From Actinokineospora inagensis DSM 44258 (GTDB lineage: Bacteria; Actinomycetota; Actinomycetes; Mycobacteriales; Pseudonocardiaceae): a stretch of DNA of 64,000 bases. The notes beneath the pieces were generated by a model. That model saw only the letters and a list, made by a program, of their open reading frames with translations. It made no database searches and was not told the DNA's origin. This document shows, piece by piece, positions 1-64,000 of the stretch. A program made the position numbers and the translations under genes. The DNA is taken from positions 15,043 to 79,042 of the forward strand of contig NZ_KI519521.1 of NCBI RefSeq assembly GCF_000482865.1. Reading direction: 5' to 3'. Position 1 is the first letter of the stretch. The number at the start of each line of letters is the position of its first letter.

Positions 1-72
1 TTTATCTGGCGCCCGAGCGCCGGCGTCGCCGAAGGCGACCAGGCCGACCCCCGAGGCGCAGCCGAGGCCCAG
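1..72. repeat. Dispersed 71-72 bp repeat, left copy
   Basis: The first 72 bases match the reverse complement of 44222-44292. The first 50 bases are identical; after that there is one extra C and one A/C difference. The copy touches the window edge, so it may extend further left. At the other copy a 149-bp inverted-repeat element begins 9 bases beyond the equivalent end, so a similar element could lie just outside this window. No coding potential was recognised. The origin is unknown; it looks like a small non-coding mobile or recombinogenic repeat. Confidence 0.85.
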
Positions 73-88
73 TGCCCCCTCACACCAA

Positions 89-302
89 GATCAACCGAGA
101 ACAAAGCCCCCAAATACACAGCCTAAACGACCCCACCGACAAGATCGCCCAGCCGACCAAGAACCATGATCAACCAGCTCCAAAGCCCCCGAATACACAG
201 CCTAACCAAGCCCACCGACAAGATCCGCCCACCGACCGACAACCATGATCAACCCACCGCAAAGCCCCCCAAATACACAGCCTGGACAACCCCACCGACA
301 GT
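89..302. repeat. Tandem repeat, 79-bp period, about 2.7 copies
   Basis: Units begin at 89, 168 and 247, each with GATCAACC followed by AAAGCCCCC(G/A)AATACACAG and then CCCACCGACA. The spacing is exactly 79 bp twice. The third unit breaks off near 302 at a GTCCAGTGTGG sequence. The core AGCCCCCGAATnCnCAGCCTA also resembles the terminal arms of the elements at 19109-20244, which suggests a related repeat family. Together with the 72-bp repeat this fills the 413 bases before the first gene. No promoter was identified. Confidence 0.85.
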
Positions 303-413
303 CCAGTGTGGAGTCGACCCGCCCACCAGCGTCCGCCGTCCGATCACACCCCCCAAACTCCCTACCCACTAACACTTTCGGTGAGAAATCCATCACAGCC
401 CCCCTGCTACCCG

Positions 414-1436
414 ATGGTAGTTGACCACAGTGTCCCGGTGACCGTCATCGCATCGCGCCCTGGCCCCGTGGGCGCACGCCTGGTCGGCCTCGGCGCGCAC
501 CGTCCGGCCACCGCCGTGGGCAGCGCCGAGATCGCCGCTCGCTTCGGCCGTACCGGCGAGTGGATCCAGGAACGGACCGGCATCGTCTCCCGCCGTTTCG
601 CCCGCGCCGAGACCCTCGCCGCGATGGCAACCTCCGCCGGCACCCGTGCCCTCGCCCAAGCCGCCTGTACCCCCACCGACATCGACCTCGTCATCGCCGC
701 CACCTGCAGCGCCCGCAGCCCAGTCCCGGTCCGCGCCGCTGAAATCGCCAAGGAACTCGGCGCCACCACGGCAGCCGCCTTCGACCTCAACGCCGCCTGC
801 TCCGGCTTCTGCTACGCCATGGCCGTCGCCGCCGACACCATCCGCGCGGGCTCGGCCCGCCGCGTGCTCGTCGTCGGCACCGAACGCATGACCGAATGGG
901 TCGACCCCGCCGACCTGGGCACCTCGATCATCTTCGGCGACGGAGCGGGCGCCGCCGTCGTCGAGGCCGCCGACGAGCCCGGCATCGGCCCGGTCGTCTG
1001 GGGCAGCGACGGCGCGGAAGAGGCCGCCGAGCTGATCGAGATCCCGGTCGGTGGGCAGATGCGGATGCAGGGCCAGGCCGTGTTCCGCTGGGCCACCACC
1101 GAGGTCCACCTGATCGCCCGCCTCGCCTGCGAACGCGCCGGGGTCGACCCGTCCGAGCTGGCCGCGATCGTTCCGCACCAGGCGAACCTGCGGATCGTCG
1201 AGGCGCTGGCGCGCAAACTGGACGCTCCGAAGGCGACGATCGCCCGCGACATCGTCGAGTCCGGCAACACCTCCGCCGCCTCCATCCCGTTGGCGATGGA
1301 GCGGCTGCTGTCCGACCGCCTGGTCGACCCGGGCGGACTGGCCCTGCTGGTCGGTTTCGGAGCCGGGCTCACCTACGCGGCGCAGGTGGTCCGCTTCCCG
1401 AGCCGGGCTCACTGCACGACATCGCGGTACCAGTAA
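414..1436 (+). CDS. 3-oxoacyl-ACP synthase III (KAS III/FabH-like)
   Basis: Encodes about 340 residues of a thiolase-fold ketosynthase III, which condenses an acyl-CoA starter with malonyl-ACP in fatty-acid or secondary-metabolite initiation. The catalytic triad is visible: Cys129 in AACSGF, His255 in PHQAN and Asn285 in ESGNTS, with the usual 30-residue His-Asn spacing. An in-frame reading extends up to 306, but family homology starts only at about residue 18 (GARLVGLG), so I chose the ATG at 414. GTG at 438 or 468 is also possible, and no strong ribosome binding site decides it. The gene is solitary, with no other fatty-acid genes next to it. Its last 28 bases overlap the end of the convergent beta-glucosidase gene. 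Whether it is housekeeping FabH or a specialised starter-unit enzyme cannot be told. Confidence 0.9.
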   Translation: MVVDHSVPVTVIASRPGPVGARLVGLGAHRPATAVGSAEIAARFGRTGEWIQERTGIVSRRFARAETLAAMATSAGTRALAQAACTPTDIDLVIAATCSARSPVPVRAAEIAKELGATTAAAFDLNAACSGFCYAMAVAADTIRAGSARRVLVVGTERMTEWVDPADLGTSIIFGDGAGAAVVEAADEPGIGPVVWGSDGAEEAAELIEIPVGGQMRMQGQAVFRWATTEVHLIARLACERAGVDPSELAAIVPHQANLRIVEALARKLDAPKATIARDIVESGNTSAASIPLAMERLLSDRLVDPGGLALLVGFGAGLTYAAQVVRFPSRAHCTTSRYQ

Positions 1437-2725
1437 TAGGAATCCTTCGGCGTTCGCCGCTGGGTCGGATAGTCGATGTGGACCAAGCCGAACCGCTCCC
1501 GATATCCGGCCGCCCATTCGAAGTTGTCGGTCGCCGACCACGCGAAGTAACCGCGCACGTCCGCACCGGCGGCCATCGCCGCGGCCAGCGCGCGCAGGTG
1601 GCCGTCGTGGTAGGCGATCCGGTCCGGGTCGGCCACCCGGCCGTCCACCGGGTCCGGGTCGTGGTAGGAGCAGCCGCTTTCGGTGATGTACAGCGGCGGC
1701 AGCGCGTCCCCGTACCGGGCCCGGAAGGTCCCGATGATCTCGCTGAGCCCGTCCGGGACGACCGGCCAGCCGAAGTCGGTCATCGGGTACCCGTCGATCG
1801 GTTGGGGGGCGAACGGCAGGCCGGGGGGCAGCATGGAGCCTGCCGAGTCACCCGCGCCGACGAGGGTGGGTTGGTAGTAGTTGATGCCGAAGAAGTCCAG
1901 GGGTTCGGAGATCACCTTCAGGTCCGCGAGCACGGGTCCGGGCATGGCGGCGGCGAGTTCGGGGGCCGGGTATTCGCCGCGCAGGATCGGGTCGGCGAAC
2001 AGCCAATTGGCGAGGACGTCGTAGGTTTCGGCGGCCCCCGTGTCGACCTCGGACTGGGACGCGGGCCAGATCGGGCCGTGGTTGCCTGCGATCCCGATCC
2101 CGTCGCACCCGGCCGCGCGCAGTGCTTGGACGGCGAGGCCGTGGCCGAGCAGCAGGTGGTGGGCGACCGGCAGTGCGGCGAACCCCAACCCCTTACCCGG
2201 CGCGTGGACCTCCAGCGCGTACCCGTACATGGTCACGACGACCGGCTCGTTCAGCGGCATCCACAACTTGACCCGGTCGCCCAGCCGGGAGCCGACAACC
2301 GAGGCGTAGTCGGCGAACCGGGCGGCGGTGTCCCGGTTCAGCCACCCGCCCGCGTCCTCCAGGCTCTGCGGGGTGTCCCAGTGGAACAGTGTCACCGCGG
2401 GCGCGATCCCGGCCGCGCACAGTTCGTCGACCAGGCGGTCGTAGAAGTCCAGTCCCGAGCCGGACGAGATGACCCGCGGCCAGGCGACGGAGAACCGGTA
2501 GGCGCCGACGCCCAAGTCCTTCAGCAGGGCCACGTCCTCGCGGTACCGGTGGTAGTGGTCGGTCGCCACCGCGCCGGTGTCGCCGCCCGCGATCCGGCCG
2601 GGCTCGGCGCAGAAGGTGTCCCACACCGAGGGGACGCGACCGTCGGCGTCGACCGCGCCCTCGACCTGGTACGCGGCCGACGCCACACCCCACAGGAAGT
2701 CGGCGGGGAAACCGGGGAACGGCAT
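1409..2725 (-). CDS. Beta-glucosidase, glycoside hydrolase family 1
   Basis: A 438-residue GH1 enzyme that hydrolyses beta-linked glucosides or related disaccharides by the retaining mechanism. The N-terminus has FPADFLWGVASAAYQVEG, typical of GH1. The acid/base Glu160 lies in LNEP and the nucleophile Glu349 in YITESG. There is no signal peptide, so it is cytoplasmic. The reading frame stays open far upstream, but homology begins at the ATG at 2725, which has GGAG about 8 bases before it. It lies 8 bp downstream of the MFS transporter gene, so the two are very likely co-transcribed: sugar uptake followed by intracellular hydrolysis. No LacI-type regulator is adjacent. Confidence 0.95.
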   Translation of the reverse strand: MPFPGFPADFLWGVASAAYQVEGAVDADGRVPSVWDTFCAEPGRIAGGDTGAVATDHYHRYREDVALLKDLGVGAYRFSVAWPRVISSGSGLDFYDRLVDELCAAGIAPAVTLFHWDTPQSLEDAGGWLNRDTAARFADYASVVGSRLGDRVKLWMPLNEPVVVTMYGYALEVHAPGKGLGFAALPVAHHLLLGHGLAVQALRAAGCDGIGIAGNHGPIWPASQSEVDTGAAETYDVLANWLFADPILRGEYPAPELAAAMPGPVLADLKVISEPLDFFGINYYQPTLVGAGDSAGSMLPPGLPFAPQPIDGYPMTDFGWPVVPDGLSEIIGTFRARYGDALPPLYITESGCSYHDPDPVDGRVADPDRIAYHDGHLRALAAAMAAGADVRGYFAWSATDNFEWAAGYRERFGLVHIDYPTQRRTPKDSYYWYRDVVQ

Positions 2726-2733
2726 GGGGGCTC

Positions 2734-3888
2734 CTAACGAACCGAGCGGATGCGGAACACGAGCACGGCACCGGCCAGGCCGACCGCCGCGGCGAGCGCG
2801 TACAGCACGGGGTACCCACCCAGGTGCGCCACGACCGGCGCGGCCAGCACCGGCGCCAGCACCTGAGGCAGCGCGTTCGCGACGTTGATCACCCCGAGAT
2901 CCTTGCCCCGGTCGGCCGCGGTGGGCAACACCTGGGTGACGAGGGCGAAGTCCACCGAGGTGTAGGCGCCGAACCCGATGCCGAGCACGACGGCCGCGCA
3001 CACCGCCCCGGTCCAGGTCGGCCACCCCGCCAGCAGCGCCGCCGCCACCGACATGACCACCCCGGACCCGCACACGAACACCCGGCGCCGCCCCACCCGG
3101 TCCGACCACACGCCACCCACCAGCACCGTGGCCAGCAACGCGACGGCGTAGACCGCGGTCAGCACGAACACCCCGCCCGCCGGGTCCGCGACCCGCACCC
3201 GGTCCTTGAGGTAGTAGAGCAGGTACAGCAGCGCCAGCGCGTTGCCCAGGTTCATCAGGAACCGGGTCGCCCACGCCCACAGGAAGTCCGGCGTCGGCCG
3301 GGACCGGGTCCCCGTGCCCCGCGCGGGCACGTCGTCCCGGTTGACCAGGAAGAACGGGATCGGCCCGAGGACAACGAACACGGCGCACGCGAGGTATCCA
3401 CTCAGGACAGTCCCGCCGACCAGCGCCAGCCCGGTTCCGGCCATGATCCCGACCGTCTGGGCCAGACCGAACCAGCCGCCGACCGTCCCCCGGCGCTCGG
3501 GCGGCACCTGGTCCGGGATCACCGCGCTCAACGCCGCGAACGGCGCGTTCAGCGCGACCTGGGTGACCGACCAGCCGACCACCATCATCGCGGTGGAAGT
3601 GGCCGTGGCCAACAGGACCAGCCCACCCGCGCCCGCCACAGCGCCCCACAGCACCCACGGCGTCCGCCGCCGCGACCGGTCCGACAGCGCGCCCCACACC
3701 GGGTTCGCCACCATCGAACACGCCGCGCCGACCGCCGCCACCACGGCCAGCACGGACTCCTTGGACGCGGGGGACAGCGCGTCGGCCTGCCTGGCCAACA
3801 GGATCTGCAGCGGCCCGTACCAGCCGACGAACACCGCCGCCGTCGCCAGGCTGAATCCGGCGACCCACCGACCACCCGGCCCGCCCAC
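2734..3888 (-). CDS. MFS transporter, probable sugar permease
   Basis: About 384 residues with roughly 12 hydrophobic segments and MFS loop signatures: a GALSDRSRRR-like motif after TM2 and SDRVGRRRVF after TM8. The frame remains open to a TTG at 3927, but the GTG at 3888 has a well-placed GGGAGG (about 3892-3897) and is the better start. It lies upstream of and close to the GH1 beta-glucosidase, so I infer that it imports a beta-glucoside or disaccharide for that enzyme. The family alone does not establish the substrate. Confidence 0.88.
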   Translation of the reverse strand: MGGPGGRWVAGFSLATAAVFVGWYGPLQILLARQADALSPASKESVLAVVAAVGAACSMVANPVWGALSDRSRRRTPWVLWGAVAGAGGLVLLATATSTAMMVVGWSVTQVALNAPFAALSAVIPDQVPPERRGTVGGWFGLAQTVGIMAGTGLALVGGTVLSGYLACAVFVVLGPIPFFLVNRDDVPARGTGTRSRPTPDFLWAWATRFLMNLGNALALLYLLYYLKDRVRVADPAGGVFVLTAVYAVALLATVLVGGVWSDRVGRRRVFVCGSGVVMSVAAALLAGWPTWTGAVCAAVVLGIGFGAYTSVDFALVTQVLPTAADRGKDLGVINVANALPQVLAPVLAAPVVAHLGGYPVLYALAAAVGLAGAVLVFRIRSVR

Positions 3889-3998
3889 TTGACCTCCCGG
3901 ACGACCCGGACGTTGAAACCCGAACAAGAATCGGTGTTCGGGGTAGACCGGTCAAGAAGGGCGTTCGGGGGTCAAGCCCCGCCGGTCAGGCCCGCTGA

Positions 3999-5210
3999 TC
4001 AGGCCGTGCTCGGGTCGAACTCGCTCGGGCGGTCGCGCAGGCCGAGCAACCACTGCACGGCCTGCTCGCAGCGGGCCGCCGCGAAGCCGTCGCCGAAGGG
4101 GTTGACCGCGGGCGCCACCGAACGGCGTTCCACGTGGGTGAGCACCAGCTTCTCCGCCGTGCGGGCCACCACCGCCCGGTCCGCGCCCGCCGTCCACGGG
4201 TAGCCCGGCGCGCACGGCTCCGCCCAGGTCCCCGGCTCGCCGCCCACCAGCAGCACCGGCACCCCGAAGCTCGGCGCCTGCTCGGCCAGGGTCGTCGAGT
4301 CCGTCACCACCGCGGCCGACACCGACAGCAGGCACACCAACTCCGGCTGCGGCAGCGGGTCGGTGATCGTCACCCGCACCAGCCTGCCCAGCATGTCGTA
4401 GGCGAGGTGGCGCAGCGGGCCGCGGGCGACCGGCAGCACGACCTCCAGGTCCGGGCAGGCCAACACCAGGTCCGCGATCCCGTGCAGCACCTGCGCCGCG
4501 CGCCCGTCCGGCCAGTGGCCGTCGGCCAGCACGACCGGGCACAACCGGACCTCGCCCGCCACCACCGCGTTCTCCACGGCCTGCACCCGGTCGTCGCGGT
4601 GCCGGACGTAGCGGTCCAGCGCGTCGAACCCGGCGTCGACGGCGGTGCTGCCGACGGTCACCACCTTCGGGCCGCCGTGGCACTCGTCGACCAGGTTCGC
4701 CGAGGCGCCCGGGGTGGCGGCCAGGTGCAGCGACGACACCTGCGCGATCAACCGGCGGTGCCCCTCTTGCGGGAACGGGGCAGTGAGGTCGAACGAGCGG
4801 ACGCCCGCGTCCAGGTGCACCACCGGCACCCTCCGCCAGAACGCCGCCATCGCCGCCGCGAACGCCGTCGCCGAGTCGCCCTGCACCACCACCGCGGCAG
4901 GCGGCCGGTCGACGAACGCGTGGTCGAGGCCCGCCAACAACTGCGCGGCGGCGCGGGAGGTCGCCAGGCCGTCGCGGGCCAACTCGACCAGCACGTCGGT
5001 GGCCAGGCCGTACCCGGAGAGCACCTCGGTGGCCGCGCGGGCGTCGTCACCGCAGGCCAGCAGCACCGGCCGGACCCGCCTGCGGGCCCGCATCGCGGCC
5101 GCCAGCGGAGCCAACTTCACCGCGGCGGCGGCGTCCCCGGCGACCAGGCACACCTCGGGGGCGCACCCGGGCGCGGCCGGAGAAGGCAACGGCACCAACG
5201 TGTTCGGCAC
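3999..5210 (-). CDS. UDP-N-acetylglucosamine 2-epimerase-like protein (WecB superfamily)
   Basis: A 403-residue protein with the GT-B-like fold of UDP-GlcNAc 2-epimerases, which interconvert UDP-GlcNAc and UDP-ManNAc. Family landmarks are VVVQGDSATAFAAA, VVHLDAGVRS, PFPQEGHRRLI and, near the C-terminus, VTDSTTLAEQAPSFGVPVLL. Several canonical active-site positions differ: the usual HxEAGLR is HLDAGVR, PEE is PQE, and the normal HRREN loop is replaced by LADGHWPD. It may therefore have shifted specificity or be catalytically impaired. The start is GTG at 5210 with GGAAGGGG upstream. No other nucleotide-sugar genes adjoin it. Confidence 0.8.
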   Translation of the reverse strand: MPNTLVPLPSPAAPGCAPEVCLVAGDAAAAVKLAPLAAAMRARRRVRPVLLACGDDARAATEVLSGYGLATDVLVELARDGLATSRAAAQLLAGLDHAFVDRPPAAVVVQGDSATAFAAAMAAFWRRVPVVHLDAGVRSFDLTAPFPQEGHRRLIAQVSSLHLAATPGASANLVDECHGGPKVVTVGSTAVDAGFDALDRYVRHRDDRVQAVENAVVAGEVRLCPVVLADGHWPDGRAAQVLHGIADLVLACPDLEVVLPVARGPLRHLAYDMLGRLVRVTITDPLPQPELVCLLSVSAAVVTDSTTLAEQAPSFGVPVLLVGGEPGTWAEPCAPGYPWTAGADRAVVARTAEKLVLTHVERRSVAPAVNPFGDGFAAARCEQAVQWLLGLRDRPSEFDPSTA

Positions 5211-5679
5211 GGCGCCCCTTCCGCTCCCACGGCGGACACCCCCACTCGCGTCCGGCGTTCCCTGCCTGCGGTATAGCGATGGACGCCGGGAACGTTACCG
5301 ACCGTGGTCGCGCCAATCGCCTCCGACACGCCCGCCCGAACGGGCACGTTCCGGCTGGTGAAGTCCGCCTACGAGACACTGCCCGACCCCGGCGAACCCC
5401 CGGGCACGCGCCCGCCAACGGGATCGGCGTGGCCCCGGTCGTCCTGGCCGTGCCGTTGCTCCTGCCGAAACGGCTGCCACCGGTATCGCAGGCGAGTTGG
5501 CTGGGGCTGACCGCGGTCGCGGTACGGTGCGGGCGGCTGTACGCGGCTGCGGTGAAGGCGCGACGGGCCGCGCAGGAAGAACTCAGTGAGCGCACCTCGG
5601 CGTCGCCGACGTCGAACCGGTGGGCGAGCGGCCGACCGCGGACATGCCGATCACCAACCTGGGCCGCCCGAACGGGGGC
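5211..5679. other. Non-coding gap with possible decayed coding fragment
   Basis: There are 469 bp between the divergently placed epimerase start and the response-regulator end. On the plus strand at about 5424-5590 a short frame reads VAPVVLAVPLLLPKRLPP and continues into an Ala/Arg-rich helix. It looks protein-like, but it has no credible start, frame continuity or recognised family. It may be a gene remnant or chance GC-rich coding. No promoter or repeat was recognised. Confidence 0.35.
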
Positions 5680-6339
5680 TCAGAGCTGCCGGTCGGGTGC
5701 CATTCCGCGCTGCAGGCGGGTCGCGTAGACGGCGGCCTCGGTGCGCCGGTCGAAGCCGAGCTTGTGCAGCAGGGTCGACACGTAGTTCTTCACCGTCTTC
5801 TCCGCCAGGTACAGCGCCCCCGCGATCTGCCGGTTGGTCATCCCCTCGGCGATCAGGTCCAGGATCTTGCGCTCCTGCGGGCTCAGCGTCGCGTACCGCG
5901 GGTCTTCCACCCGACCGGCGCGCAGCCGGTCCAGCACGGTCGCGGTCACCCCGGCGTCCAGCAGCGACCCGCCCTCGGCCAGGGTGCGCACCGCCGACAC
6001 GAGGTCGTCCCCGCTGACCTGCTTGAGCATGTACCCGGCCGCCCCGGCCATGATCGCCCCGAACAGCGCCTCGTCGTCGGAGAACGAGGTCAGCATCAGG
6101 CACGCGGGCGGCGGCTCGACCGACGAGCGCACGTCCCGGCACACCGACACGCCCTCGCCGTCGGGCAGCCGCACGTCCAGGATGGCCACCCGGGGCCGCA
6201 CCGCCGGGATCCGGGCCAGTGCCTGCGCCGCGGTCGCCGCCTCGCCGACCACCTCGATGTCCGGCTCGACCTCCAGCAACTGGCGCAGCCCCCGGCGGAC
6301 GACCTCGTGGTCGTCGAGCACGAACACGGAAATGCTCAT
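5680..6339 (-). CDS. NarL/LuxR-family response regulator (DevR/DosR-like)
   Basis: A 219-residue regulator. The N-terminal receiver domain (about 1-120) has the acidic pair DD9-10, the phospho-acceptor Asp55 in ILDVRLPDG, and Lys in the MLKQV segment. The C-terminal LuxR helix-turn-helix (about 150-210) contains LSPQERKILDLIAEGMTNRQIA and TVKNYVS. The ATG at 6339 overlaps the kinase stop by 4 bp, so the pair is translationally coupled. Its similarity to mycobacterial DevR and the partner's double-GAF architecture suggest a hypoxia/NO/redox dormancy response, but that is inferred from family. Confidence 0.92.
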   Translation of the reverse strand: MSISVFVLDDHEVVRRGLRQLLEVEPDIEVVGEAATAAQALARIPAVRPRVAILDVRLPDGEGVSVCRDVRSSVEPPPACLMLTSFSDDEALFGAIMAGAAGYMLKQVSGDDLVSAVRTLAEGGSLLDAGVTATVLDRLRAGRVEDPRYATLSPQERKILDLIAEGMTNRQIAGALYLAEKTVKNYVSTLLHKLGFDRRTEAAVYATRLQRGMAPDRQL

Positions 6340-8129
6340 CCACGCGCCTCCTGGCCTCGTGTCGCCGACCCGGGGCGGGCCGGCAACGGCACGTCCCAGT
6401 CGACCCTGGTCCCGCCCACCGCGGGCGAGTCGATCACGCAGTCACCGTCCCAGCGGCGGGCCCGCTGGACCATGTTCGCCAGGCCACCGCGGTGGCCGAC
6501 CTCCTCGGGCAGCCCGCGCCCGTCGTCCTGCACCAGCAACCGCAGCCGCCGCGCGTGCCGGTCCACCGACACGGTCAGCGCCACCGACCCGCCCCTGGCG
6601 TGCCGGACCACGTTCGACAGAGCTTCCCGCAGGGTGGCGATCAGGTCGAGCGCCACGTCCGCGGGCACCACCGAGTCCAGCGGCCCCTCCAGCCGGACCG
6701 TCGGCTCGAAGCCCAGCGCGACGCTCGCCTCGGAGATCACCCGCAGCACCTCGCCGCGCAGGCTGTACGGGCCGCCCGCGGGCTGCTGCAGGGAGAAGAT
6801 GCTGCGCCGGATCTCCCGGATGGTCTGGTCGATCTCGGCGACGAACCCGCTCAGCCGCCGCGCCGCGTCCTCCGGGGCGCGCTTGAGGCCCTGCAGCCCG
6901 AGCCCGAGCGCGAACAGCCGCTGGATCACCAGGTCGTGCAGGTCGCGGGCGATCCGGTCGCGCTCCTCGAACAGCGCCAGCCGCTGCCGGTCCTGCTGCG
7001 CCTCGGCGAACTCGATGGCCAGCGCGGCGTGCGCGCCGTAGTCGATGACCATCCGCAGGTCGTCCTCGTCGAACCGGGTGCCGCCCTCCTCGCGGGCCAC
7101 CATCAGCACCCCGTTCGGCCGGGCGCCCGCGATCAGCGGCACGAACAGCGCGGGCCCGAGCGCGTTGATGCCGGGCGGCAACTGCTGGAAGGTGGACAGC
7201 GACCGGGTCAGCGTCGCCTCGGCCACCTCGGTCATCATCCTGGCCCGACCGGTGCCGTGCACGTCACCGGTGAGGCTGTCCCGGATGGACATCTGTTCAC
7301 CGGTCAACTCCTTGGCCATCAAGCCGTCCACCGCGGCCAGCCGCAGGTGCTCGCCGTCGTCGGGCACCGCCACGAAGCCGAACACCGCGCCCGCGGTCTC
7401 CCTGGCCCGGCGCACCAGCAGGTCGTAGCCCTCGGCGGCGGTCGCGCTGGTCCGCAGCACGGCGGTGACCTCGGTGGTGGCGCGCAGCCAGCGCTCCCGC
7501 CGGTGGCTGCGGTCGAAGTGGCGGGCGTTCTCCACCGCCATCCCGGCCGCCGCCGCCAACGCCACCACCACGTCCTCATCCTCCTGGGTGAACGCCCGCC
7601 CGTCGACCTTCTCGGTCAGGTACAGGTTGCCGAACACCTCACCGCGCACCCGGATCGGCACCCCGAGGAACGACCCCATCGCCGGGTGGTGCGCCGGGAA
7701 CCCCGCGGTGTCCGGGTGCTCGGCCAGGTCGGTGACGCGCAGCGGCTCCGGGTTCTTGATCACCAGGCCGAGCACGCCCTTGCCGACCGGCGGCGCGCCG
7801 ATCACCGCCCCGTCCCCTTCGGCCAGTCCGGTGTGGGTGAACTCGACCAGGTGGCCGTCCTGCCCGAGCACCCCCAGCGCGCCGTAGCGCGCCCCGGCCA
7901 ATTCACAGCCCGCGGTCACGATGCGGCGCAGCACGTCCGGCAGGGAGAGGTCGCTCGCCACCGAGAGCACCGCGTCCAGCAGGTGGCGCATCCGCTCCTG
8001 GGACACCTCGGCCGCCGCGGCCCGGTCGACCAGCCCGCGGAACAGGTTGGCCCGGTGCGGGTGCGGGTCGGCCTGCCCGGTCGCGGCCCCGTCCGGGCTG
8101 CCCGCACCAGCCTCCACCACGGTGTTCAC
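6336..8129 (-). CDS. GAF-domain sensor histidine kinase (DevS/DosT-like)
   Basis: About 597 residues. Two GAF domains (about 60-200 and 225-375) are followed by a HisKA_3 dimerisation region with the phospho-accepting His in ERDRIARDLHDLVIQRLF and a C-terminal HATPase with VQDDGRGLPEE and a GG(L)ANM box. There are no membrane spans, so it is a cytosolic sensor. In mycobacterial DevS/DosT the first GAF binds heme through a His; whether this protein binds heme is not established here. The GTG at 8129 has GGGAAAGAG upstream and is preferred over the longer open frame to 8255. It is the first gene of the kinase-regulator pair. Confidence 0.9.
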   Translation of the reverse strand: MNTVVEAGAGSPDGAATGQADPHPHRANLFRGLVDRAAAAEVSQERMRHLLDAVLSVASDLSLPDVLRRIVTAGCELAGARYGALGVLGQDGHLVEFTHTGLAEGDGAVIGAPPVGKGVLGLVIKNPEPLRVTDLAEHPDTAGFPAHHPAMGSFLGVPIRVRGEVFGNLYLTEKVDGRAFTQEDEDVVVALAAAAGMAVENARHFDRSHRRERWLRATTEVTAVLRTSATAAEGYDLLVRRARETAGAVFGFVAVPDDGEHLRLAAVDGLMAKELTGEQMSIRDSLTGDVHGTGRARMMTEVAEATLTRSLSTFQQLPPGINALGPALFVPLIAGARPNGVLMVAREEGGTRFDEDDLRMVIDYGAHAALAIEFAEAQQDRQRLALFEERDRIARDLHDLVIQRLFALGLGLQGLKRAPEDAARRLSGFVAEIDQTIREIRRSIFSLQQPAGGPYSLRGEVLRVISEASVALGFEPTVRLEGPLDSVVPADVALDLIATLREALSNVVRHARGGSVALTVSVDRHARRLRLLVQDDGRGLPEEVGHRGGLANMVQRARRWDGDCVIDSPAVGGTRVDWDVPLPARPGSATRGQEARG

Positions 8130-8574
8130 CGCTCTTTCCCGTGTCCCTTGTGCGCACACCCCCGGGGGCCGGGTGACCGGCGCCCGCCCGCGACGGCTCG
8201 CCGGGGAATTGCTCGGGTGTGATCGGTGCGTTGAGCGTCCACGACATTCGCGCACCGCGCAAGGGCGCGTCCCGACCGGCCGGGATGATGCCCCCGAATT
8301 GACCAGTCGTGTTGCCCCCTCGCCCGGTCCGGGGGTGGTTGGTGACCTTATGGCTCAGCGCGGCCGTCATGATCACCCGCTGTCGCCTGCCCCGGCCGGG
8401 GCGTGCCGATCCGGCTCCGCCCACGGGGGCGACCGCCGCCCGGACGTCCGCACCGGCGATCCCGGTCCGTGACCACCGATACACGCGGCTGATGACCTGT
8501 TCGGTGCAAATGGCATGGCGGATTCCCGCGCGCGTTTTATCCCGAATCGGCGAGCGCATTGTTGAAATGGGAAC
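8130..8574. other. Intergenic stretch upstream of the sensor kinase
   Basis: These 445 bp lie between the end of the histidine-phosphatase gene and the start of the sensor kinase, both on the minus strand. The stretch must hold the terminator of the former and the promoter of the latter. A weak GC hairpin is possible at about 8315-8335. I could not identify a clear DevR-box palindrome, repeat or small gene. Confidence 0.4.
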
Positions 8575-9123
8575 TCAACCGGTTCCCGAGACAATCCAGC
8601 GCAGCGTCCAGCGACCCGGCCCGCCGCGCAGCGTCGTCCGCGACAGCGGTGCCACGTCCACCCGCCAGAACGCCGCCGGGCCCGCGCCCAGCGCGTGCGC
8701 CACCGCCGCCTTCACCACCGCCGGGTGGGTCACCGCCGCCGTCCGCCTGGCCGACCGCTCGTCCAGCCAGGCCCCGACCCGCCGGGTCAGCGCCGCCACC
8801 GACTCGCCGCCGTGCGGCGCGGAGTCCGGGTCGGTCAGCCACAGCGTCATCGCGTCCGGCTCGGCGGCCGCCACCTCGTCCAGGCCCCGGCCCCGCCAGT
8901 GCCCGCAGTCCAGGTCGCGCAGCCGCTCGTCCGGTTCCGCGGCCAACCCCAGCCCGTGCGCGGTCTGCGCGCAGCGCAGCGTCGGCCCGCGCAGTACCTG
9001 GTCGAACTCGCCCAGGTCGACGACCGCCGGGACCGCCTCCACCGGCTCGTCGCCGGGGAACACCGCTCCCCGGGTCGCCGCCGTCGCCGCGTGGCACACC
9101 AAGACCACCCGCTGCGAGGACAT
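8575..9123 (-). CDS. Histidine-phosphatase superfamily protein (CobC/PhoE-like) with altered RHG motif
   Basis: A 182-residue protein of the phosphoglycerate-mutase/histidine-phosphatase fold. It retains GGESVAALTRRVGAWLDE, the second catalytic His region AAVTHPAVVK and a D/E-rich core LRDLDCGHWRGRG. The N-terminal catalytic RHG motif reads CHA (VLVCHAATAATRG), so the usual first Arg is missing. It follows cobB on the same strand after a 450-bp gap, and alpha-ribazole phosphatase (CobC) belongs to this family, so a cobalamin role is possible but unproven. The open frame extends to 9300; homology begins at the ATG at 9123. Confidence 0.75.
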   Translation of the reverse strand: MSSQRVVLVCHAATAATRGAVFPGDEPVEAVPAVVDLGEFDQVLRGPTLRCAQTAHGLGLAAEPDERLRDLDCGHWRGRGLDEVAAAEPDAMTLWLTDPDSAPHGGESVAALTRRVGAWLDERSARRTAAVTHPAVVKAAVAHALGAGPAAFWRVDVAPLSRTTLRGGPGRWTLRWIVSGTG

Positions 9124-9573
9124 GTCCCGCGCACCCCCGAAATCCCGTCGTGGTCCGATCGGGCCCATCCTGCCGCACTCAGGCCGGTCGCCGGCGGACC
9201 CCGCCCGCCGCCGCGCCGGGCGGCCACAGCCGACCGACCCGGCCGACATCGCCAACCTGCGCGCCGACGCCCTGTCGGCGCAGATCGCGGGCAGTGTCAA
9301 GCTCGACAGCCTCAGCGTCGTCCCCGGCGCCCCGGGCAGGCCGGAGAGGGAGGTCTTGTGGCCGGACTCTGGCGTGCCTGCACCGGCTGGCGCCGATCAA
9401 GGTCCTGGTCGCCAGAGGGGTGCAGACCCGGGTGATCGCAGGCCCGATCGCTGTGCTCGTCGCGGTCGCCGCCTTCCCGCTGACCAACCTGGGCGGCCTG
9501 TTCCTCGGTTCCTTGTTCGGGGCGGTCGGGGCGCGATGGCCGCGTCGTGGGCGCCGCGCGAGGAGAAGCCCGC
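9124..9573. other. Intergenic stretch with possible gene remnant (plus strand)
   Basis: 450 bp separate the phosphatase gene from cobB. On the plus strand a protein-like stretch (about 9376-9545) reads as a basic N-terminus followed by a hydrophobic segment, IAGPIAVLVAVAAF, and then LTNLGGLFLGSLFGA. It would be a single membrane span. An upstream fragment (9247-9357, LRADALSAQIAGSVKLDSL) is in another frame. Together they could be a frameshifted small membrane-protein gene, or chance. No family was recognised and no start is convincing. Confidence 0.3.
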
Positions 9574-10935
9574 TCAGGTCGTGGTGGCCTGAACGAACCG
9601 GGTGATCGCGTCCGGGCTACCCGCCGGGTGCGTGTGCAGGTACGAGGCGTGCAACCCGCCGAGGGTGAAGCCCTCGCGGTGCGGCTGTCCGTCGTGGTCC
9701 CGCCAGGTCCACGATGGACGGTCGGTGTGCGCGGGGGTGATCCGGGTGCGGTGGAACTCGTGCCCGGTGACCCGGCTGCCCTCCGGGTACAGCACCGACC
9801 CGGCGGTGGCCACGGCGTCGCGGTAGCCGAGGCGCAACCGGGGTGTCATGACGGCCGCCGCGTCGAGGACACCGCACATCGGGTGGCCGTCCAGGGTCCG
9901 CGCCAGGAACAGCAGGCCGCCGCACTCGGCGTGCACCGGGGCGCCGGATCGGACCAGCGCGGCGACGTCGGTCCGCAGGCTTTCGTTGGCGGACAGGGCT
10001 TCCGCGTGTGCCTCGGGGAAACCGCCGGGCAGGACGAGCGCCGCGGTGCCGTCCGGCAGCTTCTCGTCCCGCAGGGGATCGACGACGGCCACCTCCGCGC
10101 CCGCCGCCCGCAACAGCTCGGTGTGTTCGGCGTAGCCGAAGGTGAACGCGGGCCCACCTGCCACCGCGATCACCGGTCGTCCGGGAACGCGGCTCACCTC
10201 ATCGGCGGGGGACCACCGCGCGCAGTCCACAGTGGCCGCCGACCGGGCGACCCGCGCCACCGCATCGATGTCCACAGAGGACTCGATGAGTGCCGACATC
10301 GCCGCCACCGCCCGCACCGCCCGCGCCCCGTGCTCGGCCGCCGGGACCAGGCCCAGGTGCCGGGACGGCACGTCGACCGCGGCCGCCCGGCGCACCGAAC
10401 CCACCACCGGCAGCCCGGCCTCCCCGCACGCCTCGCGCAGCACCTCGTCGTGCCGGTCCGACCCGACCTGGTTGAGCACCACGCCCGCGATCCGCACCCC
10501 CGGCCGGAACGACCGGAACCCGTGCAGCAGCGCGGCCAGGCTCGTGCTCTGCCCGCGCGCGTCCACCACCAGCAGCACCGGGGCGGCCAGCAACCCGGCC
10601 ACGTGCGCGGTCGACCCCAGTCCGCCTTCCGCGACGTGGTGGCCCACCCGCCCGTCGAACAGGCCCATGACCCCCTCGACCACCGCGATGTCCGCGCCCG
10701 CCGACCCGTGCCGGAACAGCGGCCGGACCCGGTCGGTCCCGACCAGCACCGGGTCCAGGTTCCGGCCGGGCCGCCCGGCGGCGAGCGTGTGGTAGCCGGG
10801 GTCGATGTAGTCCGGACCGACCTTGAACGGTGCGACCACGTGCCCACGGCCCCGCAGCGCCGCCATCAACCCGGTCGCCACCGTGGTCTTGCCACTACCG
10901 GACCCGGGCGCGGCGACGACCACCCGGGCTACCAC
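9574..10935 (-). CDS. cobB: Cobyrinate/hydrogenobyrinate a,c-diamide synthase (CobB/CbiA)
   Basis: A 453-residue glutamine-dependent amidotransferase that amidates the a and c carboxylates of the corrin ring using ATP. The N-terminal P-loop GSGSGKTT (11-18) is followed by FKVGPDYIDPGYH. The C-terminal class-I glutaminase domain carries the nucleophile Cys338 in HAECGGL and closes with GGLHASYLHTHPAG, which supplies the catalytic His. The start is GTG at 10935. Upstream lies a short scar containing duplicated cobO-end and cobB-start sequences, then intact cobO. It is probably in the chlID-cobO-cobB unit, downstream of the cobalamin riboswitch at 13845-13950. Confidence 0.95.
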   Translation of the reverse strand: MVARVVVAAPGSGSGKTTVATGLMAALRGRGHVVAPFKVGPDYIDPGYHTLAAGRPGRNLDPVLVGTDRVRPLFRHGSAGADIAVVEGVMGLFDGRVGHHVAEGGLGSTAHVAGLLAAPVLLVVDARGQSTSLAALLHGFRSFRPGVRIAGVVLNQVGSDRHDEVLREACGEAGLPVVGSVRRAAAVDVPSRHLGLVPAAEHGARAVRAVAAMSALIESSVDIDAVARVARSAATVDCARWSPADEVSRVPGRPVIAVAGGPAFTFGYAEHTELLRAAGAEVAVVDPLRDEKLPDGTAALVLPGGFPEAHAEALSANESLRTDVAALVRSGAPVHAECGGLLFLARTLDGHPMCGVLDAAAVMTPRLRLGYRDAVATAGSVLYPEGSRVTGHEFHRTRITPAHTDRPSWTWRDHDGQPHREGFTLGGLHASYLHTHPAGSPDAITRFVQATTT

Positions 10936-10938
10936 CCG

Positions 10939-11197
10939 GTCACCATTCGATGCCCTTGCGCGCGGAGCTCATCGGGTGCTGGCCTACGGCGAAACCAAGG
11001 GCGGCACCAGCGGGGCGCACGCACTCATCAGCGGCTGGCAGGTCGACGGGGCCAAGGTGCACGTCGCCTACAGCTGGTGCTAGACCTGTGTTGTGGTCCG
11101 AGCGGGCGTGGCGCGGTGTGCCACCGCGGTCTTGCCGTTGCCGGACCTGGGTGCGGTGATGACCATCCAGGCCGCCGCCGGTCACCATTCGATGCCC
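10939..11197 (-). pseudogene. Decayed duplication of the cobO/cobB junction
   Basis: The sequence around 10880-10975 (start of cobB and what precedes it) is repeated imperfectly at 11115-11230 (end of cobO and what follows). On the minus strand, intact cobO is followed at once by an ATG (11166) reading MVITAPRSGNGKTAVA, a clear copy of the cobB P-loop N-terminus that soon hits a stop. A further 110 bp later a fragment reads HPMSSARKGIEW-stop, a copy of the cobO C-terminus (HPMDSGHKGQKGIEW), abutting intact cobB. Both junctions share CACCATTCGATGCCCTT. The order cobO, cobB', unknown segment, cobO', cobB is what a tandem duplication followed by internal deletion would leave. Confidence 0.75.
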
Positions 11198-11796
11198 TTC
11201 TGGCCCTTGTGCCCGGAATCCATCGGGTGCTTCACCTTCGTCATGTGTGTCACCAGGTCCGCCGCGTCCACAAGGGACTCCGGGGCGTCCCGGCCGGTGA
11301 TCACCACGTGCTGGTGGCCAGGTCGGTCGGCCAGGGTCCGGACCACCTCGTCGGTGTCGATCCAGCCCCACTTGAGCGGGTAGGTGAACTCGTCGAGCAC
11401 GTACAGGTCGTGCGCTTCGGCGGCCAACCGGCGGCTGATCTCGGCCCAGCCCTCGCGCGCCGCCCCGGCGTGGTCCTCCTCGGTGCCCGCCTTGCGCGAC
11501 CACGACCACCCGGCGCCCATCTTGTGCCACTCGACCGGGCCACCCTCGCCGGTCTGCTCGTGCAGCCTGCCCAGCGCCAGGAACGCGGACTCCTCGCCGA
11601 CCCGCCACTTCGCGGACTTGACGAACTGGAACACCCCGATCGACCAGCCCTGGTTCCAGCCGCGCAGCGCCAGCCCGAACGCGGCGGTCGACTTGCCCTT
11701 CATCTCCCCGGTGTGCACCACGACCAGCGGCCGGTTACGGCGCTGCCGGGTCGTCAGCCCGTCCTCTGGGACGGCGGTCGGTTTTCCTTGCGGCAT
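11182..11796 (-). CDS. cobO: Cob(I)yrinic acid a,c-diamide adenosyltransferase (CobO/BtuR)
   Basis: A 204-residue ATP:corrinoid adenosyltransferase that attaches the 5'-deoxyadenosyl ligand to cob(I)alamin precursors. The P-loop GEMKGKST (30-37) follows VVVHTG, and the family signatures FVKSAKW, YVLDEFTYPLKWGW and VVITGRDAP are present. The length is normal. It lies 11 bp downstream of chlID, so it shares the riboswitch-controlled transcript. The ATG start at 11796 is preceded by an open gap with GGGGGAAC. The C-terminal end is duplicated about 240 bp further on (see the scar entry). Confidence 0.95.
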   Translation of the reverse strand: MPQGKPTAVPEDGLTTRQRRNRPLVVVHTGEMKGKSTAAFGLALRGWNQGWSIGVFQFVKSAKWRVGEESAFLALGRLHEQTGEGGPVEWHKMGAGWSWSRKAGTEEDHAGAAREGWAEISRRLAAEAHDLYVLDEFTYPLKWGWIDTDEVVRTLADRPGHQHVVITGRDAPESLVDAADLVTHMTKVKHPMDSGHKGQKGIEW

Positions 11797-11807
11797 AACG
11801 GTTCCCC

Positions 11808-13793
11808 CTATGCGGCGCGGGCCGCGCGGACCACGCCCGCGACGGCGTCGGCGGACAGTTCGTCCAGGCGCAGACCGGTTCCGCCGAGCGCGGCGGTGAT
11901 CCGGTCGACCAGCCCGAGCCGCACGGGGCCGCTCTCGCAGTCGACGACCACGCTCGCCACCCCGGCCGCGGCGATCACCGAGGCGGCCCGCACCGCGTCA
12001 CCCACGGCGTCACCAGAGGTGCGACCACCCCGGTTCACCGCCACGGTCGCCCGGCCGTCGGTCACCAGGACCAACAGCGCCCGCCTGCGCGGGTCCCGCA
12101 TCCGCTCGACCGCCAACGCCTTGTGCGCCCGCAGCAATCCATCCGCCAACGGGGTCCGCCCACCGGTGCGCAGATCACGCAGGCGGGCCACCGCCGTCTC
12201 CACAGAGGACGTTGGTGGCAGCGCCAGGTCCGCGTCCGCGCCACGGAAGGTGACCAGTCCGACCTTGTCCCGCCGCTGGTAGGCGTCCCGCAGCAGCGAG
12301 ATCACCGCGCCGGTCACCGCCGTCATCCGCTTGCGGGCGGCCATCGACCCGGACGCGTCCACCACGAACAGCACCAGGTTCGACTCGCGGCCCTCCCGCA
12401 CCGCCCGCCGGACATCGCCGCCGCGCACCACAAGCCCAGGACCGCTGCGGCCCCGCGCGAGTTGGTGCGGCGCGGCGGCGGCCAGCGTCCCGACCAGGTG
12501 GATGCCCGACCCCTGCGACGTCGAGGCCCGCAATGCCCGACCCGCGCCCGCGCGCGACCGGGACCGCCTACCCGGGGCACCCTCACCCACGCCGTCGATC
12601 TGCAGCACCCGCGCCCGGAAGGTCTCGTCGGGGCGGGCGGGGGCCTTGGTGGTGTCGCCGGTGTCGCCGCCCTGCTGGATGTCCTGTTTGCCCTGGTCCC
12701 CCGAGGGTTCCGGTGAGTCCTGGGGCTCCGGGGAGCTGCCGCCGCCGGGTCCATCGGGCTCGGGCTCCCGGGCGGCCTCGTCGGCGGCGTCGCGCAGTGC
12801 CTGCGACAGTTGCTCCTGGTCCAGGCCGGGCTCGTCGAACGGGTCGCGGCGGCGGCGGTGCGGCAGGGCGAGCCGGGCGGCGACCTCGACGTCGACCTCC
12901 TCGACCGCGGCGGCACCGCGCCAGGCGGCGTGCGCGACGGCGGCGCGGGCCACCACCAGGTCCGCCCGCATGCCGTCGACGTCGAACGCCGCGCACACCG
13001 CCGCGATCCGGCGCAGCTCCGCGTCCGGCAGGGCAACCTCGGGCAATGCCTTGCGGGCCACGGTGATCCGGTCGGCCAGCTCGGTGTCCGAAGTGGACCA
13101 GGCGGCGGCGAACCCGGCCGGGTCGGCCTCGAACGCCAGCCTGCGCCGGATCACCTCGGCGCGGGTGTCCACGTCCCGGGCCGCGCGGACCTCCACCGTC
13201 AGCCCGAACCGGTCGAGCAGTTGCGGCCGCAGCTCGCCCTCTTCCGGGTTCATCGTGCCGACCAGCAGGAACGATGCCGCGTGCGACACCGACACGCCCT
13301 CGCGCTCCACGTGCGCCCGGCCCATCGCGGCGGCGTCGAGCAGCAGGTCGACCAGGTGGTCGTGCAGCAGGTTGACCTCGTCGACGTAGAGCACGCCCCG
13401 GTGCGCGGCGGCCAGCAGACCGGGCTGGTAGGCGCGGACACCCTCGGTCAACGCGCGCTCCAGGTCCAGCGAGCCGATCACCCGGTCCTCGGTCGCGCCC
13501 ACGGGCAGTTCCACCAGCCGGGCGGGCCGGGTGTCGGACTCGACGGCGGCGTGCGGACCGTCCGGGCAACGCGGGTCGGGTCGGGCCGGGTCGCAGGAGA
13601 ACCGGCAACCCGCGACGACCTCGGCGGGCGGCAAGAGGGCGGCGAGGGCGCGGACCACGGTCGACTTGGCCGTGCCCTTCTCGCCCCGCACCAGCACCCC
13701 GCCGATCCCCGGGTGCACCGCGTTGAGCAGCAACGACAACCGCAGGTCGGCGTGGCCGACGACGGCCGAGAACGGGTAACCGGGTGACGTCAT
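11808..13793 (-). CDS. Fused magnesium/cobalt-chelatase ATPase and VWA subunit (ChlI-ChlD type)
   Basis: A 661-residue fusion. The AAA+ ATPase (about 1-340) has Walker [10 protein letters not shown] (37-45), Walker [12 protein letters not shown] and the sensor [19 protein letters not shown]. An acidic/Pro/Gly-rich linker (about 350-430) leads to a C-terminal von Willebrand A domain with the MIDAS motif FVVDASGSM. In cobalamin clusters of actinomycetes such proteins act with CobN to insert cobalt, in place of CobS/CobT; the other subunit, CobN, is encoded at 24.7-28.3 kb. The ATG at 13793 is preferred over the open frame to 13994 because the upstream sequence is a cobalamin riboswitch. It leads the chlID-cobO-cobB unit. 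Confidence 0.92.
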
Positions 13794-13844
13794 GGGTGCT
13801 GACACGCCGTGGTGGTCCTCACTCCGGGTCCGCGCCCGGATCGG

Positions 13845-13950
13845 TGGGCAGCGGGGCCGAGTGTCCTGGCTCCCGGGTTGACCCCGGTCACAGTGGCGGG
13901 ACCGCACCGGACTCACACCGGTTTCCCTCGCACACCCTGCTGATCTGTCT
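13845..13950 (-). promoter_or_regulatory. Cobalamin (AdoCbl) riboswitch upstream of chlID-cobO-cobB
   Basis: Read on the minus strand, this leader shows the conserved cobalamin-riboswitch blocks in order: GGGAAACCGGTGTGAGTCCG, then GCGGTCCCGCCACTGTGACC, then GGGAGCCAGGACAC. These are the standard P3-P6 core and the closing segment of the class. It ends about 50 bases before the chlID ATG, so translational control, or termination in the 13795-13845 gap, is expected when AdoCbl is abundant. The boundaries are approximate. Confidence 0.9.
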
Positions 13951-14046
13951 GGAGTTGGCCCAGGCATCGTCGCAGACCAGGGGGTCCTGGCCAAGTCGTG
14001 GGCGAGTGGGGTGGCCGGGATCTCGAGTCGGTTAGGGTCTGGGCCC

Positions 14047-15225
14047 GTGGCGGTGACGGTGCTCGGGATCGGGGCGGACGGGGTGGCCGGGTTGGCGCCG
14101 TCGGCCCGCGCCGAGTTGGACCGCGCCCGGGTCGTCGTCGGTTCCGCCCGTCAGCTCGCACTGCTGCCCTCGGACATCGTTGCGGAACGGATCACCTGGC
14201 CGTCACCGTTGCTCCCCGCCATCCCCGGTTTGCTCGCCGAACACGACGACCTGTGCGTGCTGGCCAGCGGCGATCCGATGTTCCACGGCATCGGCAGCAC
14301 CCTGAGCCGGTTCGCCGAGGTGCGCGTGTTGCCGCATCCGTCATCGGTGTCGCTCGCGTGCGCCCGGCTGGGCTGGGCGGTGCAAGACGTGGAGGTCGTG
14401 AGCACCGTTGCGCGACCGGTCGAACGGTTGCACGCCGTGCTGCACCCGGGACGCCGCGTGCTCGTGCTCAGCTCGGATGGCTCCACTCCGGCCGCCGTGG
14501 CCGCACTGGTGCGCGATCGCGGGTTCGGGTCCAGCGAGATCACCGTCCTGGAGGAACTGGGCGGGCCGGGGGAGCGGATCACTTCTGACCTGCACGACAA
14601 CGCTGCGCTGAACGTCGTCGCCATCGAGTGCGCCGCCGACCCGGGCGCGCGGCGGCTGCCCCGGGTGCCAGGCCTGCCCGACGATGTCTACGAGCACGAC
14701 GGCCAGATCACCAAACGCGAGGTCCGGGCGGTCACGGTGTCGTCGTTGGCGCCGGAGCCGGGCCAGTTGTTGTGGGATGTCGGCGCGGGCTCCGGCAGCG
14801 TCGGCATCGAGTGGGGTCGCACCCACCCGTCCTGCAGGGTGATCGCGGTCGAACCCAGAGCAGACCGGGCCGATCGGGTCGAGCGCAACGCCCTTGCCCT
14901 TGGCGTACCAGGGTTGACGCTGGTGCGCGGGGTGGCGCCGGACGCGCTGGACGGCCTCGAAGCGCCGGACGCGGTGTTCGTCGGCGGGGGAGTGACGGCC
15001 GAAGGGGTGCTGCAGGCCTGCTGGGCGGCGGTCAAGCCCGGTGGCCGGATTGTGGTCAACGCGGTCACCCTCGAATCCGAGACCCTGGTCGCCCGCTGGC
15101 ACAGTGACGTCGGCGGCACCCTGACCCGACTGTCGGTGGGCCGCGCCGAACCGGTCGGCGGGTTCACCGGGTGGCGGCAGGCGATGCCGGTAACGCAGTG
15201 GGTGGCCACGAAGGAGTCAACATGA
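14047..15225 (+). CDS. cobL: Precorrin-6Y C5,15-methyltransferase (decarboxylating), CbiE-CbiT fusion
   Basis: A 392-residue CobL that methylates C5 and C15 of precorrin-6B and decarboxylates the acetate side chain at C12. The N-terminal tetrapyrrole-methylase (CbiE) domain, about 1-195, shows [10 protein letters not shown] and [12 protein letters not shown]. The C-terminal CbiT Rossmann methyltransferase, about 205-392, shows QITKREVRA and the SAM motif [14 protein letters not shown]. The frame is open to a GTG at 14011, but homology starts with VAVTVLGIG, so I used the GTG at 14047. The stop overlaps the cobM ATG by 4 bp. It is divergent from chlID. Confidence 0.94.
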
Positions 15226-15965
15226 CCGTGCACTTCATCGGCGCCGGACCGGGCGCGGCGGACCTGATCACCGTGCGCGGACGCGACATCATCGCCGCCG
15301 CGCCGGTTTGCCTCTACGCGGGCGCCCTGGTACCCGAGGAACTGCTGGACCTGTGCCCACCGGAGGCCCGCCGGATCAACACGGCGTCGCTGGCGCTGGA
15401 CCAGATCGTCGACGAGATGGTCAGCGCTCACCGGGCCGGGCTCGATGTGGCCAGACTGCACTCCGGTGATCCCTCGGTGTTCAGCGCCATGGCCGAGCAG
15501 ACGCGCCGCCTCGACGCGGCGGGAGTGCCCTACGACGTCACCCCGGGCGTACCCGCGTTCGCCGCCGCCGCCGCGTCGCTCAAGCAGGAGCTGACCGTGC
15601 CCGCCGTGGGGCAGACGGTGGTGCTGACCAGGATCGCCGCGCAGGCCACGCCGATGCCGCCGGGGGAGGACCTGGCGAGCCTGGGCCGCGCGCGGGCCAC
15701 GATGGTGCTGCACCTGGCGGTCCAGCGGATCGACGAGGTCGTCGCCGAGCTGGTCCCGAACTACGGCGCCGACTGCCCGGTCGCGATCGTGGCCTACGCG
15801 TCCCGCCAGGACGAGGTGATCCTGCGCGGCACCCTGGCGAGCATCGCCACCCAGGTCCAGGCGGCGGGCATCCGGCGCACCGCGGTGATCATCGTGGGGC
15901 GGGTGCTCGACCCCACCGGGTTCCGGGAGAGCCACCTCTACGCCGCGGAGCGGGTCCGCGGGTGA
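15222..15965 (+). CDS. cobM: Precorrin-4 C11-methyltransferase
   Basis: A 247-residue SAM-dependent tetrapyrrole methylase that methylates C11 of precorrin-4. The first strand reads [20 protein letters not shown]. Further family blocks are [29 protein letters not shown] and [15 protein letters not shown], and a late block ends in the REDExxL-like [11 protein letters not shown]. The length is normal. The ATG at 15222 has AAGGAG upstream and overlaps the cobL stop (ATGA). Its own stop overlaps the cobK GTG, so cobL-cobM-cobK are translationally chained. Confidence 0.95.
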
Positions 15966-16681
15966 GGGTGCTGGTCCTCGGCGGCACCGGCGAGGCGCGG
16001 GCACTCGCGGCCGCCCTGCACGAGCACCCCGGTCACCAGGTCGTCTCTTCGCTCGCGGGACGGGTCCGCGAACCGAGGCTGCCGGTTGGCGAGGTCAGGG
16101 TCGGCGGTTTCGGCGGTCCCGACCGGCTCGCCGAATGGCTTGTCGCGCACCACGTCGACGCCATTGTGGACGCCACGCACCCGTTCGCGGAACGGATCAG
16201 CGCGTCCGCCGTGCTCGCCGCCCGCGCCGTGGGGCGGCCGCTGCTGGTGCTGCGCAGGCCGGGCTGGACTTCGCGATCGGGGTGGCACTGGGTGGACTCC
16301 CTCGACCAGGCTTGTGCCGTGGCGACGAGCTTGGGCGAGCGGATCTTCCTCACCACCGGCAGGCAGGGCCTCGCCGCGTTCGCCGGGTCAGCCCGCTGGT
16401 TCCTGGTCCGCTGCGTCGACCCGCCGGACCCACCACTGCCCGCTCGCGCACGGTTGCTGCTCGACCGCGGACCGTACACAGTGGACGGCGAACGGGCGTT
16501 GCTGCGCGAGCACCGGATCGACGTGCTGGTCACCAAGGACAGCGGCGGGTCGCTGACCTCGGCCAAACTCGACGCCGCCGAGGAGGTCGGGCTGCCGGTC
16601 GTCGTCGTGCGCAGGCCCGCCCCGCCGGACGCGGCCGTCGTCGAGTCGGTCGACCAGGTCCTCGCCTGGCTGCGCCGGTGA
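15962..16681 (+). CDS. cobK: Precorrin-6A reductase
   Basis: A 239-residue NADPH-dependent reductase that reduces precorrin-6A to 6B. It begins with the dinucleotide-binding segment [14 protein letters not shown]. It contains the family block [13 protein letters not shown] and later [13 protein letters not shown] and [19 protein letters not shown]. The GTG start at 15962 overlaps cobM (GTGA). The stop overlaps the start of the helicase gene in the same way, an unusual pairing described separately. Confidence 0.94.
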
Positions 16682-19095
16682 TCCCCGGGCTGGACCGGTG
16701 CGCGGCGACCCTGGAGTCGGCCACCACCGTGGCCTTCCACGGCGACGACCTGCCGGATGACGTGGAACTGGACACCCTCGAACTGCCCGACCGGACCGTC
16801 GCCGCCGTCCGGTTGCCCCTCGCGGACGCGGTGCCGGTGCTGACCCGGGCCCGCCGCGGTCCCGGCAGCCACCCGACGGCCGCGTTCTGGGGCGCCGTCG
16901 TGGTCGTCGCGCTCCGGCAGCTCACCCGAGGCGTGTTGTCCGACGACGACCGGGCGCGGCTGGCCGAGTTGGCCGCGCGGATGCCGTCGGACGCGCACCT
17001 GGCCCCGTCGGCCGACGAGGCGGTCCGGCTGTTCGTCGAGGCCATCGCCGGTCCGATCGATGTGCTGCGGCTGCCCGGCGTCCGGCTCTCGTTGCGGCTC
17101 GACCCGGACGGCACCTGTGTCGCCCAGGCCCACGGTCCGGGTGTCGTGGTCGACGCGGTCGAGGTGTTCAAGCGCGGCGACGAGGACACGAAGGCGGAGT
17201 TGGCGGACCTGGTGCACCGGGCCGCGCGGCGGTGGCCCCCGTTGCGGCGCCTGCTCGCGGACGACTTCCCGGACCGGTTGGCGTTGACCGAGGCCGAGGT
17301 CGGCGACCTGCTCGTCAACGCCGTCCGCCTCGGTGTCGACGTGCACTGGCCGCGCGACATGCTGGGCTCGTTGTCCCGCCGGGTGGTCGTCGGCCGCACC
17401 GAGTCCGCGCACGGCGTGCTGGCCGCCGAGTGGGAGCTCGTCCTGGATGGCACCGCGTTGACCACCGACGAGGTAGACCGGCTCGCGGCCACCCACGCGG
17501 GCGCGGTTCGGTTGCGCGACCGCTGGATCCTGGTCGAGCCGGACGTGGTGCCACGGGCCCTGCGCCCGTTCACCGTCGCGGAGGCGTTGAACGCCGCGCT
17601 GACCGGGGTGGCCGAGGTCGACGGGCGCGAGGTGCCGGTCGCCGCGACCGGGTGGCTCGACGAGCTGCGGACCCGGATCGCCGAACCCGAGTCCGGTCCG
17701 CCGGTGCCGCAACCCCCCGGCCTGACCGCCGTCCTGCGCGACTACCAGTTGCGCGGCCTGCGCTGGCTGGAGCGGATGACCCGGCTCGGCCTGGGCGCCT
17801 GCCTGGCCGACGACATGGGCCTGGGCAAGACGATCACCGTGATCGCGCTGCACCTGCACCGGTCCACTGTGGAGCCAACCCTGGTGGTGTGCCCGGCCTC
17901 ACTGCTCGGGAACTGGGCGCGGGAAGTGGCCCGCTTCGCGCCGTCCGTCCCGGTGACCCGCTACCACGGCACGGCGCGGGCGCTGGTCGACTCCGGCATC
18001 GTGCTCACCACCTACGCCGTGCTCCGCCGGGACACCGACCGGCTGGCGGCCCAACCGTGGGGCCTGGTGGTCGCCGACGAGGCGCAGCACGCCAAGAACC
18101 CGGATTCCGCCACCGCCAGGGCTTTGCGCGCGATTCCCTGCCCGGCCAGGGTCGCGCTGACCGGTACCCCGGTGGAGAACAGCCTCACCGACCTGTGGTC
18201 CATTGTGGACTGGACAACGCCCGGCCTGCTCGGCACCCGCGCCGCGTTCCGGCAGCGCTGGTCGGACACCGCCGACCCCGTCGTCGCGGCCCGCTTCGCC
18301 CGGCTGATCCGCCCGTTCCTGTTGCGCCGCCGCAAGTCCGACCCCGGCGTCGTCCCGGAGCTGCCGCCGAAGACCGACACCGACCACCCGGTCCCGCTGA
18401 CCCGCGAACAGGTCGGCCTCTACACGGCGGCGGTCCGCACCGCCATGGCCGACATCCGCTCCGCCGAGGGCATCGCCCGGCGCGGCCACATCCTCAAGAT
18501 GCTCACCGCGCTCAAGCAGATCTGCAACCACCCCGCCCACTACCTGCGCGAACCCCCCACCCGCCTGGCGGGCCGGTCCGGCAAACTGGCGTTGCTGGAC
18601 GAACTCCTCGACACGATCATCGCCGAGGACTCGGCCGCGCTGGTCTTCACCCAGTACGTCACCATGGCCAAACTCCTGCGCCACCACCTCGAGTCCCGCG
18701 GCGTCCCCTGTGGCCTCCTGCACGGCGGAACCCCCGTCCCCCACCGCGAAACCCTCGTCGCCGACTTCACCGAGGGCCGCTTCCCGGTCTTCCTCCTGTC
18801 GCTGAAAGCCGCAGGCACCGGCCTCAACCTCACCCGCGCCGACCACGTCATCCACTACGACCGCTGGTGGAACCCAGCCGTTGAGGACCAGGCCACCGAC
18901 CGGGCATACCGCATCGGCCAAACCCGCCCGGTCCAAGTCCACCGCCTGATCGCGGAGGGCACCGTCGAAGACCGCATCGCGGCCCTCCTGCACACCAAAC
19001 GCACCCTGGCCACCACCGTGCTCCCCACCGACAACCCGACCATCTCCGACCTCAACAACGACGAACTGTCGGCATTGGTGGAGTTCCGCGGTTGA
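16678..19095 (+). CDS. SNF2-family DEAD/DEAH-box ATPase/helicase
   Basis: About 805 residues. An N-terminal region without recognised catalytic motifs (about 1-345) precedes the SNF2 core: Walker A MGLGKT (380-385), DEAQ box from Asp467, LTGTPVENSLTDLWS, and C-terminal motifs LKAAGTGLNL and DRAYRIGQTRPV. It is a double-stranded-DNA translocase likely to remodel protein-DNA complexes; its target is unknown. The open frame continues upstream inside cobK, but the GTG at 16678 overlaps the cobK stop by GTGA and gives the natural N-terminus. It is thus translationally coupled to cobalamin genes, with no evident functional link. The repeat array begins 14 bp downstream. Confidence 0.92.
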   Translation: MIPGLDRCAATLESATTVAFHGDDLPDDVELDTLELPDRTVAAVRLPLADAVPVLTRARRGPGSHPTAAFWGAVVVVALRQLTRGVLSDDDRARLAELAARMPSDAHLAPSADEAVRLFVEAIAGPIDVLRLPGVRLSLRLDPDGTCVAQAHGPGVVVDAVEVFKRGDEDTKAELADLVHRAARRWPPLRRLLADDFPDRLALTEAEVGDLLVNAVRLGVDVHWPRDMLGSLSRRVVVGRTESAHGVLAAEWELVLDGTALTTDEVDRLAATHAGAVRLRDRWILVEPDVVPRALRPFTVAEALNAALTGVAEVDGREVPVAATGWLDELRTRIAEPESGPPVPQPPGLTAVLRDYQLRGLRWLERMTRLGLGACLADDMGLGKTITVIALHLHRSTVEPTLVVCPASLLGNWAREVARFAPSVPVTRYHGTARALVDSGIVLTTYAVLRRDTDRLAAQPWGLVVADEAQHAKNPDSATARALRAIPCPARVALTGTPVENSLTDLWSIVDWTTPGLLGTRAAFRQRWSDTADPVVAARFARLIRPFLLRRRKSDPGVVPELPPKTDTDHPVPLTREQVGLYTAAVRTAMADIRSAEGIARRGHILKMLTALKQICNHPAHYLREPPTRLAGRSGKLALLDELLDTIIAEDSAALVFTQYVTMAKLLRHHLESRGVPCGLLHGGTPVPHRETLVADFTEGRFPVFLLSLKAAGTGLNLTRADHVIHYDRWWNPAVEDQATDRAYRIGQTRPVQVHRLIAEGTVEDRIAALLHTKRTLATTVLPTDNPTISDLNNDELSALVEFRG

Positions 19096-19108
19096 CCCCG
19101 GATCGCCC

Positions 19109-19264
19109 TGAGCAGCCCCCGAATCCCAGCCTACTGACCACCACCGACACCGCCCTCGGACTCGATCGGCGGTTGTCCACAGTGCGCAGGGTTGTCCACA
19201 GCGCCCCGCTGAAGGGTCCGGACTTGTCGGTAGCCACCACTAGGCTGGATTCGGGGGCTGCTCA
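19109..19264. repeat. Inverted-ended repeat unit A with DnaA-box-like nonamers
   Basis: A 156-bp element bounded by TGAGCAGCCCCCGAATCC on the left and its inverted counterpart ending GGGGGCTGCTCA on the right. The arms continue imperfectly inward (CAGCCTACTGACCACCACC against the inverted CCTAGTGGTGGCTACC). The centre has two direct TTGTCCACA nonamers at 19173-19181 and 19192-19200, which match the established actinobacterial DnaA-box consensus. A linker of about 229 bp separates it from unit B, and that linker is itself repeated between units B and C. Confidence 0.88.
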
Positions 19265-19493
19265 GCCCGGTTCGATCTTGGCGGCGTTCTATTCGACCTT
19301 GCCCCCGGCCGAGCCCTGGCACGGCACCTGACCGACGCAGGGTGACCGGGCTGATCCCCTTGCTGGACACCCGCGTCCACGAAGCCCCCCTTGCTCTCCG
19401 CACAGCCACCTCCACTGCGGCAACCCCCCGACGAGTACGGATCGGCCTCCTTCGCCGCGATCAGCCCAAACCACCGCTCCCTGAAGATCGCTC

Positions 19494-19648
19494 TGAGCAG
19501 CCCCCGAATCCCAGCCTACTGACCACCACCGACACCGCCCTCGGACTCGATCGGCGGTTGTCCACAGTGCACAGGGTTGTCCACAAGGCTCCGCTGAAGG
19601 GGCCGGACTGTTGGTAGCCACCACTAGGCTGGATTTGGGGGCTGCTCA
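19494..19648. repeat. Inverted-ended repeat unit B with DnaA-box-like nonamers
   Basis: A second copy of the 19109-19264 element, 155 bp, nearly identical including both TTGTCCACA nonamers (19558-19566 and 19577-19585). Together with the 239-bp linker that follows (19649-19887), which matches the linker after unit A (shared blocks include CCGATCTTGGCG-like, TATTCGACCTTGCCCC and GGTGACCGGGCTGATCCCCT), it makes a direct tandem duplication with a period of about 385-394 bp. Confidence 0.88.
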
Positions 19649-19887
19649 GGCCGGTCCGATCTTGGCGGGACGAGCGCATCAGTTCTATTCGACCTTGCCC
19701 CAGCCGAGCCCCGGCATGGCACCTGACCGACCCAGGGTGACCGGGCTGATCCCCTTGCTGGACAACCCCACGAAGCTCTCCATACTCTCACCGCGGCCAC
19801 CCGCCTCTGCTGCGGCAAGCCCCCGACGAGTTCGGATCGGCCTCCTTCGCCGCGACCGGCCCAACCACCGCTCCCTGAAGATCGTTC

Positions 19888-20244
19888 TGAGCAGCCCCCG
19901 AATCCAGCCTACCGACCACCACCGACCCCTCGGACTTCTCAGCGAGCATCCTGTGGTCGGCTCCACCCTGTGTGGACAACTCCGTTCCCGGCTGGCTGCA
20001 CCCTCTTGCGGGCAGACCCGTTGCCGATGGGCGTGCCTCCACCTGTGCGTGCCGATCCGTTCTCGACGGCGGGCCGGGCCGGCGTGCTTCCGCCCGTGTG
20101 GGCTGATCCGCTGCCGACAGCGGGCCGGCGCACCTCTACCCCTGGCCTGCGGTTGTCCACAGCGGGTGGGGCTGTCCACAGGGTGCTTGCTGAGGGGGTC
20201 GGAGGGTCGGTAGCCACCACTAGGCTGGATTCGGGGGCTGCTCA
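19888..20244. repeat. Enlarged repeat unit C with DnaA-box-like nonamers
   Basis: A third copy with the same terminal arms but 357 bp long, carrying about 200 bp of extra sequence between them. It has TTGTCCACA at 20153-20161, its complement TGTGGACAA at 19971-19979 and a variant CTGTCCACA at 20172-20180. The extra sequence is GC-rich with repeated GATCCG(C/T)T and CGGGCCGG blocks and no recognised gene. The remaining 220 bp to the next start (20466) hold the promoter region of the hydrolase gene. Confidence 0.8.
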
Positions 20245-20465
20245 GGCCGGCTCGATCTTGGCGACGCGATGGCCGTCGCGAGCGAGGTGCGGGAAATCCC
20301 GTTGGCGGTCGGTGGCGGGCGCTGCTACCTTTCCGGTTGCCGTGCGAGTGAGCGAGGGAGGTGGTACCTGTGAACGTATCGACATGGGTGCTCCCCTCTG
20401 GGGTCACGGTCGGGCGGTAGGTCGTCCGGGAGCGCCGTTCACGAGCACTCCCGAAAGGCACGACC

Positions 20466-21197
20466 ATGCGATTCACTTCCGAACAGCGCCTCGACGATGG
20501 TGTCGTCGAGCGCGAGTTCACCCTCGGCGACATCCCCGGCGTCCTGTGGACGCCCCCGTCCCCCTCCGCGCCGGTCCCGTTGATCTTGCTCGGTCATCCC
20601 GGCGGGCTGCGCAAGATGTACCCCCGACTGGCGGCTCGGGCGCGGGGTTCCGTGGCGGCTGGCTACGCCGCGGCCACTATCGAGCTACCCGGGAGCGGCG
20701 ACCGCCCCCGGTCCCCGGCCGCCGAGGAGGCCCGCGCCGACCTGCGTCGGGCGTTGGCGGCGGGTGGCCCGGTCGACGACGAGATCGTCGACCGGCTGGT
20801 CCTGCCGTTGGTAGAGGCCGCGGTTCCGGAGTGGCGGGCTGCTATGGATGTCCTGCTCACGTTGCCCGAGATCGGCGGCCCGGTCGGGTTCGCGGGCGGG
20901 GTGATCTCCATCGGGGTCCGGTTGGCGGTGGTCGAACCGCGGATCTCGGCGGCCATCCTGTTCGCCGGGAGTTTCGTGCCCCGCGCCATGTTCGACGAGG
21001 CCCGGCAGGTCACCATCCCGCTGCAGGTCCTGCTCCAGTGGGACGACGAGGGGAACGACCGCCAACAGGCCCTGGACCTGTTCGACGCCTTCGGCTCCAA
21101 GGAAAAGACGCTGCACGCCAACATGGGCGGACACACCGGCGTCCCCGAGTTCGAGGGGGACGCCGGGAACCGGTTCTTCGCCCGGCACCTGAAGTGA
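20466..21197 (+). CDS. Alpha/beta-hydrolase family protein (dienelactone-hydrolase-like)
   Basis: A 243-residue cytoplasmic alpha/beta hydrolase. It shows LILLGHPGG (oxyanion-hole strand), a nucleophile elbow reading VISIG instead of canonical GxSxG, a probable acid Asp in LLQWDDEGND and a probable catalytic His in GGHTGVP. Similar short hydrolases are common in actinomycetes, and their substrate is unknown. The ATG start at 20466 follows GAAAGGCACGACC. It is a single gene ending at a perfect 15-bp-stem hairpin shared with the convergent cobIJ gene. Confidence 0.8.
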   Translation: MRFTSEQRLDDGVVEREFTLGDIPGVLWTPPSPSAPVPLILLGHPGGLRKMYPRLAARARGSVAAGYAAATIELPGSGDRPRSPAAEEARADLRRALAAGGPVDDEIVDRLVLPLVEAAVPEWRAAMDVLLTLPEIGGPVGFAGGVISIGVRLAVVEPRISAAILFAGSFVPRAMFDEARQVTIPLQVLLQWDDEGNDRQQALDLFDAFGSKEKTLHANMGGHTGVPEFEGDAGNRFFARHLK

Positions 21198-21201
21198 GAG
21201 C

Positions 21202-21236
21202 CCGCCGCTGTCGAGGGTCTGCCTCGACAGCGGCGG
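21202..21236. terminator. Bidirectional hairpin between hydrolase and cobIJ
   Basis: CCGCCGCTGTCGAGG (21202-21216) pairs perfectly with 21222-21236 around a 5-base loop GTCTG. It lies 5 bp after the hydrolase stop and 2 bp before the cobIJ stop on the other strand. There is no long T-run, as is usual for actinobacterial terminators. Confidence 0.85.
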
Positions 21237-21237
21237 C

Positions 21238-22743
21238 TCAGCCGGGGTAGTGCCGGGGGGTGTAGACGACGGAACTGCCGTCCGGTTTGGTGATGTGGAC
21301 GGTTTGTGACGAGCCGACCAGCAGCAGGCAGCGCATGTCGACGGTGGTCGGGTCCAGGTCGACGAGGCGGACCACGCGGACTGATTCGGTTGGGCCGCCG
21401 ACATCCCGGCCGATCACGACGGGGGTGTCGGGGGATCTGTGGCGCAGCAACAGGTCCCTGGCCTCGCCGAGTTGCCACGTTCGGGATCGGGAGGCCGGGT
21501 TGTAGATGGCGATCGCCAGGTCGGCGGCGGCGACGGCGGCGAGCCGGTCGGTGATGACCGACCAAGGTTTGAGCCGGTCGGACAGCGAGATCACACAGAA
21601 ATCATGCCCGAGCGGTGCACCCACCCGACTGGCCACGGCTTGGGCGGCGGTCACACCGGGCAAAACCCGAACCGGCACCGAAGCCCATTCCGGGTCCGCC
21701 GCCACCTCCAACACGGCGGCGGCCATGGCGAACACGCCCGGATCGCCGGAGGACACCACAACCACCCGACGGCCGCGCTTGGCCAGGTCCAGGGCGAACG
21801 CGGCCCGCTCGGCCTCCACTTGGTTGTCCGACGCATGGCGCCGCTGCCGGGCGTTGACCGGAACCCGATCCAGATAAGTCTTGTATCCGACCAGATCATC
21901 GGCCGAGGACAACGCTTCCTGCACCTCCGGCGTCAACCACGGCCGCCCCGCGGGCCCCGTGCCGACAACAACGACCTCACCCGCCGGAGAAGCGCCCGAC
22001 GGCTCGACGACAGCCCCCGGTCCGTCATTCAACGGACTCGGCAACAACGCCAACGAGAAATACGGCACGGTCGACGGGGCCACTTCGGACAGTGGTAGCG
22101 CCCGTCCCTCCGACCACGTCGCCCGCTCGACGTACAAAGCCCGGTCCAGTTTCCCCGCCGCCGCGAAAGCGTCCCGGACCTTGCCGAACGTCCGACCCAG
22201 CTTCAGCACCGCCGCCGAGTCCGTGCGCTCCAAGTGCTCGGCCAGGTCCTCTCCGGACAACGTGCCCGGCAAGACAGTCAGCACCTCTTCGCCTTCGACC
22301 AACGGCCGACCCAACACCGCGGCGGCGGCGCTGACAGAGGTCACGCCGGGTACCACCTCTGTCGGATACCTGTCACACAACCGTTTGTGCATGTGCATGT
22401 AGGACCCGTAGAACAACGGATCGCCCTCGGCTAAAACCACCACATCGCGACCCGCGTCCAAATGCGCGGCCAGCCGAGCGGCGGCGTGCTCGTAGAACTC
22501 CGCCATCGCACCCGCGTAACCGCCCGGATGATCCGTTGTCTCAACGGTGAGCGGATAGATCAACTGCTCCTCGATCTGCCCCTCACGCAAATACGGCGCC
22601 GCCACCCCGCGCGCGATCGACCGACCATGGCGGGCACTGTGATAGGCGATCACATCCGCCGCGCCGATCAACCGGGCTGCCTTGACCGTCACGAGTTCCG
22701 GATCGCCGGGACCGAGCCCGACGCCATAAAGGGTCCCGGTCAT
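21238..22743 (-). CDS. cobIJ: Bifunctional precorrin-2 C20-methyltransferase / precorrin-3B C17-methyltransferase
   Basis: A 501-residue fusion of two SAM-dependent tetrapyrrole methylases. The N-terminal half (about 1-235) is Cob[36 protein letters not shown] and [13 protein letters not shown]. The C-terminal half (about 255-501) is Cob[49 protein letters not shown] and [13 protein letters not shown]. CobI methylates C20 of precorrin-2; CobJ contracts the ring while methylating C17. This fusion is common in actinobacteria. The ATG at 22743 overlaps the cobH stop by 4 bp. It is the last gene of cobG-cobH-cobIJ. Confidence 0.96.
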
Positions 22744-23360
22744 TCTTCCTCACTCGCGATCGCATTCACGGCCGCCACCGCCATAGCGCTACCGCCACGC
22801 CGCCCCCGGACGACCAAATACGGAACACCGTGCGCGGCAAGGGCTTCCTTGGATTCGGCCGCCCCGATGAAACCAACCGGCAACCCCAGAATCGCGGCAG
22901 GCTGCTCGGCCCCGGCGTCAATCATGTCCAACAATGCGAACAACGCCGTCGGAGCGTTGCCCACAGCCACCACCGACCCGGCCAGCCGGTCCCGCCACAA
23001 CTCGACCGCCGCCGCGCTGCGCGTGTTGCCCAACGACGCCGCCAGGTCAGGCACTCGTGGGTCGCCCAACGTGCAGACGACCTCGTTGTTCGCGGGCAGT
23101 CGCCGACGGGTGATGCCCGAGGCGACCATCTGCGCGTCGCACAGCACCGGTGCCCCGCCGAGCAGCGCGGCGCGGGCCGAGACGACCACATCGGGGGAGT
23201 AGGCGACATCGTCGACCAGGTCGACCATCCCGCAGGCGTGGATCATGCGGACCACCACGCGCGCCACGTCCACCGGTAGCCCGGCCAGGTCGGCCTCGGC
23301 GCGGATCGTGGCGAACGAGCGGCGGTAGATCTCCGCGCCGTCCCGGATGTAGTCGGTCAC
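22740..23360 (-). CDS. cobH: Precorrin-8X methylmutase
   Basis: A 206-residue enzyme that moves the C11 methyl to C12 to form hydrogenobyrinate. It starts [15 protein letters not shown]. The catalytic His41 lies in [11 protein letters not shown], and later blocks include [20 protein letters not shown] and [13 protein letters not shown]. The length is normal. The GTG at 23360 has CAGGAG 5 bases upstream and is 2 bp from the cobG stop; GTG at 23366 would give a GTGA overlap instead. The open frame to 23492 is not supported by homology. Confidence 0.95.
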
Positions 23361-23362
23361 CC

Positions 23363-24463
23363 TCACTCCTGCCTTCCCCGGGCGACCGCCTCGGCCACCC
23401 GTTCCACCGCGACCCCGTCGACCAGGAACCCGGTCTCCGCGGCCACCACGTCCAGTACATCCCCGGCAGGGCGTCCGCACCGGCGCCCACAACCCGACCA
23501 GTGCACCGCCCGCCCCGGCGTCGACACCGTCATCGCCAGCGCCCGCACATCAGCCAGCGCCTGGTGGCACCCGGGTCGCCCGGCGCACGCCGTCACCCCG
23601 ATACCGGGCGCCGCCGGATCGGTGATCAACCCCAGTCCGCCGGGCAGGTCGCCGCGCACCACCAGCCCCCGCCACGGTGTCACGACCACATCGCCCAGCG
23701 CTCTGGCCTGTTCGGCGGTCAACCGACCCAGCGGGACGGCCGCCCCGACCCCCTGTCCGCCGTCAGCGAACACGACCGGCCCCACGGGTCCACCGGTCGG
23801 GGGGCGCCGGGCGGCCAACCGTCCCACGCCCGGTGCAAAACGGCGCGCGAGCCCGCCCACATCCGGCAACTCGGCGATCCGCCACTGCCCGTCCCGCACG
23901 TCGAGGAACGCCAGCGCGACCGCCACCAGCGCGGCCACCACATCCCCGGCGGCCACCCGCACCCCGTGGTCCACCCCGCCGAGCAGCACCGCGAACGAAC
24001 CGTCGACCGGTATGGCCGCCACGTCCGCGCCCAGCCACGCCACGTCCCCGGCACCGCTGTCCACCGCGAACAGGAACCGCCCCGGTAGCCCCGCCAGCCG
24101 GGGCTCCGCGCACACCGCCGCGTCCAACTCCGCCGCGAGCACCCCGGACCCGAGCGGCGACGCCATGATGTTGCGCACTTTCTCGTGGGTCAGCGACGGC
24201 AGCAGCCCGATCGCCGCCAGCTCCGCCCCCAGCTCCACCTCGGCACCCTGGGCCAGCCCGCGCAGTTGCAGGTTGGCCCGGGAGGTCAACTCCAGACCGC
24301 CATCGCCCAGGTCGACGGCCAGATCCGCCAGCCGCCGCACCTGCTCGCCACTGACCCGACCGCCGGGAATCCTGATCCGCGCCAGGCCGCCATCGGCCGC
24401 CCGGTGCACGTCGAGGGCGCCGGGGCACGCGTCTGCGCCCGTTCGGCGCTGGGGGATGGCCAC
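23363..24463 (-). CDS. cobG: Precorrin-3B synthase (CobG), Fe-S oxygenase
   Basis: About 366 residues of the nitrite/sulfite-reductase ferredoxin-like family. CobG hydroxylates C20 of precorrin-3A using O2, so this is the aerobic pathway. N-terminal half-repeat: [15 protein letters not shown] and [14 protein letters not shown]. The [4Fe-4S] ligands are C293, C299, C325 and C329 (CAGRPGC and WSGCGRRC). The GTG at 24463 lies only 6 bases after a TATATT -10 box, so the message is probably leaderless. It is the first gene of cobG-cobH-cobIJ and is divergent from the cobN riboswitch leader. Confidence 0.9.
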
Positions 24464-24469
24464 CGTCCG

Positions 24470-24477
24470 AATATAAG
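24470..24477. promoter_or_regulatory. Back-to-back -10 elements for cobG (minus) and cobN leader (plus)
   Basis: The sequence AATATAAG holds TATATT on the minus strand (24475 to 24470), 6 bases before the cobG GTG, and TATAAG on the plus strand (24472-24477), 6-7 bases before the expected start of the cobN riboswitch RNA. Both promoters would share the same few bases and exclude each other. This is inference from -10-like sequence only; no -35 boxes were assigned. Confidence 0.5.
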
Positions 24478-24489
24478 GTGAGCGGGACA

Positions 24490-24630
24490 CAGCGATGGCA
24501 GGTGGAGGAAGCCGGTGCGAATCCGGCGCGGTCCCGCCACTGTCACCGGGGAGCAGACCTGAACCAGCCACGGCAACCGCCGGAAGGCCGGGCGAGCGTC
24601 GATCCGGGAGCCAGGACACTCCGGCCGTCG
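24490..24630 (+). promoter_or_regulatory. Cobalamin (AdoCbl) riboswitch upstream of cobN
   Basis: The plus-strand leader carries the class blocks in order: GAGGAAGCCGGTGCGAATCC, then GCGGTCCCGCCACTGTCACC, a variable arm, and GATCCGGGAGCCAGGACACT. It ends about 40 bases before the cobN ATG. In between, GGGGCGCGGACCCC can pair close to the AGGAGG ribosome binding site, consistent with translational shut-off by AdoCbl. The boundaries are approximate. Confidence 0.93.
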
Positions 24631-24669
24631 CGACCCACGACCCGGGGCGCGGACCCCAGGAGGGCTCGC

Positions 24670-28266
<3,597 letters not shown>

Positions 28267-28500
28267 CTCCCCAGCGGGGTTTCGGCGCTAACCAGATGGT
28301 GCTGCCGAGTGGTCGAAATCGCCAGTCTCGCGCGGCGTGTCGTCGTCCTGCGCCAATCAAGCACGACGACACGCCAGACGCGGCTTCCCCACCACCAGCG
28401 TCGACAACCACCCAACCACTCAGGGATCACTGCCCGCTTCACACGAGCCCATCACCCTGCTGTCAACCGCCACTGACCCCCGGCCGCCCCCAACCCAGCC

Positions 28501-28610
28501 CCCACCCTGCCCGGGGGGCGTCCCCGATGCCAGTCTATCGGTCTTTCATGATCGACAGGGTCGGTCGTGGTGGGCTGTGGGCGGCCGAAGAGGGTGTGGA
28601 CAACTCGCGG
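28501..28610. repeat. Dispersed repeat family 2, copy 1
   Basis: Shares with 30611-30721 and 40204-40315 a left block, CCCACCCnnCCCGGGGGGCG with TCCCCGA(G/T)GCCAGTCTA(C/T)CGG after it, and a right block, GTGTGGACAACTCG. The right block contains TGTGGACAA (28595-28603), the complement of the DnaA-box nonamer. The middle is more variable but keeps ATGATCGACAGG and GGGCTGTGG. It is non-coding and lies between convergent or tandem genes. Confidence 0.85.
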
Positions 28611-28654
28611 CGGATCGGCGGCGTGCGGGGTGGTGAGCGCACCATGCTGGTCGT

Positions 28655-28805
28655 GGGTGCCAGCGCTGGCACCAGCACCCAACTCCAGAGCTGGCACCTG
28701 CGCCAAGCACTGACGCCAGTGTCAGCACCGGTACCGGCGCCAGCACCCAGCGCGGACACCAGCACCCAGCGCCGAGCACCAGCGCCGGCAGCGTCCCCGA
28801 TCGTG
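28655..28805. repeat. Patch of short palindromes and CAGCACC iterations
   Basis: About 150 bp made of short imperfect palindromes (GGTGCCAGCGCTGGCACC, GCCGGTACCGGCGCC-like) and reiterated CAGCACCCAGCGC/GACACCAGCACC words. The period is irregular. It may fold strongly or be a degenerate simple-sequence region upstream of the hemerythrin gene. Confidence 0.6.
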
Positions 28806-28906
28806 TGACGTGGGCGGCCGGGCCGGCAGGGTCGTCCTACGTTGGCGGGGGTTGACCGGTCGTGTGGAGGGGTACTGACCCGGGTGAGAGCGACCGTAGG
28901 GAGGCC

Positions 28907-29413
28907 GTGTTGTCCGGAGATGTCATCGAGTTGATCCTGGCCGATCACCGTCGGTTCGAGGATCTGTTCCGCCAGTTGCGGGACAACTCGGCCGACCAGC
29001 GCGCCGCCTTGCGGGACTTGTCCGCGCTGCTGGTCGCGCACGCCGAGGCCGAGGAGTCCGAGGTCTACCCGGCACTGCGCCGTTTCGACGACGTCGACGA
29101 CCATGAGGTCGAGCACGGTGCCGAGGAGCACGCCGAGGGCCACCAGGCCCTGCTCGCCCTCCTCGAGGTCGCCGACCCCGCCGCCGAGGAGTGGGACGAG
29201 AAGCTCGAAGACCTGGTCAAGGCCGTCAACCACCACCTGGACGAGGAGGAGCGCACCATTCTCAACTCCGCGCGCGACTCCGTCCCCGACCAGCGCCGCG
29301 CCGAGCTCGGCGAGAAGTTCCTGACCGCCCGCCAGTTCGCCTTGGACGCGGGTTGCGGCGACGTCGCCCACGTCCGCGACCTGGTGGAACAGACCAAGGA
29401 CCGGGTCGACTGA
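28907..29413 (+). CDS. Hemerythrin HHE-domain protein
   Basis: A 168-residue all-helical protein with a hemerythrin-like diiron site: His14 in ILADHRRFEDLF, His45 and Glu49 in AHAEAEESEVY, histidines of HGAEEHAEGH, and HHLDEEE. Members bind O2 or NO or act in oxidative/nitrosative stress; the ligand here is not known. The GTG at 28907 has GGGAGG just upstream and is preferred over the GTG at 28862. The DoxX-like membrane protein starts 17 bp downstream, so they form a two-gene operon. Confidence 0.9.
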   Translation: MLSGDVIELILADHRRFEDLFRQLRDNSADQRAALRDLSALLVAHAEAEESEVYPALRRFDDVDDHEVEHGAEEHAEGHQALLALLEVADPAAEEWDEKLEDLVKAVNHHLDEEERTILNSARDSVPDQRRAELGEKFLTARQFALDAGCGDVAHVRDLVEQTKDRVD

Positions 29414-29430
29414 CGAGAGAGGACAACACC

Positions 29431-29982
29431 GTGATCCTGCGCCGACTGGCCCGTCCGATGCTCGCCGCCATCTTCATCAGCGGCGGCGTCAACGCCCTGC
29501 GCGCCCCCGACGCGCACGCCGAGGCCGCCAAACCCCTGCTGGAACCGGCCTTCGCCAAGCTCGGCGCCCGCCTCCCCGCCCAGGTCCCCACCGACCCGGC
29601 CACCCTGGTCCGCATCGACGGCGCCGTGAAGGTCGTCGCCGGGATCGCCTTGGCCCTCGGCAAAGCCCCCCGCCTGGCCGCGTTGCTGCTCGCGGGCAGC
29701 ATCGTCCCCACGACAGTGGCCGCACACCGCTTCTGGGACGAGAAGGACCCCGCGGAACGCCGCCAGCAGCAAATCCACTTCCTCAAGAACGCGGGCCTCC
29801 TCGGCGGCCTCCTGCTGGCCACCGCCGACACCCACGGCAAGCCGTCCCTGGCCTGGCGCACCCGCCACGCCACCCACGACCTCGGCGACTGGCTCTCCGA
29901 CACCACCGACACCGTCACCGACGCGGTGACCGCCGCTCCCCACAAGGCCCGCAAGGCTCTCGCCGACGCCCTCCCCGGCTGA
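29431..29982 (+). CDS. DoxX-family membrane protein
   Basis: A 183-residue integral membrane protein with about four hydrophobic segments: LARPMLAAIFISGGVNAL at the N-terminus, then VRIDGAVKVVAGIALALG, LAALLLAGSIVPTTVAAHRFW and NAGLLGGLLLATAD. The C-terminal tail is charged and amphipathic. RxxLAxxFxxxGxxAL and HRFWDEKD are typical DoxX features. DoxX proteins are linked to redox and detoxification roles at the membrane. It is co-transcribed with the hemerythrin gene. The GTG at 29431 has GAGAGAGGA upstream. Confidence 0.85.
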   Translation: MILRRLARPMLAAIFISGGVNALRAPDAHAEAAKPLLEPAFAKLGARLPAQVPTDPATLVRIDGAVKVVAGIALALGKAPRLAALLLAGSIVPTTVAAHRFWDEKDPAERRQQQIHFLKNAGLLGGLLLATADTHGKPSLAWRTRHATHDLGDWLSDTTDTVTDAVTAAPHKARKALADALPG

Positions 29983-30002
29983 CCCAGCCACCCACCACAT
30001 CC

Positions 30003-30033
30003 GCTCCCGGTCGCCACCAACGCGACCGGGAGC
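30003..30033 (+). terminator. Hairpin terminator after doxX-like gene
   Basis: GCTCCCGGTCGC (30003-30014) pairs perfectly with GCGACCGGGAGC (30022-30033) around a 7-base loop, 20 bp after the stop codon. There is no T-run. Confidence 0.8.
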
Positions 30034-30844
30034 ATCTCCGCACTGCCGGGCGCCACCACACGGATGAGCTCGCCTGCCGCCCCTGACCCAGCCTGGACAC
30101 CGCGCACGCGAGCCTCGACACCGTGCACGCGAGCCTCCGGCGCCCTACCTCGCCCATCTCATCGCGGCTCACCCCGGTCCTCTGGCTGCGGCTCCCTTCA
30201 TGCCTCCCGGAAAGCCGCCTGATCCGGCCCTCGGCTTCGCCGCCACCCAGGTCCACACAGGGGCCCGCCCACCCAAATCGCCGACCGATCACCACGCCGG
30301 CGTCATAGGCGATCCCGGCCACCAGCGCACCCCACGCCGCCAGCGCGCACATCACCCACTCTTGGGCGCCCGCAGCCATTCCCCGATCGCCGTGATCACA
30401 CGCACCCCCGACGGCGACTGCGACCGCAGGCATCGCGACCGGCGGTCCCCCACACCCCGCGGATCGGTGCCCCGACCGACAATCCCGCAGGCCAGCGCCG
30501 CGCCGATCAGACACCGGAATCCACCGCAACAGCAACCGGAGCAGCAGACTCAGACATTCACAAGATCAACCAGAGCCCCCAGCCAGGCGATCCGACCCCC
30601 AACAGGCGGCCCCCACCCGTCCCGGGGGGCGTCCCCGAGGCCAGTCTACCGGTAAGCCATGATCGACAGGAGTTGTGTCGGTGAGCTGTGGACGACCGGA
30701 CGGAGTGTGGACAACTCGGGCCCAGACCCGTAACCAGCGTGGATTCCCGGCCGGGTCAAGCGACCGGTTCCGCTGAGTCGGGGATCACCGGGACCGGTGG
30801 GGCGGTCGGGATAGGTTGGTGGGAGTCGCTCACTGGAGGTGTCC
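30034..30844. other. Intergenic region upstream of FO synthase
   Basis: About 810 bp. It holds the second copy of repeat family 2 (30611-30721) and the fbiC promoter region. A minus-strand open frame at 29915-30535 contains a hydrophobic stretch but also low-complexity repeats (RLACTVS, RLACAVS) and no family signature, so I do not call it a gene. A GATCAACCAGAGCCCCCAG segment at about 30564 resembles the 79-bp tandem repeat at the start of the window. Confidence 0.45.
30611..30721. repeat. Dispersed repeat family 2, copy 2
   Basis: The same left block (CCCACCC, CCCGGGGGGCGTCCCCGAGG, CCAGTCTACCGG) and right block (GTGTGGACAACTCGGG) as copies at 28501 and 40204. It contains TGTGGACAA at 30706-30714 and a near match, CTGTGGACG, about 20 bp earlier. 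Like copy 1 it keeps CCATGATCGACAGG in the middle. It lies about 125 bp before the fbiC start. Confidence 0.85.
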
Positions 30845-33412
30845 GTGGCCGTGCCCACCGAGTCCGCGCTCCGCCGTGCCCTGCGGAGGGCCCGTGACGG
30901 GGCCGCGGTGGACCAGACCGAGGCCGAGGTCCTGCTGCACGCCCGCGGCGAGCACCTCACCGACTTGTTCGACACCGCCTCCCGGATTCGCGACGCGGGT
31001 CTCGACGCGGCGGGCAGGCCGGGGGTGATCACTTACTCCCGCAAGGTGTTCATCCCGCTCACCCGCCTCTGCCGGGACCGGTGCCACTACTGCACGTTCG
31101 CCACCGTTCCCGGCAGGTTGCCCGCGCCGTTTCTCAGTCCGGACGAGGTCCTGGACATCGCGCGGCAGGGTGCGGCGATGGGGTGTAAAGAAGCCCTGTT
31201 CACTCTCGGTGACCGGCCCGAGGACCGGTGGACGGCGGCGGCCGAGTGGTTGGAGGCGGCGGGCTATCCGGACACCCTCTCGTACGTCCGCGCCATGGCC
31301 ATCCGCGTGCTCGAGGAGACCGGGCTGCTGCCGCACCTGAACCCCGGGGTCCTGACCTGGACCGACTTCCAGCGCCTCAAGCCGGTCGCGCCGTCGATGG
31401 GCATGATGCTGGAGACCACCGCGGAGCAGTTGTGGTCTGAACCAGGTGGCCCGCACTACGGCTCGCCGGACAAGGAACCGGCGGTGCGGCTGCGGGTGCT
31501 GGAAGAGGCCGGGCGGTCCGCGGTCCCGTTCACCACCGGTGTGCTGATCGGCATCGGCGAGACGTTGGCGGACCGGGTCGAGTCGCTGTTCGCCATCCGG
31601 CAGGTCGCGCGGCGCTACGGCGGCATCCAAGAGGTGATCGTCCAGAACTTCCGGGCGAAACCGGACACCGCGATGCGCGGCATGCCGGACGCCGAGGCCG
31701 AGGAACTGGCGGCGACGGTGGCGGTGGCAAGGGTCCTGCTCGGCCCGAAGGCCCGCATCCAGGCCCCGCCGAACCTCATCGGCGGCGAGTTCTCCTTGTT
31801 GCTGCGCGCGGGAATCGACGACTGGGGCGGTGTCTCGCCGCTGACCCCCGACCACGTCAACCCGGAACGCCCGTGGCCGCAGATCGACGACCTCGCCGCG
31901 CGCACCGCCGAGTCCGGTTTCCGGTTGGCCGAGCGGCTCACCATCTACCCGGAGTACATCAAGCGCGGTGAACCCTGGCTCGACCCGAGGATCTCCGCGC
32001 ACGTCGCCGCGCTCGCCGACCCGGACACCGGTCTGGCCATTGCGGACGCCCCGCTGGTCGGAAAACCTTGGCAGGAAACGGAAGTCGCCCTCGTCGACTC
32101 CGGCCGAACCGATCTCCACTCCACAATCGACACAACGGGCCGCACCGCCGACCGCCGCGATGACTTCGATTCCATCTACGGCGACTGGGAGTCGTTGCGC
32201 GAACAGGTGATCCACGCGGACCGTGTCGTCGGTGGTGGGGGAGCGGTGCGCCCCGAGTTCGCCACCGCTCTCCGGCATGCCGAACGGAACCCGGTTGGAC
32301 TGTCCGATGAGGACGCACTCACGCTCTTGTCCGCAGGCCCTGGCGCGGAGATCGAGGCATTGGCCGGGTTCGCGAACGCCTTAAGGCAAGAGGCCGTCGG
32401 CGACGAAGTGACCTATGTGGTCACTCGGAACATCAACTTCACCAACGTCTGCTACACCGGTTGCCGTTTCTGCGCCTTCGCGCAGCGCCGCACCGACGCC
32501 GACGCCTACACCTTGTCCTTGGACCAGGTCGGCACCCGAGCCGAACAAGCCTGGTCGGTCGGTGCCACCGAGGTCTGCATGCAGGGCGGCATCCACCCCG
32601 ACCTGCCCGGCACCGCGTACTTCGACATCGCCGCCGAGGTCAAGAAACGCGCACCCGGGCTGCACGTGCACGCCTTCTCCCCGATGGAGGTCGTCAACGG
32701 CGCCACTCGGTCCAATCTGTCCATTGAGGACTGGCTGACCGCCGCCCGAGAGTCCGGTGTGGACTCCCTGCCGGGCACCGCGGCCGAGATCCTCGACGAC
32801 GACGTGCGCTGGGTCCTCACCAAGGGCAAACTCCCCACCGCCACCTGGATCGAGGTCGTCACCACCGCCCACCGGCTCGGCATCCCGACCACGTCGACCA
32901 TGATGTACGGCCACGTCGACACCCCCGCCCACTGGGTCGCCCACATCAAGCTGATCGCCAACCTCCAGGCCGAGACCGGCGGCTTCAGCGAGTTCGTCCT
33001 GCTGCCCTTCGTGCACACCAACGCTCCCCTCTACCTCGCCGGAATCGCCCGCCCCGGCCCCACCCACCTGGAAAACCGCGCCGTCCACGCCCTCGCCCGC
33101 ATCCTGCTGCACGGCCGCGTCCACAACATCCAGACCAGTTGGGTCAAACTCGGCGACCCCGGCGTGGTCGACGTCCTCAACGGCGGCGTCAACGACCTCG
33201 GCGGCACCCTCATGGAGGAAACCATCAGCCGCATGGCGGGCAGCGACAACGGCAGCTACAAAACCATCGCCGACCTCGAAGCCCTCGCCACCGCCGCGGG
33301 TCGCCCCGCCCGCCAACGAACCACCTTGTACGGCGAGGTCCCCGACGAACGCCGCACCACCGCCCTGGCCGCCGACGGGGTGTGGAAACCCAGCTTGCTC
33401 CCTTTGGTCTAG
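30845..33412 (+). CDS. fbiC: FO synthase, fused CofG-CofH (FbiC)
   Basis: An 855-residue bifunctional radical-SAM enzyme that makes 7,8-didemethyl-8-hydroxy-5-deazariboflavin (FO), the chromophore of coenzyme F420, from tyrosine and the flavin precursor 5-amino-6-ribitylaminouracil. Two radical-SAM cores are visible. The CofG half has C76-x3-C80-x2-C83 (CRDRCHYC). The CofH half has C536-x3-C540-x2-C543 (CYTGCRFC). The fused form is typical of actinobacteria; other F420 genes are not in the window. GTG at 30845 has GGAGG 5 bases upstream; GTG at 30839 overlaps that site. It is followed after 36 bp by the NACHT gene on the same strand. Confidence 0.97.
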
Positions 33413-33448
33413 TCGCACAGCTGTAACGGCTGACCGGCCAGGCACGAC

Positions 33449-36331
33449 GTGAAGATCGTGACTGGCACGGTGGTGACGGTTGTGCTCGGTGCTGTCGCGG
33501 TCGTGCTCGCCTTCGCCGCCAAGCAGTTCTTCGGCGAGTACTTCAAGAAGTCGGGCGCCTCCGCCTTCGACCGGTCCGCGAGTTGGTTCTCCGGCCGCGC
33601 CAAGTTCGGTCGCCGCCTGGTCCGCCGCTACGCCGAGGCCATCGCCCGCGACTTCCCCGCGCACGCCATGGGTTTCGTCACCGACCGAACCATCGACATC
33701 GACGACGTCTACGTCCCGCTCCAGTACGAACGCGGCGGCGAACGCCAGGACATCTACGAGAACATCCGCGAGAAGTCCTGTTCGGTCGTCATCGGTCCGG
33801 CAGGCGCGGGCAAGTCGATGCTGCTCAAGCACTCCATGCTGTTGTGGGCCCGCCAACCCCGCTCGACCCGCGTCCCCGTGCTCATCGAGCTGCACCGCTG
33901 CAACGCCAGCGAGCTCTCCCTGGTCGACCACATCGTCGCCGAACTGTCCCGCTCCCGCCTCAACCGGGGCGAACGCATCCGCGACCTGGTCCTGCGCGGC
34001 CTGACCGACGGGTCTTTCGCGCTCCTGCTCGACGGCCTCGACGAGGTCAGCCGGGACGACCGCCACCGCGTCCACGAGGCCCTGCGCGACCTGGTCCGCG
34101 AATACCCCGACTGCCAGTACATCGTCACCTGCCGCGACGTCGTCTACCAGGGCCAACCCCTCGGCCCCGCTTTTTCCCACGTCGTCCGGGTCGCCGAGTT
34201 CGACGACGCCGCCGTGGTCAGGTTCCTGCGCAACTGGCGCGGCCTCGCCAACCCCACGGAACTGTTCACCAGCCTGCGCACCAACCCCGCCCTGATGCGC
34301 CTGGCCCGCAGCCCGCTGCTGCTGACCATGGTCGTCTACCTGCACACCGAGGTCCTCACCAAATCCGGCCGCCGCCTGCCGACCTCCCGCCCCGCCTTCT
34401 ACCAGGAGGCCATCGCGCACCTCCTCGACCGCGACGCCCAACTCGGCCGCGACCGGTCGATCTACCAGCCCGGCGAGAAACTGGCCGTCCTGCAACAGGT
34501 CGCGCTGCGCTCGATGGAGCTGACCGGCGACGACCGCCGCACCATCGCCCGCCGTTCGCTGGAAGCCACCACGAAGAAGCTGCTACCCGACCTCAACCTG
34601 GACCAGAAGCACGTCAAAGACCTGATCGACGAGATCATCGAGCGCAGTCAACTCCTGGTGGCGGTCGACAGCGTGGGCGTCAACTTCACCTTCGGCCACC
34701 TGACCCTCCAGGAGTACCTGACCGCCGTCGAACTGGCCGACGACCCGGACGGCCTGCTCAGCCGCTACGCCGCCGACCCGTCCGCCTGGCGCGAAACGGT
34801 CAAACTCTGGTGTGGCGCCACAACCCGCGATTCGACCAAGGTGATCCGGGCCATCTTCGCCACCACCGAGCCACACCACCGGATACTCGCCCTGGAATGC
34901 CTGGCCGAGGCCACCCGGGTCGACGCCGACTTCGCCGACGATGTCATCCAGCACTTCCTGGCCCGATTGGACAGCGACGATCCCGATTGGGAGTCCATCA
35001 TCGCCGCACTGGGCGCGGTCGCGTCCGACACCCGACCCCGAGGCATTCGGGTCTTCGACGAACTCACTCGATTGGCGCGAGTGGGTAACGCGGATGCCGC
35101 GTTGGCGCTGGCCGCGTCTGGACTGACCCAAGCGGCCGATGTCTTGGCGGGGCTGGTCGATCAGAACCATTCCGCTCGCGCCGCGTTGTGGGGAATGGGG
35201 GAGTTGGCCTTGCCCGCCCTCGCGGTGCAGGCGGCGAACGCGGTTGTGTCGGCGGTGGACGACATCGGCCGGGTGGGCACTCCGGCGGCCGCCGAGGTAC
35301 TGGCGGGACTTCTGCTGTGGTCATCTCCGGACGCGATCGCTGTCCGGGCGGCGTGGCGGTTGGCGCAACTCCTGCCCAATCCCGGTGTGGAGCAGCAACT
35401 GCGCGAGTTGACCCCACCCACGGACGTAGACCACGAATGGGACTGGGTGTGGCAGCCATTCGCGTCGGGGCGAGATGACCCGCTGACGGCGATCTGCGGC
35501 CGGATGGCCGCGTTGCTCCATGGCGCCGCCATCCCGCAGGACATCACCACCATTGATTCCCGGCTCGCCATCCCGCTGGCGGTGTTGGGCCTCAAGCGGT
35601 CGGGAACCCCGACCACGACTCAGGCGGACGAGGTCAGTCGACTCGCCGGTGACCGGCCGGTCTCCACTGTTCTCGAGGATCGGTCCACACCAGACGAGTT
35701 GGTGTTCCGCATTTGCGAAGCACTCGTGAGAATCGGTGTCGTGTCGCCGGTGGAGAGACTGCTGGGCAGACACACCCGGTCGGCTCTCGCGGTACTCGGG
35801 TGGAGCACGAGCGCTGTGGTCAGGACAGCCGACTGGTCCACGGTCCGCGACGTCCGGGGTCAGACCAGTCACCTGTGGCGCGTCTGCAAGTGGGGACTGG
35901 GGGCGATCGGGGGCGGCACAGTGCTGGCAGGTGCCATCAGGTGCGTCTTGTCGTTGCTGGGTCTGTGGCCGTTGGGTCCCGACTGGTTGTCCTGGTCCGT
36001 TCTGGCCGCGGTCGTCTTGTTCGGCGTTGCCACGGTGACCGACGGGCTCGACTGGGCGGTGTTCGAGCTTCTCACCTTCCTCTATGACTCCCTGTTGGGT
36101 ATGGGCATCTGCATTGCGGCAGGCATCGTCTTGTTCGTATTCGGTGTTGTTTCCGGCTTTCAGTCCCTGCCATTGACACTGCTGGGTGTCATATTCGCGC
36201 TGGCCGCGGCCGCGGGGGCCTGCGGCTGGTTGGCGAGGAAGTGGGATCGCGTGCGGGACAACCCGTTCCGGCGGGTCTTCGACGCGGAGAACGCCCGGAT
36301 TGACGACAGGGCGTCGGTGATTGCGAGTTGA
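33449..36331 (+). CDS. Membrane-anchored NACHT-domain STAND NTPase
   Basis: A 960-residue protein. An N-terminal hydrophobic anchor (about 5-28) precedes the NACHT NTPase: Walker A GPAGAGKS (116-123), Walker B LLLDGLDEV (192-200), a TCRD sensor-like motif near 227-230 and a winged-helix-like region with FGHLTLQEYLTAVEL. A long alpha-helical repeat region (about 450-800, HEAT-like) follows. The C-terminus has about four hydrophobic segments (about 815-930) and a basic tail. STAND NTPases oligomerise after ligand sensing, and bacterial NACHT proteins include anti-phage NLR-like factors. This one has no recognised separate effector domain, so its membrane segments may be the effector. It starts 36 bp after fbiC, and no toxin or nuclease gene adjoins it. 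Confidence 0.85.
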   Translation: MKIVTGTVVTVVLGAVAVVLAFAAKQFFGEYFKKSGASAFDRSASWFSGRAKFGRRLVRRYAEAIARDFPAHAMGFVTDRTIDIDDVYVPLQYERGGERQDIYENIREKSCSVVIGPAGAGKSMLLKHSMLLWARQPRSTRVPVLIELHRCNASELSLVDHIVAELSRSRLNRGERIRDLVLRGLTDGSFALLLDGLDEVSRDDRHRVHEALRDLVREYPDCQYIVTCRDVVYQGQPLGPAFSHVVRVAEFDDAAVVRFLRNWRGLANPTELFTSLRTNPALMRLARSPLLLTMVVYLHTEVLTKSGRRLPTSRPAFYQEAIAHLLDRDAQLGRDRSIYQPGEKLAVLQQVALRSMELTGDDRRTIARRSLEATTKKLLPDLNLDQKHVKDLIDEIIERSQLLVAVDSVGVNFTFGHLTLQEYLTAVELADDPDGLLSRYAADPSAWRETVKLWCGATTRDSTKVIRAIFATTEPHHRILALECLAEATRVDADFADDVIQHFLARLDSDDPDWESIIAALGAVASDTRPRGIRVFDELTRLARVGNADAALALAASGLTQAADVLAGLVDQNHSARAALWGMGELALPALAVQAANAVVSAVDDIGRVGTPAAAEVLAGLLLWSSPDAIAVRAAWRLAQLLPNPGVEQQLRELTPPTDVDHEWDWVWQPFASGRDDPLTAICGRMAALLHGAAIPQDITTIDSRLAIPLAVLGLKRSGTPTTTQADEVSRLAGDRPVSTVLEDRSTPDELVFRICEALVRIGVVSPVERLLGRHTRSALAVLGWSTSAVVRTADWSTVRDVRGQTSHLWRVCKWGLGAIGGGTVLAGAIRCVLSLLGLWPLGPDWLSWSVLAAVVLFGVATVTDGLDWAVFELLTFLYDSLLGMGICIAAGIVLFVFGVVSGFQSLPLTLLGVIFALAAAAGACGWLARKWDRVRDNPFRRVFDAENARIDDRASVIAS

Positions 36332-36363
36332 CCGCGCCGCCACGGTGAGGCGCGGTCGTCGAC

Positions 36364-37266
36364 TCAGTGGGACTCGGCGGCTTGCCAGCCGAGGAGGGCG
36401 GCGCCGACGCGGCCCGCGTCCTGGCCCAGGGCGGCGCGGACGACGTCCGGTCGGCGTTGGAACTGCAGGCGGCTCAACAGTTCCTCGCGAACCGGGCCGA
36501 CCAGGGCTTCACCGGCTTCGGCGACCCCACCACCGATGACGATCACCGCCGGGCCGAACAGGGTGACGGCTGCCAGCAACGCCGTGGCGAGGGCATCCAC
36601 CGCGTCGCGCCAGACGGCGCGGGCGTCGGGGTCGGTGGAGAGCAGGGCGGCGACCCCGGCGGCGTCAGCGACGGTGCGGCCGGTGCGTTCGGCGTAGCGG
36701 CGGGCGAAGGCGGGGGCGGCGGCGAGGGTTTCCAGGCAGCCACGGGTGCCGCAGCCGCAGACGGCGCCGTCCGGGTCGACGACGACGTGGCCGATCTCAC
36801 CGGCGTACCCGGCGGCGCCGAGCATGCGGCCGTCGACCTGGACGGCGGCGGCGATGCCGGTGCCGACCGGGAGGAACAGGGCGTCGTCGGCGCCCTTGCC
36901 CGCGCCGACGGTGAACTCGGCGAGACCACCGGTGCGGACGTCGTGGCGGACCAGCAGGGGGACGCCGGTGGCGTCGGCGACCTGGTCGCGCAGTGGCACG
37001 TCCACCCAACCCAGGTTGACGGCGGCACGGACCAGGCCGAGGTTGTCGTCCACGATGCCCGGGACGGCGACGCCTGCCCCGACGACCTCGTGGCCCTCGC
37101 CCAACTTGTTGATGAGCTCGGCGATCTGCGCCACGTCGGCGACCTCACCGACCCGGCGGGTGGGCTCGCGCAACGTGGTGATGGCGCGCAGGTCCCGGTC
37201 GACCAGCGCCGCCTTGATCGAGGTACCTCCGACGTCAACGGCGACCACGTGCTGGTCCGCTGCCAT
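36364..37266 (-). CDS. ROK-family sugar kinase (glucokinase-like)
   Basis: A 300-residue ASKHA-fold kinase. The phosphate-1 motif is VDVGGTSIKAALVD. It also has FLPVGTGIAAAVQVDG, the ROK signature with GEIGHVVVD, and the zinc-binding CGCGTRGCLE. It is likely to phosphorylate glucose or an amino-sugar. The ATG at 37266 is preceded by GGAAGGAAG. It is divergent from a DeoR regulator across 172 bp, which suggests that regulator controls it. The open frame to 37476 is not used. Confidence 0.92.
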   Translation of the reverse strand: MAADQHVVAVDVGGTSIKAALVDRDLRAITTLREPTRRVGEVADVAQIAELINKLGEGHEVVGAGVAVPGIVDDNLGLVRAAVNLGWVDVPLRDQVADATGVPLLVRHDVRTGGLAEFTVGAGKGADDALFLPVGTGIAAAVQVDGRMLGAAGYAGEIGHVVVDPDGAVCGCGTRGCLETLAAAPAFARRYAERTGRTVADAAGVAALLSTDPDARAVWRDAVDALATALLAAVTLFGPAVIVIGGGVAEAGEALVGPVREELLSRLQFQRRPDVVRAALGQDAGRVGAALLGWQAAESH

Positions 37267-37438
37267 GCGCTTCCTTCCCCTGGGCAACCTGATAACACGC
37301 TCGAATCTGCTCGCGCGCGCCACGAATACTGCGTGATCGGTCAGCCGATGCCAAGCGTTTCGGTCGTTGAATGTGCGTTCACGGGGCGATACCTTGCAAC
37401 GCCGCGCCTGATCGCGGCGTGATCTGGAGGTGGGTGGG

Positions 37439-38221
37439 GTGGACCGGTACGAGCGGCTCAGCACGCTGCTGGACATGCTCGGTCAGCGCGGCAAGGTCGA
37501 CGTCGACGACCTGGCCGACGAGCTGGCGGTGAGCGCCGCCACCATCCGGCGTGACCTCGACCACCTCGCCGAGCAGCAGTTGCTCACCCGCACCCGCGGC
37601 GGCGCCGTCGCCAACAACGTGGCCTACGACCTGCCGCTGCGCTACAAGACCGCCCGGCACGCCTCCGAGAAGGAACGCATCGGGAAAGCCGCCGCCGCGA
37701 TGGTCGCCCGCGGCACCGTCGTCGGCCTCAACGGGGGCACCACCACCACCGAGATCGCCCGCGCGCTGGCCATCCGCCCCGACTTCAGCCAGAACGACGA
37801 GCCCGCGCTGACGGTGGTCACCAACGCGCTCAACATCGCCAACGAGCTGGCCGTCCGCCCGCACGTGAAGATCGTGGTGACCGGGGGAGTGGCCCGGCCG
37901 CAGTCGTTCGAGCTGTCCGGCCCGCTGGCCACCCGCATCCTCGACGAGATCACCCTGGACGTGGTGTTCCTCGGCGTGGACGCGGTCGACCCGGTGCACG
38001 GCGCGTACGCCCACCACGAGGGCGAGGCCAGCATCAACCGGTTGATGACCGAGCGCGCCCGCCAGGTCGTGATCATCGCGGACAGCTCGAAGCTGGGCAG
38101 GCACGCCTTCGCCCAGATCTGCCCCGTGTCGGCCATCCAACTGCTCATCACCGACTCCGCCGCCCCGGCCGAAGCGGTCATCGCCTTCGAGGACGAGGGC
38201 GTAGAAGTACACACGGTATAA
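37439..38221 (+). CDS. DeoR/GlpR-family transcriptional regulator
   Basis: A 260-residue regulator. An N-terminal DeoR helix-turn-helix (about 1-58) has VDDLADELAVSAATIRRDLDHLAEQ. The C-terminal sugar-phosphate-binding DeoRC domain has LNGGTTTTEIARAL, VTNALNIANEL, VVTGGV and FLGVDAVDPVHG. Such repressors sense phosphorylated sugars. The GTG at 37439 has GGAGG 8 bases upstream, while the GTG at 37430 overlaps that site. It is divergent from the ROK kinase, so a sugar-phosphate feedback circuit is the likely arrangement. Confidence 0.93.
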   Translation: MDRYERLSTLLDMLGQRGKVDVDDLADELAVSAATIRRDLDHLAEQQLLTRTRGGAVANNVAYDLPLRYKTARHASEKERIGKAAAAMVARGTVVGLNGGTTTTEIARALAIRPDFSQNDEPALTVVTNALNIANELAVRPHVKIVVTGGVARPQSFELSGPLATRILDEITLDVVFLGVDAVDPVHGAYAHHEGEASINRLMTERARQVVIIADSSKLGRHAFAQICPVSAIQLLITDSAAPAEAVIAFEDEGVEVHTV

Positions 38222-38332
38222 ATCTCCCCCGCCACCCGCCCCCTCGTCCCCGCCCGGCATCGTCCCCGACCTGGCAGTTCCGCGCAGGCCACCGAGGTGC
38301 CGAGTTCGACGGTGGGCGCGGTGGGTGAGCCA

Positions 38333-38773
38333 CTAGTCCTGGGTGGCGTCTCTGATCTTGGCCATGGCCGAGCCGAGCGCGGTGAGTTCGTCGGGGTCGA
38401 GGACGTCGATGACGAGTCGGCGGACTTCGAGCACGTGGTCGCGGGCGGCGGTGTCCAGGACGGCGCGGCCCCGGTCGGTGAGGGCGGCGTGCACGCCGCG
38501 GCGGTCTTCCGGGCAGGGGGAGCGGCGGACGAGGTCGGCGCGGACCAGCCGGTCGACGGTCTGGGTGACCCGGGCCCGGGAATGGCTGACCTGGTCGGCC
38601 AGTTCGGACATGTGCAGGTGGCCCTCGGACAGCCGCACCAGGATCTCGTACTCGGCGAGGGTGAGGCCGTGCGCGTCGCGCAGGTGCCGGTCGACGCGCG
38701 CGAGCAGTTGACCGGCCCCCTCGACCAGGGCTCGCCAGGACCGCTGCTGGGCGGGGTCCAACCAGGGCGTCAC
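38333..38773 (-). CDS. MarR-family transcriptional regulator
   Basis: A 146-residue winged-helix regulator. It shows LTLAEYEILVRLSEGHLHMSELA followed by SHSRARVTQTVDRLVRADLVRR (recognition helix) and the wing EDRRGVHAALTDRGR. The GTG start is at 38773. It is divergent from the VOC-pirin operon, whose promoter contains clear palindromes, and so is likely its autoregulated repressor. The ligand is probably an electrophile or phenolic compound, by analogy to other MarR-pirin pairs. Confidence 0.92.
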   Translation of the reverse strand: MTPWLDPAQQRSWRALVEGAGQLLARVDRHLRDAHGLTLAEYEILVRLSEGHLHMSELADQVSHSRARVTQTVDRLVRADLVRRSPCPEDRRGVHAALTDRGRAVLDTAARDHVLEVRRLVIDVLDPDELTALGSAMAKIRDATQD

Positions 38774-38799
38774 CCGGTCAGTCTAGAACCCGGCGGTTG

Positions 38800-38828
38800 T
38801 TGACAACGCAATTACATCGGCTTACAGT
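38800..38828 (+). promoter_or_regulatory. Sigma70-type promoter of the VOC-pirin operon
   Basis: A perfect -35 TTGACA (38800-38805) and a -10 TACAGT (38823-38828) are separated by 17 bp, 39 bp before the VOC ATG. The -35 sits inside the palindrome GTTGTTGACAAC (38797-38808). Confidence 0.85.
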
Positions 38829-38836
38829 ACGAGGTA

Positions 38837-38850
38837 GTTAAACCGTTAAC
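38837..38850. promoter_or_regulatory. Probable MarR operator
   Basis: GTTAAACCGTTAAC is an inverted repeat (GTTAA-N4-TTAAC) placed 8 bp after the -10 box. With the GTTGT-TG-ACAAC palindrome over the -35 it would let the divergent MarR regulator block this promoter. Operator identity is inferred from position and symmetry. Confidence 0.65.
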
Positions 38851-38867
38851 CATCTCGGGAGCTGATC

Positions 38868-39371
38868 ATGGGACTTCCCGAAGGCCGGGTCGCGGAGCTG
38901 ACCGCCGACCGCGACCGGCTGCGCGCCGAACTGCTGCGCGACCGCGCCGACCGCCCGGCCAGCCCCGGTCGCGGCATCCACCACACCGCGCTGATCGCCG
39001 CCGACGTCCGCCGCACCGTCGACTTCTACCAGGGCGTCCTCGGTTTCCCGCTCACCGAGGTGTTCGAGAACCGCGACTACCCGGGGTCCACCCACTTCTT
39101 CTTCGACGTGGGCAACGGCAACGCGCTCGCCTTCTTCGACCTGCCCGGCCTCGACCTCGGCCGGTACGCGGAGGTCCTCGGCGGCCTGCACCACCTGGCG
39201 ATCTCCATGGCGCTGGACCAGTGGCGCGCCGCGAAGTCCCGACTCGACGCCGCTGGCGTCACCTACCAGGAGGAAAGCGGCACGTCGGTGTACCTGACCG
39301 ACCCCGACGGCGCCCGCGTCGAACTGATCGCCGACCCGCTCGGCGAGATGTACGGAGAGGCAGTGGTATGA
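38868..39371 (+). CDS. VOC-family (glyoxalase/dioxygenase-like) protein
   Basis: A 167-residue protein with a short helical N-terminus (about 1-35) and two beta-alpha-beta-beta-beta VOC modules: HHTALIAADVRRTVDFYQGVLGF and HHLAISMALDQWRAAKSRLDAAG. Metal-ligand candidates are the His at HTAL, the His at HHLAI and Glu in VELIADP. Members include glyoxalase I, ring-cleavage dioxygenases and resistance proteins; the substrate is not known. The ATG has GGGAG upstream. Its stop overlaps the pirin ATG (ATGA), so the two are coupled. Confidence 0.88.
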   Translation: MGLPEGRVAELTADRDRLRAELLRDRADRPASPGRGIHHTALIAADVRRTVDFYQGVLGFPLTEVFENRDYPGSTHFFFDVGNGNALAFFDLPGLDLGRYAEVLGGLHHLAISMALDQWRAAKSRLDAAGVTYQEESGTSVYLTDPDGARVELIADPLGEMYGEAVV

Positions 39372-40126
39372 CCGTCGACATCCGCCCCGCCGACACCCGG
39401 TTCAAGACCGACCTCGGCTGGCTCGACTCCAAGCACTCGTTCTCGTTCGGCCACCACCAGGACCCGGCCAACACGCACTTCGGCCTGCTCCTGGTCAACA
39501 ACGACGACATCGTCACCCCTGGCACCGGCTTCGAGACCCACCCGCACCGGGACATGGAAATCGTCACCTGGGTCCTGCGCGGCGCCCTCGTCCACCAGGA
39601 CTCCGAGGGCCACAACGGCGTCATCTACCCCGGCCTGGCCCAGCGGATGAGCGCGGGCACCGGCATCCTGCACTCCGAGAAGAACGACTCCTGGCGGCTC
39701 ACCGGCGCCCCCGAACACGCCGATCCCGTCCACTTCGTCCAGATGTGGGTCGTCCCCGACGAGGCGGGCCGCACCCCCGGCTACGAGCAGTTGGAAATCC
39801 CCGCCGACACGTTGACCAGCGGACTCGTCCCCGTCGCCTCCGGCATGCCGAAACACCAGGACCACGCCGCCATCCGCATCGGCCAACGCCACGCCGCCCT
39901 CTACGCCGCCCGCCTGGCCCCCGGCGCGACCGTCACCCTGCCGGACGCGCCCCTTGTGCACGTGTTCGTCCCCCAGGGCGCCGCCACCCTCGAAGCCACC
40001 CCAACCCCCCTCACCACCGGCGACGCGGTCCGCCTCACCGACGCGGGCCCTCGCACCCTCACCGCAGGCGCGGCAGGCGCGGAGGTCCTGGTCTGGGAAA
40101 TGCACGCCACCCTCCGCATCGGCTGA
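39368..40126 (+). CDS. Pirin-family protein
   Basis: A 252-residue bicupin. The N-terminal cupin has FGLLLVNNDDIVTPGTGF and ETHPHRDMEIVTWVLRGALVHQDS, followed by MSAGTGILHSE, giving the His/His/His/Glu metal site typical of pirins with quercetin 2,3-dioxygenase activity. The C-terminal cupin is more degenerate. The ATG at 39368 overlaps the VOC gene. Co-transcription and the divergent MarR suggest a role in handling aromatic or electrophilic compounds. Confidence 0.93.
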   Translation: MTVDIRPADTRFKTDLGWLDSKHSFSFGHHQDPANTHFGLLLVNNDDIVTPGTGFETHPHRDMEIVTWVLRGALVHQDSEGHNGVIYPGLAQRMSAGTGILHSEKNDSWRLTGAPEHADPVHFVQMWVVPDEAGRTPGYEQLEIPADTLTSGLVPVASGMPKHQDHAAIRIGQRHAALYAARLAPGATVTLPDAPLVHVFVPQGAATLEATPTPLTTGDAVRLTDAGPRTLTAGAAGAEVLVWEMHATLRIG

Positions 40127-40203
40127 CCCGCACCACCCGTTCCGACCGAACCCACCCACCCCGCTTGACAGCAGGCGCTCCCCACCACTACCCCTCCGGG
40201 CGG

Positions 40204-40315
40204 CCCCCACCCTTCCCGGGGGGCGTCCCCGAGGCCAGTCTACCGGCTTGGCGGGGTCGGTGGTGGGGTGGCGGTTGGGCTGTGGGCGGGTCGAAGGGTT
40301 GTGGACAACTCGGGC
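40204..40315. repeat. Dispersed repeat family 2, copy 3
   Basis: The third copy of the family, with the left block (CCCCCACCCTTCCCGGGGGG, GAGGCCAGTCTACCGG) and the right block (GTTGTGGACAACTCGGG). The right block holds TGTGGACAA at 40300-40308 inside a perfect palindrome TTGTGGACAA-like context. It lies between the pirin gene and the lipoprotein gene, in a 252-bp gap. Confidence 0.85.
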
Positions 40316-40365
40316 CGAGTGGATGACTCGGGTTGAGTTGGGTGTGGGTGGGCGGCTGGGCTCAG

Positions 40366-40371
40366 TACACT
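40366..40371 (+). promoter_or_regulatory. -10 box of a leaderless lipoprotein transcript
   Basis: TACACT (TANNNT consensus) ends 7 bases before the GTG at 40379, the usual distance to a transcription start. No ribosome binding site precedes that GTG, so transcription and translation probably begin at the same base. Confidence 0.55.
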
Positions 40372-40378
40372 CGATCGG

Positions 40379-40828
40379 GTGGGATTTTCGCCTGATCGGG
40401 GGGTTGTGGTGGGTCGAGCGGTCGTTGTGGGGGTGGCCGCTCTGCTGGCGTTGGCGGGGTGTGACGCGGGGCCGACGGCGGGGACGCCGATAGCGGGGAC
40501 CACGACGGCGACGTCCACCGCATCCGTGGAGGTGACGGCGGCGGTGTGCAAGCGGTTCGCGGACAACAAGGCGCTCAAGGACTTCCGCGCTCAACGGGCG
40601 TCAGGGCAGGCGATCGACGTGAACCTGGCCACCCGGGCGACGGACGCGTTGTCGGGTTTCAGCGCGGACGCGGTCAAGAAGGACTTGGACAGCGGGGTCT
40701 CCGTGGCCCTCAACGACGCCGCGACGAAGGCGCTCGTGGTGGGCACGGGAATCGCCCAGGGGGCCTTCGACGCGCCGGCGTTCGAGAAGTTGGTGGGCGA
40801 GGTCGATGACGCCTGCCGGGGCCACTAG
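40379..40828 (+). CDS. Small lipoprotein of unknown function
   Basis: 149 residues. A basic N-terminus and hydrophobic segment (VVVGVAALLALAGC) end in a lipobox LAGC with the lipidated Cys28. A Thr/Ala-rich linker (about 32-50) leads to an alpha-helical domain of about 95 residues with two Cys (VCKRF and DDACRG) that could form a disulfide. No family was recognised. The GTG at 40379 fits a leaderless start; a GTG near 40408 is also possible. It is exported and membrane-anchored. Confidence 0.75.
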   Translation: MGFSPDRGVVVGRAVVVGVAALLALAGCDAGPTAGTPIAGTTTATSTASVEVTAAVCKRFADNKALKDFRAQRASGQAIDVNLATRATDALSGFSADAVKKDLDSGVSVALNDAATKALVVGTGIAQGAFDAPAFEKLVGEVDDACRGH

Positions 40829-40831
40829 CCA

Positions 40832-40996
40832 CTAGGGCTCGGATGGTGGGCGGCGGATGTAGATGACGCCCGCGTCGAGGTCGATGGGGCCGGTGGTGGG
40901 GTCGTCTTCGACGGCGGGGTCCTGGCCGGAGCCGGGGTCGTCGGGGGATTCCTTCTGCAGTTTGGGGCCGGGGAACAGTTCGCCGAAAGCGCTCAT
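40832..40996 (-). CDS. Small conserved acidic protein
   Basis: A 54-residue protein starting [12 protein letters not shown], with a Pro/Asp-rich middle and the ending [16 protein letters not shown]. This layout (F-ELF-PG near the start, IDLD-G-hydrophobic strand near the end) recalls small uncharacterised actinobacterial proteins (possibly DUF6191), but I am not certain. ATG at 40996. It ends 3 bp from the lipoprotein stop, convergent. It may be soluble or peripheral; nothing indicates function. Confidence 0.6.
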
Positions 40997-41029
40997 GCAC
41001 CCACTGTAGGACGAGCGGTCGGCGCACCG

Positions 41030-41219
41030 GACCGGTGTAGCCGCGTGCCGTAGTCGTTGTGCATGACCCCGGCGAACACGCCGGTCCGGCTGCCGCGCAC
41101 CGATTTCGGCGCGATCCCGGCCCGCTCGAACGCCTCCCACGCGGTCTCCAGCAGCAGCCGCTGCTGCGGGTCGGTGGTCGCGGCCTCGCGGGGACTCATG
41201 CCGAACAGGTCGGCGTCAG
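41030..41219 (-). pseudogene. Remnant of a modular polyketide-synthase ketosynthase domain
   Basis: About 60 codons read [12 protein letters not shown], then [20 protein letters not shown] and [15 protein letters not shown]. This is the characteristic segment of KS domains of type I modular PKS just before the active-site Cys region, which is absent. It is cut on both sides: upstream by the acyl-CoA dehydrogenase stop (41216-41218) and downstream by unrelated codons and a stop. No other PKS domain lies nearby. It is probably the scar of a deleted or recombined PKS gene. Confidence 0.85.
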
Positions 41220-42196
41220 ACGGTGAGGTTGACCAGCGGGCCGAGGGTGGCCCGGTGCTGGGCCGGGGTGCCGAGCGCGATCTCGTCGGCCTTGGCGCGT
41301 TTGAGGTAGCGGTGGGCCGGGTGTTCCCAGGTCATGCCGATGCCGCCGTGCAGTTGGACGCATTCCTCGGCGGCGTGCACGGCCACCGACGCGCAGAGCG
41401 ACTGGGCGACGGACACGGCGATCTCCACGTCGACGCCGGTGGTGAGGGCGTCGGCGGCGTTGCGGGCGGCGGCGCGGGCCAGGACGAGGTCCTGCCACAC
41501 GTCGGCCAGTCGGTGCTTCAGCGCTTGGAAGGAGCCCAGCACCCGGCCGAACTGGTGGCGTTCCTTCAGATAGGCGACCGTGGTGTCCAAACACCACTGT
41601 GCTATGCCGACCTGTTCCGACGCCAGAATCCCAGCCCCGGCAAGCAAAGCGGCCCGAACGGCGTCGTCGCCGGAACCAGCGAGCGCCACGGAGGCGCCCG
41701 AAGCATCTACATCGGACACTGGGCGGGTTTCGTCCAATGAGGTCACCGGAACGACCGAGGCCGACGAAACCAGGTGCAACACCCCGGAACGCGGAACGAG
41801 GAACACATCCGCGTCAGCGTCCGCCACACTCCGAACCACGCTGTCGGCGGAAACCTGTTTGCCCCAAGAAGAAAGCGGCACCACCAGACAAGCGGTGATC
41901 TCCCCGCCGGCGACTCGCCCCAGGGTCTCCCGCGCGGTCGCGTCATCCGACAGGTGCGTCAACGCCGCCGTCGCCAGCACGTTGCCCAGGAACGGGACCG
42001 TGGCGACCGTCCGTCCCAGTTCCTCCGCCACCACAGCGGTTTCCCGGTATCCCGCGCCCTGCCCGCCCAGTTCCTCCGGCACGTGCAGCGAGTTCGCGCC
42101 GATCTCGACGAGGTCGGACCACGACGCGCCCCGGGTCAACAGGCCCGCGACGCTGGCCCGCAGGTCGTCCTCGACGTCGGTGTGGAGGAGGTTCAT
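41216..42196 (-). CDS. Acyl-CoA dehydrogenase-family protein, short subunit
   Basis: A 326-residue flavoprotein-fold protein, shorter than the usual 380. N-terminal part: [25 protein letters not shown]-terminal part: [22 protein letters not shown] and [22 protein letters not shown]. The middle beta-domain is reduced. It lies directly after, and overlaps (ATGA) with, a longer acyl-CoA dehydrogenase gene. Such unequal adjacent pairs form alpha2beta2 heterotetramers acting on steroid or branched acyl-CoA side chains in actinobacteria; that role is inferred here. The ATG is at 42196. Its 3' end abuts the PKS remnant. Confidence 0.88.
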
Positions 42197-43359
42197 CGCG
42201 GGAGGTCCTTCCACGGTACGTCCTTGTCGACGCGGGGTTCGGCGGGCAGGCCGAGGACCCGTTCGGCGATGATGTTGCGCAGGATCTCCGAGGTGCCGCC
42301 CTCGATGGAGTTTCCCTTGGCGCGCAGGTACCGGTACCCGGCCCCGCGACCGGTGAAGTCGACGAGTTCCGGGCGGCGCGGGGTCCAGTCGTCGTAGCGG
42401 AGCCCGTCCGCGCCGAGCAACTCGACCTCGAACCCGGACAGCGCCTGCGACAGCCGCGCGAACCCGAGTTTCATCGCCGAGCCCTCGGGGCCGGGCGCGC
42501 CCGCGGCGAGTTGTTGCCGCAGCCGGACCCCGGCCAACCGCAACGCCTCCGACTCGACCCACAGCGACAGCAGGCGGTCCAACCCCGCGGCGGTCCGACC
42601 GTCCGAACAGGACCGCCAGGTCTCCGCGACCACGCCGATCATCCCGCTCTCCCGGGCGGCCGACCGGCTACCGATGGCGACCCGCTCGTTCATCAGCGTG
42701 GTCTGCGCTACTCGCCACCCGTCGCCGACGGCGCCGAGCCGGTGCGCGTCCGGGATGCGGACGTCGGTCAAGAACACCTCGTTGAACTCGGCCTCACCGG
42801 TGATCTGGCGCAGTGGCCGGACGTCGACCCCGGGATCGGTCATGTCGCACACGAAGTAGCTCAGGCCCGCGTGCTTGGGCAGGTCCGGGTCGGTGCGGGC
42901 GACCAGGATGGCCCAGCGGGCGTTGTGCGCGCTGGACGTCCACACCTTCTGCCCGGTCACCAGCCAGTCGTCGCCGTCGCGCCTGGCCCTGGTCGCCAGC
43001 GCCGCCAGGTCGGATCCGGCGCCGGGCTCGGAGAACAGTTGGCACCACACCTCCTCGCCCGTCCACAGTGGACGAAGGAAGCGCTGTCGCAGCTCGGTCG
43101 AACCGAAGGCGAGGATCGTCGGCGCCGCCATGCCCAACCCGATGCCGATCCGTCGCGGGTTGTTGTCCGGAGCGCCCGCCGCCGCCAGCGCCTCGTCCAC
43201 CTCCTGCTGCCGCCCGCGCGGGAGGTCGAGACCACCCAGCCCGACCGGGAAGTGCACCCACGCCAGGCCCGCGTCGAACCGGGCGCGCAGGAACTCCAGC
43301 CGGTCGGTCGTGGCCGGGTCGTGCGCGGCGAGCAGGTCGTCGACCAGTTGCGAGATCAC
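42193..43359 (-). CDS. Acyl-CoA dehydrogenase, long subunit
   Basis: A 388-residue acyl-CoA dehydrogenase. It shows WCQLFSEPGAGSDLAALATRA and DDWLVTGQKVWTSSAHNARW (FAD/substrate-binding beta domain), FNEVFLTDVRIPDAHRLG, and NSIEGGTSEILRNIIAERVLG at the C-terminus. It likely oxidises an acyl-CoA at C2-C3 with electrons passed to ETF. GTG at 43359 has AAGGGGG upstream. It lies between the SDR gene (29 bp gap) and the short dehydrogenase (4-bp overlap), so the operon is SDR, long, short. Confidence 0.92.
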   Translation of the reverse strand: MISQLVDDLLAAHDPATTDRLEFLRARFDAGLAWVHFPVGLGGLDLPRGRQQEVDEALAAAGAPDNNPRRIGIGLGMAAPTILAFGSTELRQRFLRPLWTGEEVWCQLFSEPGAGSDLAALATRARRDGDDWLVTGQKVWTSSAHNARWAILVARTDPDLPKHAGLSYFVCDMTDPGVDVRPLRQITGEAEFNEVFLTDVRIPDAHRLGAVGDGWRVAQTTLMNERVAIGSRSAARESGMIGVVAETWRSCSDGRTAAGLDRLLSLWVESEALRLAGVRLRQQLAAGAPGPEGSAMKLGFARLSQALSGFEVELLGADGLRYDDWTPRRPELVDFTGRGAGYRYLRAKGNSIEGGTSEILRNIIAERVLGLPAEPRVDKDVPWKDLPR

Positions 43360-43388
43360 GCGTCCCCCTTCGTCGAACCAGTCCGTGC

Positions 43389-44135
43389 TCAGTCGGTCGG
43401 ACCACCCGCGACGTAGATGACCTGGCCGGACACGTACCCGGCCTCCGCGCTGACCAGGAACGCCGCCGTCGCCGCGATGTCCTCCGGCTGTCCGACCCGC
43501 CCGACCGGCACCCCGGCCGCGATCCCGGCCTTGAAATCCGCGAAGGACATCCCGAGCCGCTCGGCGGTGGCCGCCGTCATGTCGGTCTCGATGAACCCGG
43601 GCGCGATCGCGTTGACCGTGACCCCGAACCGGCCGAGCTCGATCGCCAGCGTCTTGGTGAAGCCCTGCAGCCCGGCCTTGGCGGTGGCGTAGTTGGCCTG
43701 GCCGCGGTTGCCCAGCGCCGACGTGCTGGACAGGTTCACGATCCGGCCGTACCGCTGCTCGGTCTGGTACCGCTGCACCGCGCGGCTCATCAGGAACGCG
43801 CCGCGCAGGTGCACGCCGATGACCGCGTCCCAATCGTCGTCGGCCATCTTGAAGATCAGGTTGTCTCGGGTGATGCCTGCGTTGTTCACCAGCACTGTTG
43901 GTGGGCCGAGCCGCTCTGCCACTTCGGCTACGGCGGCGTCGACTTGCTCGGTGACGGTCACGTCTGCCTCGACTGCCAGCGCCGTTCCGCCTGCGGTGGT
44001 GATCGTGTCGACTGTGTCTGTGGCGGCGTTTTGGTCGAGTACGGCGACGGCGAAGCCGTCGCGTGCCAGCCGTTGGGCGATCGCGGCTCCGATACCTCGC
44101 GCGGCACCGGTGACGATCGCGATGCGCTGGTCCAC
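43389..44135 (-). CDS. Short-chain dehydrogenase/reductase (3-oxoacyl-ACP/CoA reductase-like)
   Basis: A 248-residue classical SDR. It has the cofactor motif VTGAARGIGAAIA, NNAG at VLVNNAGITRD, catalytic Ser in VNLSSTSALG, and YxxxK in NYATAKAG; the end reads SGQVIYVAGG. It resembles FabG and PHB/steroid beta-hydroxyacyl dehydrogenases. GTG at 44135 follows GGGGAGGG; the ORF to 44162 is not used. It is the first gene of the operon with the two acyl-CoA dehydrogenases, so a beta-oxidation-type role is more likely than fatty-acid synthesis. Confidence 0.93.
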   Translation of the reverse strand: MDQRIAIVTGAARGIGAAIAQRLARDGFAVAVLDQNAATDTVDTITTAGGTALAVEADVTVTEQVDAAVAEVAERLGPPTVLVNNAGITRDNLIFKMADDDWDAVIGVHLRGAFLMSRAVQRYQTEQRYGRIVNLSSTSALGNRGQANYATAKAGLQGFTKTLAIELGRFGVTVNAIAPGFIETDMTAATAERLGMSFADFKAGIAAGVPVGRVGQPEDIAATAAFLVSAEAGYVSGQVIYVAGGPTD

Positions 44136-44221
44136 GCACCCTCCCCGAGTCGAGCTGACCAATCGTTCAGGAAGTTACCCTTGAGTTGGTTGGGGTGTCC
44201 ACTGTTGGGGTTTGGGGGTCT

Positions 44222-44292
44222 CTGGGCCTCGGCTTCGCCTCGGGGTCGGCCTGGTCGCCTTCGGCGACGCCGGCGCTCGGGCGCCAGATAAA
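44222..44292. repeat. Dispersed 71-bp repeat, right (inverted) copy
   Basis: Reverse complement of window bases 1-72 with one single-base gap and one mismatch. It lies 86 bp upstream of the SDR start, between that gene and the 149-bp inverted-repeat element, in a 704-bp intergenic stretch. Confidence 0.85.
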
Positions 44293-44300
44293 GCGGGGGT

Positions 44301-44449
44301 GCCCGTTGTGGTGAAGTTGTTTTGTTTGGGGCCCCTAGCGGCAGCCTCAGGTAAGGCTAAAAGGCGGGGCCACTGGAAAGCGTGGCCTTACCCGCCAGCT
44401 GGCTTAGGCCACCGCTCCCCCCAAACAAAACAACTTCACCACAACGGGC
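44301..44449. repeat. 149-bp element with 31-bp perfect terminal inverted repeats
   Basis: The 31 bases at 44301-44331 (starting GCCCGTTGTGGTGAAGTTGT) are perfectly complementary to 44419-44449. The inner part is also imperfectly self-complementary (GGCGGGGCCAC against GTGGCCTTACCCGCC), so almost the whole element can fold into one long hairpin with a loop near TGGAAAGC. No coding capacity or flanking target-site duplication was seen. The structure fits a MITE-like non-autonomous element or an exceptionally long terminator/REP-type hairpin. Confidence 0.88.
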
Positions 44450-44471
44450 GGTTGGGATCGGCGGGTCCCGA

Positions 44472-44615
44472 GGCGCGCGGTGCCAGTGTGGAGCTTCGTC
44501 GATGAGGGGTGGTTTTTGGGCGCGCGGTGCGGGAGTGGGGCTTCGTCGATTAGGGCTGGGTTTGTCGGCGCGCAGTGTCGGTGTAGAGCTTCGTCGATAT
44601 GGGGCGGGTTTCGAG
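44472..44615. repeat. Tandem repeat, 47-48 bp period, three copies
   Basis: Each unit has GCGCGC(G/A)GTG, then GTGTGGAG-like and GCTTCGTCGAT (at 44493, 44540 and 44588), then GGG(G/C)(T/G)GG. A decayed fourth unit (GTGGGGCTTGGTCGTG) follows. Units differ by about 20-25 percent. It lies between the 149-bp element and the MMPL gene. The function is unknown. Confidence 0.8.
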
Positions 44616-44839
44616 GGGTGTGGTGTGGGGCTTGGTCGTGTTTTCTGTGGACTGTGGGCTGGGTGATTCCGGACCGCAGTACGGGAAGTGTCGGGGTTGG
44701 GGGTGACGGGGGTCACCCCTAGGGGTGGCTCCGGGTGTGAAGATCGGGGATGAGTCCCGATTCGCGTTCGTCTTCGGGCCGGCAGCCTTCACGCCGAGAA
44801 CGGGCAGTCCGCTTCCGGTCAGTGGGGGGAAACCCAGTT

Positions 44840-47038
44840 ATGTCCAGTCGTTCGGCAAGACCAATGTTCACCGTTCGGGTGGCGCGGTGGAGTGCGGAGC
44901 ACCCGTGGCGCTCGATTACCGCGTGGTTGCTGTTCGTCGCGGTGTGCGTTGGTGTCGGGAACATGGTCGGCACCAAGACCACCAACTTCGACGACAACCT
45001 GACCGGCGAGATGGCGGTCTTCCAGAAGATGGTGGACGACGCGGGGTTCAACCGCCCGGCCACCGAGAACGTCCTGATCACCGCCAGGAACGGCGCCCTT
45101 GACCAGGGCGGGGCGCTCGCGGTGGCGGGGGAGGTCAAGGCGAAGATGTCCGGCCTCAAGGAGGTCGGCAAGGTCAGCGACCCGGTTCCGTCGCCCAAGG
45201 GGACCGCGGTGCTGGTCAGCGTCGACATCGCGGGGGCCAGCAAGACCGCTGACGAGCGGCTGCAGCCACTGCTCGACGCGACCGCCGCCGTGCAGGCGGC
45301 GCACCCGGAACTGCGGGTGGAGGAGGTCGGTGGTGAGTCGCTGAACAAGGCGCTGTCGGACACGTTGGGCGACGACTTCGGTCGGGCTGAGTTGATCAGC
45401 TTGCCGGTGACCCTGGTCATCATGCTGGTCGCGTTCGGCGCGGTGATCGCCGCCGGGGTGCCGGTGCTGCTGGCGCTGTCCGCGGTGGGCGCGGCGATGG
45501 GTCTGTCCGCGTTGGTCTCGCAACTGGTGCCCGCGACCGACAACACCGCCAGCATGATCCTGCTCATCGGCATGGCCGTCGGTGTCGACTACTCGCTGTT
45601 CTACGTCCGGCGCGAACGCGAGGAACGCGCCAAGGGGCGCACCCACCTCGACGCGGTCGAGATGGCCGCCGCGACCTCCGGCCACGCCATCGTGGTCTCC
45701 GGGTTCGCCGTCGTGGTGGCGATGGCGGGCATGTTCGTGGCCAACAACTCGGTGTTCAACTCGATGGCCATCGGCTCCATCCTGGTCGTGCTGGTCGCCG
45801 TCGCGGGCTCCATCACCGTGCTGCCCGCCATGCTGGCCAAGTTGGGCCGCTGGATCGACAAGCCGCGCGTCCCGCTGATCTGGCGGCTGTCCAACCGCGG
45901 CGGCGAGCCCCGCGTGTGGAAGGCCGTGCTGCGCCCGTCGCTGCGCCGCCCCGGCAGCACCCTGCTGGTCGCCGCGATCGCGCTGATCGCCCTGGCCATC
46001 CCGGCGTTCGGCATGAACCTGAACTCGCCGTCGACCTCCGACCTGCCGCGCAGCATCCCGATCATGCAGTCCTACGACCGGATGACCGCCGCGTTCCCGA
46101 GCACCGGCGCCTCGCACGAGATCGGCGTCCGGGCGCCCGCCGACAAGGTCGCCCAGACCGAGGCCGCGGTCAGCGCGCTCGAGGGCCGGATCAAGGCCGA
46201 CCCGGCGTTCGCCCACGACCGCGAGATCCAGGTCCTGCGCTCGCCCGACGGCCGGATCTTCCTGCTCGACGCCGCCATCTCCGGCCCGGCGGCAGGCAAG
46301 CTCGCCGACGACTCGCTGAACTGGCTGCGCACCGTCGCGTTGCCGCAGACGGTCGGTTCGGTGGCGGGCGCGCAGTTCGCGGTGAGCGGTCAGACGGCGG
46401 GGGAGAACGACTTCGTCGACCAGATGACCGAGTCGCTGCCCTGGGTGATCGCGGTGGTGCTGCTGCTCACCTTCCTGATCATGACCTGGACGTTCCGCGC
46501 CCCGGTCATCGCGCTGTCGTCCATCGCGCTGAACATGCTCTCCGCGGGTGCCGCCTACGGCGTGCTGGTGCTGGTCTTCCAGCACCACTGGGCCGAGGGG
46601 CTGCTCGGCTTCACCGCCAACGGCGGCATCACCGCCTGGCTGCCGCTGATGCTGTTCGTCGTCCTCTTCGGACTGTCCATGGACTACCACGTGTTCGTGG
46701 TCAGCCGCATCCGGGAGGCCCGCCAGTCCGGTTTGGACAACCGGGCCGCCGTCGCCAGGGGCATCACGTCCTCGGCCGGTGTGGTGACCAGCGCCGCCGC
46801 GGTCATGGTCGGGGTGTTCTCCATCTTCGGCACGCTCAGCACCATCGACATGAAGCAGATGGGCGTCGGCCTGGCCACCGCGATCCTGTTGGACGCCACC
46901 ATCATCCGGGCCGTGGTGCTGCCCGCCCTGATGGCGGTCCTCGGTGAGCGCAACTGGTGGGTGCCGCGGTTCCTCCAGCCGCGCCGCCCGGTCGCCGACG
47001 AGTTCGAGGAGACCCGCGAGCTGACCCCGATCGGCTGA
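44840..47038 (+). CDS. MMPL/RND-family transporter
   Basis: A 732-residue membrane protein with two repeats of six hydrophobic segments. TM1 (about 22-42) is followed by a large exterior loop. The first MMPL block contains GMAVGVDYSLFYVRRERE and the second LFGLSMDYHVFVVSRIRE, the conserved Asp-Tyr pairs of proton relay. It likely exports lipids or hydrophobic metabolites across the plasma membrane. ATG at 44840 follows GGGGGGAAACCCAGTT; the reading frame opens earlier at 44750 and another ATG lies at 44864. It ends at a 19-bp-stem terminator. Confidence 0.93.
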   Translation: MSSRSARPMFTVRVARWSAEHPWRSITAWLLFVAVCVGVGNMVGTKTTNFDDNLTGEMAVFQKMVDDAGFNRPATENVLITARNGALDQGGALAVAGEVKAKMSGLKEVGKVSDPVPSPKGTAVLVSVDIAGASKTADERLQPLLDATAAVQAAHPELRVEEVGGESLNKALSDTLGDDFGRAELISLPVTLVIMLVAFGAVIAAGVPVLLALSAVGAAMGLSALVSQLVPATDNTASMILLIGMAVGVDYSLFYVRREREERAKGRTHLDAVEMAAATSGHAIVVSGFAVVVAMAGMFVANNSVFNSMAIGSILVVLVAVAGSITVLPAMLAKLGRWIDKPRVPLIWRLSNRGGEPRVWKAVLRPSLRRPGSTLLVAAIALIALAIPAFGMNLNSPSTSDLPRSIPIMQSYDRMTAAFPSTGASHEIGVRAPADKVAQTEAAVSALEGRIKADPAFAHDREIQVLRSPDGRIFLLDAAISGPAAGKLADDSLNWLRTVALPQTVGSVAGAQFAVSGQTAGENDFVDQMTESLPWVIAVVLLLTFLIMTWTFRAPVIALSSIALNMLSAGAAYGVLVLVFQHHWAEGLLGFTANGGITAWLPLMLFVVLFGLSMDYHVFVVSRIREARQSGLDNRAAVARGITSSAGVVTSAAAVMVGVFSIFGTLSTIDMKQMGVGLATAILLDATIIRAVVLPALMAVLGERNWWVPRFLQPRRPVADEFEETRELTPIG

Positions 47039-47051
47039 CCGGCTGATCGGA

Positions 47052-47099
47052 CGCGGCAAGGCCCCCGAACCCAAGGGGAGGTTCGGGGGCCTTGCCGCG
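47052..47099. terminator. Strong bidirectional terminator after MMPL gene
   Basis: The 19 bases at 47052-47070 (CGCGGCAAGGCCCCCGAAC) pair perfectly with 47081-47099 around a 10-base loop, 13 bp after the MMPL stop and 28 bp before the end of the convergent GlsB-like gene. Confidence 0.92.
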
Positions 47100-47127
47100 C
47101 CCGGGGACTGTCGGGACCCGCCGGGGT

Positions 47128-47406
47128 TTAGCGGTGCACGTGGTGGCGGCGGCCGTAGTAGCCGGACACCAGGGACACGCCGATCGCCGCGAGACCGATC
47201 TGGAAGATGATCTCGATCCAGTCCACACCAGCGGTGTCCGCGACCCCGACCGCCCGCGCCAGGGCGGTACCGAGGAACGCGGCCACGATGCCGACCACGA
47301 TGGTCAGCCAGATCGGGATGTGCTGCCTGCCCGGGACCACCAGGCGTCCCAGGGCCCCGATGATCAAACCGATGATCAGCGCGGTGAAGATACCGGTGAC
47401 GGTCAT
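47128..47406 (-). CDS. GlsB/YeaQ/YmgE-family (transglycosylase-associated) small membrane protein
   Basis: A 92-residue protein with three hydrophobic segments: GIFTALIIGLIIGALGRLVV, then IWLTIVVGIVAAFLGTALA and IEIIFQIGLAAIGVSLVSG, followed by a basic tail YYGRRHHVHR. The GxIxGxLGRxxVPG motif is the family hallmark. It is associated with stress responses, and its molecular function is unknown. ATG at 47406 has GGAG upstream. Single gene. Confidence 0.92.
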   Translation of the reverse strand: MTVTGIFTALIIGLIIGALGRLVVPGRQHIPIWLTIVVGIVAAFLGTALARAVGVADTAGVDWIEIIFQIGLAAIGVSLVSGYYGRRHHVHR

Positions 47407-47555
47407 TCGTCGCTCCTCGACTTCGTCGGGTGGGGCCAAGCGGTTCTGCCGGGGATGTACCCCGGGGGAACCCGGATCACTCGTCCGGTGATTCATGTTT
47501 TTCGCCCACCCCGGTCCGACCAGCGGCGACGGCGGGGATGTCGCACACTGGGCGT

Positions 47556-48191
47556 ATGCACTACGCCGACCGCGTGCACGCCGGGCGGGTGCTCGGCGCC
47601 CGCCTGGAGCACTTGCGCGAGCGGGACCCGGTGGTGCTCGGCCTGCCGCGCGGGGGAGTGCCGGTGGCCGCCGAGGTCGCCGCCCTGCTGCGCGCGGAGC
47701 TGGACGTGGTGCTGGTCGGCAAGATCGGCGCTCCCGGCGCGGTCGAACTCGCGGTGGGCGCGATCGGCAGGCACGGCGAGCAGTGGGTGGAGGTGCGCGC
47801 CGAACCGGTGCTCGCTCTGCTGGAACTGTCCTGGTCGGACGTCGCCGACACGGTCGCCGCGGTCAAGGCGGAGCTGACCGACCGGGCGCGACGGCTGTGC
47901 GGCGACGTGGCACCCCGGTCGCTCGCCGGCCGCACGGCCGTGGTGGTCGACGACGGCGTGGCCACCGGGTCCACCATCGAGGCAGCCGTCCGGGTGGTGC
48001 GCGACCTGGGCGCCGAGCAGGTTGTCCTGGCCGTCCCGGTGGCGCCCGCGGCCGTGTTGGACCGGCTCGGCGAGATCGCCGACGAGGTGGTGTGCCCGCT
48101 GGCCCCGGTGGACCTGGACGCGGTCGGCCAGTGGTACGAGGACTTCACCCAGGTCGACGACGCGGTCGTCCGCGACCTGCTGTCGCGTTGA
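47556..48191 (+). CDS. Phosphoribosyltransferase-family protein
   Basis: A 211-residue type-I PRTase fold. It begins FADR-like (YADRVHAGRVLGARL) with LGLPRGGVPVAAEVA and the PRPP loop VVVDDGVATGSTIEAAV. Proteins of this subgroup often occur near stress genes and have uncertain substrates. ATG at 47556. It stands alone between the divergent GlsB-like gene and the convergent STAS gene. Catalytic activity is inferred from the intact PRPP motif. Confidence 0.9.
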   Translation: MHYADRVHAGRVLGARLEHLRERDPVVLGLPRGGVPVAAEVAALLRAELDVVLVGKIGAPGAVELAVGAIGRHGEQWVEVRAEPVLALLELSWSDVADTVAAVKAELTDRARRLCGDVAPRSLAGRTAVVVDDGVATGSTIEAAVRVVRDLGAEQVVLAVPVAPAAVLDRLGEIADEVVCPLAPVDLDAVGQWYEDFTQVDDAVVRDLLSR

Positions 48192-48203
48192 CCGGAGTTC
48201 GCG

Positions 48204-48539
48204 TTATTCGATGGCGACACCAGCGTCGGTGACGGCGGGTCCCAGCAGTTCCAGGATCCGCCGCATCGACGCGGGCGGGTTGCGCAGGACCAGGCGGCTG
48301 GACTCGGGGAGCGTGTCGGCCGCGCGCAACAGCGTGATCACACCGGACACGTCGATGAAGTCCAGCTCGGCCAGGTCCAAGTGGACGTCCCCGGTGGCCT
48401 GCCTGCACAGCGCGACCAACAGTTGCTCGAAGTCCGGACGGGTGCGCAGGTCGGCCTGGCCGGACAGCCGCGCGGGCGGGGCGGGGTCCTGGTCGAGGTT
48501 CACCGCGGGGGACGACAGGTGGTCAGTGATCGCCGCCAC
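48204..48539 (-). CDS. STAS-domain protein (anti-sigma-factor antagonist-like)
   Basis: About 111 residues. The STAS core reads LDLAELDFIDVSGVITLLRAA with the Ser of DVSG that is phosphorylated in SpoIIAA/RsbV-type antagonists. A final helix has MRRILELLG. It has an N-terminal extension of about 25 residues. The frame is open far upstream through the next gene, so the start is uncertain; GTG at 48539 is chosen. No anti-sigma kinase gene is adjacent. Confidence 0.8.
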   Translation of the reverse strand: MAAITDHLSSPAVNLDQDPAPPARLSGQADLRTRPDFEQLLVALCRQATGDVHLDLAELDFIDVSGVITLLRAADTLPESSRLVLRNPPASMRRILELLGPAVTDAGVAIE

Positions 48540-48670
48540 CGCCCAGCGGGTGCCGGGACGGCGTCGCGTCGTGCAGCACGGCCAGCCCTCCCAGCGGCGT
48601 CGGAACCGAGTGGACGGCAGCCTACGCGGGCCCGACGCCGCTGTCGTGAGGTCCAAAGACCTCAGCGGGC

Positions 48671-50605
48671 TCAGCTCAACGGCTTGGCCAGGTCGTACAG
48701 CGTTTGGCCGCCAATCGTGACCTGGGTGAAGTTCTCCTGTACCCAGGTCGCGATCTGGCCGCCGCCACCGAACCCGCCGCCGAAGCCGCCCATGCCGCCA
48801 CCGGAGACGTAGTAGCGCACCTGTCCGGACGCGACATACGCCTGGAACTCGGCCAGGGTGGGCGCCGGGTCGCTGCCGCTGAACCCGCCGATCGCCATGA
48901 TCGGCCTGCCGCTGGCCAACTGCAGCGAGCCCGAGCCCTGCGACCCGTTGGCCGCCGCGGCCCACCGACCGGTGGTCGCCTTGAGCGCGGCCACCAGGTC
49001 GGGGCTCACCTCGCCGCCGCCCATGCCGGGGAAGCCCATGCCGCCACGACCACCGCCACCGCCGCCGGGGAAGCCCGTGCTGCTCGCGAACGATTCCGGA
49101 CCGGAGGTCGGGATCGGGCCGTTGTGCGCGGTCGTCGCGGTGGCGATGGCGAACACCCCGGTCGCGCCGAACGACGCGACCAGGCCGAGTACCGCCACCG
49201 GCGCCGCGGCCCGGCGGAAGGCGTGCACGCCAACCGCGACGGCCGTCGCCGAGAGCACGCCGGTGATCCCGACCACCCACGGCAGCCACGGCTGCCACGA
49301 CCCGACCCGGTGCAGCAGCACGATGCCCCAGCCCGCACTGAGAACGATCATCAATGCCAACAGGATTCTGGGCAGCACGAAGTCCCGGCCGCGCCACAGT
49401 TCGCGGGCCGCGATCGCCACCACGCCGACGATGCCGGGCGCCAGCGCCACCGAGTAGTACGGGTGCACGATGCCCTGCATGAAGCTGAACACCAGTCCGG
49501 TGACCAGCATCCAGCCGCCCCACAGCAGCAGCCCGGCCCGGGTGCGGTCGGTGCGCTGCGCCCGGCGGGTGAACCACAGCCCGGCGACCAACCCGACCAG
49601 CGCGGCGGGCAGCAGCCAGGACACCTCCAGCCCGAACGACGACCCGAACAGCCTGCCGATGCCGCTGGTGCCGCCGAACATCGAGTTGCCGCCGAAAGCG
49701 CCGCCACCGCCACCGCCGGGACCGCCGCCGCCACCCGGGCCCTCACCGCCGAAGATCCGGCCGAGGCCGTTGTAGCCCAACGCCAACTGCAGTTCGGTGT
49801 TGTCGGTGGAACCACCGATGTACGGCCGCGACGACGCGGGCCACAGGTCGCTGACGAGCACGAACCAGCCCGCCGACACCAGCAGCGACACCGCGGCCCA
49901 CAACAGGTGCAGCCCGCGCTTGAGCGGGCTGGTCGGCGCGGCGACCAGGTACACCAGCGCGAACGCGGGCAGCACCAGGAACGCCTGCAGCGTCTTGGTG
50001 AGGAAGCCGAACCCGATCGCCGCGCCCGCGAGCGCCAGCCACACCGGGCTCGCCTTGTCGACCGCGCGCACCGTGCAGTACCCGCCGAGGACCAGCAGCA
50101 GCACCAGCAGCGCGTCCGGGTTGTTGTACTTGAACATCACCGCCGCCACCGGGGTCAGTGCCAGCCCGGCGCCCGCGAGCAGCCCCGCCGCCGGACCCGA
50201 CCAGCGGCGCACGGCGCGGTAGAGCAGCCACACCGCGAGGACCCCGCAGATCGCCTCGGGCAGCAGCATGCTGAACGAGGAGAACCCGAGGAGTCGACCG
50301 GACAGGCCCATCAGCCACAGCGCGGCGGGCGGCTTGTCCACGGTGATCGCGTTGCCCGCGTCCAGCGAGCCGAAGAACAGCGCCTTCCAGTCCTGTGTGC
50401 CCGCTTGCGCCGCGGCGGCGTAGAACGAGTTGGCCCAGCCGGACGCGCTGAGGTCCCACAGGTACAGCACCGCGGTGGCCACCAGCAGGGTGACGGCGGC
50501 GGGCAGTTCCCACCCCGGCCGCCCGGTGGCGGTCGACGTGGTGGTGCCGGGGTGGGAGTCGGCCGGGGTGGGCTGCGACAGGGAGTCGGCCGTTGCCGTG
50601 CTCAC
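48671..50605 (-). CDS. ArnT/PMT-like glycosyltransferase, family 39, with Gly-rich insert (1)
   Basis: A 644-residue polytopic GT-C enzyme with about 11 hydrophobic segments. The catalytic loop has YLWDLSASGWANSFY (acidic residue after TM1), then ITVDKPPAALWLMG and YNNPDALLVLLL. Two low-complexity Gly-rich stretches occur in the exterior part (about residues 280-305 and 510-530, FPGGGGGG, GMGFPGMGGG), and the C-terminus is a soluble domain ending in a TLYDLAKP motif. It transfers a polyprenyl-phosphate sugar to an envelope acceptor; the substrate is unknown. GTG at 50605 overlaps the GT2-GtrA stop (GTGA), so they are coupled. Confidence 0.9.
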   Translation of the reverse strand: MSTATADSLSQPTPADSHPGTTTSTATGRPGWELPAAVTLLVATAVLYLWDLSASGWANSFYAAAAQAGTQDWKALFFGSLDAGNAITVDKPPAALWLMGLSGRLLGFSSFSMLLPEAICGVLAVWLLYRAVRRWSGPAAGLLAGAGLALTPVAAVMFKYNNPDALLVLLLVLGGYCTVRAVDKASPVWLALAGAAIGFGFLTKTLQAFLVLPAFALVYLVAAPTSPLKRGLHLLWAAVSLLVSAGWFVLVSDLWPASSRPYIGGSTDNTELQLALGYNGLGRIFGGEGPGGGGGPGGGGGGAFGGNSMFGGTSGIGRLFGSSFGLEVSWLLPAALVGLVAGLWFTRRAQRTDRTRAGLLLWGGWMLVTGLVFSFMQGIVHPYYSVALAPGIVGVVAIAARELWRGRDFVLPRILLALMIVLSAGWGIVLLHRVGSWQPWLPWVVGITGVLSATAVAVGVHAFRRAAAPVAVLGLVASFGATGVFAIATATTAHNGPIPTSGPESFASSTGFPGGGGGGRGGMGFPGMGGGEVSPDLVAALKATTGRWAAAANGSQGSGSLQLASGRPIMAIGGFSGSDPAPTLAEFQAYVASGQVRYYVSGGGMGGFGGGFGGGGQIATWVQENFTQVTIGGQTLYDLAKPLS

Positions 50606-51939
50606 AGCGTGTTCTCCGTGTTCTCCAGGACGGGATCGGTGGTGCGGCGGAACACCCAACTACGCATCAACAGGAACCGCAGGATGGTCGCCAACAGGTT
50701 GGCCGCGACCAGCACGGCCACCTCGGTCAGCCTGCTCGGTGCGGTCATCCCGTGCAACAGGGCGAGCGATCCGCTGGTCAGGCCGAGGCCGAGCGCGAAC
50801 ACGAGCAGCCCCTGGAACTGGTGCCGGGCCGCGCCCGCCGACCCGCGCACGCCGAAGGTGAGCCGCCGGTTGGCCGCGGTGTTGCCGATCGCCGTCACCA
50901 GCAGCGCGACCAGGTTCGCCGCCTGTGCGCCCAACTCGCCGCGCAGCAGCACGTAGAGCACCAGGTACGCCAGCGTGCTGACCACCCCGACGGCGGCGAA
51001 CCGGACCACCTGCCGCAACAGTCCACTGGGGACACCCGGCGGGTCGACCGCGATCGCGTCCCGGCCGAGCTGGGCGCGCAACTGCGCGATCGGCAGGCTG
51101 CCGGTCGCCAGACCCCGGGCCAGCCGGGCGATGCCGCGCAGGTCGGCCAGCGCGGTCCTGACGATGTCCACCCGGCTGTCCGGGTCGTCCACCCAGTCCA
51201 CCGGGACCTCGTGGATGCGCAGCCCCGCCCGCTGCGCCAGCACCAGCAGTTCGGTGTCGAAGAACCAGCCCGTGTCGACCACGTGCGGCAGCAGCGTGCG
51301 GGCCACGTCCGCGCGGATCGCCTTGAACCCGCACTGCGCGTCGGAGAACCGCACGGCCAGCGCCCCGCGCAGCAGCAGGTTGTACGAGCGGGAGATCAGC
51401 TCCCGCTTCGGCCCGCGCACCACCCGGGCGCCGCGGGCCAGCCTGCTGCCGATCGCCACGTCGGAGTGCCCGGAGATCAACGGGGCCACCAGCGGGGACA
51501 GCGCGTTCAGGTCGGTGGACAGGTCGACGTCCATGTAGGCGAGCACCTCGGCGTCGGAGCCGAGCCAGGTGCTGTGCAGTGCCCGGCCGCGGCCCTTCTG
51601 CTCCAGCCGCACCGCGCGCACCCCGGGCAGCTCGTCGGCGAGGCCCTGGGCGACCGACCAGGTGCGGTCGGTGCTGGCGTTGTCGGCGACGGTGATCCGG
51701 AACCGGTACGGGAAGTGGTCGCGCAGGTGCGCGTGCAGCCTGCGCACGCTGGGCTCCAGGTCGCGTTCCTCGTTGTACACGGGCACCACGACGTCCAGAA
51801 CGGGCGCCGGTCCCGAGGTGCGCACCGGCCCGCGGGTGGCCGCTTGCCGGGGTAGCGGTGCCCCGGCCACGGCGGTGTCACCCGTCAAGCCGTCCGCGGC
51901 CCCGTCCGCCGCCATCTCAGTGGGAGTCATGGTGCTCAC
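50602..51939 (-). CDS. Bifunctional GT2 glycosyltransferase / GtrA-like membrane protein
   Basis: About 445 residues. The N-terminal GT2 domain resembles dolichol-phosphate mannose synthase: VVVPVYNEERDLEPSV, VADNASTDRTW, YMDVDLSTDL (DxD), and QCGFKAIR. The C-terminal half is a GtrA-type domain with four hydrophobic segments (from QVVRFAAVGVVSTLAYLVLY). It makes polyprenyl-phosphate sugar and may flip it, supplying the GT39 transferase that overlaps it. The start is uncertain: GTG 51939 or ATG 51930. Confidence 0.92.
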   Translation of the reverse strand: MSTMTPTEMAADGAADGLTGDTAVAGAPLPRQAATRGPVRTSGPAPVLDVVVPVYNEERDLEPSVRRLHAHLRDHFPYRFRITVADNASTDRTWSVAQGLADELPGVRAVRLEQKGRGRALHSTWLGSDAEVLAYMDVDLSTDLNALSPLVAPLISGHSDVAIGSRLARGARVVRGPKRELISRSYNLLLRGALAVRFSDAQCGFKAIRADVARTLLPHVVDTGWFFDTELLVLAQRAGLRIHEVPVDWVDDPDSRVDIVRTALADLRGIARLARGLATGSLPIAQLRAQLGRDAIAVDPPGVPSGLLRQVVRFAAVGVVSTLAYLVLYVLLRGELGAQAANLVALLVTAIGNTAANRRLTFGVRGSAGAARHQFQGLLVFALGLGLTSGSLALLHGMTAPSRLTEVAVLVAANLLATILRFLLMRSWVFRRTTDPVLENTENTL

Positions 51940-52036
51940 GGTCTCGGGGCGCACTGGGAGATCGGTGTGCTGAACCTGTGCGTCCGCTGTGTGAAATGAA
52001 CCGGCGTGGGATGAACGGGTGACGGACACGGACCGC

Positions 52037-53962
52037 TCACCCACCGCTCACGTCGTAGAGGGTGACCCCGTCAACGGTCGTGGACTGATGGGTCTGGGCC
52101 ACCCACTCGGCGATCCGGGCGGCGTCGTCGCTGCCGGAGCCGCCGCTCATCAAGCTGCCGCCGATGAACCAGTGGATCTTGTGCTGGGCGACGAGCTGCT
52201 GGAACTCGGCCAGGGTCGGTGCCGGGTCGGTGCCGTTGAACCCGCCGACGGCCAGTACCGGGGCGCCGGAGCCGAGCTGGTACCCGGCGGCGTTGTTGGA
52301 CCCGACCACGGCGGCCGCCCAGGTGTAGCCACTCGCGTTCTCGGCCAGTACCGAGGACAGCTCCGCGCCCGGGGTCGGGGCGCCCAGCAGACCGCCGAGG
52401 CCGCCGAACCCGCCCGCGGCGCCGGTGAACCCGCCCGCGCCGCCGCGACCGCCACCCTGTCCACCACCCGGGCCGCCGCCACCGAAGCCACCGAACCCGC
52501 CCGGACCGCGCTGGGCCGAGGCCGGCCCGACCGAGGGCAGCGCCCCGGAGTGCGCCTGCGCCGCCGTCGCCAGCGAGTACGCCGCGGGACCGGCCAGCGC
52601 GATGAGCAGCGCCAGCACCGCCACCGCCCGCGCGGCGAGCCTGGGCAGCACCGGCACGAACACGATCATGATCGCGGTGGCCACTCCGCCGACCAGGATC
52701 ACGGCGCGCAGCCACGGCTGCCAGTCCGACGCCCGGCTCAGCAGCAGCCACGACTCCAGCGCGGTCACCGCGACCCCGGCCGAGAGCAGCCCGACCGCCA
52801 CCGCCTCGTGCCGGTGCCGCCACGCCTCGACCGCGCCGATGCCGACCAGCGCCGCGGCCGCCGGGGCCAACGCCACCGCGTAGTACGGGTGGATGATGCC
52901 GTCCATCAGGCTGAACACCGCGCCGGTGACCACCAGCCACAGCCCCCACAGCAGGGCCGACGCGCGCACCCGGTCGGTCCGGTCGGCGCGGCGGGCGAAC
53001 CAGCCGACCGCGACCAGCGCCAGCAGCGCGGCGGGTAGCAGCCAGGCGATCTCGCTGCCCATCTCGGTGCCGAACAGCCGCGACCAGCCCGCCGAGCCCC
53101 AGCCCATGCCGCCGCCGACGCTGCCGACCTCGTCGCCGGTGATCCTGCCGAACCCGTTGTAGCCCAGGGTCAGCTCCAGCACGCTGTTGGTCTGCGACCC
53201 GCCGATGAACGGCCGCGACCCGGCCGGGATCAGCTCGACCACCGCGACCCACCAGCCGCCCGCCACGACCATCGCGCCGAGCGCGGCACCCAGGTGCGCG
53301 ATCCGCCTGCCCAGCCCGGTCGGCGCCGCGAGCAGGTACACGAGGCCGAACGCGGGCAGCACCAGGAACGCCTGCAGCATCTTCGTGAGGAAGCCGAACC
53401 CGACGAAGACACCCGCCAGCATCAACCACTTGACGCTCGCCTTCTCCAGTGCCCGCACGGTCGCGTAGGCGCCCGCGGTGAGCAGCAGGACAAGAAGCGC
53501 GTCCGGGTTGTTGAACCGGAACATCAGCGTCGCCACCGGGGTCAGCGCCAGCGCCGCCCCCGCGATCAGCCCGGCGTGGTGGCCGGACCAGCGGCGCACC
53601 GCCGCGTACAGCAGCCACACCGACGCGACCCCGGCCAGCGCCTGCGGCACCAGCACGCTCCACGAGCTGAGCCCGAACAGCCGGACCGACAGGCCCATCA
53701 GCCACACCGACGCGGGCGTCTTGTCCACGGTGATGCCGCCCGCGCTGTCGGTCGCGGCGAAGAACCACGCCGACCAACTCTGCCCACCCGCCTGGGCCGC
53801 CGCCGAGTAGTACGCGTTGGCCCACCCGGACGCGCCGAGGTCCCACAGGTACAGCAGGGCGGTGCCGACGAGCATGGCGGCGACGGACAGCCGGTTCCCC
53901 AGGTGGGCCTTGGCCCGCGCCGCCGTGGCGGCGACGACCGGGCGGTCTGCGACGAGTGTCAT
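52037..53962 (-). CDS. ArnT/PMT-like glycosyltransferase, family 39, with Gly-rich insert (2)
   Basis: A 641-residue paralogue of the GT39 at 48.7-50.6 kb: the same YLWDLGASGWANAYY loop, ITVDKTPASVWLMG, FNNPDALLVLLL and C-terminal domain ending TLYDVSG. It also has a Gly-rich exterior insert (GFGGFGGGGPGGGQGGGRGG). About 11 hydrophobic segments. The two copies flank the GT2-GtrA gene and probably arose by tandem duplication, taking different acceptors or sugars. ATG at 53962. The intergenic gap to the GT2-GtrA gene is about 97 bp. Confidence 0.9.
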   Translation of the reverse strand: MTLVADRPVVAATAARAKAHLGNRLSVAAMLVGTALLYLWDLGASGWANAYYSAAAQAGGQSWSAWFFAATDSAGGITVDKTPASVWLMGLSVRLFGLSSWSVLVPQALAGVASVWLLYAAVRRWSGHHAGLIAGAALALTPVATLMFRFNNPDALLVLLLTAGAYATVRALEKASVKWLMLAGVFVGFGFLTKMLQAFLVLPAFGLVYLLAAPTGLGRRIAHLGAALGAMVVAGGWWVAVVELIPAGSRPFIGGSQTNSVLELTLGYNGFGRITGDEVGSVGGGMGWGSAGWSRLFGTEMGSEIAWLLPAALLALVAVGWFARRADRTDRVRASALLWGLWLVVTGAVFSLMDGIIHPYYAVALAPAAAALVGIGAVEAWRHRHEAVAVGLLSAGVAVTALESWLLLSRASDWQPWLRAVILVGGVATAIMIVFVPVLPRLAARAVAVLALLIALAGPAAYSLATAAQAHSGALPSVGPASAQRGPGGFGGFGGGGPGGGQGGGRGGAGGFTGAAGGFGGLGGLLGAPTPGAELSSVLAENASGYTWAAAVVGSNNAAGYQLGSGAPVLAVGGFNGTDPAPTLAEFQQLVAQHKIHWFIGGSLMSGGSGSDDAARIAEWVAQTHQSTTVDGVTLYDVSGG

Positions 53963-54039
53963 GGGCCCACCATGGGTGGCCGCGCTGGGGCGGGCGTGTG
54001 TGGATCCTGTGCGCCGCCTGTGTGAACGCCAGTGGGCCG

Positions 54040-54435
54040 CTAGTGGGTGCAGTGCCTGGTGGTCTTGGCCTTGCGGGCGCTGTCGGGGAGATTCCGGATG
54101 GTCATGCAGCAGGAATTGGAACCGCGGTGGAACACGACCGACAGCGTCGAGTCGGGCGCGGGGAAGGTGCTGTGCGGCGGGATGCTGGTGAATGGCCCGC
54201 CGAGGCAACTGTCGTCGGCGAACAGGAAAGCGGTTCGGTTTGTGTCGTTGTTGAGTTCTCGCACGGTGTAGCCGAGTTGATAGCACCAGTCGTCGTCCGG
54301 GTCGACAATGCCGAGCCCGCCATCGGGTTCGTAGTACAGGAAAATCCCCCTGGCCGCGACGGCCTGGGGAGCCATCGCGGTCACGCCGAGCACCGCTGCG
54401 AGGAGGATGACGACCAGACGGCGAACATGTTTCAC
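54040..54435 (-). CDS. Secreted small protein of unknown function
   Basis: 131 residues. A signal peptide (KHVRRLVVILLAAVLGVTAM, cleavage near AVA/ARG about residue 28) precedes a mature domain of about 100 residues with five Cys (WCYQ, DSCLGG, SNSCCM, HCTH) and Tyr/Asp-rich N-terminal sequence. No family recognised. GTG at 54435 has GAGAGGG upstream and matches the signal peptide start; the ATG at 54471 would add a hydrophilic tail. Located between GT39 and a two-component system, so an envelope role is plausible. Confidence 0.7.
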   Translation of the reverse strand: MKHVRRLVVILLAAVLGVTAMAPQAVAARGIFLYYEPDGGLGIVDPDDDWCYQLGYTVRELNNDTNRTAFLFADDSCLGGPFTSIPPHSTFPAPDSTLSVVFHRGSNSCCMTIRNLPDSARKAKTTRHCTH

Positions 54436-54659
54436 TATTGGCCCTCTCTCGGTGAATTCATGCGCATTCATGCGGAATTGTTCCCGCCGTACCCGCGTGA
54501 TCGCCGGAAAGGCACCCGATCGTGGGGAATTGCCAAGCGTCGCTAAGTGAATGCCGCAATCCCATCACCCACCGCCACCGCGAGCGGACCGCTCAGCGGC
54601 GGCGGCGGATCGAGGAGTGGACTAGCGGCCCGAGCCGGGGGACGGCCTGTCCACGGCGT

Positions 54660-56195
54660 TCATTGATCGAGCTCTCCGGCGTGCGCGGCCTCGGCCTGCG
54701 CTGTCCCCGCCGGTGCCTCAGCCGCCGGGATGCGCACCGTGAACACGGTTTGGCCCGGCTTGCTCGACACGGTCACCGCGCCGTTGTGCGCGGCGACCAC
54801 GGCGGACACGATCGCCAGTCCCAGGCCGGTGCTGCCCGCCGCCCGCGACCGGGACTCGTCACCGCGGGCGAACCGCTCGAACACCTCCGGCAGCAGGCCC
54901 GGCTGGATGCCCGGACCGTTGTCCGCCACGGTGAACACGGCGTCCGCGTCGGCCAGTCGCAGGGTTACCGTGATCGTCGTGCCGGGCGGGGTGTGCGTGC
55001 GGCCGTTGGCCAGCAGGTTGCCCAGGACCTGGTGCAGCCGGGCCTGGTCGCCGACCGCCAGCACCGGTTCCTCCGGCAGGTCCATCCGCCAGTTGTGCTC
55101 CGGCCCGGCCACCGCGGCGTCGCCGACCGCGTCCAGGACCAGGCGGGACAGGTCGACCGTCTCGTAGAGCAGCGGGCGGCCGGAATCCAGGCGGGCCAAC
55201 AGCAACAGGTCGTCCACCAGGGTCGTCATCCGGCGCGCCTCCGACTCCACCCGGGAGATCGCGTGCGCCACGTCCGGCGGGACCTCGTCGAACCGGCGCC
55301 GGGCCAACTCCGAGTAGCCCCGGATCGCCGACAGCGGCGTGCGCAACTCGTGGCTGGCGTCCGCGACGAACTGCCGCACCCGGGTCTCGCTCGCGTGCCG
55401 CGCGGTCAACGCCGCCCCGATGTGCCCGAGCATCCGGTTCAGCGCCGACCCCACCTGGCCGACCTCGGTGCGCGGATCGGTGTCCGCCTTGGGCACCCGC
55501 ACCGACAGCGCCACCTCGCCCCGGTCCAGCGGCAGCTCCGCCACCCGGCGCGCGGTCGCCGCCATCCGGTCCAGCGGCCGCAGCGTGCGCCGCACGATCA
55601 GCACACCGGCCACCCCGGCGATGGTCAACCCGATCAGCGACACCCCGCCGAGCACCAGCCCGGCCGTCCACAGCGTGTCCTCCACCGGCGACATCGGCAG
55701 CCCGGTGACCACCACCGCCCCGGTCGGCGTCGACACCGACAGCAGCCGGTACCAGCCGAGGTCGCCCAGGTCGCGTTCGCGCGCGCCCTGGTCCACCGGC
55801 AGCGCCAGCAGGATCGGGTACAGCGACGCGTCGATGTCCTCCGGGTCGCCCGCCCTGGTCTGCCGCTGCGCCGAGATCGCCTCGTTGTCCCGGAACGCGG
55901 CGTTGATCGTCCCGGCGCTCTGCGCGGGCGCCCGGCTCGGCGGCCGCGGGTGCTGGTCCTGGCTCAGGTCCGGCGTCTGCACCGGTCGGGTGAAGTACCC
56001 GACCGCCCGGAAGCTCGAGTCGGCCAGTTGCGAGTCCAGTTGGTCCACCAGGAACGCCCGCAACCCGACGACGGTGACCACGCCGATCACCAGCAGCACC
56101 AACCCGAGCAGCACCAACTGCTCGGCGATCAGCCGCGCCCGCAGCGACATCGCCCGCGGCTGCTTCTCGGCCCTAGCCCGCGGGTTTGAGGACAT
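54660..56195 (-). CDS. Sensor histidine kinase (HAMP/HisKA type)
   Basis: 511 residues. TM1 (about 23-47), an extracytoplasmic sensor region (about 48-175) with a Pro/Gln-rich part, TM2 (about 176-200), HAMP (RRTLRPLDRMAATA), HisKA with His in VADASHELRTPLSAI, and HATPase with DNGPGIQP and GSTGLGLAIV. It pairs with the OmpR-type regulator just upstream; the start overlaps that gene by 23 bp. Start is ATG at 56195, or ATG at 56150, which would leave a 22-bp gap. Its neighbours suggest it senses envelope state. Confidence 0.93.
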   Translation of the reverse strand: MSSNPRARAEKQPRAMSLRARLIAEQLVLLGLVLLVIGVVTVVGLRAFLVDQLDSQLADSSFRAVGYFTRPVQTPDLSQDQHPRPPSRAPAQSAGTINAAFRDNEAISAQRQTRAGDPEDIDASLYPILLALPVDQGARERDLGDLGWYRLLSVSTPTGAVVVTGLPMSPVEDTLWTAGLVLGGVSLIGLTIAGVAGVLIVRRTLRPLDRMAATARRVAELPLDRGEVALSVRVPKADTDPRTEVGQVGSALNRMLGHIGAALTARHASETRVRQFVADASHELRTPLSAIRGYSELARRRFDEVPPDVAHAISRVESEARRMTTLVDDLLLLARLDSGRPLLYETVDLSRLVLDAVGDAAVAGPEHNWRMDLPEEPVLAVGDQARLHQVLGNLLANGRTHTPPGTTITVTLRLADADAVFTVADNGPGIQPGLLPEVFERFARGDESRSRAAGSTGLGLAIVSAVVAAHNGAVTVSSKPGQTVFTVRIPAAEAPAGTAQAEAAHAGELDQ

Positions 56196-56916
56196 AGCCC
56201 GCGCCCCGCATCGTGTGGATCATCGGCTCCCGGCCCGCGTCGATCTTCTTGCGCAGGTAGGAGATGTAGAGCTCGACGATGTTGGCCTGGCCGCCGAAGT
56301 CGTAGTTCCACACCCGGTCCAGGATCTGCGTCTTGCTCAGCACCCGGCGCGGGTTGCGCATCAGGAACCGCAGCAGCTCGAACTCGGTCGCGGTCAGCGT
56401 CACCGCCTCACCCGCCCGGAACACCTCGCGGGTCTCCTCGTCCAGCGTCAGGTCGCCCACCACCAGCGCCGAACCACCACCCGACTCGGTGACCCCGGTG
56501 CGCCGCATCAGCGCCCGCAGCCGCAGCACGACCTCCTCCACGCTGAACGGCTTGGTCACGTAGTCGTCGCCGCCCGCGGTCAGCCCCGCGATCCGGTCCT
56601 CCACCGAGTCCTTCGCGGTCAGGAACAGCACCGGCAGCGCGTCGGTCTCCGCGCGCATCTTGCGCAGCACTTCCAGGCCGTCGAAGTCCGGCAGCATCAC
56701 GTCCAGCACCACCGCGTCCGGCTTGAACTCCCTGGCCACCCGCACCGCCGACGAGCCGTCCAGCGCGCTGCGCACGTCCCACCCCTCGTACCGCAGGGCG
56801 AGCGTCACCAACTCCGCCAGCGTCGGCTCGTCGTCGACGACCAGCACCCGGACGGGCTGGCCGTCCGGCCGACGCAGTTCGGGGCGGGACGGGTTCGACG
56901 GGGAGTTCACGGTCAT
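56173..56916 (-). CDS. OmpR/PhoB-family response regulator
   Basis: A 247-residue regulator. Receiver: VRVLVVDDEPTLAELV and the phospho-acceptor Asp72 in VLDVMLPDFDG, with Lys in VTKPFS. Winged-helix DNA-binding domain: LTATEFELLRFLMRN, ILDRVWNYDFGG, VELYISYLRKKID and the terminal MRGAGYVL. It resembles mycobacterial TcrX/PrrA-type proteins. ATG at 56916. It may control the neighbouring GT39 and Gly-rich genes; a promoter region of 213 bp separates it from the divergent Gly-rich protein gene. Confidence 0.94.
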   Translation of the reverse strand: MTVNSPSNPSRPELRRPDGQPVRVLVVDDEPTLAELVTLALRYEGWDVRSALDGSSAVRVAREFKPDAVVLDVMLPDFDGLEVLRKMRAETDALPVLFLTAKDSVEDRIAGLTAGGDDYVTKPFSVEEVVLRLRALMRRTGVTESGGGSALVVGDLTLDEETREVFRAGEAVTLTATEFELLRFLMRNPRRVLSKTQILDRVWNYDFGGQANIVELYISYLRKKIDAGREPMIHTMRGAGYVLKPAG

Positions 56917-57129
56917 GTCCTCGATGGTGCTCGGTCGGGTTTGGCCCTCGCTGTGCCGTTCCTGTGTACCACCTGTGTCCGTTTCCCTCGTGTTCGACCA
57001 CACTGGGTCACCTGAACTGGGAACGGGTCATAGCGGCCGCCCAAGGTTCACACAGCGCGCGCACAGGGTCGCGCGTGATCTTGTGTGGTACCCCGGTCCA
57101 CCCGACCGTGCCCCGAACCAGGAGGACGC

Positions 57130-57894
57130 ATGACCGAGCAGCCGACCACCGAGCCGAGCGGGCCCCGGGAGGAACCCGCGGCCTGGGGCGCGCCGCTGCC
57201 GGAACGCACCCAACCGCGCTGGTCCTGGCAGAAGACCGCCATCGCCGGGGTGGTGGCCGTCGCCATCGCCGCCGGTGGCGGGTACGCCGTCTACGCCGCG
57301 AGCAACTCCGCCGACAACCAGCCCGGCCGCGGCATGGGCTTCCCCGGTTTCCCCGGCGGCGACGGCCGCGGCGGCCTGAGCGCGATCATGGGCCTGATGT
57401 CCGCCCTGCACGGCGAGTTCGTGCTGCCCGACGGCAACGGCAAGTACCGCACCGAGCTCATCCAGACCGGTGAGATCACCGACCTCACCGCGACCGCCGT
57501 CACCGCCAAGAGCACCGACGGCTACACCAAGACCTACGTGATCGACGCGAAGACCGCCCAGAACTCGGCCAAGAAGGGCGACAAGGTCGTCATCATGGCC
57601 ACCGTCTCGGGTGACACGGCCACCGCGACCACGATCACCCAGAGCACCGGCATGGGCTTCCCCGGCGGCGGCATGGGTCCCGGCGGCTTCCCCGGCGGTC
57701 AGGGCGGTCGGGGTGATCAGGGTGGTCAAGGTGGTCAAGGTGGCGGTCAGGGCGGTGGCCAGGGTGGTTTCCCCGGTGCTCCCGGCGGCGGTCAGGGCGG
57801 CTTCCCGGGTGGTGGCCAGGGCGGTGGTCAGGGTGGTTTCCCCGGTGGCGGGATGGGTCCCGGCGGTCAGGGTGGCCCCGGCGGCACGCCGTAG
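57130..57894 (+). CDS. Single-span membrane protein with Gly-rich FPGGG repeats
   Basis: 254 residues. A cytoplasmic N-terminus (1-35), one TM span (about 37-57, KTAIAGVVAVAIAAGGGYAVY), a first GFPGFPGG segment, a beta-rich domain (about 95-175) with VLPDGNGKYRTELIQTGEI and VVIMATVSGDTATATTI resembling DUF5666-like folds, and a low-complexity tail (about 175-254) of GGQGG/GGFPGGG units. The same GFPGG words occur inside the first neighbouring GT39. ATG has AGGAGG upstream. It is divergent from the two-component system and may be its target. Confidence 0.85.
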   Translation: MTEQPTTEPSGPREEPAAWGAPLPERTQPRWSWQKTAIAGVVAVAIAAGGGYAVYAASNSADNQPGRGMGFPGFPGGDGRGGLSAIMGLMSALHGEFVLPDGNGKYRTELIQTGEITDLTATAVTAKSTDGYTKTYVIDAKTAQNSAKKGDKVVIMATVSGDTATATTITQSTGMGFPGGGMGPGGFPGGQGGRGDQGGQGGQGGGQGGGQGGFPGAPGGGQGGFPGGGQGGGQGGFPGGGMGPGGQGGPGGTP

Positions 57895-57921
57895 CCCTGG
57901 TCGACTCGCCGGTGGGCCCGC

Positions 57922-58209
57922 TCACTTGTCGACCGGGTCCACCACCTTCGCCGCCGCGGTGATGATCGCCCACAGTGGACTCCGCGTCCGCTCGTAGTAC
58001 ACCCGCCGGTTCGCCGGTTCCCGGTGCTCGGTCAGCATCCCCAGGTCGACCAGCCGGGTCAGCTCGACCCCGCAGGCGCTCTGCGCGATCACCGTCTTCG
58101 GCGGCTCCGACTGGAAGAACCGCGGTCCGGCGTGCGTGTGGATCCACAACGCCAACCGCAACCGGCTCGGCCGCCCGAACATCAACCGCCCGACATCGCC
58201 TGCGTCCAT
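57922..58209 (-). CDS. Winged-helix transcriptional regulator
   Basis: 95 residues: LMFGRPSRLRLALWIHTHAG (helix 1), then QSACGVELTRLVDLGMLTEHRE, a recognition-helix segment, and a wing RRVYYERTRSPLW. It resembles small ArsR/DUF-type winged-helix proteins with no sensor domain. ATG at 58209. Single gene converging with the Gly-rich protein gene (27 bp). The target is unknown. Confidence 0.8.
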   Translation of the reverse strand: MDAGDVGRLMFGRPSRLRLALWIHTHAGPRFFQSEPPKTVIAQSACGVELTRLVDLGMLTEHREPANRRVYYERTRSPLWAIITAAAKVVDPVDK

Positions 58210-58332
58210 CCCCGCCCCTCGCGTAAGCCATAGCCACTATCAGCTATCAAGATACGGCCCGGATGGGTGTCGTGTCGAGCACATTCCGCACCGAGATCGA
58301 TGCGCCGGGTGACCGGGTGGTTCCCGGGGTGG

Positions 58333-58941
58333 TCAGCGGACCCCCGCCGGGCGGAACTGGACGCTGATCCGCGCGCCGGTGCGCTCCCGCACCTTGGGGA
58401 CGGCGTGGTCCCAGGTGCGCTGGCAGGAGCCGCCCATCACGACGAGGTCGCCGTGGGCGAGGGGGACCCGGCGGGACTTGCCGCCGTCGCGGGGTCGGAG
58501 CAGGAGGGGGCGGGTGGCGCCGAGGGAGACGATGGCGACGAAGGTGTCCGAGTGGGCACCGCGGCCGATGCGGTCGCCGTGCCAGGCGACGCTGTCGGCG
58601 CCGTCGCGGTAGAGGCACAGGCCCGCGGTCACGAACGGGGTGGCGTAGTGAGCGGATAGCGCTTCCTTTGCCGCGAGCAGGATCGGGTCCGGCAGCGGCG
58701 CGCCCTCCCGGTAGAACGCCAACAATCGAGGCACGCCCACGACGGAGTCGTACATCTGACGGCGTTCCGCGTGCCACGGGACGGTGTCCACCAACCTGGT
58801 GAACAAATCGCCGGTCGCGGCGAGCCAGCCGGGGAGCACGTCGAGCCAGGCGCCGTCGGTCAGCGGGACGCGGGTGGCGGCGGTGAGCGGGGCGAGGCCG
58901 GGGGTGGACTCGAACAGCGAGCTCTGGAACGCGTCGACCAT
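58333..58941 (-). CDS. AlkB-like 2-oxoglutarate/Fe(II)-dependent dioxygenase
   Basis: 202 residues of the AlkB family, which oxidatively removes alkyl lesions from DNA or RNA. Fe(II) ligands are His121 and Asp123 in WHGDRIG and His179 in WDHAVPK; the 2-oxoglutarate Arg is in RISVQFR (Arg191/Arg197). AlkB-typical text also includes LCLYRDGADSVAWHGD. ATG at 58941; the reading frame extends upstream without homology. Its exact start is uncertain because there is no strong ribosome binding site. Confidence 0.9.
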   Translation of the reverse strand: MVDAFQSSLFESTPGLAPLTAATRVPLTDGAWLDVLPGWLAATGDLFTRLVDTVPWHAERRQMYDSVVGVPRLLAFYREGAPLPDPILLAAKEALSAHYATPFVTAGLCLYRDGADSVAWHGDRIGRGAHSDTFVAIVSLGATRPLLLRPRDGGKSRRVPLAHGDLVVMGGSCQRTWDHAVPKVRERTGARISVQFRPAGVR

Positions 58942-59144
58942 GTCCACACCGTACTCGAACACCCGTTCGACCCCCGGCCGAATCGGTCCAGGCCGATCGG
59001 CGGGCGCCGGTCTGGCAGACTGGCCCGCGGCGACTTCGTGCGCCTGCACGCCGGAACCGGTGCCACCACCGTGGTTTCGCCCCGACGCGATCGGGGTACA
59101 CGTCCTCGCCCATCCGCGTTCGCCGGAGAGATCGAGGTTTGCCC

Positions 59145-59555
59145 ATGGCCACGCCCACATTGCCCACCCCAGCCGACCCGGCGTCGACACTGTCCGCGCT
59201 GTCCACACCGGACACCACCCGCATTCCGCCACCGGCCCGCGGCGTGGCCCGGCCCGCTGCGCCGGGCCGACTCGGCCTCCGGCTGCTCGCCGCCATCGAC
59301 CTGGTGCTGCCGGACCTCTCCGAGCCGGGCGTCACCGGCGAACTGGCCGCCGGGCTGGCCTGGGCCGCCGCGGCGGGGGAGACCTGCCGGATCACCCGAC
59401 CGGTGGATGGTGTGCGATCCGCGGTGGCGGCGATCCGGGCGGGCGAGCTCGGTGCGGCGCGCGGCCTGCTGGAGCACGCCGCCGCCGAGTTGCGGGACGC
59501 GCCCGCGCTGCCGGTGCCCCGCCCCGCGACGGGTGTCCAGCGCCGTTCGATCTAA
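59145..59555 (+). CDS. Small helical protein, possible paralogue of the next gene
   Basis: 136 residues. A Pro/Thr-rich N-terminus (1-40) precedes an Ala/Leu-rich helical domain with AAGLAWAAAAGETCRI and IRAGELGAARGLLEHAAAELRDA. No family recognised. The next gene has the same LA-A-A-TGDTCLV and A-IEARAALVRARGLL layout, so they look like tandem paralogues. The start is not well fixed: ATG at 59145, TTG at 59139, or further in. Confidence 0.6.
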   Translation: MATPTLPTPADPASTLSALSTPDTTRIPPPARGVARPAAPGRLGLRLLAAIDLVLPDLSEPGVTGELAAGLAWAAAAGETCRITRPVDGVRSAVAAIRAGELGAARGLLEHAAAELRDAPALPVPRPATGVQRRSI

Positions 59556-59668
59556 CGCCTTTCCCCCGGACGAGTGGACCCTGCCGCTCCGAGTTCAGCC
59601 CCCACCGGTACAGCGGGCAATCTCAGCTCACTGGCTCAATGAAGCGCCGGACCCCTGGGAGAACTCCA

Positions 59669-59974
59669 ATGACACGGCAACTCGACGCGCTGCCCTTCCC
59701 CGGTACCCCGTCCCCCGGTCTCGACCTGCGCCGCGCGGTGGACGCCGCGCTGGCCGCGCTGATCACCCCGCCGTCGCCCGCGGCGGCCCGCGCCCTCGCC
59801 GACGAACTGCTCGGCGCGCTCGCGCGGACCGCCGCCACCGGCGACACCTGCCTGGTGCTGCCCGCCGCCGAGGCCGTCGGCCAGGCCCGGGGTCACCTGG
59901 TGGCGGCCAGGGACATCGAGGCCCGCGCCGCCCTGGTCCGCGCCCGCGGCCTGCTCGACGGCCGCACCCCGTGA
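59669..59974 (+). CDS. Small helical protein, possible paralogue of the preceding gene
   Basis: 101 residues, Ala-rich helical: VDAALAALITPPSPAAARALADELL, then ARTAATGDTCLVLPAAEAVG and DIEARAALVRARGLLDGR. ATG at 59669 has GGGAG upstream. Like its neighbour it lacks a signal peptide, membrane span or known motif. Both may be regulatory or scaffold proteins of a family I do not recognise. Confidence 0.6.
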   Translation: MTRQLDALPFPGTPSPGLDLRRAVDAALAALITPPSPAAARALADELLGALARTAATGDTCLVLPAAEAVGQARGHLVAARDIEARAALVRARGLLDGRTP

Positions 59975-60060
59975 TCGTCCCCGGCCGCGCACCGCTAACG
60001 CAACGCGCCGCCGCGGTGCTCCGGCGATTGCCGCGGCCGCCAACGGGGTACTGACCGGCC

Positions 60061-60495
60061 GTGACCGAGCAGACCACAGAGGACGATGCCCACCGCCGCC
60101 CGCCCGGTGTGGACGACGCCACCGTCGCGGCGGTGGGCAAGCTCAGCGAGGCCCTGGAGACCGCCGAGCGCGCCCGCGGCCACCTGTATTCCTTCCACCA
60201 GCTCACCGGGTCGGCCGACCTGCAACTCGGCGACGCGGTCGAGAAGTTGGCCGAGGCGGGCCACACCGAGTTGGCCGACCGGCTGCGCGCTGACCTGGTC
60301 GGCCGCAATGTCCTGTACGGCCGTTGGACGTTCCAGGTCGTCGAGGAATACGACGACGGTTACCACGCGCGTTTCCGGGCCGCCGAGAAAACCGTGCGTG
60401 ACGAACTGTTGCGGGGCAGGCGACACGTTTTCGAGGCGGAGATGAAGGCGGACCGCCGAACGCACGGCGCCGAGGGCCACGAGGCCCGACCGTGA
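60061..60495 (+). CDS. Conserved actinobacterial protein of unknown function
   Basis: 144 residues, mostly helical, with VGKLSEALETAERARGHLYS, FHQLTGSADLQLGDAVEKLAEAG and GRWTFQVVEEYDDGYH. This resembles a widely conserved actinobacterial family of unknown role that I recall but cannot name. GTG at 60061. Its stop overlaps the next GTG by 4 bp, so the small zinc-ribbon-like protein is coupled to it. Confidence 0.75.
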   Translation: MTEQTTEDDAHRRPPGVDDATVAAVGKLSEALETAERARGHLYSFHQLTGSADLQLGDAVEKLAEAGHTELADRLRADLVGRNVLYGRWTFQVVEEYDDGYHARFRAAEKTVRDELLRGRRHVFEAEMKADRRTHGAEGHEARP

Positions 60496-60716
60496 GCACG
60501 TGCGCGCGGGAGGCCGCCGTGACTTGGCATCGCCGGACACGGTACGGAATCCTGGTGACCATGCAGATTCGCAGCCGTTCACGCGCGCAAACGCACTCGA
60601 CGCCGCACGTCCGCACGTCCGAGTGCCCGGAGTGCCTCGGCTCCGGCCTCGCCCCCAACCGCAAGGACTTCTGCCCGCGCTGCGGCGGGCTCGGCCAGGT
60701 GCCCCGTGCCGCCTGA
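60492..60716 (+). CDS. Small DnaJ-type zinc-finger-like protein
   Basis: About 74 residues with the pattern CPECLGSG and CPRCGGLG, two CxxCxGxG motifs as in the DnaJ cysteine-rich domain or a small zinc ribbon. The rest is basic. The GTG at 60492 overlaps the previous stop (GTGA), but ATG at 60561 (51 residues) is equally plausible. It may be a chaperone-like metal-binding protein. It is followed with an 11-bp overlap by another small protein. Confidence 0.65.
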   Translation: MSTCAREAAVTWHRRTRYGILVTMQIRSRSRAQTHSTPHVRTSECPECLGSGLAPNRKDFCPRCGGLGQVPRAA

Positions 60717-61008
60717 ACCCGGCGTCCCCTGCCCGCACCACTGCGGGCGGGACGGGATGATCCGCTGGCAGCAACCCCGCCCGGACGGTGACGGTGGCAC
60801 CGTGCTGGTGGACATGGAGTTGCCCTGCCCGGCCGGGCACGCCGCGCACTGGCGGCACCCGGCCGCCGAGCGCTCCCGCGTCGTCGGCGTCCCGGGGACG
60901 GTGCCCACCCGGGCGCCCGGCGTCACCGACGTGGCCAACCAACTCCCGGACGGCCTCGCCGAGATCCTCACCGACCTCTACCGGCGGGCGGGCGGCAAGA
61001 TCGACTAG
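60706..61008 (+). CDS. Small Cys/His-containing protein of unknown function
   Basis: 100 residues starting PPEPGVPCPHHCGRDGM with Cys/His pairs (CPHHC, CPAGHAAHW) that could bind a metal, then a helical C-terminus DGLAEILTDLYRRAGGK. GTG at 60706 overlaps the preceding gene by 11 bp, so it is probably in the same operon. No family recognised. Confidence 0.6.
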   Translation: MPPEPGVPCPHHCGRDGMIRWQQPRPDGDGGTVLVDMELPCPAGHAAHWRHPAAERSRVVGVPGTVPTRAPGVTDVANQLPDGLAEILTDLYRRAGGKID

Positions 61009-61141
61009 CCCGCCAACCGATCACGACTCGGTCTCGAGGACCAGCCGGACCGAGGCGAAACCCGCCTGTCGGGAGATGACGGGCCGGCACATCCGACCCT
61101 AATGTCCGTGGCGATTTGTCACAGATTCCCGGGAGTTTCGG

Positions 61142-62617
61142 ATGAGAAGAACATTCACCGTTGTTTTAGCGCTGACGATGGTTATCGGTGGCGCGGCGCC
61201 TGCAATGGCCGCGCGAATTCCCTGGCACGGTTGTGCACTCGGTCCGGATGACGCGACCGGGGCGGAACTGGATTCGGTGGGCGCCACCTGCGGCGAACTC
61301 ACCGTCCCGCTGGACTACGCCGACCCCGCCGGTCGGAAGATCACGATCGCGGTGTCCCGGCGACCCGCCACCGACACCAGGGTCGGCACCCTGTTCCTCA
61401 ACGGCGGCGGGCCGGGCCCCTCGATCGACGCGGTGTCCATGGTCGCGCGGTCGGCGCCCGCGATCGCCGCCCACTACGACCTGGTCGGCGTCGATCCGCG
61501 GTTCTTCGGCCGCAGCACACCCCTGGACTGCGGCTACCCCACCGGTGAGTACATATCCCTGGCCCAGGGCGCGACCCCCGACCGACCGGCATTCGACCGC
61601 TCCGTGGCGATCGCCGCGGACCTGGCAGGCCGGTGCACGGCGCACCGGGACGTGCTCCCGTACGCGAGCACCCGCAACATCGCCCGCGACCTGGACGCGG
61701 TCCGCGCGGCACTGGGAGTGCCCCGGATCTCTTACCTGGCCTGGTCGTTCGGCACGTACCTCGGCGCGATCTACACGCAGTTGTTCCCCGGCCGGACCGA
61801 CCGCGTGGTCCTCGACAGCGCGAGCGACCCCACCGCCTACGGCCCCGCGTTGACCCGGTCGAGCGCCCCGGCCGACGCGGCCGCGCTGCGGGACTGGGCG
61901 CGGTGGGCGGCCGACCACAATGGACAGTACGGGCTCGGCGGCACACCAGCCGCCGTGCTGGGCACCGTCGCCGCGATCCACCGGGCCGCCCGTCGCCCGC
62001 TGGACATCGGTGGTCACCGGGTCGACGCCGACATGGTCCCCGGTCTGCTGCTCACGGTCGACGACACCGACGCCTCTTACGCCGAACTCAGCGCCGAGGT
62101 CCGCGTCCTGCGCGACGCCGCCCGCCGCCTCCCGGCGACCCCGACCGACGTCCTGCGCCAGAAGCTCGACCTCTACACCGATCCCACCAGCACACCCGAC
62201 TTCTGGTTCAGCCCCACCAACGCCAACCAGTGCGCGGACCGGCCCGCGTGGCGCGACCCGGAGGCCTACTACGCCGACATCCGCGCCAACCTGGCCACCG
62301 AACCGTTCTACGGTCCACTCGCCCGGCACATCACCCCGTGCGCTTTCTGGCCGGTGCGACCGGTCGAGCCGCCCACCCGCGTCGACAACGCCGCCCCGGC
62401 GCTGATCGTGAGCGCGAGCGACGACCCGGTCACGGCGTACCAGGGGCAGTTGGTGATGCACCGGGCGTTGACCGGGTCCCGCATGGTCACCCTGGCGCAC
62501 TCGTTCCGGCACGGCGTCTACCTGTACGACCCGTCGACCTGCGTGACCCGCGTCGTCGAGCACTACCTGCTGGACGGGGTCCTGCCCGGCGCCGACCTCA
62601 CCTGCGCCAAGGGCTGA
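61142..62617 (+). CDS. Secreted alpha/beta hydrolase (tripeptidyl-aminopeptidase-like)
   Basis: 491 residues. An N-terminal signal peptide (about 1-23, cleavage after AMA) precedes an alpha/beta-hydrolase core with LNGGGPG (oxyanion loop), VGVDPRFFGRS, nucleophile Ser202 in AWSFGTYLG, and a C-terminal TAP-like part with ALIVSASDDPVTAYQGQL and HSFRHGVY, giving Asp and His. It resembles the SlpD/SlpE and TAP families, which cleave N-terminal tripeptides. ATG has GGGAG upstream. Its last 20 bases overlap the convergent regulator gene. Confidence 0.9.
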   Translation: MRRTFTVVLALTMVIGGAAPAMAARIPWHGCALGPDDATGAELDSVGATCGELTVPLDYADPAGRKITIAVSRRPATDTRVGTLFLNGGGPGPSIDAVSMVARSAPAIAAHYDLVGVDPRFFGRSTPLDCGYPTGEYISLAQGATPDRPAFDRSVAIAADLAGRCTAHRDVLPYASTRNIARDLDAVRAALGVPRISYLAWSFGTYLGAIYTQLFPGRTDRVVLDSASDPTAYGPALTRSSAPADAAALRDWARWAADHNGQYGLGGTPAAVLGTVAAIHRAARRPLDIGGHRVDADMVPGLLLTVDDTDASYAELSAEVRVLRDAARRLPATPTDVLRQKLDLYTDPTSTPDFWFSPTNANQCADRPAWRDPEAYYADIRANLATEPFYGPLARHITPCAFWPVRPVEPPTRVDNAAPALIVSASDDPVTAYQGQLVMHRALTGSRMVTLAHSFRHGVYLYDPSTCVTRVVEHYLLDGVLPGADLTCAKG

Positions 62618-63272
62618 GGTCGTCACCCGGGCGGACCAGGCCGGACTCGTAGGCGATCACCACCGCCTGGACCCGGTCGCGGACGCGGAGCTTCGCCAGG
62701 ATGTTGCCGACGTGGGTCTTGACCGTGCCCGCGGCCACGGTCAACCGATCGGCGATCTCCGCGTTCGACCACCCCCGGGCCAGCGCCACCAGCACCTCCC
62801 GTTCCCGCGCGGTCAGGTCGCCCACCGCGCGCACCGCGGCGTCGTCCACCGGCGGCGCCAGCCGGTCCAGCAGCCTGCGGGTGGTCGACCCGGCCAGCAC
62901 GGCGTCGCCCCCGTGCACCGTGCGGACGGCGGCCAGCAGGTCCTCCGGTGCCGCGTCCTTGAGCAGGAACCCGCTGGCGCCCGCCCGGATCGCGGCCAGC
63001 GCGGACTCGTCGAGGTCGTAGGTGGTCAGGACCAGCACCCGGGGCGGCTCGGGCAGCGCGGCCACCCGGCGGGTCGCCTCGATGCCGTCGAGCCCCGGCA
63101 TCCGCACGTCCATCAGCACCACGTCCGGCCGCAGCCTGCGCGCTTGCAGCACACCCGTGTTCCCGTCGGCCGCCTCGCCGACGACGGTCAGGTCCGGCTG
63201 GGCGTCGAGCACCATCCGGATGCCCGCCCGCACGAGGTCCTGGTCCTCGACCAGCAACACCCGGACGGTCAC
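62598..63272 (-). CDS. NarL/LuxR-family response regulator
   Basis: 224 residues: receiver VRVLLVEDQDLVRAGIRMVL with Asp55 in VLMDVRMPGLDG and Lys in LLKDAA; LuxR helix-turn-helix LTAREREVLVALARGWSNAEIA and GTVKTHVGNILAKL. It is the partner of the kinase directly upstream; GTG at 63272 overlaps the kinase stop (GTGA). Its target is unknown. Confidence 0.94.
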   Translation of the reverse strand: MTVRVLLVEDQDLVRAGIRMVLDAQPDLTVVGEAADGNTGVLQARRLRPDVVLMDVRMPGLDGIEATRRVAALPEPPRVLVLTTYDLDESALAAIRAGASGFLLKDAAPEDLLAAVRTVHGGDAVLAGSTTRRLLDRLAPPVDDAAVRAVGDLTAREREVLVALARGWSNAEIADRLTVAAGTVKTHVGNILAKLRVRDRVQAVVIAYESGLVRPGDDLSPWRR

Positions 63273-64000
63273 GCCGGGATCCGGGCGCTGAGCACGGTCC
63301 CGCCGCCGGGCGCGGGCCGCAGGGTGACCGTCCCGCCGAAGGCCGCGGCCCGCTCCCGCATGCCGATCACGCCGTACCCGCCGGTGGGGTCGACCGCGCC
63401 GGTCCCGTTGTCCCGCACGTCGACCTCCAGGTGCCCGTCGACCTTCCGCACGGACACGACCGCTGTGGCCGTCGGCCCCACGTGCTTGATCACGTTGGTC
63501 AGGCCCTCCTGCACGATCCGGTAGACGACCAGCCCCAGTTCGGGCGCGAGCGACACCGGCCGCGCGTGGAGCGCGACGTCCAACCCGCCCGTCCGCACCC
63601 GCTCCACCAACCCGGGCACGTCGTCGATCCCGGGGTCCTCCGCCCGGAGCAGTCCCAACAACCGCCGCGTCTCCACCAGCGCCTGCCGCCCGTGCTCGGC
63701 GATGGTCACCAGCGCGGCCACCGGTTCCCCCGAGTACCGTCCGCCGTCCGCCTGCGCGATCACCACCGCCAGCGAGTGGGCCACCACGTCGTGCATCTCC
63801 CGGGCGATCCGGGTCCGCTCGGCCAACACCGCCAACCGGTCCCGCTGCTCCCGCTCGACCTCCAGCAGCCGGGCCCGGTCCACCAGCACCGCCACCTGCC
63901 CGAGCCGCGCCCGGTGCAGCGACCCGACCGCCCACGCCGCCACCACCGAACACGCCAGGAACCCCGCCGTGACCACGTGCGCCCACGTCGACGTCGGCAA
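63269..64000 (-). CDS. Sensor histidine kinase, HisKA_3 type (partial, cut by window end)
   Basis: The window contains the C-terminal 243 residues: the end of a hydrophobic segment, a coiled-coil with QRDRLAVLAERTRIAREMHDVVAHSL (phospho-His), and HATPase with DNGTGAVDPTGGYGVIGMRER. The N-terminal membrane part lies beyond base 64000. Apparent start at the edge is artificial. It is translationally coupled to the regulator. Confidence 0.92.
   Translation of the reverse strand: MPTSTWAHVVTAGFLACSVVAAWAVGSLHRARLGQVAVLVDRARLLEVEREQRDRLAVLAERTRIAREMHDVVAHSLAVVIAQADGGRYSGEPVAALVTIAEHGRQALVETRRLLGLLRAEDPGIDDVPGLVERVRTGGLDVALHARPVSLAPELGLVVYRIVQEGLTNVIKHVGPTATAVVSVRKVDGHLEVDVRDNGTGAVDPTGGYGVIGMRERAAAFGGTVTLRPAPGGGTVLSARIPA

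Follow-up and report, generated by a model that had tools for sequence, protein, structure and literature searches.

The promoters most similar to the locus described here are those of the RecA-NDp type, for which the mycobacterial recA P1 is the example. Their published consensus is tTGTCRgtg-8nt-TannnT (PMC5656591). The activator of these promoters is PafBC, which engages the -26 motif jointly with the housekeeping RNA polymerase in response to single-stranded DNA (PMC11804915). The present locus is an array at positions 19109-20244 of a stretch of 64,000 nucleotides from Actinokineospora inagensis, called the window below. Its most visible elements are copies of the nonamer TTGTCCACA, which we take to be the actinobacterial DnaA box. 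The original prediction for this array had suggested a DnaA-titrating locus analogous to datA, or a repeat that hitchhikes on DnaA.

The array and its promoter-like arms

The three units and the inverted arms that had been proposed, located at about 19.09-20.27 kb, were both confirmed by sequence comparison. The period of about 390 bp given for them holds only for the left arms, which are 385 and 394 bp apart; as unit 3 has the greater length, the spacing of the right arms is 384 and 596 bp. The TA-to-TA distance is 310 bp in unit 3, compared with 108 and 107 bp in units 1 and 2. The expected number of boxes, two or three per unit and at least six altogether, agrees with the count. Six exact copies of TTGTCCACA are found in 19109-20244, starting at 19173, 19192, 19558, 19577 and 20153 on the plus strand and at 19971 on the minus strand, and one box with a single mismatch starts at 20172. 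Units 1 and 2 have two boxes each and unit 3 has three. The whole window contains nine exact boxes, against 0.19 expected from 100 dinucleotide-preserving shuffles (the largest number in any of them was two), and all nine are located inside modules of the kind described below.

The organization of the arms was not noticed in the original prediction. As read from the sequence, each array arm has a core that resembles a promoter and keeps a constant spacing to the boxes. Read outward, the arm consists of TGTCGG-N10-TAGGCT, followed by GGATTCGGGGGCTGCTCAG or a close variant. Upstream of TAGGCT, the boxes start at a distance of approximately 48 and 67 bp, and TGTCGG-N10-TA lies in between. In units 1 and 2, one box pair is common to two outward promoters, at 48-49 and 67-68 bp from both TAs, and the boxes are in reverse orientation relative to the left TA. 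Unit 3, the longer one, has a separate box or boxes for each arm. The left arm of unit 1 points outward, toward the 3' end of the SNF2 gene. The features of the array are as follows:

19096-21237, no strand: extra DNA, array and 243-aa ORF, between the SNF2 gene and the methylase gene
19128-19149, minus strand: unit 1 left arm, TGTCGG-N10-TAGGCT, TA at 19133; exact pattern match
19173-19181, plus strand: unit 1 DnaA-type box, common to both arms; right TA at 68 bp, left TA at 48 bp
19192-19200, plus strand: unit 1 DnaA-type box, common to both arms; right TA at 49 bp, left TA at 67 bp
19225-19246, plus strand: unit 1 right arm, TGTCGG-N10-TAGGCT then core GGATTCGGGGGCTGCTCAG, TA at 19241; exact pattern match
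19513-19534, minus strand: unit 2 left arm, TGTCGG-N10-TAGGCT, TA at 19518; exact pattern match
19558-19585, plus strand: unit 2 box pair (19558-19566 and 19577-19585), 48 and 67 bp from both TAs
19609-19630, plus strand: unit 2 right arm, TGTTGG (one mismatch), TA at 19625; from the sequence
19866-19986, minus strand: unit 3 left module, box 19971-19979, GGTCGG (one mismatch), TA at 19911
20146-20266, plus strand: unit 3 right module, boxes 20153-20161 and 20172-20180, GGTCGG (one mismatch), TA at 20221

The 243-aa ORF adjoining the array, at 20466-21197, has no Pfam match. Its DNA relatives sit elsewhere in other genomes of the genus, which suggests that it arrived with or next to the array. 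Outside the array, the window contains the following elements:

84-300, minus strand: 79-bp tandem repeat (2.7 copies), exact promoters TGTCGG-N10-TAGGCT at 120-141 and 199-220
28492-28612, minus strand: type C module in the cobN-hemerythrin gap, TA at 28537, box 28595-28603
30603-30723, minus strand: type C module in the DoxX-fbiC gap, TA at 30648, boxes 30706-30714 and 30687-30695 (one mismatch)
40197-40317, minus strand: type C module, TA at 40242, box 40300-40308

The 79-bp tandem repeat contains no exact TTGTCCACA, and its core belongs to a type that is frequent in A. diospyrosa. The window also contains two cobalamin riboswitches (Rfam RF00174), at 24505-24621 on the plus strand and 13838-13954 on the minus strand; one of them precedes the CobN gene.

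Likeness to the recA damage promoter

The pattern TGTCRG-N10-TANNNT is present exactly in three of the six array arms, and the remaining three have one mismatch in TGTCGG. The pattern occurs five times in the whole window against 0.08 expected. All five copies lie inside modules, three of them being array arms and two belonging to the tandem repeat at 84-300. Contig C2 of the same genome carries two adjacent WYL genes, of which the second matches PF19187 (HTH_PafC) at 5.1e-43 and the first codes for a WYL/WCX protein. None of the NCBIfam models names either protein of this pair, and the preceding gene codes for a PAP2/lipid kinase protein, not for pafA.

The same layout is found at recA. A box with up to two mismatches is located at -47/-48 upstream of recA in 16 of 16 genomes of the genus and in five of nine others (raw count). 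A second box at -66/-67, with the same tolerance, was found in four of the 16 genus genomes, the A. inagensis genome not among them, and in six of the nine others. Seven of these nine non-genus genomes have at least one box and two have none. The promoter motif of recA in the genus is CGTCGG or CGTCAG, which is found only by a relaxed pattern. A scan of the named genomes of the collection for the full architecture gave at least 119 stretches holding at least 148 matches. Among the 148 matches listed, 33 are upstream of recA and one is upstream of radA of Microtetraspora (TIGR00416). The other 114 matches listed are all in records of A. diospyrosa or Actinophytocola, and eight of them have under 300 bases downstream in the locus. 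The identity of RecA is confirmed by TIGR02012 for the A. inagensis gene and for one Amycolatopsis gene. By eye, the recA of Amycolatopsis alkalitolerans (L227) appears to have an intein-like insertion; the open frame is 729 codons long.

There is good support for the likeness of the array to promoters and for the layout that it has in common with recA. In the literature searched, we found no description of DnaA-type boxes as a control element of the recA damage promoter. Searches for PafBC together with 'DnaA box', for 'recA promoter', 'DnaA box' and 'mycobacteri' together, and for Actinokineospora with repeat and DnaA gave no such combination.

Dispersed modules in the genome and in relatives

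The units of the array are not isolated. A search of the A. inagensis genome with one unit gave 76 matches at E<=0.001, the array's own included. The type A core, that of the array arms, gave 87 matches when two mismatches were allowed, of which 15 are type B (reversed-pattern control, one), and the type B/C core pattern gave 160 with up to one mismatch (control, zero); the two sets partly overlap and are unmerged, and a few of the 87 may be chance matches.

For the geometry counts, modules were collected from the fetched loci by the core alone, not by the boxes. A box (up to two mismatches) starts between -75 and -41 in 42 of the 50 A modules and in all 14 B and all 45 C modules, and the box count at the median offset in the same modules is zero. 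The box positions peak at -66/-68 and -47/-49 in types A and C, 19 bp apart, and type B has a single box at -59. The original prediction had been ready to give way if the region proved to be a common repeat with random nonamers. The repeat is indeed common; its nonamers are not random, since the A and C boxes stand at about -67 and -48 of the core. The spacers of the modules are variable in sequence and nearly constant in length, and identity in the flanks is at chance level (0.28-0.30). The gap between TGTCGG and TARNNT is 10 nt in 28 cases in the A. inagensis loci and in 28 in the A. diospyrosa loci, with two cases or fewer for each of the other gaps listed. Exact GTCGG at -15 is present in 21 of 50 A, 5 of 14 B and 7 of 45 C modules, that is, in 33 of 109 overall. 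Because this is a minority, many modules of this genome may not be PafBC promoters.

All-against-all comparison of the ORFs of 106 loci revealed no flanking or recurrent neighbour gene family. A gene family travelling with the modules was rejected, since the large ORF clusters of these loci overlap the module itself. A few B and C copies have longer downstream stretches in common. Three loci (L061, L062 and L108; two B, one C) have several hundred downstream bases in common, with shifted self-matches in steps of about 60 bp that suggest a degenerate repeat; Tandem Repeats Finder detected no tandem repeat in L062. DUF222/13E12 was discarded as the source of the repeat because the genome has no DUF222 match. 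No Rfam family matched the modules at its gathering score, and one match at E 2.7 was below its cut-off.

The position of dnaA was determined as had been proposed. The assembly consists of 97 contigs, and contig C9 carries the sole DnaA_C match among them, while the window is on C35. This excludes the array as oriC. The gap downstream of dnaA has one exact box and three boxes with one mismatch, and one more exact box is located just upstream of the gene. The proposed count of copies was also made, here and in relatives. Paired boxes (N12-14 allowed) number 98 in the A. inagensis genome, with zero for the reversed-pattern control, and from 2 to 214 in each of the 15 other genomes of the genus; reversed-pattern matches are zero in all 16. 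Nine genomes of Pseudonocardiaceae from other genera have 66, 28 and 0-6 paired boxes, and 16 other genomes of the order have 0-4, with one reversed-pattern match in one of them.

These numbers could be explained if the boxes bound DnaA and the dispersed modules formed a diffuse datA-like sink tuning replication timing, with the promoters incidental. The array, with six exact boxes and one near box, is richer than the gap downstream of dnaA, and the genome has 98 paired boxes. However, the boxes are locked to the promoter core and occur at the same position in recA promoters, and a copy number varying from 2 to 214 within one genus would be odd for a timing device. We regard titration as rather improbable. 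A single datA-like locus does not agree with the dispersal of the modules or with the equivalent boxes of recA promoters. The nearest of the earlier readings is the repeat that hitchhikes on DnaA, to which it should be added that the repeat carries a recA-type DNA-damage promoter.

The common cores differ among species. The core pattern TAGRCTGGNNTCGNGGRC has 132 exact matches in the A. inagensis genome; of 199 other genomes of the order, six contain it once. A. diospyrosa (G210) and the genomes G202, G192 and G200 have different common cores with the same box geometry. The idea of a strictly species-specific core is weakened by the A. diospyrosa-type core at 84-300 of the window and by the presence of TAGRCTGGNNTCGNGGRC in these six genomes.

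Orthologous gaps were compared at three places. The ends of the SNF2 and tetrapyrrole methylase genes overlap in G202, A. diospyrosa and G206. The corresponding gap is 2.1 kb in A. inagensis, with the array and the 243-aa ORF, and 648 bp in G201, with a module of another core; without a module it is 202 bp in G205 and 185 bp in G209. The DoxX-fbiC gap is 857 bp in A. inagensis, 37-137 bp in 11 of the 13 relatives read and 696 bp, with modules, in G207; the arrangement in G014 is different. The cobN-hemerythrin gap has modules in A. inagensis, G206 and G201 and none in G202 or A. diospyrosa. The four module-bearing gaps read in relatives measure 648-844 bp and far exceed the length of a module, which suggests that the moving unit may be larger. 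No target duplication was seen by eye at the three gaps, compared with distant relatives, and no sharp module ends were seen.

Module loci of A. diospyrosa, G202 and G201 contain a palindromic element of 144-148 bp, with ends GCTCGATGGGGTGGACCTGTTTTG and its complement (for example, L253:6710-6853). It is absent from the fetched A. inagensis loci and has no Rfam match. In A. diospyrosa (L253, L249, L231 and others), one to three tandem modules and the palindrome make up cassettes of about 0.9 kb, some of which are 74-85% alike in the best pairs.

The arms might also be the terminal inverted repeats of an ordinary MITE, cut by a transposase, with an accidental likeness to a promoter. This would account for the 16 outward-facing type A arm pairs, 106-651 bp apart, in the A. 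inagensis loci, and for orthologous gaps that are empty in some species and filled in others. However, the inspected B and C modules have a single arm or stand in tandem, without outward pairs, and the modules of A. diospyrosa are tandem, not inverted. In addition, the box distances match those of recA, which is no transposon end. We consider an ordinary MITE unlikely.

Genomic context, proposed mechanism and known systems

The modules are mostly intergenic, with 3 of 50 A, 0 of 14 B and 3 of 42 C modules overlapping a gene called by a gene caller trained on the window. Convergent gaps hold 29 of 49 A modules and a divergent gap holds one, modules in the same gap being counted singly and not independent, while the 88 background gaps of at least 200 bp include 22 convergent and 24 divergent ones. 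For types B and C, with 3 of 11 and 12 of 34 modules in convergent gaps, there is no clear enrichment over the 22 of 88 of the background. The value for A. diospyrosa is 39 of 54 modules, with a background of 20 convergent among 51 gaps of at least 200 bp in 30 module-bearing loci, and for Actinophytocola it is 4 of 10.

The neighbour downstream of the predicted start is antisense for 35 of 49 A, 8 of 13 B and 27 of 35 C modules, and the predicted A start sites are a median of 57 bp from the opposing stop codon. Of the 21 distinct genes downstream in the sense direction, 20 were scanned (a 72-aa one in L128 was left out) and no DNA-repair theme was found; five of the 20 have no Pfam match. A downstream repair regulon was rejected on this basis.

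Base composition changes at the TA. A C-rich strand gives way to a G-rich one in B and C modules, with the skew passing from -0.24 just upstream to +0.61 at +50..+100 in B (n=13) and from -0.19 to +0.48 in C (n=40), and then falling to about 0.2; the rise in A (n=50) is smaller, from -0.03 to +0.24, and flanking genes contribute to all these values. Downstream of the start, the typed consensus strings have folding energies of -22 to -23 kcal/mol for B and C and of -8.9 for A. The skew and folding are compatible with transcription from the B and C modules. Identity downstream of the -10 is 0.88-0.99 at +6..+25, where it is largely fixed by the retrieval pattern, and 0.87 at +25..+45 in C modules.

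Such transcripts could form a functional antisense or small-RNA network, in which damage-induced module RNAs regulate the opposing neighbours. The prevalence of antisense neighbours in all three types, the short distance of the A starts from opposing stop codons, the conservation downstream of the -10 (with the reservation on +6..+25 just given) and the GC-rich hairpin of the typed B and C consensus strings are in favour of it. However, the positions of the modules differ between species, no neighbour gene family recurs among the 106 loci, and selection against unwanted gene activation would leave the same bias. This explanation appears unlikely to us.

On balance, we consider that the array units are members of a dispersed, gain-and-loss family of recA-type promoters, probably a selfish one. 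Each unit would be an outward-facing pair of promoters of the recA P1 kind (RecA-NDp, PafBC-dependent) around DnaA-type boxes. The modules would form a mostly non-coding family that has multiplied in several Actinokineospora species, with dominant cores differing by species; the array belongs to type A, and types A and C mostly point against the downstream neighbour. After DNA damage, PafBC loaded with single-stranded DNA may let the housekeeping RNA polymerase open the TAGGCT -10 via the TGTCGG motif. DnaA, or a different factor that recognizes this nonamer, could read the boxes at -48/-67, which would then serve as an upstream control element, as perhaps they do at recA. The outcome would be short non-coding or antisense transcripts. 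What maintains the family is most likely its own spread, with tolerance at sites where no gene is driven, and not a function at each site.

A broader proposal is tentative. The -48/-67 boxes may control the recA damage promoter throughout these actinobacteria and so wire DnaA, representing the replication state, to PafBC, representing single-stranded DNA. Actinokineospora may have multiplied this promoter into tens to hundreds of copies, forming a mobile non-coding network that fires on damage and whose back-to-back promoters are able to share one box pair. Binding of DnaA to the boxes, if it occurs, would link the recA promoter of many such bacteria to the replication initiator. The dispersed copies can serve as natural replicates of the promoter, with constant positions that stand out against free spacers. 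With more than 100 modules, and the exact damage motif in a third of those examined, damage might trigger widespread non-coding transcription, which would be invisible in gene annotation.

It is useful to compare the modules with the known systems. Similar to actinobacterial DnaA boxes at oriC and in the DnaA box cluster of S. coelicolor, they contain the nonamer TTGTCCACA in clusters; however, their pairs, 19 bp apart, are tied to a promoter core and dispersed by tens to hundreds, and, unlike at oriC, dnaA is on a different contig from the array. As in datA and DARS of E. coli, the array is a non-coding DnaA box cluster, but the modules are multi-copy, have a promoter core and are gained and lost between species. 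They resemble MITEs and REP-type intergenic repeats in being mostly non-coding and dispersed, type A mostly in convergent gaps and with inverted arms. They differ from these in that their constant parts are the promoter and the boxes, the spacers vary in sequence but not in length, and no ends were found. In comparison with RecA-NDp/PafBC promoters, the modules have boxes at -48/-67, while the consensus cited above is given without upstream boxes, and here many copies are located away from repair genes. However, the TGTCGG-N10-TAnnnT motif and its spacing are those of the mycobacterial recA P1, and, as in RecA-NDp/PafBC systems, the genome has a PafC gene with a neighbouring second WYL gene.
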